This document shows positions 1-64,000 of a stretch of DNA of 64,000 bases, in pieces. Each line of letters opens with the position of its first letter. Within the stretch, counting starts at the first letter, position 1. Both the position numbers and the translations under genes were made by a program. The notes under the pieces were generated by a model. That model saw only the letters and a program-made list of their open reading frames with translations, was not told the origin of the DNA and did not search any database. This stretch comes from Watersipora subatra (lineage: Eukaryota > Bryozoa > Gymnolaemata > Cheilostomatida > Watersiporidae): positions 6,696,001 through 6,760,000 of the forward strand of contig NC_088711.1 of the NCBI RefSeq assembly GCF_963576615.1. The letters run 5' to 3'.

Positions 1-1265
1 AGTCAATGCCAGTTGGGGAGATGCGACATCCCCGTCGCTATCTTCCCTGAAAATGTATATAAAATCTTTCCTCCTGGCTCTGAACAAATGATCTCTTTCT
101 CTATGAATGAATCTGACCGACGGCAACCATGACTTCATCAGCCTGCACATTTACCATAGGAACAGCTTTATGATGTGCTAGGTTTCAATTACTAAGGCTA
201 ATTCGTATCGATGTGTAAATAGTCACTGCTTTTATCCTCCGTTTTATCATTTCTATAGATATTTAGCTTTGGAAACATATATTAGTACATCAATTCTGCA
301 TTACTCTATGTTGCTATGATTTGTATAGAAGTACCTTTTTCTATGTTGTATGATATTATTTTGCTATGGTCCTATTTTACCATAAATTCTATTAGTATAC
401 TCTTTTCCCAATAGGACTGGAGGATGCTTTCTACTCGATATTTTACTATGAAATATTATTCTTAATTATTTTTATTGCTTGCAAACACCCAGTTACAACC
501 CATATTTAGCAGCATTGTGCCAAAGCCTTGTCATTGTTAGCAACTCGTCATTTCATGCTGTAGGACCTGCATTTTCAAGTTTCAGTATTTTTCTACTGAC
601 TTTCGCTTTACACTTTCATATGGACTAGAGCACCCATTATCCAAAAACATTGAATCATTTCGCTTGATGTAACACTTTGTGACTACAATCAGCATATGTG
701 GTATGTATTGGCTTTGAAAGCAATAACAATTTAAGGACTAATGAAAGGGTGCATTCAAATGACTCCAACAATTACAAACTGACAATATATTTGCTATTAT
801 TTAGTAATAAAGCTAAGTATAACAAAATATTAATAATTATAGGCATCTCAAGATGATTCCATAAATCAAGAACAAACAAGTTCACGAGAACATTAAATAT
901 AGTGCTGAAAACCCATGCTTACAGAATAAAAAATACATAATGAAAAACAGCACGCTTGTGATAGTTGTTCAAGTGTTTAAAAGTTAGCAAATGCATAAAG
1001 TATGGTGAAGAAATTGAGGTTAGTAGTAAATATATATACATTAAAAAGAATGAAGTAAAAGTAACTTCAGGTTGATGGTGAATGGTTGGAAATGACTAGC
1101 TAAGCAAGCAACTAAGCATCATGTTGATGCAATAGCCGAAAACCCTCTAGATAATTCTAAATTTAAAATATTTGAACACGTTTAAAGTGGTGGTTAAATG
1201 ATCCATTAGGACAAAAAGTATGCATTTAATCACAGGGGTATAGTGTCATGTAAAACCAACCGCTC
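1..1265. other. Non-coding region downstream of the ERK gene
   Basis: No coding exon could be supported on either strand. The stretch is AT-rich and lies 3' of the minus-strand ERK stop codon, so its right part is probably 3' untranslated region. A minus-strand AATAAA (TTTATT on the plus strand at 471-476) is a possible but distant poly(A) signal. Confidence 0.5.
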
Positions 1266-6912
<5,647 letters not shown>

Positions 6913-8974
6913 CTTTGAGTTACAAGCGACTTCCGCATAAAATAAGATTACGGTAAATCAAAGTTATTATCGAGATTACATGCGACGGGTTTCACTTAGT
7001 CGCGCAACTAGCGTTAGTATCGTGGATGCTAAGCAACCGTGCAGACATTTAGGTAGTTTGCCAAGAAAAGTTTTCGTCCGCAGAAAAGCTATCGTTCATA
7101 ACAAAGGCTTTGAAAACGTAGGACGAGGCGCACATCATTTCATCTGTGTTGCTTTGTGCATAGCACATAAATTAGTTGTTTGGTAATGATAACACATTCA
7201 AACTCATTCAAAACACTTGCTTGAGTGCCAGTGTATTAAAATGAGTTAAAACGAACACGGACTGATTTGGTTCATTAGTAAAAAAGATATGACAGGTTTA
7301 CCATAACGCGACGTAACAGTTTTTCATTAGATTGTTAGTAGTAGTATTCAAACGTTTCTTACCAGGTATGTATACTCATGCTGTAATTACTTTCAGAAGC
7401 TGAATATATATCTAAGTCTAGTCATCCATAAGTTTCACATAACTTTTGTACACTTTATTGTCAAGTTACAGATAGGTTGCATCAAACTATTAATGTTGTT
7501 TTGGGGTGTAGCATTATGTATTTGTTTATCTTAAGTTTGCAATGGCTCATTTTTATTATGTCTTATGAAGGTTCATTTCTGAACATTTTTACTTTATGGA
7601 TAAGTGTTCTTAAGTAGCCTGTAAAATTTGGTCTGCAATAGATGGCAATAAAGCTAACAGAATACCTTGGGAGCAAATAAAGGCTAATTCAGAATGTTAA
7701 TTTTTACTGAAAATCATAAAAAGTTTAAAAACACAAGCTTAAGCTAATGCTGTCAGCACCTAGATAACACTTGAGTTGGGATATATTACCATCATTCACA
7801 AAAAAATTGTTAAAAAGCACATACAGCATGAAAACCATAATATGAGTCAAAGAGTATTACCTCGTATTACCTCGTAGCTGTCTTCACACTAGATCCCTTA
7901 ATGTGAAAGTGGTGTGCCTCATAAGATTTAATTTATTTTGTCAGTGGATTTCAATTTTCGAGTAATTGAGTTTAACGTTAGTGAGTAGTGCAAGCTTAAC
8001 TTGCTATATAAGTTTATAGTGCTTTAGCTGAGTGGTTATTTGTATGATTTTTAATGTCTCTTATGGCTCTAGGTAGAAAGCTGTTAAAGTATTCACTTTT
8101 AGTGGCATGTACGGATGATGGTAATCCTTTACTGTTTGCTCGAGTTTGAATGTGAGGCTCGGATTGGTTAATAAGTTGGTCGTATGAACTGTTCAGTGCT
8201 GAATGCTTATCCTCTTCACTAAGCATCCTCATTAAAAGTCATAGGCTGATGTCACAATGTCTCTTTTGTAGTAGCTCTAGACCAAGTTTTTCTTTTGCTT
8301 CATTAACACTTAGTAGATTGACGAATATAATAAAAACTATAAAAATATATCATAAATCACAAAATCTGCCGCATAGAAAAAGCTTTTAGATCATATATTT
8401 TAGACTTAATCAACATTAACCCTTTTTTGTTTTTAGTCAGCTGTGGTATCCATTTAAGTTGATGCACTACAAGGATGAAAATTTATGTACTGTATAAGGG
8501 TTTGTAGGTTAGTTTGTAGGCCTATTTTATATTTCTGTTATAAGTATTGTTTTTTCAAGAATCATTTTCAGATAGTATTATCACTAACAAAAAATATATA
8601 ATTTTTTCAAGATCGTCAAAAGTTTTTAAATAGTTCTGATTAGAACAGTGCTGAGTTAACAGTTACTGATGCAGTTTATAGAAATTGTTAAACAAATAAA
8701 TCATTCTATTTAGTGCAATGTGCAAAAATTCGATTTGCTTACCCAAAATAGTTTCTTTCTTACTCTGCTGATTGCCTCTAATCTAATTAATAAACCAGTT
8801 TAATTTATTATTTTATGGCAGTCTAATATAAAAAAATTATTTGAGTTTTAGTTTTGAGCAATCTGAAAAACAGTAACAGACTTACATAATCGGGCAAAAT
8901 CTTTACTCTTTTTGCAGTCTATAACGAGTAAAAAAGTTTAGATCAGGCCAGCGCTGTTTTCAGTGTTTTACGTT
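6913..8974. other. Intergenic region upstream of the ERK gene
   Basis: No coding exon, RNA gene or clear repeat was recognised. The first hundred bases upstream of the ERK start should include its promoter and 5' untranslated region, but no TATA box is obvious. The remainder is unremarkable AT-rich sequence. Confidence 0.45.
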
Positions 8975-9145
8975 GCTCAGTACTCAGTGCTCAGTGCTCA
9001 GTACTCATTGCTCAGTACTCAGTGCTCAGTACTCAGTACTCAGTGCTCAGTACACAGTGCTCAGTACTCAGTGCTCAGTACTGGTGAGCACAGCGCTCAG
9101 TACTGGTGAGCTCAGTACTCAGTGCTCAGTACTGGTGAGCACTGT
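8975..9145. repeat. Minisatellite of CTCAGTACTCAGTG-type units
   Basis: A short array of interleaved 7-bp submotifs (CTCAGTA, CTCAGTG, CTCATTG), later broken by a CTGGTGAG variant. It sits about 130 bp upstream of the LINE relic. Confidence 0.8.
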
Positions 9146-9269
9146 TTTATTAAACTAACGATATACGTTACTTGTCATTTCTCCAACTTAGATTAGAAAT
9201 GAATACACCAAACATACACAATTTTTTGCGCACTGTGTTAACCAACAAACCCATAACTACACTAATAAA

Positions 9270-10340
9270 AAAAACATCATTTTGGAAACTCAATATAGAT
9301 TTCAGAAAAGCAAAGGAACTAGTGAAGCATTGATAGAATTTACAAACAATACACTTGCAGCTTTAAACAATAGTCTATCTGGTTTAGGTATATTCATTGA
9401 CTTCTCAAAGGCTTTTAATACAATAGATCCCTCTATTTTAATAAATAAGCTTAAGCAAAAAAATTTTTCTCATTCGAGTTTAGAATTAATTCAAAATTGT
9501 CTATCAAATTGTCTTCAAAGTGTTATAATAATGCAAAATATATCACAAGCTTTAGTAATTAAATGTGGAGTGCCACAAGGATTCATCCTTGGACCTACAC
9601 TATTTTTGTCATATATAAATGATCTTGTAAAAAGCACTGATAAATTTAAAACTATTCTGTTTGCTGATGATGCTAACTTATTTTATACTGTTAAAAACTT
9701 GAATGAGATGTAGCTATGATTACCAGAGAATTAGACGTGATAAAAATTGGTATGACCAAAACAACCCAATATTGAATGTTGACAAGGCAAATTTCATAGT
9801 AATTCAAAACCCATAAAATGAATTTTGATTAACAAAAACTATTTCCATGAATGGACAAAACATACAAATGACAAGTAACATAAAATTTTTAGGCATTATA
9901 ATAGATAGTACATTAAACTGGTCAAAACACATAGAACTATTGAGAAAACAACTGCGACAAAGCTTGGGACTTATTTACCAGGCCTCATTGATCTTACTAA
10001 AAATGCCTTTTTTATATATGCTTTTATATAATACTCTAATTAACAGTGAAATAGTTTATTGCTTAGATTCATGGAAAAATGCTTCAATGAGTTACTTAAA
10101 CAAAATTTTGGTCATCCAGAAGCGAATAATATATCATAACACCTCAAACTAACTTGTCAACACATTGCAACACTTGTCATTCCTTATTTTTTCTTCCACT
10201 CTCCTTTCCTATTGGTGGCCATAGACATGTTGCCTATCGTGTGTCATCAGCATGGAATTCCTTGCCAATTTGGCTAAAAAAAATTGATAGTCATGATGGT
10301 TTTATGGCTGCTTTGAAGCAGTACTGACTAGACTCTCTGG
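9270..10340 (+). mobile_element. Broken non-LTR retrotransposon (LINE) reverse transcriptase fragment, CR1/Jockey-like
   Basis: Two open segments carry reverse-transcriptase motifs in the right order. 9282-9713 has the fingers motif QYRFQKSKGTSEAL, motif A IDFSKAFNTID, motif B GVPQGFILGP and the catalytic FADD box. 9847-10152 is in another frame and has IKFLGIIIDSTLNWSKHI plus the thumb region. Further along, about 10217-10315, the frame reading VSSAWNSLPIWLK matches the usual C-terminal tail of CR1/Jockey-type LINEs. The endonuclease and ORF1 are absent, and a frameshift with several stops separates the pieces, so this is a 5'-truncated dead copy. The clade is inferred from motif wording only. 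Confidence 0.85.
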
Positions 10341-10938
10341 AATAGATTTATTCTGATTTGTTTCGCTTAGACAACTATGTTTTCTTCATCTGTTAACTCA
10401 TCTGTTAATCTGTTAATTTTAACAACTGTTAATCTCATCTGTTAACTCAAGCTCTGCGCCTCGAATAGCTAGGCTACTGCGCATATGGACCCTCATTGCA
10501 CCTTTTTTATATCCTCTTGTTATTTTATGATTTAATGTATTGTATGGGTTGATATTACTCTAAAGCTAAAAGGTAGAGAGTTACTAATAATACTCATATC
10601 AAAAACATTTAGGCCTATGTAGGAGTTATAAAAAAAGCTACATCGAATAATTATTAGAGTTTTAGGTAAGAACAGAGAGAAAAGAAAAGTTACTTACACA
10701 ATATTGCAATAGTTCTATTATTTATTCATTTATACTTTTAGATCTTTTAGACCTTGCGAGAGGTCATCTGCTTCAATAACTATTCTTAATGCTAGCTCAA
10801 GCGAGTTGTGTCTCAGGCTATTGATTAACTGTATGATAAAGATTGCGAAACTTGCAAACAAAATTTACATAATTGCTTTTATAAAGTGGTTGATAACGCA
10901 CAATCACATGTGTATAAAAATTAAGTTTTAAGTGTATA
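10341..10938. other. Intergenic, no feature recognised
   Basis: AT-rich sequence between the LINE tail and the first Helitron-like copy. A few CATCTGTTAAT near-repeats occur at 10388-10445; nothing else was identified. Confidence 0.4.
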
Positions 10939-11486
10939 TCTATTTATCTTATACCTATACATATATTTCTCAAAGTATGTCTGTGGATCTGTGGATCTGT
11001 GGATCTGTAGATCTGTAGTTCCTGCTATAGCTATAGCGAACGCTGATTATTTTACTGATGCAGCTATGCATTACAATGCCTCTATTAAGAAATATTTTTC
11101 ATAAGGTTCGATTACTATACCTTGGGTCAAGGTCAATTCTTCTCGCACGAACAATTATATTGTCTCTGTATCGTCATATTCAAAGTTTGGCTGGATAGCT
11201 TCTGGTGGAACAGTAATCTTTTTTATACACAACTTGATATTATTAATTCTACATCTTCAGGATTTTTATTTGGTTTTCCCAGTTCGTATTAATTGTATCA
11301 TTACCGAATCATTTCTTATTGTAATCGTAGCAAAACCGACTTAATTTAGCTATTACTTGCGAATTATTTCACATTTACATCTAAACCTTTTTATAGTTGT
11401 TTTATTTTTTTTAATTTATTTGACCTGCACGAAACATTTTCCTGATGATATGATGTTCAAAAGTTAGAATGGCAAATGTTGTTATA
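10939..11486 (+). mobile_element. Helitron-like element, 3' truncated copy
   Basis: Starts A|TCTATTTATC, followed by ATATATTTCTCAAAG, a GTGGATCT mini-repeat and CTATAGCTATAG, the same order as the complete copy at 4320. Its body (about 11110-11470) is the reverse complement of 11700-12190 in the neighbouring copy. The hairpin and CTAG end are missing where it meets the TA repeat. Confidence 0.55.
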
Positions 11487-11488
11487 TG

Positions 11489-11552
<64 letters not shown>

Positions 11553-11600
11553 CATATGTATATATATATACAGTATATACATACATATATATATATATAC
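11487..11600. repeat. (TA)n microsatellite between two converging elements
   Basis: A nearly pure TA tract with a few CATA and TGTA interruptions. It lies exactly between the truncated end of the plus-strand copy and the CTAG end of the minus-strand copy. Confidence 0.9.
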
Positions 11601-12905
11601 TAGCAGTACTACCCGGCGTTGGCAGGGTAATAAAAGTCTTTAGACAAAAAATTTATTTGTATTTAACAAATAACAACATTTATTTGTATTTATTATATAA
11701 CACCATTTGCCAATCTAACTTTCAATTGTGTAGTTAAAATAAATTGGGTGAGAAAATATAAACAACTGTAAAGGTTTTCAAACTTTGTCAAACCGCTGTA
11801 ACTTTCAAACTTCATATCATGAGGAAAATGTTTTGTACAGATCAGATAAATTAAAAAAAATAAAACAATTATAAAAGGGTTTAAATACAAATGTGAAATA
11901 GTTCGTAAGTAATAGCTAAATTAAGTCTGTTTTGCTACGATTACAATAAAAAATGGTTATAATGATACAATTAATACGAACTGAGAAAACCAAATAAAAA
12001 TCCTGAATATGTTGAATTAATAATAACAATTCTTGCATAGAAGTGTGTATAAAAAAGGTTACTGTTCTATCAGAAGCTATCCATCAAAACTTTAAATACG
12101 ATGATACTGGTACAAATGTATCAGAAGCTGTTCTATCAGAAGCTATCCATCAAAACTTTAAATACGATGATACTGGTACAAATGTAAACATGAGATATCG
12201 TCCTGTTGTTGTCTGGCCGAAAGGAGAGAGAATGTAGATGCTCTTCCTACAAAGATAATACAATTGTCCGCATAAAAAAATTGGCTTGAATATAGCAATT
12301 GAACCTTACAAAAAATCAAAAAAAGAAGTTCAAGAAAATACGAAAAAGCATCGAGTTTCACATAGTTAATAGAATTCTTAGAGTTCCAAATAATACATCA
12401 TTTAGCGTGTGCATACATTATACACTATATAGTATATGATAATGGCTTTGTTCAATATGCCTTGTACAGCTCGGTGGTAGAGCGAGTGAATTTAAAACTA
12501 ACGGTTGCAATCTCCATGAGTTCAGATCCATCAGAATATGGCATTTTACTTGGAAGATTCTAATAGCTATAGCTGGACAAACACACACATGCACACACCC
12601 ACAGACAGAGACACACAGACTCCAATGCGCGCACACAAAGACAGAGACACACACACAGGCAGAGCCACACTCAGAGACACACACACAGGAAGAGCCACAC
12701 TCAGAGACACACACACAGGAAGAGACACATACACATAGACAGAAACATACACACACAAGCGCACACACGCACGCACACACTTACGCACACAGATACACAC
12801 ACAGACGGTCCTAGATCCAGACACACAGATGCACAGATGCACGCATGCACGCACAGACCAACACGTAAATTTTGAGATACATATTTTGTATATATACACA
12901 TATAA
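11600..12905 (-). mobile_element. Long Helitron-like element, minus orientation, with tRNA-like module
   Basis: The right terminus in element orientation is CTAG (11600-11603), flanked by T and preceded by the hairpin ACCCGGCGTTGGCAGGGT. The body matches the copies at 10939 and 22543. It holds a 66-bp tandem duplication (about 12065-12196). Antisense to the element is a clear tRNA-like module: CAGCTCGGTGG (box A-like, 12467-12477) then GAGTTCAGATCC (box B-like, 12518-12529). Next come AATAGCTATAGCTGGACA, a long CA-rich tract (about 12580-12860) and TTTTGAGATACATAT. The outer 5' end is degenerate, so the boundary near 12905 is approximate. Confidence 0.55.
12577..12860. repeat. CA-rich simple repeat inside the Helitron-like element
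   Basis: Interrupted ACACACAG/AGACACAC tract with a 30-bp subrepeat present about three times (12655-12730). It occupies the position of the shorter GT-rich tract in the 4320 copy, so it looks like expansion inside the element. Confidence 0.8.
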
Positions 12906-12929
12906 CTATCTACTAAAAAATTATCCATT

Positions 12930-13831
12930 ACAAAATCAGATCAAAGGAAGACATATGAATGTAAAGTTGAATACTTTTATGAATTTAATATAAAAGGAAA
13001 GTAGGCATAAAATTATGTAGTAATAGGCAAAAACAAGAATGAGTGTATCTAGATGTTATAAATAATGAGAGAAGTTAAGAAACATCGTTATGACAAACTC
13101 AATGAATATTGCAGTAACTGTGCAGGTGTTTCAATGGGTACTCCTACACCCTTGAACTTAACAATACTTGTGCCATACAACATTCAGTAAACACTATGTA
13201 GTTTGCTTGCTTATTGTATCTTTCTAAAGCAAGTTTCAATACATAAAGTGAAGATAAAATAGTTTGATAAAGAGAAAATGGGAGACCATTTATTTATGTT
13301 CCAACTAGGAGAAGTTGGAGTATTTAAGGGTTGTCTACTCTGGCTACCCAAAAAATCATTCACTGGAAGATCATAAGTACATTTGTTGATGTTGAATAGT
13401 AAAAATAAACAGTTTTCAGTTTTTTATGTTAGCGATGTTTTTGCTATTAGGAATAATGCCATTGATTGAGTATTAAAAGCTCTGATGAAATAGCTGCCAT
13501 TGCAAGAGCCGATCAGCAACTGCAAGAGAAATGCATAGGAAGTAAAAGGAAGTAAAAGGCTAATTAAGTCACATTGTGATTTATTTGTTTAACAATTACT
13601 GTAAACTGTATCAGTAATTGTCACATCAGTGATGTTCAAATCAGAATTATCTAAAAACTCATGACTACCTTGAAAAAATAAAAACTTTTTTGCTAGCAAT
13701 AATATCATCTAACAAGGATCTTTAGTTACATTTGGATCTTTTGAAATCTTGGAACTATAAAGATTTTTAGGACTATCTAACAAGGATCTGGTGTTATGAA
13801 ATTGTTTTAGAAAGGACAGCAGCTCTTCACA
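12930..13831. other. Intergenic region and probable 5' region of the 13832 gene
   Basis: No coding exon or repeat was recognised. A TTGTTTTAG acceptor-like sequence at 13802-13810, 21 bp before the ATG at 13832, suggests that an upstream untranslated exon may exist. Confidence 0.35.
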
Positions 13832-14663
13832 ATGTCGTCTGAAAATGATTCTAACCAGTATGCTGAGAATCCAAATTTTGGTAAGTTTGAAGAGGACAAA
13901 CTGTCTGCGATGGATGACCCTCATCTCATCAAGCTCTCAACCGATGACCAACAGCATGAGACAACAGAGAGGCCAATCGAGATTGATAATTCCCGCCAAT
14001 ATGCTCCTTCGCCTCGCAACCTGATCTGTCCAAAACCGCTGCCGAAGGAATACATCGATGAAAGCAGGAAAAGTCATTCAGGTGGCAACTTTGATCCGAT
14101 TCTCCATCAGTCACGACGAGACATGTATGGTGGAGATAGGAAGGTTGGAATACCAGCAAATTTCCAGAATATTCTTTATGACATTTCAAATGCCGTCATC
14201 AAAATAAGCAACTATGGCGAGGTTAATAAGGCAACTAAACGCGTGTTTAAGGACAAACAGGCCATATTTGAATACCTGGCTACGTACTTGGAACATCGCC
14301 TGATACAAAGGCAAGACCTAACAGGTATCCTTCCAGGTATGTCATTATCAAGCCGATAAACAAGGTGTCTAGGAGTTACCATATGTAGCGATGACTTCCA
14401 CGCCAATTACGTATTATACGCAGTTAAATATAAAAAAAACTTTTGTAAAATGAAAGCATTAGTGAGCTATGATCTTTCATAGCTAAAGATAGTTTGGTCA
14501 CGTTATAAAACAGTATGAATAATGGAATACCATGGTTCATAACCTTAACGCTCTGTCTCAATTTAGAATGTGCTCTATCCTATCGATTGCAGATTATTCC
14601 CTAGAAGAATCAAAGACTCCGGCACTAGAAACCAGCGCGACACTTTACATGAAAACCCTTTGA
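13832..14663 (+). CDS. Two-exon gene of unknown function, 191 aa, possible RIIa/DPY-30-like C-terminal helices
   Basis: Exon 1 (13832-14336) ends at a good donor, CCAG|GTATGT. Exon 2 (14593-14663) follows GATTGCAG and ends in TGA after SATLYMKTL. The phases agree, giving 191 aa. The first 110 residues are polar, rich in Asp, Glu, Asn and Ser, and look disordered. The segment IPANFQNILYDISNAV near residues 108-123, followed by QAIFEYLATYLEHRL near 143-157, recalls the two-helix dimerisation/docking fold of RIIa and DPY-30 proteins. The loop between the helices is longer than usual, so this is only a suggestion. The gene lies 0.3 kb beyond the 3' end of the convergent ALDH9A1 gene. No transmembrane segment or signal peptide is visible. 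Codon use looks like that of the neighbouring host genes. Confidence 0.65.
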
Positions 14664-14966
14664 TCAGAAACAATGCTGAGGCTTGAACATAGTGGCAATA
14701 TTATTTGTTAAAACATTTCAATTTCAATAATTATTTCAATACAGCCAATTAGAAACTGTGACACCATGATCTTGATGTGAACTAAATTTAAAAACAAATT
14801 TAAAAGTTCAACAATATTGTGAGAAGATTGAGCAAATATTTCATAAAACCAAATAATACATATGAGAAAAATAAATGAAATGCTGCAAGTGGTAACATCA
14901 AATACTAATGAAATATTAATAGTAGAAGAATGCAGCTCAGGTGTTAGTATTCCGACTGAACAATTA

Positions 14967-30610
<15,644 letters not shown>

Positions 30611-32939
30611 TAGGAATGCTTGAGAGAACTACACAAATTTCACCTCAAGACATAGGCTACAAAAAAAAGATGACATATATTTCGTGATACCAGCAGATTA
30701 ATATTAAATAGGCTTTCAATTAAAATGCTTAGTCAAAAACATCTATGCCTTGCTCTATGTCAGAGGAAGTACTCAAAGCAGACTTTCTCTGTGACCCACA
30801 GAAGCTGTGCAAACGCATGATTAAATACCAACGGCATAAAAAATTTAAAACTAACATTGCTTTGTTAACATATCAACTACAAATGTCTATAATTGAAATC
30901 TAAAATATATCTCAAACCCAACCAAAAATCTGGACACACAATAACCAATTTACTTAAAAGTTAAATTTCAGCAAAAGCCTGTAAGTTAAAACCTAATTAT
31001 GTGTGCATATCAAAAAATTTGTCACGAATGTAATCCAAAAATCAACTCCTAGCTGCTACATATCATTACTGGATCTCTCTTTACTGTAGGTTAAAAAGTG
31101 CCAGTTAAAAATAACAAAACGATTCTTGGTAATTAATACATATGCAAATAAGCATGATGAAATATTTGATGCTAGAATAGCTAGAAGAATTTATGAACTA
31201 CTGGCACTACTAACCCTCTTTATCCGTGGTTTTGTATTATTAACGATAATCCGCAACGATTTTATATCATAACGCTGCAGCGTATTTCGAACAGCCGCCC
31301 ACAATATCTGTTTCCGGCTTGATAGTAGTTCTGAGCTAGCACTAGCACTGTAGCGCCACAAAAGAATAGCCAATTATAATTTGCGTATTCTCCGCTTGTC
31401 CAATGAAATAATATTATAATTTTAGAGCATACACTTGGTAGGTAACAGACTAAATAACTACAACGATGATCGCTATCGACTTTCAAGATTAATATTGGTG
31501 TAAAACTGTAGATATCAGTTGGATATTGAATGGGCTTAGAACTCTTTAAAGGGTTATCTTTGTTTGTATGTTGCCATACTGAGAATGTTCAAACATATAC
31601 AATAGTTTTCAATGTTTTATTCCATTTTATCGCTAAAACCTATACTATTTAATAAGCATTCGGTCATCTCTGTTGTAATTTTTTCTGCCGACTTAATTTA
31701 TTGCAAAATGCTTAAGTACTGATGTTGTTTGTGTCCGTAGTTAGTGGCATTGGCTCATTTTTATTGGAAAATAATTCAATTGCCTGTTTCAAAAGGGTTA
31801 TCTTATAAGTGAATGCAAATAGTGTTATAGAAAACTTTTGTAACTTCTTTGGGAAACATTTGCATTGCACATGATATCAAAAGAACATGTTTGCCATTTT
31901 CATTAATACTATATTTTTGTTTCATTTTGCATGCTTTTGGCCTTTAGACACATTTACTACTTTTCTTAATGCTAAGAACATGTCTAAGGAAATATGAAAT
32001 GCATGTTTTGTTGTCTTGCATGCACAAGTCTTGCATGATCTGTTCATAAGCACTTATCAGTTATAAGTACGCTTCCAGGAAAGGGATTCCAACTTCCTCT
32101 CTTTATTTAAAGTCTGCACCTGTTGCTGTAGTTTGTTTTGAGAGAGTTGTTTGTTGGCTGAGGCTAATATGGATTATCTCAGAAATTTAGTGGAGTTTGT
32201 TCTCTTACACATCATTACTGACATGAATACCGAAGATACTCTTTAACTTATCTAATATGTTTCTTACAAAGCCAAGTGTGTATTTTTAGCATCTTACTAG
32301 CCTGGGAATGACCAACTAGAATGCATAAAGCATTTGGATTACTACACTTTTGATAATATGCCGGAGTTACTTTATGGCAAACCCTGTCTATTAATTTGAA
32401 CTGAGCCAGACTAATCAACAGATAATAAGCCCAGTTTCACCGCTAAAGTTGAAAACATAACAAGTATTTATCCAATATTTAGTAGAATAGCCTGAGTTAG
32501 ATGTACTTGCCCTCTTAATTCGCTGACTTCCCCATCAATACATACTGACTTTTTAATTGAATCGGGTCAAAAAGGTTTTTATGTTCAGCATGTCTATATG
32601 TGTAGCTGTGAGAGGTACACATGTACAGATATTCTCATTACTTCACACTTGTCTATGCTAGCTTAGTGGTCACATGAAGTGACAGAAGGTAATGAGTATT
32701 TGTGTTACAAAGTACAAGCTTCTATTTTTAGAAAGAAGTGTCAGGACTGCGTTTTTAGTTTACTAGCTTAGTTTGGTAAGATTGGTGAATTATCAAATTA
32801 TCAGTTTGTAACCAAGCTGAAAGATATTTTGTTTAAATTGTTTAGTTAATAAAGCTGCATTGATAGCACTTTAATATTTGGGCCTTTATGTGACAGCAAA
32901 GTTGTATAAGCAAACTCTAACGTCCGAACTGTCCATATC
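30611..32939. other. Intergenic region between divergent ALDH9A1 and STOML1, left part
   Basis: No coding exon was recognised. The part just right of 30610 should contain the ALDH9A1 promoter. The rest is AT-rich without obvious repeats. Confidence 0.4.
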
Positions 32940-33897
32940 TATGGCGCCTTACAGTGCCTCGCGTTGCGCGTTCACAACTCGAGTTGTACAACTCGAGTTC
33001 CCGTGTTGTACAACTCGGGCTGGGTTTTTGATGAACTCGAGTTGTGTTACGCAAAACTAACACGGGTTCGTAAAGAAAGCAAAGTGAGTAATTGAGGTGT
33101 CTCATTTACAGAACATTTACAGGAATTTAATAATAATAATTTAAATATATATACACATTTAAATTATATATATTGGCGATATTTGCGTACATTTGTTTCT
33201 ATAAATATAACGAGACAAAAACAATTGTAGAATGTAAATAGCAAACTAAAAAACAATCTATGTGGGAGCTGGGCCCCTTCTTTTTCAAATGAAAAAGAGT
33301 TATCTCTCTAGAGCCTGACAAGAAACTGAATGAACACCGAAAATAAACAAACATAGAAATTATGTCAACGACGTTTAATGATGCACCAAAAAAATTCCAT
33401 ATATAAATATACTGTAGCTAGACAAAATGAAATGATGAGATGTTCTCAAGCCGAGTTGTTGAACTCAAGTTGTTGTTGAAAGAACTCGGCTTGGGTTTTG
33501 ATGAACTCGAGTTGTGCAACTCGAGTTGTACAACTCGAGTTATATTTACACAACTCGAGTTATATTTACACAACTCGAGTTTGCAACTCGAGTTGTACAA
33601 CTCGAGTTGTGTAACTCGAGTTGTACAACTCGAGTTGCAAACTCGGCACACTATAATTCGCCATTTAGTTCTAGTTTTACAGTACATACATACATAGTTT
33701 AATTTCTATTAGCTAACAGGTGCCTATTGATGTACCATTGTTAATATAACCAGATCTATGGTTATGCTACCGTAATACCAATATATTGCACATTACTTTT
33801 GAAAAGTCGCGTTGCGTGTTCACAACTCGAGTTGTGCAACTCGAGTTGTACAACTCGAGTTGTGAACGCGCAACGCGAGGCACTGTAAGGCGCCATA
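32940..33897. mobile_element. 958-bp palindromic element with 60-bp perfect inverted ends and 7-bp target duplication
   Basis: Both ends begin TATGGCGCCTTACAGTGCCT and stay identical in inverted orientation for 60 bases, including GCGTTGCGCGTTCACAACTC. The flanks are CCATATC on both sides (32933-32939 and 33898-33904). The palindrome CAACTCGAGTTG and shortened forms recur at the left end (about 32976-33045), in the middle (about 33453-33640) and at the right end (about 33821-33870). The middle is AT-rich and has no credible ORF. The structure indicates a non-autonomous DNA element of unassigned superfamily. Confidence 0.8.
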
Positions 33898-33904
33898 CCA
33901 TATC

Positions 33905-34985
33905 AGCTAAAACAGTAAAATGAAGATGAATCATGATCTGCTATCAAATATAAACTTGCGCTCAATAAAAAAGCTTCTAGTTTCCTCTCGCTCTAAGTCT
34001 TCTACAAGTTTGTACTGTGTTTGTATAGTCATGTGGAGGCAAAACTTAAAATTTGTCGGCAAGTATTAGAGCAAATTTTTAGTAGCTCAAATATTTGCAC
34101 ATATGTTCATAGACAGCTATTTATCACACAACTATTCACATTTATTCACATTTTTAAAAAAAGACTGTTGTTCTCTTCAGTTTATGCACTATCCAAATAA
34201 TTAGTTACAATTTGCCATTCAATTGAGTCTAACAGAAATATAATTGCTCTCACGTTTCCAGAGTTAGAATACTATAATGCCTACAGAACGCTCTTTCCGC
34301 AATAATTTCAAGTCATGATTTTTAAAGTTATTTATTACTTTCTAACATGAAGTTTATTTTTTGATAAAATTCCAAAAGCTCATGCCGCTTCCGAAAATGT
34401 AGGAAATGACTTTAAAAGTTTTTTGTCAAAGCAGATTATATCATGCATATATAGTCGGCAAGGCACTCTGCGATTTAACTTTAAGGTTTTATGACTATTT
34501 AACCATCTTGTTCCTGTAATTGAAGTGCTAGTATTGTGAGTTCTGTTAGCATGCTATGTTTAGCATTTACATGTAGCTTAGATCACGCATCGCACAACCA
34601 TCATCTAAACAACTGCTTGTGTTACAGCAGGTTCTCTTTACTGCCTACACACACTTTCATAGACTCACACATACATGTATTTATCACCCTCATCTATGTA
34701 TGTGTACAACCAACTGTGCAAGACTACACCATGCATTCATGCACGCAGACACATACCGCTAACTCTTGCCCAGCGAAAACCTACTCACGTTTCATTTCAG
34801 TAAGAAAACATTCCAGCATGTGATTTTAAAAACTGCTATCCTTTTTTAGCTGGGGTTTTTTGTTGTCAATCATTACTGTTTTAGGGTTAGTTTTAATTGA
34901 ACTTTTAAGGTATAATATGTCATTTATTTGTGTTTTAGTGACAGAAAACACAGGCGGATGAAATTTTGCCCACATTGAGGCCTCT
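33905..34985. other. Upstream region of STOML1
   Basis: No coding exon recognised. It contains AT-rich sequence and a few CACACA/ACATAC runs (34650-34750). The STOML1 promoter and any untranslated first exon would lie here; TTTTAG occurs at 34933-34938, 48 bp before the ATG. Confidence 0.35.
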
Positions 34986-37900
34986 ATGATGACTTCTGTA
35001 AAGTATAGCCAAATTGGTCAAAACGAAAGTGAAACTACTATTTTTGACTACTCCTCTCCTTTCACCTATCACTCCACAAACCCCAAAGACTACCACTCTA
35101 TCTTTGAATACAGGAAACCATTGATGCCGGCTGACTTTGATATTCAGGGTGAACGAGGTAAAAAGCTATGATAAATAGTGTCCTTTAGCTATATGGGGTA
35201 AAAATACAGCCATATGTTTTGTATTCGGTTTGGTCTTAGAAAGGATTTTAAGGCCAGTTCTATCACATATGTTTGTATGTATTTATGGAAACAACCGTAG
35301 TTTTCTACTCAATGTTGCTACATATTTCTATTCAAAACTCTCTAACCTCTTCTGGCACATTCTGTAGCCCTCGGGTAGCATTTCATAATTTTCTAACCTG
35401 TAACTTTAGGTTTGGGACGAAAGACTGTTGGAGTAAAGATTTTATATTGGAGTGCTGTGACTATATTCGCTCTACTCATCATCTTAACACTTCCTGTGTC
35501 GGTCTGGTTTGTTATCAAGGTATGTATTATGTGATGGCACTCAGGCTATCTTTTTTACATACACTTTCCAAAATAGTGATTTACACTGTAATCCTTGTTT
35601 TGGCAGGTGGATACTGGGCTGTTGTACCTGCTACTGGCGGCACAATTTAGCTTTTCTCTCCCATTTCAATTTTAGTTTAATTTTTCCCAAATAAGGCTTT
35701 CTCTCCTTTTTATGCCAAATCAATAATTAATAAGATCTAGTCATTGTTGCAATGCTGATGACCTCCTTAGCATCACATTTAGATCTGTACCAGTATGTCT
35801 ATTTATAGTAATAGTTGAGTACAGCCGACATTCCATTCTAGCAATCGCTCCTTTTCCATTTTCCGCTCTTCTGTCACGGGATCTAGAGTATATAATTCTA
35901 CTGCTTTTACTCCATACAGAGTAGTGATCCTAACAAGTGTGGTATTCATTGTAGAAGGTGAAGGATGATGAGCAGCTTGTGCAGTCTAGGCTTGGGATCA
36001 TCAAGTGTGTTAGAGGCCCAAGTAAGTCCTCCATCAGTTTAGTGAATCATTGAGTTAGAACCTCTCTAAACTAGATAATGACTCACGTTATTAGTCTCAA
36101 GATGCGCTCTTAGCTGGTAGTGGACTAACATAGTATCTCATCTATTTTAGCCTTGACTATGGTCATTCCATGCGTAGATAGAACAACACTATACAGCACC
36201 AGCTTACGAGAGTTCAACATACCACCACAAAAGGTGAGCCTCATCAAGTTTATTAGGAGTTGTTGCCTCTTTCTCACTCTGCCATGTTTCGCTATCTATT
36301 TGGTTTAGATTGCATACCTTTAATACGATGCTGATATGCCTACAACAAAAGTTCAAAAGTACTTCATTGATATTATGTGTCATAACTTGCAATCTCCCTT
36401 CAATAGAATGGTGGTTGTCCCCACTTGGTTTTTTTTCTAATTAAGTGTCAAATATTTTCTAAAATTTCAACTTCTTAATGCCATTTTAGCTTTTCAGCTT
36501 GGTTATTAAAATTATTTTAGGGCAGCAATTTTTTTCTTTATTTTCAATGTTATTGTTAAGTTACAATCTATATGTGAGACAGTAAAAGTCCTTCATTTAT
36601 AATAACTTTTCAATTTAATTACATGTACATTTGTAAGATTAGACAACATTTAGTGGCTGTTAGTTTTAGTAGCTGCCAGGTGCGATGTGTCTTCCAATCT
36701 TATGATAATTAAAATATTCTGAATTCTGAAGCAAAATATTTTTGTTCAAAAATTCTTTCTTGCAGTACAGCACATGCCTATTAAAAGTTTTAAAGATTTT
36801 AGAGTCATTTGCTTACCGAGTTAAGGTGTTAAATGTTTGTTTGAGTAGATAGCATCAGTGACTGCCTAGTTCATCATCATCATAAAAACTAAAAAGTTGG
36901 ATGTTGTGTTTACATTATGCTTACATGTTGTGTTTACATATATTCCTGTCATTAGTTGTGAATGATACAGTATAGATTATTCATTTCTGATTCTATTCAC
37001 CTTGACTAGGTTTACTCCTGACTATAGTCACTTTGACTAGGTCCATCCCAGACTATAGTCACTTTGACTAGGTCCTCCCCTGACTATAGTCACTTTGACT
37101 AGGTTCACCCCTGGCTATAGTCACATTAACTAGATCCACCCCTGATTATATTTACCTTAATTAGATCTACTCCCGATTATATTGACATTGACTAGATCCA
37201 CTCCTGATTATATTCACCTTAACTAGATCCATCCCTGACTATATTCACTTTGACTAGATCCACCCCTGACTATAGTAACTTTGACTAGGTCCTCCCCTGA
37301 CTATAGTCACTTTGACTAGGGATTAGGTCTACTCATGATTATAGTCATCTTGACTAGATCCACCCCTGACTTTATTCACCTTAACTAGATCCACCCCTGA
37401 TTATATTTACCTTAATTAGATCTACTCTCGATTATATTGGCCTTGACTAGATCCACTCCTGATTATATTCACCTTAACTAGATCCATCCCTGACTATATT
37501 CACTTTGACTAGACCCACCCCTGACTATAGAAACTTTGACTAGGTTCACCCCTGGCTATAGTCACATTAACTAGATCCACCCCTGATTATATTTACCTTA
37601 ATTAGATCTACTCCCGATTATATTGACATTGACTAGATCCACTCCTGATTATATTCACCTTAACTAGATCCATCCCTGACTATATTCACTTTGACTAGAT
37701 CCACCCCTGACTATAGTAACTTTCACTAGGTTCACCCCTGGCTATAGTCACATTGACTAGATCCTCCCCTGATTATGGTTACCTTGGTTAGATCCACTCC
37801 GCAGCAGCAAATGTCATGACTAGACCAACATGTCTGCTACATATTCCAAGCCCTTGTTACCACTGCAGTTATTTTTTGCTTCTATACCCTTAATTAATAA

Positions 37901-40656
37901 AGACATTTCAATGATGGGAAATGTGTGCAATTCTTATGTCTATGGGTATTTAGCAGTGGGTATTCTATGATAGCATTCTATGACAGCATTCAGTTTCCTC
38001 CAGTAAGCAGTCTCACTCATGCTTCTATCCAATTGTTGTACTCATGAGGTACTCCATGTGTATATATTAGGCTCTCACATCAGATGGACTGTTGGTTGAG
38101 CTGGGAGGCATACTCCGGTATCGTATAATAGATGCGGAAAAGACTTGCTTTGCTGCCCAAGATATATATCATACCATGAGGGTCACAGCCCAGACACTTA
38201 CTAGTAAATACATACGGAGCACAAGGGAGAAGGACCTGACTGAAACAGCTAGTGTGCAGGCTATTAACTCAGAGCTCAAGGTTAGCTGAATAACTCATTC
38301 ATTTGAGTCCCAAATCTTATTGCTGAAAACATGTGAGAGTGTCAATAGTAAGCTAGCTCTGCTCTCTAGGATAGATACACATCTGGAAAAATGGTTGTTC
38401 CAGTATCGTAGCCTATATATGAGAGGGCTATAAAGTAATAGTGTTTGTGATTGGCTGATTTGTGTGTTTGTGTAATTGTTTCAGTAATTCCACTTACAGA
38501 TTCCATAACCCCCTCACAGCCTGATATATAGATGCTGTTCTGTTTACTGTAGTCTGTTCTGTTATCTAGGATGAGCTGCAGAAGACGTTTCTTCCATGGG
38601 GCGTGGCAGTCAACTCCTTTGAAATGTAAGTTATAATTCTTTAAAGAGTTGTTCTCTCATGGCAGGTCTAAGCAAAGAGTGGGTTATTTATTGTCTCTCC
38701 ACAGCATCTAATGCAAGTTCCTATACCATCTATCAGCTGTCATAAACTAAGTAATTGGCTACAGTATTCATGTTGATCGTGTCTGCATATCATACAAGCC
38801 AAATAATATTGTTGGTCCAATAATTGCTTGGTTACTGCTGGTCTAAGTACCTGCGGCTGGCTATTCTGACTAGTTTTTAAAAGAGCTGTTTCTCTCAGAA
38901 CCGGCCTCAAGGGAATTATGAGGGTGGAACAGGAGGATGCAATTAGCCAAGTGATTGGCCCTATCAAGCAATGGCTTTTTGCTGACCAGCAAACAGACCC
39001 ATCGGTGAGTAGCTCTCCAATGGGTCAGTTTGCTAACATGTTCGCTTCCATGGCACCAGCTTTGCCTACGTCTTCCAGAGGTATGTGAATACAAAGGCTG
39101 CCTGTTCATTAATAGTATTGTGCCATTGCCAAAATTGTCGTAAATAATATCTTATTCTATTATTGTTACTCTCGGCAGCGCTATACTTCATATTATCTGC
39201 CGATGCATCATATTGCATATTCTATTTTTAAACTGCAGTAAATGTACTATGCGGTAAAATTGTGAAACTATGACAATTCATAGTTGCTCCAGAAAACCAT
39301 CCAGTCCCGGATACTACTACACAAGCATCTTCCCTAGCGAGTCTCTCACACACCTTAACACCAAAAGACCTGCTGACAGCTGTCAAGGCTATCTCTAACA
39401 AACAACTGGTTCAAAGGGTTGGCACTGTCTATAAGTTCATCGTTGAAGGAGATGACCCTGGTGTCTACTATATGGACCTCAAGCATGGTGAGTTCTATTC
39501 CAAGGCAATTGTCTAGCAATTGTTGAAAGTTTACAAGCTGGTTGGTTTATGGTCATTGCTGATGGGAGATCAACAACATAGCAACATCATCGGCGGGTCT
39601 CTTGTAGTTTGTTATGGTCATTGCTGATGGGAGATCAACAACATAGCAACATCATGGGCGGGTCTCTTGTAGTTTGTTATGGTTATTGCTGGTGGGAGAT
39701 CAACAACATAGCAACTTTAAAAAGAGAAGCAAGACCTAAAAAACTAAAAACCAAATCCTGGTTTTCTAGGTCTTGCTTCTCCTTTAGCCGTACCTTTTCT
39801 TTCAAAATGGTGAACTCCTATGTTTTCTTATCTAAATTTCTTCTCAACTCTCTGTACCGTCTGTATGCTTGCTGAGCAGACAATTCTGTTATCTCTGAGT
39901 TTGAAACATAATGTTAGCTTTTCATTATAGACCTTTTGTTTAATCTGCCAACAAGCATATTTTGCTTTTGTTCAGTGCTTTCTTTGAGTTTTTTTGCTAA
40001 TCAACCATTATAGCTCTGTTGTAGTGGTGTTTTGAATGTATACTTGAATTTTTTTATATTTATGAAAAATACCGACATAGCTATGTAACTATATTTATGA
40101 AGAATATTGACATAGCTATGTAGCTATATTCATGAAGAATACTGACATAGCTATGTAACTCTATCCATGAAGAATATTGACGTAGCTATGTAACTCTATT
40201 TATGAAGAATACTGACATAGCTATGTAGCTATATTCATGAAGAATACTGACATAGCTATGTAACTCTATTCGACTGGAAACTCCAACTCAACTTATTCTG
40301 AGTTTGCTTGAGGATTTTTATCAGAAATTATTTTGACGGCTCAAACACAGCTTCATATTTTTGAAGATTCAACTCTATCTGACTGCTACAAATTGTTCAA
40401 AACCATCCGTGATATTTCAATTTGTTTTTACCTAGGTGATGGCGACTGCGGATCAGGAGAGCCGCCAGCGGGTCCAGCTGATACATGCATTACTGTCTCA
40501 CTCGCTGACATGCAGCGCATGTTCACAGGCAGTCTTGCGCCATTCAATGCTTACATGTCTGGAGTTCTACAGATCTCTGGAGACATCTCAGGTGCCATGA
40601 AACTGGATGAGCTGGTCAAATCTATAGCTTCTGTGTCAGCAACGACAGATTCTTAG
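34986..40656 (+). CDS. STOML1: Stomatin-like protein 1 (SPFH plus SCP2 domains), 9 exons, 434 aa
   Basis: Membrane scaffold protein of late endosomes; its nematode counterpart UNC-24 works with stomatins to regulate ion channels and lipid placement. Exons: 34986-35157, 35410-35519, 35955-36021, 36151-36233, 38071-38280, 38570-38625, 38899-39080, 39284-39487, 40436-40656, all GT-AG and in phase. Residues 1-60 are cytosolic with a YSQI sorting-like motif. A hairpin-type hydrophobic segment ILYWSAVTIFALLIILTLPV lies at about 68-87. The SPFH domain follows (about 95-250; VPC-DRTTLYSTSLREFNIPPQ and AALTSDGLLVELGGILRYRI-like core). A Ser/Pro linker and a C-terminal SCP2 sterol-carrier domain (about 315-430, ending SGDISGAMKLDELVKSI) complete it. 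The SPFH-SCP2 pairing is diagnostic for STOML1. It is somewhat longer than human (398). Exon 3 has two possible acceptors 3 bp apart, and exon 7 has an internal GTGAGT. Confidence 0.93.
36990..37805. repeat. Minisatellite, about 31-bp unit, STOML1 intron 4
   Basis: About 26 degenerate copies of a unit like CACTTTGACTAGATCCACCC plus CTGACTATAGT. A larger block of about eight units is itself duplicated (compare 37100-37300 with 37540-37740). Confidence 0.9.
39547..39720. repeat. 65-bp tandem repeat, 2.7 copies, STOML1 intron 8
   Basis: Copies begin TATGGTCATTGCTGATGGGA at 39548, 39613 and, with small changes, 39678. They are nearly identical, so the duplication is recent. It begins about 60 bp after exon 8. 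Confidence 0.85.
39724..39781. repeat. Short inverted repeat, STOML1 intron 8
   Basis: Perfect 15-bp arms GAGAAGCAAGACCTA (39724-39738) and their complement (39767-39781), with a further AAAACCA/TGGTTTT pairing inside. It abuts the 65-bp tandem repeat. Confidence 0.6.
40058..40275. repeat. 35-bp minisatellite, six copies, STOML1 intron 8
   Basis: The unit is close to TGAAGAATACTGACATAGCT plus ATGTAGCTATATTCA. It ends about 160 bp before STOML1 exon 9. Confidence 0.85.
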
Positions 40657-42245
40657 CATTCCTAATTGGGAAGGCAGTGGATGAACGCTAAGAAAATGTG
40701 TGATAGAAAAATAATCAAAATTTTTATCCCAACTTGTGTTGAGGTTGAAACATTGGGATATATTACTAGTTGTTTGCACATGTTACTAGTTTTAATAATT
40801 TTTATGTGTTTTAAGTTGTGACAATTATTTGTACTGTTTGATTTGTCAGTACCTTCTCATACATAATTTATGAGTCATGATAAGAAAATATAACTGTGCT
40901 TAGGTCTACTGCAAGTATTGTTTGAAAAGGAACTACTATGCAACTCACCGACCTCGCTACACTTCAATGGTATTCATCAGAAGACGTGAAAACCACATAC
41001 ACTGTACGTGTAAGACAGTCAATCAGGTTAGACAGGTTTGATTCAATAGATTTTGTCAAAACTCGTAGCTGAGGCTAGTTTAGCATGAAATTTAGAAAAT
41101 TTTGATCTATAAAGTTGTTTGTAAAGTTAGTGACAGACAAGTACCTCTAGTCTATGGTCTAACGAAGTTAGTTAGTAACTGTCAGTTACCTCTAGTCTAT
41201 GGTCCAAACAAAGTTAGTAACTGACTGTTACCTCTAGTCTATGGTCTAATCAAAGTTAGCCACAAACACTTACCTCTAGTCTATGATCTAATCAAAGTTT
41301 GTAACTGACAGTTACCTTTAGTATATGTTATAGTCAAGGTTAAGTGTTAAAAGTTCCTACCAGTATTTGTTTTGGTAGAATATCAGTTGCAACTGATGTT
41401 CCTAGCATGAGCAAGGTCATTCAAGTACTGCACAGACAGATTTATTATCGTTTGCAATATTTGTGTGAATAACTACAGATGTACACTGAAGAGCATTAGT
41501 ATAACGAAATTTCTGATCAAGCTAAAATGTTTAGCATATTACGTGTATTTTAGGCAAAAAAGAATTCATTGGAATGCATTATTGCCAGAGCTTCGAACCA
41601 CCAATCCTATCATATGCGTCAATCTTGGAAGCAATCCAAAAATGCCATCTACAGCGTATTCTCACTCGTTGTGTTACATTGACTACTACAATCTGTTGCC
41701 TTGCTCCTCAGCCGCTGCTTTTTGCTGAATGGTAGAAGAAACTTTGGGTAACTACAACAAAGGAAGACAAGACACTGTCATAAAATGTTTTATCAATTTT
41801 TATTTTGTCTAGACATAAAATAACTGCAAACTGTAAACTAATTATTCTGAAAGTAGTGTAAAAAGTAGGAGAAAAATAGGTTGTAAATACTTTGAATCCT
41901 GAAAGATTCGAGCATATATCTTTTGTGCAGTTACAGAGGGCCTTGACTTGCGAGGTTAACTCATATAGTCAGATCAGGCTGCATGACATTACACTGTTGT
42001 CAAAGCCTTTCAACTGAATCGAGCAGTCTAACATAGCCAGGGTACTTAAGATACAGGAGGGTATGTAAATGTATGCTATCAATACTAAAAGCCACAGTAC
42101 ATGACTCTAGGGTTGTATAAGCTGTTTGGAATGAGTAATAGCTAGTCTTGTTCTACTGATAATGCAGTCATACATATGATGAGTTCAGACATTAATCACC
42201 TACAGATTGCTTCACAATTTCCCTAAAAAAAGTGTCTTGTCAAAC
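40657..42245. other. Region between convergent STOML1 and SLCO genes
   Basis: Holds the two 3' untranslated regions. A 42-bp tandem repeat around GTTACCTCTAGTCTATGGTC lies at 41140-41345 (about five copies). No coding exon was recognised. Confidence 0.5.
41799..41804 (-). terminator. Candidate poly(A) signal AATAAA for SLCO
   Basis: TTTATT on the plus strand reads AATAAA on the transcribed strand, about 440 nt after the SLCO stop codon. It is plausible by position only. Confidence 0.35.
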
Positions 42246-44205
42246 TTATGCATTCAAACAGGCAGCAATTGGACATGCTTTATGCTGTGTATCTACCTTC
42301 TCATCGTTTGCTTTTGGTGTTGAACTGCACTTGTTTTCCTGCCTATAGGCTATATACCAGGCCAGTATGTAAGTGAGCATGCCAATGAAGTGCAATCCAG
42401 CAGCAATTCCTGAGAAAATATGAGCAAGAAGAGTTCGTCAACTACTGCAGAAGTTAAGTACATTCACAGTTAGTTCTGAGGCAATCAGAGTGCGGTTTAT
42501 TAGACCTGTGATGATCGCACTGCTGACTGGTACTAATGAATGTAAGCCTAGTAAATCGGTAAACAATAAACCTGCCCGGCAGCATGTAATTCTAATTGCT
42601 GTACGTATGTCTTATCATTCTAATTATTATTATATACAATATATTATTATAAATATAATATTATGATATATATTGTAATAATATTTATACATAGCATAAA
42701 AATGATAATATTAATATATAATATTATTACTATATTTACATTCTAATTATTTGTATATATAATACATATAATATATTATATATACAATATTGTATATATA
42801 TTATATATAATATTATATGCATTATTAATTCTAACTGCTATATGTAATATCCATCAACATCTAAAAATACTTTTAAATGCTAGCATGGCACCAGCTTATC
42901 ATTAACAGCTGCATGCCGGGCACCAAATTTATCTTTTACTTTGAGAAATGTAATAAAAAAAGCACCTATTATTAATCATTAGTAAAAATGAACCAAGTGG
43001 TGACAACCACCAGTCTGTTGATGAAACGTTGCAAGTTACGATACAGAAAATCAGCAGATGACTGCATCACTCTGAAACTTGTGTTGTAGAGATTTCGACA
43101 TTGCACACAATGCTTCCTATCTAAGTCGGATAGGCGAGGCGGAATGGAAAAAGCCAACAACTCCTAATAAAATAAACTTGATAGAGTTAACCTTTTGCGG
43201 TGCAACACTTGTACTATGTGCATATACTAGATGATATACATAATGACGTGGCATTATACAGAGAAAGAGAGAAAGGTTGCAAAGTTATTGCATTATATAA
43301 ACGGTATAAGTTCAAGGCTCATATTCATTTGTATTATACAGAAAGTAAGAGGAAGCCTATATTAATACAATACTTACCTATCAGTTTATATCTGAACCAT
43401 TCTACGTCGTGTATCAGACAATTCTTTCTTTTTTTACACTCAAACTTCCACCATAAACATGTTGTATCAATCACCGAGCCAAACACAACAGGTGCAGGAA
43501 GTAATGCTGCAAGATATCTTATGCGTTAGCAAAGAAATATCGACTTTTCATAGACTGAAATTTCAAAATTAACAGTGCATAAATGATAATTGTAGACAAG
43601 TTGTTGTACAGCAGTACACACACTTACCACAGGGGAGTGTATATACTGTTATACAGCAGTACACACACTTACCACATGTTCTGATGAACACCATCTGTAT
43701 TCCAAGGCTGAATGGCCTCAAGTCTTCATCGACACATCTATAAGAAGCCAGAACTAGACTTTTCAACAAAACCATTTCTGACATATTAGGTAACCCATAG
43801 CACCTGCAAGGCCTATTATAAGTTTTCCTTTCCATTAGAGACAATCCATAAACCAGGGGCTTTCAAGGTGGGCCAGCAGGTAGATGGCTCTTGTTGTGGT
43901 CGTGCATGTAATTTAAAAAGTTTCCATAAGGTTAGCTTCTATCATTGAACACTCCATTGTAAGCAAAAAGCCTGGAATGGCACCAAATATCTATAACTCT
44001 CGATCAACTTGTCTTGAATTACTGGCAGCTTCAATATGAAGATCTGCTGCTTACTCAAAGAGTCAGATAATAAATATACAGCACATTCCCTTTCAAGTTT
44101 ATTGACCTTGACATATATATATATATATCAAGGATGAGCTATGTAGCTCAACTATAACTACATAGCTTATAGTTACATAAGCTATGTAGTATAACATATA
44201 TATGC

Positions 44206-44282
<77 letters not shown>

Positions 44283-44524
44283 TACGAAGACGGAAAAAGA
44301 TTTTAGCAACAGTTTATGACTAAAAGTTTCATACTGCATGCAGTAATCATCAGATGCTAATGGAAGATGCAGTAATCATCAGATGCACATTAGCATCTGA
44401 TGATTACTGCATGCAGTATGAAACTTTTAGTCATAAACTGTTGCTAAAATCTTTTTCCGTCTTCGTACTTATACAGGCTCGGTGGACCACCTTGAGCACT
44501 ATATCAGTGAAGTCTCAACCATTA

Positions 44525-44572
<48 letters not shown>

Positions 44573-47500
44573 AAACTGTATGATTGACCTTGACATATAT
44601 ATACCAAACTGTATGATGATAATCATTATGTTTTTCGATGCTGCATATTTGACAGGCAAGAGTGGTTGTAGACCTTTAAATACTCTCAGTGTGCCGCTTG
44701 CTTAAAACAATGTTGGCGTGAGATGCTTTTGATCAGATGTACCAATCCTAAGTGTTCTTGTTTAACTTCTGACCATTTTACCCGAGCCTTCTCAAAGACT
44801 GAAAGATTTACATTCTCAGTGAACTGCGTTCTTCCCTAATATAAAAGTTAACATACTTCATGGCAAAAGTGGCCATATCATACCTCATGATAACAGTAAT
44901 CTTACCTTGTGATAGCAGTATTCATACCTCATAATAATAGTATTCATACCTCATGGTAGCAGTATCCATACCACATGATAACAGCATGCATACCTCATGA
45001 TAACAGTATTCATACTAAATGATAGCAGTATTCATATCTCATAATAATAGTATTCATACCTCATGGTAGCAGTATTCATACCACATGATAACAGCATGCA
45101 TACCTCATGATAACAGTATTCATACTGAATGATACCTCATACATTCATACCTCATGATTACGGCAGTCATGGGAGTCTTTAGAGCAGCTACGAAGAAGCA
45201 GATGGCGAATACTAATACCATGAATGGAACAAGGGTACGACATATATTATCACAAGGCCCTCTCGTTGCATAGCTAGTGAGTCCCTGGCTCATCTTCTCC
45301 TCATATCCGACAGTTTCTTCAATGCATCTGCAACTCTGTACAAGAATGTCTTCAATATTTTATCATTTCTACAAAACAAACTCGTAACCAAGATGATTAC
45401 AAAAATGTACATAACATATTTTAAAAGGCTGTAGATGGGTTTGTGGCTGACTGCTCGCTGCAATCAGTCATATTTGAGGCACTATTGAACATCTCAAGTA
45501 TGTGATAAGATGTCTATGTTGGAACACATGATACAATTGTAACAGCTATAAGCAGCTATAACCTTTATACCAACCTCAGCAGTACTGTTTGCTGTAAATC
45601 TGCAGCCAGCATGACAGGCACTGAAGTAAGTTAAGGAGTTATGTCCACATACTGGATTATATACATAGTCAGTACATCTGCAGTCGGAGTTGCACCGCCT
45701 TGTCAGGTTTGCAGAATAAGATTCAACATTCAACTCTACTATTGACTCCCAACTGTAAAAGCAATTTCAGTGAACTTTTTTAATAAATGTAATACAGTGA
45801 TATATTATAAGCGTTTTAAATAACAGGTAGAAAGACATACCTTAAGCCGCCTCTGCTTAGGCGATAGGGAGAAGTTATACCCGCAATTGCAGTATTATTA
45901 CATCCGATAAAAAAAGCCAAAGAGAAACAGGCTAAGCCCAAGATACTTAGAATCACTGTCAGTCCAAGGGCACCTAAAAATAATACATTGTGATGTTTGT
46001 TACAAAGCTACCAAAGTTTTTGAATAACGACAAGGACTACTACAAAGATTGCTAAATAAGCTGCAATGAAAATCGATATACTGTATCCATATTGATAAAC
46101 CTGCTCAATAAGCTCATGGTTTAAACTATCAGACTGACTGAGTACCACAAATGACTGGTAATAAACAGTTCTACAGTTTTAACATTAAAACACATCTATT
46201 ACGATCTGCTGTTTTACTTCAGTAAAACAAACACAAGAACTACAAGAACACAAGAACAAGGGATAGGAAGTGGTGGAGAACCATGACCACCCATGTCCTC
46301 ACAAGGCGTGATACTGAGAGAAAGAGAAAACAAACACAGAAATATAAAAATATTTATACAATATATGATATTAAAGGTGAGTGGGTATAGTAAAAATTCT
46401 TTACCTTTGATAGACAATCTCATCCTTTGAAGTATAACTCCGGAGCTGAGAATACCGAGGACAGCACCTGGAATGGCCAGCGACCCTGCAATGCCATACC
46501 TTATATTACAAATGGTTTGGTACATGCAACAGCTGAGCTGTATCGGCCATCGCTGTATGAAACTGAAACTATGCTACATACTGCTACAAGAAGCCTTAAG
46601 GAAATAGCAAAACCATTTCCATTATGATGTTAGTTAGGGATTTGAAAATTTGTCACAGATGGTGCATGCCTAGGAACTTCAGTTTGTTAAATTTTTAGAG
46701 CAATGAATATGTTCGGTACTAAAAATGCTACTACACGCTGTTATGCACAGCAGATGATATGTAATATACGTATAGAGTAAACGCCTGTGAATTTGCTTCT
46801 GGTCAGTTTCTTGGCTAATAAAGTGATAAAACAAGTTACCATTTACTAGAAAAGATTTATATATTATTACGGCTTGTTGACAGCAATTGTAATCATGATG
46901 CAGCTACGATAAAGCATTTGATAAATAGTTTACAGTGAATTTTAATTGCAACTTATAGAATTATGAAAATGAAAAAGTTATTTTATATTGCAGTCATTTT
47001 TATAAATTACTTGCTAATGTGTAATATGCTTTTTAATTAGATAGTTGCTGTGTTATTTATATGTATGTACACACATATAAAACTATAACATGAATTTGAA
47101 ACAGCTTGAAACTGTAAATCGTTTAATATTCATTAAAGCAAAATGATGCTTTAACAAATGCAATACAATTGTTTATGCATCCAACTTTTCAATATTTTAC
47201 ATTTTATGATGAATAGCCCGAGATCAAGGCTGACTTATCAGCTACTAGGCTATTGTGTACTTTTACAAAAAAGTGACGCAATCACCGTTTTGAATAACAG
47301 AATAAAACCTAAAAGCAGCAATAACATTTATGAAATATTTAAAGATATTTTCCAGCCCCAATAATCAGAAGTCTAGTGGCTTGTTTGACTCATAGATACC
47401 TGTATAAAGGTCACAGATACCTGTATAAAGGTCACAGATACCTGTATAAAAGTCACAGATACCTGTATAAAGGTCACAGATACCTGTATAAAGGTCGCAG

Positions 47501-49717
47501 ATACCGTATAAAGGTCACAGATACCTGTATAAAGGTTCACAGATACCTGTATAAAGGTCACAGATACCTGTATAAAGGTCGCAGATACCGTATAAAGGTC
47601 ACAGATACCTGTATAAAGGTCACTGATACCTGTATAAAGGTTCACAGATACCTGTATAAAGGTCACAGATACCTGTATAAAGGTCACTGATACCTGTATA
47701 AAGGTTGGCCTCACTAGTCCTCAATTGGAACTGAGTTTCCAAGTATTTTGGCATGAATGTGAGGAAGCCAGTCACTATGATCATCTCAAGAACGGTGGTA
47801 ACCATGAGCAGCATGTAGATTGGATTCCTTAACAGCTTCATCAGCGCCTTGGGAAATTCTAAAAAAACGTTTCACTATTGGGTGACGGCAGCATTCCTGT
47901 GGAAACAGCAAAGATATGTATATATCATCAATAAAGACAACCAAGGAACATACAGACAGATATCAGACTGATGCAGACTAAACATTCACTAAACTATTTT
48001 GTCATATTGTGCCACTCTGTCTACGATTGATTAAACTCTACTAGCCTGTGATTGTGTGTTTTCTTTTCAACACTGTGGATGCTCTCTCCGCCTTTCCGCG
48101 CTGAAGATTTACTTGTGTTGAGTTCCCAGCCACTCCGATGTCATCAAAACTTTCTAGTTCCATGTCATCATTCTTGGGCGGAGTAGAAAGTGATTTTGGA
48201 AAAGTGAAAAATGGCAGAGCCGAAAGCATAATCAAGCTGCCGAATATAAGAAAACCAACCCACCAGGCGCCGACCCACTGCGGGTCTGACGGCGTCAGGG
48301 TTGGGGCTATTTCAGAAAGGCTGGCAAAATCAACATAAATTTCGGTCAGGGCTGCGCCGGCACCGAATCCTAGCACCGGTCCGAGAGTAGAGGCAGCATA
48401 GACAAAAGCTACAAATAAGTAGAGTGTTCTAACTACCCACTTTGCTATATGCGAGTACAGTATACTAAGACTCATATTTTGCTTTGCATAAGCTGAAATC
48501 CCCCAGACTTCAAATCAATGAGGGAGTTGAAAGTACTTAGAGAGAATGTGGTAACTAGCCCAATACAATACAACGCTGTCATTCAAACTAGTTAATCTAC
48601 TAAAGCTTAGCTGCAAATGAGAACAAGTTGCATTATGTAATATTATGTTATATTATGTTATATTATGTTATATTATGAACATGAATCTTTACTATATTCT
48701 TCTTTACTATAATAAGAACAGTGTTCATCCATCCGTCTGAAGCCGTGCTAGGAATGTTAGGAAAAAAGATTTCACCACATGGGAATCAAACCCAGATACT
48801 CGCATTCCCAACCAAGCGCGCTACCACTTCCCAACTCAATGGCCTGTCCATATCTATGAATAATTGTGTACATGGTTATTACACATGACAATCTCTCATG
48901 GCACATGGGACTGTCAGCGTACTAGAATATATAAGTATATATATATATATTATAATTATACAATATATATATATTATAACATGATAGTGTGCAGAGTTGA
49001 TAACTCTGTATACTCACCGATGTACTGAGGAGACTTTTTCCTCGTAACGTGATTGTCAATATAGGATAGAGCGATAGTAAGAATAGGGGTGCTGCCAACT
49101 CCAATTACTGTTTGAGCAGCAATAAATATGACGATGTAGAGTTCTGACCCAGTTTTGATTAGATCAGTTTTGCACGCTTCTTCCAAAACTGGAGTAACCT
49201 TTGACGTTTGTAGACAGGTGTCGCCTATAGTGTCGTTACGTTTTTGAGGTAGAAATATAGAGTATGCCGGTACTATAAAGTGCGGTAGGGAAAATAAACA
49301 AGCACCCATACCTACTAGCAAACTTCCTAGACCGATTACTACCGGAATGTTTTTATTATTCCCTGCATAGCTAACAAATATCACCGCTATAGTCGCTCCT
49401 ATCTCATAGGAGCCCACGATCAGTCCAGTTATCGAGCTGCTAAACTCAAACCTGCGCTCAATGCTCGTGATAATGCTCGGCAAATAGCTAGCAGATATAG
49501 AGCCATTTACACAGCTGAGAATGCATATAAGAATGGTGAAAAGTCGAATGTTAGCACAGGTTTGCATGCACCGAGGCTGACAAGCGCCTACTCCACAAAT
49601 ATATTGCATTCTATCATCTCCTAGGGACTGCTTGCTGCGAAGGGAATTCACACACTTTTTTGCTTCTTCTTTATCATTGGAAGAAAGTGCAGACAACTCA
49701 TCAGAAGAGGCGTCCAT
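42246..49717 (-). CDS. Solute carrier organic anion transporter (SLCO/OATP family), 10 coding exons, 720 aa
   Basis: Twelve-span plasma-membrane transporter for amphipathic organic anions. Exons: 49018-49717, 48046-48408, 47694-47858, 46405-46485, 45841-45973, 45575-45752, 45151-45335, 43673-43737, 43378-43506, 42246-42409; phases agree throughout. The family signature appears as DPQWVGAWWVGF in exon 2. Exons 6-7 encode the Kazal-like extracellular loop between TM9 and TM10 (CNSDCRCTDYVYNPVCG ... YFSACHAGC ... SCRCIEE). Exon 9 has PVVFGSVIDTTCLWW, and exon 10 the last membrane span and a short tail. The first ATG in frame is at 49717, 11 nt after a TTTTAG acceptor, so an untranslated 5' exon lies upstream. 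The exon 2 donor appears to be GC. The exon 3 donor sits at the edge of a tandem array of itself, and the exon 8 donor is duplicated 45 nt downstream. Subfamily (SLCO1-6) cannot be assigned by eye. Confidence 0.94.
42625..42830. repeat. TA-rich low-complexity tract, SLCO 3' intron region
   Basis: TATAATAT-type sequence with weak self-complementarity, in the last SLCO intron. No terminal structure was found. Confidence 0.7.
44204..44572. repeat. Perfect long hairpin (86-bp arms, 25-nt loop) flanked by (TA)n, SLCO intron 7
   Basis: The left arm 44277-44362 and right arm 44388-44473 are exact reverse complements over 86 bases; the 25-nt loop repeats part of the arm (GATGCAGTAATCATCAGATG). A (TA) tract at 44204-44280 precedes it, and another at 44527-44572 follows after about 50 bp. 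The absence of any mismatch indicates a recent inverted duplication or recent insertion. It lies in an intron of the transcribed SLCO gene, so its pre-mRNA can fold into a long duplex. Confidence 0.9.
44885..45170. repeat. Minisatellite, about 22-bp unit, SLCO intron 7
   Basis: About twelve copies of a unit like CATACCTCATGATAACAGTATT, with a 120-bp block duplicated. It runs up to the donor of exon 7 (45145-45150, TCATAC on the plus strand), so the donor itself resembles a repeat unit. Confidence 0.85.
46776..47160 (+). repeat. Dispersed repeat family, copy 1 (SLCO intron 3)
   Basis: Blocks GAGTAAACGCCTGTGAATTT, AGTTTCTTGGC, TTTTTAATTAGATAGTT and a tail ATGAATTTGAAACAG ... GTTTAATATTCATTAAAGCA match 55073-55505 in order. 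No ORF or terminal repeats were seen. Confidence 0.5.
47392..47705 (-). repeat. 21-bp tandem array containing a 5' splice site in almost every unit
   Basis: On the transcribed strand each unit reads ACCTTTATACAGGTATCTGTG. The unit matches the end of SLCO exon 3 (AACCTTTATACAG|GTATCAGTG), so the array looks like tandem copying of the exon end plus donor. About fifteen units are present, two lacking the CA before GG and some carrying one extra base. Confidence 0.9.
48686..48860 (+). mobile_element. tRNA-like repeat with a Helitron-like start (second family), SLCO intron 1
   Basis: Starts A|TCTTTACTATATTC, then ACTATAATAAGAACAGTGTT. On the minus strand a tRNA-like module follows: GGGAAGTGGTAGCGCGC (about 48817-48833) and a clean box B, GGGTTTGATTCCC (48781-48793). 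The far end could not be found. It could be a tRNA-derived SINE on the minus strand with an AT tail, or a second Helitron-like family with the same antisense tRNA-like layout. Confidence 0.5.
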
Positions 49718-49729
49718 TAAATTTGTCAC

Positions 49730-52700
49730 TAAAATCAGTGATGTGGTGATAACGTTTTACAAATACCTTCAATACTGACACTGTAATTCCTCAAAATAGT
49801 CTAGCTAGCTTGACACCATTCTAATACATTGTTTAGAAATCTCAGTCTTCCTACCTTGATAGGCACGAGCAGGACTTGCTGTACTCCTGAATGATTTTAT
49901 GATGTAAGTGTAACGCTCAAGGGTGGTTCACCATTGTTGCTAGAATTGCTATCATCATGTCGATTGCTATACATATGTAGAAACAAAATTTACCAAAAGG
50001 ATGATATGATAGATATGGTAAGGATGGTAGAATGGTAAGGATGATAAGGTAAATATGGTAGCTGGGATAAAAATAACAAAAATGTAATTATTGCGTTGGT
50101 TTGAAGGAATCATAAAGCATTAAATGTTTGCTGAACTACTTGGAATATGCATTACAATTTGTTTTGTTCAACATGAATAAAAAACAAAGGTTTAACTACC
50201 AAATTATTTCAGACTTCAACCAATCCAAATAATTTCTGTATTGATGCTGACCTTGTGCTAATAGTCAGCAATGAGTTACTTTTCGTACTTAATGAATTAC
50301 TCATGACAGTAAAATGAAAGAGGGAGGCCTGCAGTTTCTAAATGTTAAAAAAATCGTTCAGATTTTGTGTTAGGAATGAAATGAAAAATACCCGTAATTA
50401 TTATTACATTACTTTCAAGTAAGTTTTATATTAGATAAAAAAGTATTTTGATAATTAAAATTTAGCCAAAATTAAATTTATGGTAATACATTGGAATATC
50501 AGACATATGAGCATCTTTGAACATACAACAATCAATTAAAAAGTAGCTGTGTATTGCATGTTAAAGATCTTTTGTTGGAGTTCACTAATATTAGTTACTA
50601 AATTCATAAAAGCAGCTGTTATCATCAAATATGTTACATTATGAAGATACAATATTAAATAAGGCTCTATGATTATTATGTTTCATAACTCAAAACCTCT
50701 AACTAGCTTACTTTTTAGCAATGCATTGTCATGATGTCAACCTGGGGAGAGATGTCCTTGAATGATGATAGGTGGGTGATGGCAGTAATTCTTAATAATA
50801 ACGGTTTAAATAACAGTTTCAGATAGTACACAGATTGGCGAATAGGCTCTAGGAGAGTAATCAGCAAAGGCAATATATAAGGCAAAAAGCAGGAAATACT
50901 TACACAGCCCTGTATTAAAAAGGCCACTACTTTAAAAACAGGTTACAACGGGATTCTCTTGGAAAAATGTAAAAGCTGGTACTAAGATATTGATGTGTAG
51001 TAGTACTTATTAACGTCTAAAGTACTTATTAATGTCTAACCTGGATATTGTGGAGAACTCAACAGTACATCATCCCATAGATGACAGTAAAGATAAGGCA
51101 CTGCTGAAGAGTCCAGTCATATTCCAGAGACGTTCCCTGGGCTGAGATGATTACCAAAACAGCACAGTTTTGACTGTCAGAAAATCGACTCAATGCACAA
51201 GTAGCTAGTAATATGTATGCAAGATTGATTTGTTGACAACAGGAGTCCTGAGGATTAATGCACACAACGTCACAACGTGAAGCGATCTCAATTCAAATAT
51301 ACTGTAAGGAAATGAATTTTCAGATTTCAGCATAAAAGAGATTTTCTTCATAAGGAAACTGCTCCAATGTATAAATTAATATATAAATATTAACGAGTTA
51401 TATAATACATGGAAATACGGCTAACCTTGAGGCACGCTATTCTTGCATTTCAGCATCTACATGAATCAGGTGCAGCGATCTGAGATAGTGATAACTTTAG
51501 TCTGTTTTAGCAAAATCCATGTAACCTGTGAAACACCGTAGCGATTATACTATATAATGATTCCCAAATAACTTTTTGTCAAGCCGATAAATATTTTCCT
51601 TCAGATTCTTGAACTTCATTCATGTTTTAGCTGGCATCAACCCAAAAAAGTCTTTGCAAGTCAGTCACCCGATTTGCTACACAGTAAAATAAGCTTTTGC
51701 GTATACAACAGCACAATCTTACATTCAAAACATCATGAAAAATATGGCATGATACACACTATGAGAAAACACATTGAGCAAAGTGCCATAGATTAAAACA
51801 TAATAGCAGCTCTATGATGAACCTTGCAGTCTGTCCAAAGGTGAAATAAAAGTTTGTGACTATTTACCTTTCATTGCGTTTGCTATGTTTGTTGTTTGTA
51901 CTAACATGTCAACTTCTAATGGAACTGGTTAGTCACCAATGTTGTGACAGGTGTGCACTCAGTGATGAGTCAAGACTCCCATCTCACAGCTATTGTTAGA
52001 TGCCAACCGTAGCAGGTTGTAGTAATAGTAGACATCTAGCCAGCAAATCAACAGAGTGCAAGGAGCAACTACCAATGACCCCCAACAATGTACTGCAATG
52101 GACAGATGCTAACACCTACAGTTGTAGGAATATACAAGCACATTAATAGAGCATTTCATGAGTACTTCTAGCCAAGCCTTGCATGTGGTGCAGCTGGAAT
52201 GTGTCACGGCACCAAAAATTTAATTCGACACAAGACTTGCTATAGGCAGCAAAGGGTAAATATTTTTGTTCTTTCCTCCTTCAATTTGGACTACATCTTG
52301 TCAGCCGCAAGCCAGACCAGCACTCGAGTAGCAAACATTGGTGAACGTATGTGATACATGGTTTCCATAAATAGGCAATTTTTTTAATGTAATACAAAAA
52401 TAATGAGCAATGTTTTAGGCAGTATAAATTTAATAGTAGTTTAATGATGAGAATTAGTGGAAGATAGTAGAATTAATGATATTATACATGTACACAAATG
52501 CCCACAACAAATATAAATACCTTAGAAATTCACTTATAGACAATTGCTGCAACCGATATTAACTTCCTTGGGATCGAGCAGTTCATATGGCTTGGAGAGG
52601 CTGAGAAATTTAACTCTTTCACAGGAAATAGGTTTTCATGCTCATAGTTACTAATTTCATTATCACTGTGCAGTAGCAAATACTTGAGGCATGAAAACAG

Positions 52701-52940
52701 AACAGAGAGTTCATTTGATAGCCTAACACATCCAGTGTTAGGGTCACATCCAGTGACCATGTATTTCTGAGAAATAACAGCACACAAAATTTGAACTCAC
52801 TTTCAGTAAAAATATTACAGCGCTAGAGTGCACACTGAAACATGTACATGACAGGTGTCTGTAGCCTAAGCGACAAGGAAATGAAGACACTAGTGTGCTA
52901 TTGTAACTGTTGGGTTAAGAATAAACTTGTGACAGAGGAA
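49730..52940. other. Intergenic region upstream of SLCO and downstream of ATP5IF1
   Basis: No coding exon recognised in 3.2 kb. CTATCAAG|GTAGGAAG on the minus strand (donor at 49857) could end an untranslated SLCO first exon. The right end contains the ATP5IF1 3' untranslated region. Confidence 0.35.
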
Positions 52941-55900
52941 TCAAATGTCTTTAGTTTCTTCCATGTCCTTCTTTAGTCTATCCAACTTTGTCTGCTGCCT
53001 CTTCAATTCTTCAGTTAGCCGACTGATCTCTGCTTGCTGATGGTGTACTGCATCCTCCACGTGGTTGTGAAGGGCCTTGAGCTGCTGTGCTTGCTGTTAA
53101 CACAGTAATCAACATTACATCTTACACATTTCAAAAAAACGATGTATGCATGGTAAGTTTAGGACTGCTGACAACATCGGAAGTGAAATCACATCTTTGA
53201 GATTCTTCAATTAGTTATGGCAACTTAAAATTAACATAACTAATAATAATAATACAATAACTAACAATACTAACAGTAATAACATACTAACTAACCCATT
53301 TGTTACATGCAGAATTAACTACATGATTAGCAGAGATGTAACGCGATAGGTTTACAAATTTTATATATACCTAAATAACTTTTTCATATCTTGATTTGTG
53401 AAACCCAAATTTACATTGATCTTGCTGGGGTGATACATTTAAATGCTACCAACTACTCATATTTACTGTTACCTATGTAACAATACTTTTTATAAACAGC
53501 GTAGGCAACAAGCCCTAACTGAAAGGCAATTTATATATCCTGAAGATATTCCATAAATTTTTTTGTAGATTTCAGAAAGTATCGATATTTTTCTATCATT
53601 TGCAATTGCTTTTGATGTTTGAGGTAATCTGACAGCCAGAATTTTTAAGATTAAAATCAACAAAATGCGGTTAAAATGCTCAGAAGAAAAGTACATGCAA
53701 AATGGCTTCAATAGTTGTTACCACTGTGATAGTTGATATCAGCTATTGTGTTCGTGTTACAGCATCATGCGTCTGTCATGTTCATGTTCTGTCAGCATCA
53801 TGTTCTGTCGGTTTCTTTGCAACTATAGATGTCATAATTGTACTTGGTTGGTTTTGTTGATTTTAATGTTGAAACATCCTGGCAGTCAAACCACGTCGAG
53901 CATCAAAAATAATCACAAATGATAGAAAAATACCTTCTGATGAAATTTAATACAATTTTGGGCAAACTCATTTTTAAGAATGGCGAAAATAAGTGATTCC
54001 AAATGTGCACTCCTTGTGATATTAACCGAGTTAAATAAAACCAAACTGACTTTACTGCCCCACGTGAAGTGAAATCAATACACATTTCAGCATCATTTGA
54101 TAGAAAGTTTTCGCATTGTCCAACGACAAAGAACATAGCAATGGCCACACACTGATGCAGTGTGTATCTAGTGGCTGTCAATCTGGTCGTATAACTACTA
54201 GTTTACTAAATGATTACTTTTCCATAAACACTGATTGCTATTAGTTCAGCTGCACTATATACCTTAAACAGATGCTGCCTCATTCAATAGTTTTATAAAT
54301 CACAAAACTTGCAGATAGTATTGCTCGTCTGTGATTAATAGTTTAGACAAACTTTTAGTTTGTTAAAAATATCTTTCTTGACAGCAATGCAGAGGTACTA
54401 TTAGTATTATTGGCGTAAGTGCTAGAATATATTGTATTTTTCAATATTTTAAGCCAGAACCACTTTTTAAAGAGAACCTGTCATGATTGTGGAAAATCGA
54501 TTATCAAAAATGTTACAATTACTTTATTATGTGAAACTATTGGGTATAAACCAATTTAGTTTATATTTCTAATAACACTTGCAATGCCAAATGCATCTTA
54601 TTTTTAAATTGGGAATTGTCTACCCGTTCTGTCCTATATGTACAATGTAATTGAATTTAGGTGAGGCCACCTACATATATCAACAAAATTAGTTAATGCA
54701 ATTGGAGCTTAATATTTGTTGAGTAAACATCTAAAAACTCTGATCTTCCATCTTCGTTTATGATTCAACATGCTTTCAATTTGTATCGACTGAAAAAGCG
54801 TTTTCTCAAGCAGTTTCAGTACATGCGGGTGAGGTTAAACTACAACGGTAAGATTCTTCATGAAATAATTCTAAAACCTTGGCAAGCAGGTAACACAAAG
54901 TTCTCGAAGAACTTTTTTTTACATAAAATAAGTTTTTCAGGCTATGTAACAAGTTACCAGGCTTTAATAATGAATAATAATAACTCCAAGAATCACAAGT
55001 ACAAACATTCAGTTTTAGTTAAAAAATTTCGCCACATTGTCACGAAACAGATAAAATGTAATATAATTGCATAGAGTAAAACGCCTGCGAATTTATTTCT
55101 AGTTAGTTTCTTGGCAATTATATCAGCTAATGAAGTGTTAAGGCATATTCCTAGTGAAGGTGAAATACATTTTTTAATCAGATAGTTCGTGTACTACTTG
55201 ATCTTCATGATGGCAAACAAGAATCCTATAGTACATTATAGTACATGCATTGTATATCCTATAGTACATGTATTGTATATCCTATAATACATGTATTGTA
55301 TATCCTATAGTACATGTATTGTATATCCTATAGTACATGTATTGTATATCCTATAGTACATGTATTGTATATCCTATAGTACATGTATTGTATATCCTAT
55401 AGTACATGTATTCACACTACAACATAAATTTGAAACGGTTCGCTTGTTTGAAAGTTGAAATAGCAAAAATTGTTTGCTATTCGTTAAAACAAAGTGATGC
55501 CTCAAGAGTCCAAATTTAATCTGGCATCATACAGAAGCTTCAGCTGACTGTTCCGCTGCAAAGCAGTTTTAAATGACCTTACAATAATCGTTAAATGACC
55601 ATAACCTATTGTAACTTGAGAAAAAGGTAATGACCATAACCTATTGTAACTTGAGAAAAAGGTAATGACCATAACCTATTGTAACTTGAGAAAAAGGTAA
55701 TGACCATAACCTATTGTAACTTGAGAAAAAGGTAATGACCATAACCTATTGTAACTTGAGAAAAAGGTAATGACCATAACCTATTGTAACTTGAGAAAAA
55801 GGTAATGACCATAACCTATTGTAACTTGAGAAAAAGGTGATGACCATAACCTATTGTAACTTGAGAAAAGGTAAAACGGTAACCAAGTAAAACGTAATAA

Positions 55901-58900
55901 TCAAGCGAAACTGCTCCTGAAGAGAACAGCAGTAAAACTATAAAATTTGAGCAAATGATTTTTTCAAACTGTGTAGCAATTTCCAACGTGCAACATCCAA
56001 AATTATTCAAAATATTACAATTTTGTATGAAAGAATAAAAAGCTACGAAATAAAAAAGTAAAAATAATCTCTATAAATAAATCCATTATTGTCAGTGTGT
56101 GTCTGTCTGTTAGTCTGATTGAACATGCGTTTCCACATTTTCTGGCCGATTTCATCCAAACTTCACACTCATGTGCTCTGTACCTTTCGCCAGGTTGGTA
56201 AAAATATTTGGTATCAAAACTCCATCTGGTTCCTGAGAATCAGCACCTTAAACACCCACCTGCAGACTATCTGATCGAATATGAAATTTAATTTAAACTC
56301 TATGCCAAGTAAATATGGTAATCTATGTTGTGTATTTTGTTACTCACTCTACAATCAACAAACTTATGTATTGCAAAGCCTCACTTTTAATTACCTGTCT
56401 CTAAGATAAGGTGACAATAAAAACCATATTGATTATTACTTCAACAAGTCAATTTTACATACCATTTATATTTTTACCTAGTTCTTTATAATGCATTTGT
56501 TTAATATTATGTTTTTGGGCTCTGGAACAAATTAAAATGTATTATTATAAAAATACTAGCTGAATGCCTGGCACTGCATGGGTACTAAAAAAGTTTTTGC
56601 ACAAAAAATTTATTTTTAATCAGCATATACAACATTTACCATTCTAACTTTTAAATGGTGTTTGTTTATTTCTGTGTACTGTGTTTATTTCTCTGCACTG
56701 TGTGTATTTCTGTGTAATTCATACTGTACCAACTTCAGTGCCTACTACAGCTCTATACTGATTACATTAGTCTTAGTGGTGATGCGAGTTATAGCAGTTT
56801 TCTTCATATACGGGCACACATTTTTCTTCTGGTATGGCTTCACGCATAACACTAGCTTAAAGATGTAGTTGCGTCAAAAAAGTCAATTTAATGAAATTAG
56901 GACCCATAAAAGGCTAAAACATCAGCTACAATTTGATGCCATTTTTGTCTTTGTAGACCAACCCTGTCCAGAGATATATGCGTTTGAAAGATGCCCTTTT
57001 TTAAAAAGCTCACGTTCTAGCGGGTGCCTATTTCGTGACGTCACAAGCAAGATATCTGAAACGAAACCACGAGCGATAAATATGAGGTCGCTTCGTTAGC
57101 CAATCATGAGCGCGAAATCTTTATATAGGCCGTAATAAATGTTATCACTCGTAAAACGCGTTGTCTGTGATCTCGAAGAATCTCATCGTTAGAGAATTCT
57201 CAACGTTACTGATTCAACGCGTTTCAACAATTACTAAGTTATACATAGTTTTGTATAGCGACTGCGACTCAGAGTTATTAGAGCAACTTTTAGTAAAAGA
57301 TTGGAGTAGACAGCCTATGGCTGTTGACAGGCGTCAGCAGCGTTTTGCTGCAGAGGAAGACAGAATGGAGGTAAATTAACTTACAGTCTTCTATACTTGA
57401 GTAAATATAATATTTTTATAGTCATAAATACATTTACTAATTAATAAAATGATAATTCTTTGCTATCTCCAATCATCGTTTCATAGCTTATCTGCCGTTT
57501 TACCTAGCTTTAATATTTTTTTCGAATTTTCTTTGGTAAATTAGAGTCATGATTACCAATTATTTTCACTCGTAGGAAGTGGGTAAAATCGATTGATCAT
57601 TGCAAATCTTTAATTTCCAGAACCAAAGCTTCGAATCGTTGGCTTGGCTTGCTTGTGCCTTTATTAAATGTTTATTCGTTTTTAAAATTACACTCGCAAT
57701 CTATTTAACTCCCAATTTGGAAGCTGTCAATAGATACGCTTTAGAACGACATATCTATGAATGACATATATTTATTGCATTTTTTTACTGATTACAGAAT
57801 GTTTATGTCGTCCCACCAGCCGAAGAAGCTTTGTCAGTGTGGAAACTGCCATAAAGTGGAAAGAGAGACTTGAATGCGTGCTGCATAAGCCATGATGTTT
57901 TGTTTGAGTTTGTTGCAGTAGATGAATTTGTCTTATTGTATCAGCTAATACTATCTGAGTGGCCACGACTTGATGAATATTTTTAATAAAAGTTTTATGC
58001 CGAGATGAAAATATTTTTGCTTGTAAAAATTATATAATAAAATAATATTGTTGATGATAATGCAAAACATGATTTGCAGAATATTGTAGTGAATTGGATA
58101 TGGTATATGGATGTCCGCAGAACTGGAGAAGGTGAGTTCAAATCCAGTTTGCAGCAGACTTCTCATCCTTAAAACTCTATCCCTGTCTATATTCTTTTCA
58201 AAGACGTGGCTTGCTTATTTCACTTCGGTAGTATTCGGTAAGAATACTACTAGTAAGAAACTAGTACGTAGACGGTGTAGGCAATGATATACAGCCCTGC
58301 CCCAAGGATAGGCGACAGGCATAATGTGGGCGGGGCGTATAAGAGGCTGTATATCGTTAGTATAATGGGTAGCTGCTGATACAAAGACCGCGTTCTAGAT
58401 AGTGACTTGACAGAATTACCGTAGACCGGTAGAATTGGTAGTCGGTACCCAAATGTTTACACAACATTTGGAGAAAGTGAGTAGAACAAATTTTCAATTT
58501 TCGTTATTTGAGGCCTTTGAAACCCGCATAATAATGCATCTGTAGCAGGATTTAAAATTTTATTCTAGCCAACATGAGCAAATACAAACTAAGATATATG
58601 CCAATAGAGCCGCGTAAGACTAGACCTTTATCGCAAATAGCCGATGTGAATACGAGAGATAGAGACAGGTTGCCTAACGCGTGACATCATTTTGGGCAAG
58701 TCTGGGCACGTTTTTGTGGCCTGAGCGTTTTTACGGCGATCGGATTTTTTCAGTTTTAATCTTCAAATATCTTGGCAATGCGATCGCGTAACACAACAAA
58801 CAACATATCAACTGATAGAGAAAAAAATGCTTTCTTTTAAGATCAACTTAAATTTGACGCAACTACATCTTTAAGTGTTAAGCGTGAAGCCATAAAAGAT

Positions 58901-61900
58901 CAGCAGATATAACGAGTATGTGCTCAATTTATTCCGTAGTATAGCCAGTTGGAAAGTGTGGTGTATTGGATGCCTGAGTGTAGAACTGGAAATTCCAAGT
59001 TCATATCTGGTGTGCAGCAGAGTTTTCATCCCTTAAACTTTCTCTCTACATCTGTACAGACATGAAGATTTATTTATTCACTCCAGCATATGACAGCGTC
59101 GACAGGGCAAATATCAGAATAGAATTACTTTGTATGTCAGGATTTCACTGCAGGCCTAAATACTAATTAAGCTCAAAAAATCCAACAGAGGTCCAACAAT
59201 CGGGTTAAACCGCTACATTTTTCTTTCTGCACATCCCAACTGAGTAAAGAGGCCTACACTTCTATTATGATGCACATCATATTCTCTGGCTAAATGTGAG
59301 TACTTTGAGGAGATTCATACACTGATAATAGAATTGCTGTAGCGATTAAATGCGTAGAATTCAACAAAAAATAATTTATTTGAAGCTCAATTCTTTACAA
59401 ATTTATGTTCATAAATCGTTTAAATTTTGGATCATTTTCATTACACCTCTAGCAATAATCAGAGGTGACTAAAATTTCATCTGGAAATATGAAGACACAA
59501 TAGTGTTTAGACGAACTCTCATCTGACTGAACGCTCTCATCTGACTGAACGCTCTCATCTGACTGAACGCTCTCATCTGACTGAACGCTCTCATCTGACT
59601 GAACGCTCTCATCTGACTGAACGCTCTCATCTGACTGAACGCTCTCACCTGACTGAACGCTCTCATCTGACTGAACGCTCTCATCTGACTGAACGCTCTC
59701 ATCTGACTGAACGCTCTCACCTGACTGAACGCTCTCACCTGACTGAACGCTCTCATCTGACTGAACGCTCTCATCTGACTGAACGCTCTCATCTGACTGA
59801 ACGCTCTCATCTGACTGAACGCTCTCATCTGACTGAACGCTCTCATCTGACTGAACGCTCTCACCTGACTGAACGCTCTCACCTGACTGAACGCTCTCAC
59901 CTGACTGAACGCTCTCATCTGACTGAACACTCTCATCTGACCAACTTTCATGTCCATAACTCCTATCACTGAACATATAGTCTACATTCTAATGATGTCT
60001 CTGAAAACATGTTATAGCCAAGTTTGAGACACACAAGGCTTCAGCATGTACCTGTAGAATCTACTGAATGTGGTATAAGATACAGTATATGTCAGCACAG
60101 CGTCCAAATATGTGTTCTTATTCTGACTTACTAGCTTTCTGAAATACTCTTCTTCCCTGGCAGCCTCTAGCTCTCCAAACGCACCTCCAGCCTTTCGAAT
60201 GGAACCACCACCACCGCCTCCCTACAACACATACAAAAAATTACCAAACATCTGGCATGCAAATATAATAAACAGTTTCCTTGCCAGCAAGACATGTCAA
60301 CAACCAAAGATAACCGGCCAACAAATATGTCATGAGTTCATCATTTCTAAAACCAATTAGCTCCACGATTGAACAACAAATACATAGAATAATGTTTCAA
60401 TAACAAATGTGGGCATTAAGGACTGAGAATGAATGACTGCAGTATATAATATATATCATTCAGTCGTGAAAACAATAATAATATCACATGGCAAATAGAA
60501 TCTAGCTTGCGGCAGAAGACCAGTCCAAGTGTATTTCACTACCTTACCTACTTACATGAGACTTATTTACTTACATGAGACTTATATACTTACATGAGAC
60601 TTACCTACTTACATGAAACTTACCTACTTACACGAGACTTACCTATGACTTACTTACCTACTTACATGAGACTTATTTACTTACATGAGACTTACCTACT
60701 TACATGAGACTTACCCACGACTTACTTACCTACTTACATGAGACTTACTTACTTACATGAGACTTACCTACTTACATGAGACTTACCTACTTACATGAGA
60801 CTTACCTATGTATATGAGACTTACCTACTTACATGAGACTTACCTATGTACATGAGACTTACCTACTTACATGAGACTTACCTATGTATATGAGACTTAC
60901 CTACGTACATGAGACTTACCTACGTACATGAGACTTACCTACGTACATGAGACTTACCTACGTACATGAGACTTACCTACGTACATGAGACTTACCTACT
61001 TACATGAGACTTATTTACCTACATGAGACTTACCTATGACTTACTTACCTACTTACGTGAAACTGATGGTTTTCAACTCCCCACTCCAATCAATCAATGC
61101 AGACTAATATAGAAACATAATATACACACCTATCCATGAAAATTCACAATGGCCCCCTTAATATAAAATCTGCTTCATAATACCTAAATTTGATTACAGG
61201 TAAGTGTGGATGGTTTGCTGGAGTTCCTGTGACTAGCTTAATTTCCTGTAACCAGACATGGCTGCTGAATCTAGGTTTCTAGTTCCTTCTGGTGTACATC
61301 ATTCCACATCACATGCGCAGAATTTTAGCATTTAGCATAGTTTATTATTTTTTACCAAATCAAACAGCACCGAATCGCAATTTTGGCTGACCCAGAAATA
61401 TGAAATTTTCAATTGTGCATGATGTGCACATTTTTGGTATGCACACTCATATGAAGCGCTGCACACGAAAGCATAAAAATTTAACAGAGCCTCACGTAAA
61501 ATTCTCCTGTTCAAAGCATATTAACACATTTGTTCAAAGTGGCAAGCTTAAGAATTAAAATATACGAGACTTGAACGCTTTATTCCTCCAAAAAACATTC
61601 GATGAATACAGGAGTGCGATTTTTTTACCGTAGTCGAAGGAGCGCTTGGTATTTGATGGTTATTTGAAACAATAGTCGAAAACCTCAAAATAATATACTT
61701 TATTTAGCAAAACAGCAAAAAGTAATAACTCACAAAACAATTGTTTAGTAAAATGCATTAGCAATAACAAAAATTGCTATTTGTACTGATAACTATTGAA
61801 AGATTGGAAATTATTCGTTAAAGGTTGACTTGCAACAAAATTCACATTACAGTTATTTGGTATCAAACGATTCACCATGTCTTACTCTGCTGTATTGTAG

Positions 61901-64000
61901 GTGCAAAATATGTGGGAATGTGATTATAAGCTTTTTTAAAGCTCAAAAACGAACAGTTAATCGCCGCCATCATGAAACCGCCGTAGATTGGAATCAGTTT
62001 ATTTCTCTGACGTAGTCAATCCATTGGGTTATTGTTTCGACACGTGATTTTATCACGTGAATTGAATGGCCAATAAAAGGCTCAATATAAACCTTCTCTT
62101 AGCACTAGCTTATGACAAACACTTCGGGGTCTACCGAAAAGCCCATATCAAATATAGATGCTCGATACGTTACAGTTTTGTTTCAGCTTGATCTAATCAT
62201 CTAGTCGTGATCTGATCATGTGACCCATATTTCCTGCCAAATAGCGCAAGCAATTTTTGCAGAGCTTTTCGACTATCAAAGGTGACCAAAAAGCTCATCA
62301 TGTTTATCAGAGGATGATATGCATTCCTTCCAGTTGAGGTTAAAAACTTAAATAAATTTTTATGGTAGGTTTTGAGATATCATTGCTCAAAGTGACAGCA
62401 TTACAATGATGATGAAATAGACGCATAAGGACAATAGACGTGGTTTTATTAAATGTGTGTATATTTGTGAAAATATTTCGACGAATAAGGTTGCATGAAA
62501 GTGTAAACAGAAACCATTCAGTAAACCGTAAGCAGATTCCAATCAACGGCGTTTTCATGATGACTGCGATTAACTGTTCGTTTTTGAGCTTTTAAGAGCT
62601 TGTAATCACATTTCCGCATATTTTGCACCTACAACACAGCAGAGTAAGACACGGTGAATCTTTTTTCACACGTGGTTCAACAAAAAGACAAACATTGATA
62701 TTTGTATATATAAATAGAGAACCTCGTATTCAGTCAAATTTGGTACCAGAAAGCTAGTTGTGAGCTAACTGACGAGTGTTTTTTGTTTCAGTAGAGTTCA
62801 AGTTTGAGTATATTGACCCTCTTGTTACCAGACCTTTGGCTACATCGCTGCTGGAGATTCGGTTTTTGTAGCGTTTAAAGGTATTGTTTTGTTTTATTCA
62901 TTACTATTTCAAACTAGAAGTTTATGTTGTAGGTTTCTAAAATATTTCTGCAATGTTCTAAAATGCTAATTTGCCATCTTGGAAGCCCAATACAGAGTAC
63001 CAGTAAATAGCAGTGAATAGTCAAATAACAGTTTTGAAGTTTGTACGCATTTTAAATGTATCATGCTTGACATGAAAAATTTTCTATCATATTAATGTGA
63101 TTTCATTTTGTACACCGTTGCTGAATTTGGCCGATGGCAGAAGTCATTCGCAGTCTCGAAGAACTGTAAAGTAATTATGATAACAATCGGCTTCAACAAT
63201 GTCAACGAGGGTGCACAACACCAGTTACAAGCCTTAGCAAAGTTCTGCATAAAGTCATAAAGTCTAGAGTATGAAGTCATAAAGTCTAGAGTATACAGTC
63301 ATAAAGTCTAGAGTATAAAGTCATAAAGTCTAGGGTATAAAGTCATAAAGTCTAGAGTATAAAGTCATAAAGTCTAGGGTATAAAGTCTAGAGTTTAAAG
63401 TCATAAAGTCTAGAGTATTAAGTCATAAAGTCTAGAGTATAAAGTCTAGGGTATAAAGTCTAGAGTATAAAGTCATAAAGTCTGGAGTATAAAGTCTAGA
63501 GTATAAAATCATAAAGTCTAGTGTATGAAGTCTACAGTATGAAGTCATAAAGTCTAGAGTATAAAGTCTGGAGTATAAAGTCATAAAGTATAAAGCCTAG
63601 AGTATAAAGTCATAAAATCTAGAGTATAAAGTCATAAAGTCTAGAGTATAAAGTCATAAAGTCTAGAGTATAAAGTCTAGATTATAAAGTCATAAAGTCT
63701 GGAGTATAAAGTCTGGAGTATAAAGTCTAGAGTATAAAGTCATAAAGTCTGGAGTATAAAGTCTGGAGTATAAAGTCATAAAGTCTAGAGTATAAAGTCA
63801 TAGAGTCTAGGGTATAAAATCTAGCGCTACGATATTCATGATTAGATCACTCATTTTTTATATTCTAGCATCCAACAATTTTGCTAACTACTGCTTTATC
63901 ACACTGATGAAAGGACTAAAAACAAAGATTTTACCTTGCCTTCACCAGATCCAAATTGGCCAGTTGACATCGCACGCATGGCGTGAGTGGTCATACTAAA
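52941..64000 (-). CDS. ATP5IF1: Mitochondrial ATP synthase inhibitory factor 1, three exons seen, 5' end at window edge
   Basis: Small matrix protein that binds F1-ATPase at low pH and blocks ATP hydrolysis when respiration fails. Exons: 63935 to at least 63994, 60132-60221, 52941-53093; junctions are phase 0 with GT-AG. The inhibitory region is GGSIRKAGGAFGELEAAREE followed by EYFRKL, matching [20 protein letters not shown] of mammalian IF1. Exon 3 encodes the coiled-coil dimerisation helix with the His-rich pH sensor region LKALHNHVEDAVHHQQAEIS and ends MEETKDI. From the ATG at 63994 the protein would be 100 aa, close to the family norm. The segment before the inhibitory region (MTTHAMRAMSTGQF) is short for a mitochondrial presequence, so the true start may lie in an exon outside the window. 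Both introns are repeat-filled. Confidence 0.92.
55073..55505 (+). repeat. Dispersed repeat family, copy 2, split by a 23-bp minisatellite (ATP5IF1 intron 2)
   Basis: Matches 46776-47160 block by block. Where copy 1 has GTATGTACACACATATAAA, copy 2 has about eight units of TATAGTACATGTATTGTATATCC minus or plus one base (55222-55412). The minisatellite appears to have grown from a short internal motif. Confidence 0.5.
55615..55872. repeat. 35-bp minisatellite, seven near-identical copies
   Basis: The unit is AATGACCATAACCTATTGTA plus ACTTGAGAAAAAGGT. The copies are almost perfect. It lies in ATP5IF1 intron 2. Confidence 0.9.
56556..56655 (-). mobile_element. Truncated Helitron-like element (3' end only)
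   Basis: CTAG (56556-56559) followed by a decayed form of the terminal hairpin and the block shared with 22543 (GCACAAAAA ... TTATTTTTAA ... CATTTACCATTCTAACTTTT). In element orientation this is the last 100 bp of the family. Confidence 0.5.
56833..58894. mobile_element. 2.06-kb element bounded by about 42-46-bp inverted repeats
   Basis: The left end TATGGCTTCACGCATAACAC and the right end in reverse complement TATGGCTTCACGCTTAACAC agree and continue through CTTAAAGATGTAGTTGCGTC and AAA, with one substitution and a 4-bp indel. The interior contains a TTTATATAGG TATA-like site at 57119, an open segment with a good GT-AG intron (57371-57797), a hairpin ATATACAGCC/GGCTGTATAT (58288-58354) and a tRNA-like repeat at 58087. 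No transposase motif was recognised, and the superfamily is unknown. It lies in ATP5IF1 intron 2. Confidence 0.55.
58087..58170 (+). repeat. tRNA-like short interspersed repeat, copy 1
   Basis: The box A match TAGTGAATTGG starts at 58087 and the box B match GAGTTCAAATCC is at 58134-58145, followed by GCAGCAGACTTCTCATCCTT. The spacing of about 36 nt suits an internal Pol III promoter. It lies inside the 2.06-kb inverted-repeat element. Confidence 0.5.
58942..59045 (+). repeat. tRNA-like short interspersed repeat, copy 2
   Basis: Box A TAGCCAGTTGG at 58942 and a weaker box B AAGTTCATATCTGG near 58998, then GCAGCAGAGTTTTCATCCCT, aligned with copy 1 at 58087. It lies about 50 bp outside the inverted-repeat element. 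Confidence 0.45.
59515..59945. repeat. 18-bp minisatellite, about 24 copies, ATP5IF1 intron 2
   Basis: The unit CTCTCATCTGACTGAACG has a rare CACCTG variant. Being 18 bp, it reads without stops on the minus strand (DESVQS repeated). It ends about 190 bp from ATP5IF1 exon 2. The frame has no link to ATP5IF1, so it is treated as intronic. Confidence 0.9.
60545..61060. repeat. 19-bp minisatellite, ATP5IF1 intron 1
   Basis: About 26 copies of ACTTACCTACTTACATGAG with CGTACATG and TATGACTTA variants. On the transcribed strand each unit contains GTAAGT or GTAGGTAAG, so it is a run of donor-like sequences. Confidence 0.9.
61870..62660. repeat. Inverted repeat pair, arms about 130 bp, spacer about 520 bp
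   Basis: Left arm 61870-62005 and right arm 62525-62660 match in opposite orientation at close to 88 percent by eye (shared blocks GGTGCAAAATATG, AGCTCAAAAACGAACAGTTA, GATTGGAATC). It could be a foldback element or two copies of one repeat. The spacer holds a CACGTGATTTTATCACGTGA palindrome (62040-62059). ATP5IF1 intron 1. Confidence 0.6.
63240..63825. repeat. Minisatellite with 14- and 24-bp unit lengths, ATP5IF1 intron 1
   Basis: AAAGTCTAGAGTAT and AAAGTCATAAAGTCTAGAGT-type units are mixed irregularly over nearly 600 bp. It ends about 110 bp before ATP5IF1 exon 1. Confidence 0.9.

Follow-up and report, generated by a model that had tools for sequence, protein, structure and literature searches.

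How does an exon of a transporter gene come to end within a row of near-identical splice donors, and which of these donors would then shape its mRNA? We addressed this question in an SLCO/OATP-type gene on the minus strand of a 64000-nucleotide stretch of the Watersipora subatra genome (C4:6696001-6760000), which is referred to below as the window. From the letters alone, the donor of exon 3 had been described as the first unit of a 21-bp tandem array of donor sites, and this sequence-only reading proved to be correct in nearly every detail of the sequence.

The exon 3 end and its 21-bp array

The translation of exons 3-6 matches the Pfam OATP profile PF03137 with 143.4 bits (cut-off 25.8, E 1e-41) and also matches Kazal_2 with 26.2 bits (cut-off 22.8), in a Kazal-like loop. 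A PDB search with the joined exons 1-4 returned 13 distinct sequences, with OATP1C1 as the best match (E 6.3e-62), followed by OATP1B3, 1B1 and 2A1, the matched proteins presumably being human or mammalian. These data support the SLCO/OATP identity proposed from the sequence. Exons were placed by a purpose-made spliced protein-to-genome alignment, in its final version slightly favouring consensus-like donors, which fixed intron 3 firmly and left the exon 1/2 and 2/3 junctions ambiguous; at exon 2/3 the alignment chose AAA/GTTTTG at 48150 (a slash marks the splice site throughout), and a GC donor, CACAG/GCTAGT, near 48047 also fits. Exons 4, 5 and 6 continue in frame after exon 3. The features of this region are as follows.

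47694..47858, minus strand: exon 3 of the SLCO/OATP-type gene, ...PKYLETQFQLRTSEANLYT/G, ending in phase 1; acceptor TTTTTTTAG/AATTTCCC; from the open frame and the paralog and PDB OATP alignments
47390..47705, minus strand: tandem array, 15 units of 21 bp, beginning with the exon-3 end and its donor; from TRF and unit parsing
46405..46485, minus strand: exon 4, G/SLAIPGAVLGILSSGVILQRMRLSIK; acceptor GGCATTGCAG/GGTCGC; ungapped against OATP1C1 and 1B3; from spliced alignment
45841..45973, minus strand: exon 5, ALGLTVILSILGLACFSLAFFIGCNNTAIAGITSPYRLSRGGL; from spliced alignment and the Pfam OATP and Kazal_2 matches
starting at 45752, minus strand: Kazal-domain exon, next after exon 5; from spliced alignment and Pfam matches

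Read on the minus strand, exon 3 ends in ...AACCTTTATACAG/GTATCAG. TRF assigned the array a period of 21 and 15.0 copies (93% matches, score 558) and, together with unit parsing, confirmed that the exon-3 donor is the first of 15 donor-bearing units. Their GT dinucleotides are at 47693, 47672, 47651, 47629, 47608, 47588, 47567, 47546, 47524, 47504, 47483, 47462, 47441, 47420 and 47399, with spacings on the minus strand of 21,21,22,21,21,20,21,22,21,20,21,21,21,21, i.e. 21 bp in 10 of 14 cases, 22 bp after units 3 and 8 and 20 bp after units 6 and 10. The letters CAG/GTATC are found in 13 of the 15 units and ACG/GTATC in units 6 and 10, each of which is one base short, and every full unit has its CAG/GT after a short CCTTTATA tract. 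Donors 1 and 4 read GTATCA and the remaining donors GTATCT; GTATCAG had thus been given correctly for donor 1, but the copies are not all GTATCTG as had been stated, since donor 4 departs from it.

Of the 14 units downstream, 11 repeat exactly, immediately before the GT, the last 12 or 13 exon bases; one further unit repeats 9 exon bases, and units 6 and 10, each lacking a base, match fewer than six. As the exon-end bases recur exactly in most downstream units, the array is not a product of chance; it is a donor-bearing minisatellite, in that its unit holds a splice donor and its first unit is the exon end itself. In unit 4, 13 exon and 40 intron bases are unchanged, so that 53 bases around the junction occur again at +64, and in view of this recurrence 64 bp on, the copying of the exon end was probably not a single event.

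Two other arrays in the window were noted. The array at 59516-59941 has an 18-bp unit with 98% matches and lies within a 179-codon frame of the minus strand, where it reads (ESVQSD/G)n, the plus strand also being open, and a 2.6-kb array at 25270-27856 consists of 36-bp-based units and is open on both strands over almost 900 codons.

Age of the junction and origin of the array

To place the junction in its gene family, the 784 Mb genome was searched with the PF03137 profile, which found 59 matching places, and 12 paralog models were built by aligning 20 genome stretches, with splicing allowed, to the protein of the window gene. In 10 of these 12 same-genome models an intron is present at the same residue and in the same phase as intron 3, which bears out the claim that donor 1 is the ancestral exon end. 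The two exceptions, one with only an implausible donor at this place (L047) and one with none (C11_858), are both models of degenerate appearance. Seven paralog exon ends located by tblastn read LYIG, LLTG, ILTG (twice), SITG, TYAG and VISG. In addition, the three PDB alignments examined (two with OATP1C1 and one with OATP1B3) show no gap at the exon 3/4 junction, where SEANLYTG SLAIPGAVLG is aligned with SRANFVIG LINIPAVALG, and this ungapped alignment of solved OATPs across the junction further supports donor 1 as ancestral.

TRF detected no array over the donor of the matching intron in any of the ten paralogs, such an array being confined to the window gene. Because the paralogs share the intron without an array over its donor, these data indicate that the junction is old and that the array grew from the exon end. 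In one paralog (L037, 5245-5634) a 35-bp array, unrelated in sequence to that of the window, begins 54 nt into the matching intron, clear of the donor; this intron can therefore collect arrays without involving its donor. The L040 model places two more donors and one acceptor within arrays, but its introns were judged unreliable and were not counted.

A genome search with the 21-bp unit at 0-1 mismatch gave 12 matches, all 12 inside the array. Elsewhere in the genome the unit was not found at 0-2 mismatches, there being no 2-mismatch matches at all, and of the seven 3-mismatch matches one belongs to the array and six lie outside it, compared with three matches of the reversed pattern. With no second locus in this search, the unit was rejected as a dispersed family. 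The same results bear on an origin in the opposite order, with a mobile or dispersed minisatellite present first and later captured as the exon end. Many minisatellites do occur in the region, but the failure to find the unit elsewhere in the genome at 0-2 mismatches, the homology of the exon end with the paralogs and the solved OATPs and the ten paralogs with no array over the donor contradict such an order, and we regard it as scarcely credible.

A second alternative treats the units as paired acceptor and donor sites (...CCTTTATACAG/GTATC), subject to recursive or nested splicing or to removal of small introns between units, as in intron gain by AGGT duplication. The CAG/GT that follows the CCTTTATA tract in every full unit is consistent with this, and tandem duplication of AGGT is a published model for the source of intron ends, at least as outlined in PMC4974935. 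However, the tract is both short and broken, no intron would fit in a single unit, and intron gain of this kind implies an intron that is absent from relatives without the duplication, whereas the intron is present here in 10 of 12 paralog models and is thus ancestral, not gained. We therefore consider paired sites very improbable.

Frames and competition among the donors

Extension of exon 3 into the array on the minus strand brings the following sites into play.

47692..47693, minus strand: GT of donor 1, CAG/GTATCAGT; the ancestral exon end, with intron place and phase common to 10 of 12 paralog models
47671..47672, minus strand: GT of candidate donor 2, CAG/GTATCTGT; +21 nt, in frame, +7 residues
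47650..47651, minus strand: GT of candidate donor 3, CAG/GTATCTGT; +42 nt, in frame, +14 residues
47628..47629, minus strand: GT of candidate donor 4, CAG/GTATCAGT; +64 nt; frame shifted relative to the exon-4 acceptor, which precedes 46485
47620..47622, minus strand: TGA, the first in-frame stop if exon 3 is extended; donors 5-15 lie beyond it

Reading of the frames agrees with the proposal that the donors at 47672 and 47651 add 7 and 14 residues without a shift. The residues added are GISDLYT for donor 2 and GISDLYTGICDLYT for donor 3, and the predicted products with the exon-4 acceptor read ...NLYTGISDLYTGSLAIPG... and ...NLYTGISDLYTGICDLYTGSLAIPG... respectively. Later donors had been said to shift the frame and to meet a stop, and this was likewise found: donor 4 is shifted by the 22-bp spacing after unit 3, and as the TGA at 47622-47620 is the first in-frame stop, donors 5-15 all follow a stop. 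A combination of donor 4 with an acceptor 14 nt upstream (first base 46499) is open and keeps the transporter frame; this acceptor looks poor and the combination was given no weight. What did not stand is the placing of the added residues at the end of a transmembrane segment, since the exon 3/4 junction is, by what we take to be the OATP topology, the start of TM8, where solved OATP1C1 and 1B3 are ungapped. Seven to 14 extra residues where TM8 starts may well serve no function.

The strength of the individual donors was assessed by their computed pairing with U1, of which one copy was read and begins with the canonical ATACTTACCTG. Donors 1 and 4 gave a duplex energy of -7.2 kcal/mol and units 6 and 10 one of -4.4; all eleven remaining units stood at -7.3. 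Donor 1 (GTATCA) is weak at +4 to +6, and the same-intron donors of the ten paralogs gave U1 energies of -5.8 to -12.1, nine of the ten being stronger than donor 1. Computed opening energies were 7.3, 8.8 and 7.7 kcal/mol for donors 1, 2 and 3 (3.4 to 9.6 over all units), so that RNA accessibility computed over the 15 units showed no clear difference by which donor 1 would win. As donors 1, 2 and 3 are nearly alike in U1 pairing, the donors used are not predictable from sequence alone, and since neither energy sets donor 1 clearly apart, the competition is predicted to turn on position and not on strength. Alternative use of donors 2 and 3 is thus possible, but is not favoured by the sequence. 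In the course of this work 42 U1 snRNA matches of near-equal score were listed at C5:45786606-45984104, a span of about 200 kb in which many are about 1.37 kb apart, in what is apparently a tandem U1 array.

In this context, the reading that we consider probable is that an old phase-1 SLCO exon-intron junction was tandemly duplicated with about 12 exon and about 9 intron bases, and that replication slippage or unequal exchange would then have spread the unit to 15 copies into the intron. The ancestral donor 1 would probably still yield most of the mRNA, while donors 2 and 3, which we propose for minority use because they are equal for U1 and keep the frame, most likely give minority transcripts with 7 or 14 more residues. 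Any leakage to donors 4-15 would result in frameshifted or nonsense mRNA.

Donor arrays elsewhere in the genome and in known systems

We also looked across the whole genome for AGGTRAGT words occurring three times at distances of 4-34 nt, a pattern whose matches overlap within arrays and are not counts of arrays. This gave 5462 matches; five control words of equal composition gave 587 (the reversed word), 524, 1095, 1437 and 2404, an excess of 2.3- to 10.4-fold. Single AGGTRAGT words were counted 45 times in 222 kb of gene-rich DNA, compared with 16, 10, 9, 9 and 12 for the controls (approximately 4-fold), and the excess, which at 5462 against 587 might suggest special seeding of donor arrays, can be explained by the abundance of the word itself. 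Donor motifs were not enriched in 56 local minisatellites when compared with shuffled units (P 0.11-0.36 at six thresholds and 0.74 for the mean score).

These counts bear on the possibility that the array is a neutral by-product of a minisatellite-rich genome, in which some arrays must inevitably arise on a splice junction, with donor 1 alone in use and the copies as inert intron. The lack of local enrichment and the abundance of the single word, which makes special seeding unneeded, agree with such a by-product, as does the share of the window taken up by tandem arrays with units of at least 7 bp, namely 14%. Against it, donors 2 and 3 equal donor 1 for U1, and the downstream units of human IFI6, considered below, provide a precedent of use. 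All of the downstream donors could nevertheless be silent, and we treat a neutral by-product as a serious, if somewhat doubtful, alternative to an exon-end duplication with minor use of donors 2 and 3.

Among the matches listed, roughly the first 100 for each search, we distinguished 17 arrays (about 20 more were listed besides) and examined 16, one of which (L061) is array throughout, its start not being visible. In two of the 15 with a readable start, a coding exon end stands at the start of the array.

C1:1460450-1461500, minus strand: DNMT1 exon end as the first unit of a 25-bp array; strong donors AAG/GTGAGT, donor 1 at 1460536
C2:76790670-76790980, minus strand: dynein heavy chain exon end as the first unit of a 29-bp array; strong donors, REIEELLLLWLNCQSK/GTGAGT, donor 1 at 76790738

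The DNMT1 exon (38 residues) has no Pfam match on its own; it matches DNMT1 in PDB (E 3.6e-15), and the exon just upstream matches Pfam DNA_methylase with 53.7 bits (cut-off 22). Up to 22 exon bases are repeated in the 25-bp unit. An earlier piece of intron at this locus contains a 26-bp array that stops shortly before the apparent acceptor of the preceding exon. The dynein exon looks complete and matches Pfam DHC_N2 over all of its 45 residues with 33.0 bits (cut-off 31.9), and found no match in PDB at E 0.1; its 29-bp unit repeats 13 exon bases exactly in units among the matches listed, with one mismatch in the +29 copy. By eye, no coding exon end was seen before the first donor of the other 13 arrays, an inspection in which short or unconserved exons could be missed, and the longer frames before the first donor of two of them (L067 and L064) had no Pfam match. 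One array at C1 ~3480598-3483876 (L063) extends over at least 3 kb of a 28-bp unit, with CAG/GTAAGT in the listed units and no exon seen at its start.

The DNMT1 and dynein heavy chain exon ends are independent cases of the SLCO arrangement. We suggest tentatively that minisatellites may have been born repeatedly on exon-intron junctions in this genome (SLCO, DNMT1, dynein and probably dozens or more), which would give many genes length-variable rows of functional donors; the exon evidence comes from three loci and the genome-wide extent is an extrapolation from them. An exon followed by a row of near-identical donors amounts to a classic splice-competition construct made by nature, and the three arrays, with units of 21, 25 and 29 bp, of which one preserves the frame and two do not, would allow tests of first-donor choice, of leakiness and of selection against units that are not a multiple of three. 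If array length varies, as would be expected of a minisatellite, the number of isoforms could differ between individuals, and if junction-born minisatellites are widespread, splice-site number would evolve rapidly and offer a natural setting in which to study how U1 and exon definition select between identical donors.

The closest known system is human IFI6 (also G1P3 or 6-16), in which Turri, Cuin and Porter reportedly described in 1995 a minisatellite with multiple splice donors. Two downstream repeat units act as donors there and three mRNAs result, according to the outline in PMC4526556. The SLCO array is like that of IFI6 in having donor sites in repeat units at the end of an exon, and differs in gene and organism and in having a 21-bp unit with a weak donor where IFI6 has a 12-bp unit with a strong one, the extra donors being candidates only, whereas the IFI6 units are used. 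In human duplicated genes, too, internal tandem repeats are on record at exon-intron boundaries, and novel introns formed through them (PMC2812944, in outline); such variable repeats resemble the SLCO array in their position and in that they can change splicing, but novel introns are involved there, whereas in SLCO it is an intron of long standing whose own donor has been multiplied. The AGGT duplication model of intron gain, as far as it is outlined, similarly copies splice signals by duplication across a splice boundary, whereas in SLCO no new intron arises and an existing one acquires donors. The CeRep25B minisatellite is found near alternatively spliced regions of Caenorhabditis elegans and, as sketched in PMC4039745, likewise links an intronic minisatellite with splicing choices; unlike the SLCO copies of an exon's own donor, it is a dispersed family and a proposed regulatory motif. 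Beyond these cases, no further donor-array minisatellites were found among the papers listed, judged by title or by the beginning of the abstract. Donor arrays are thus already known as a kind from IFI6, and it is their presence in three genes of one genome that is less expected.
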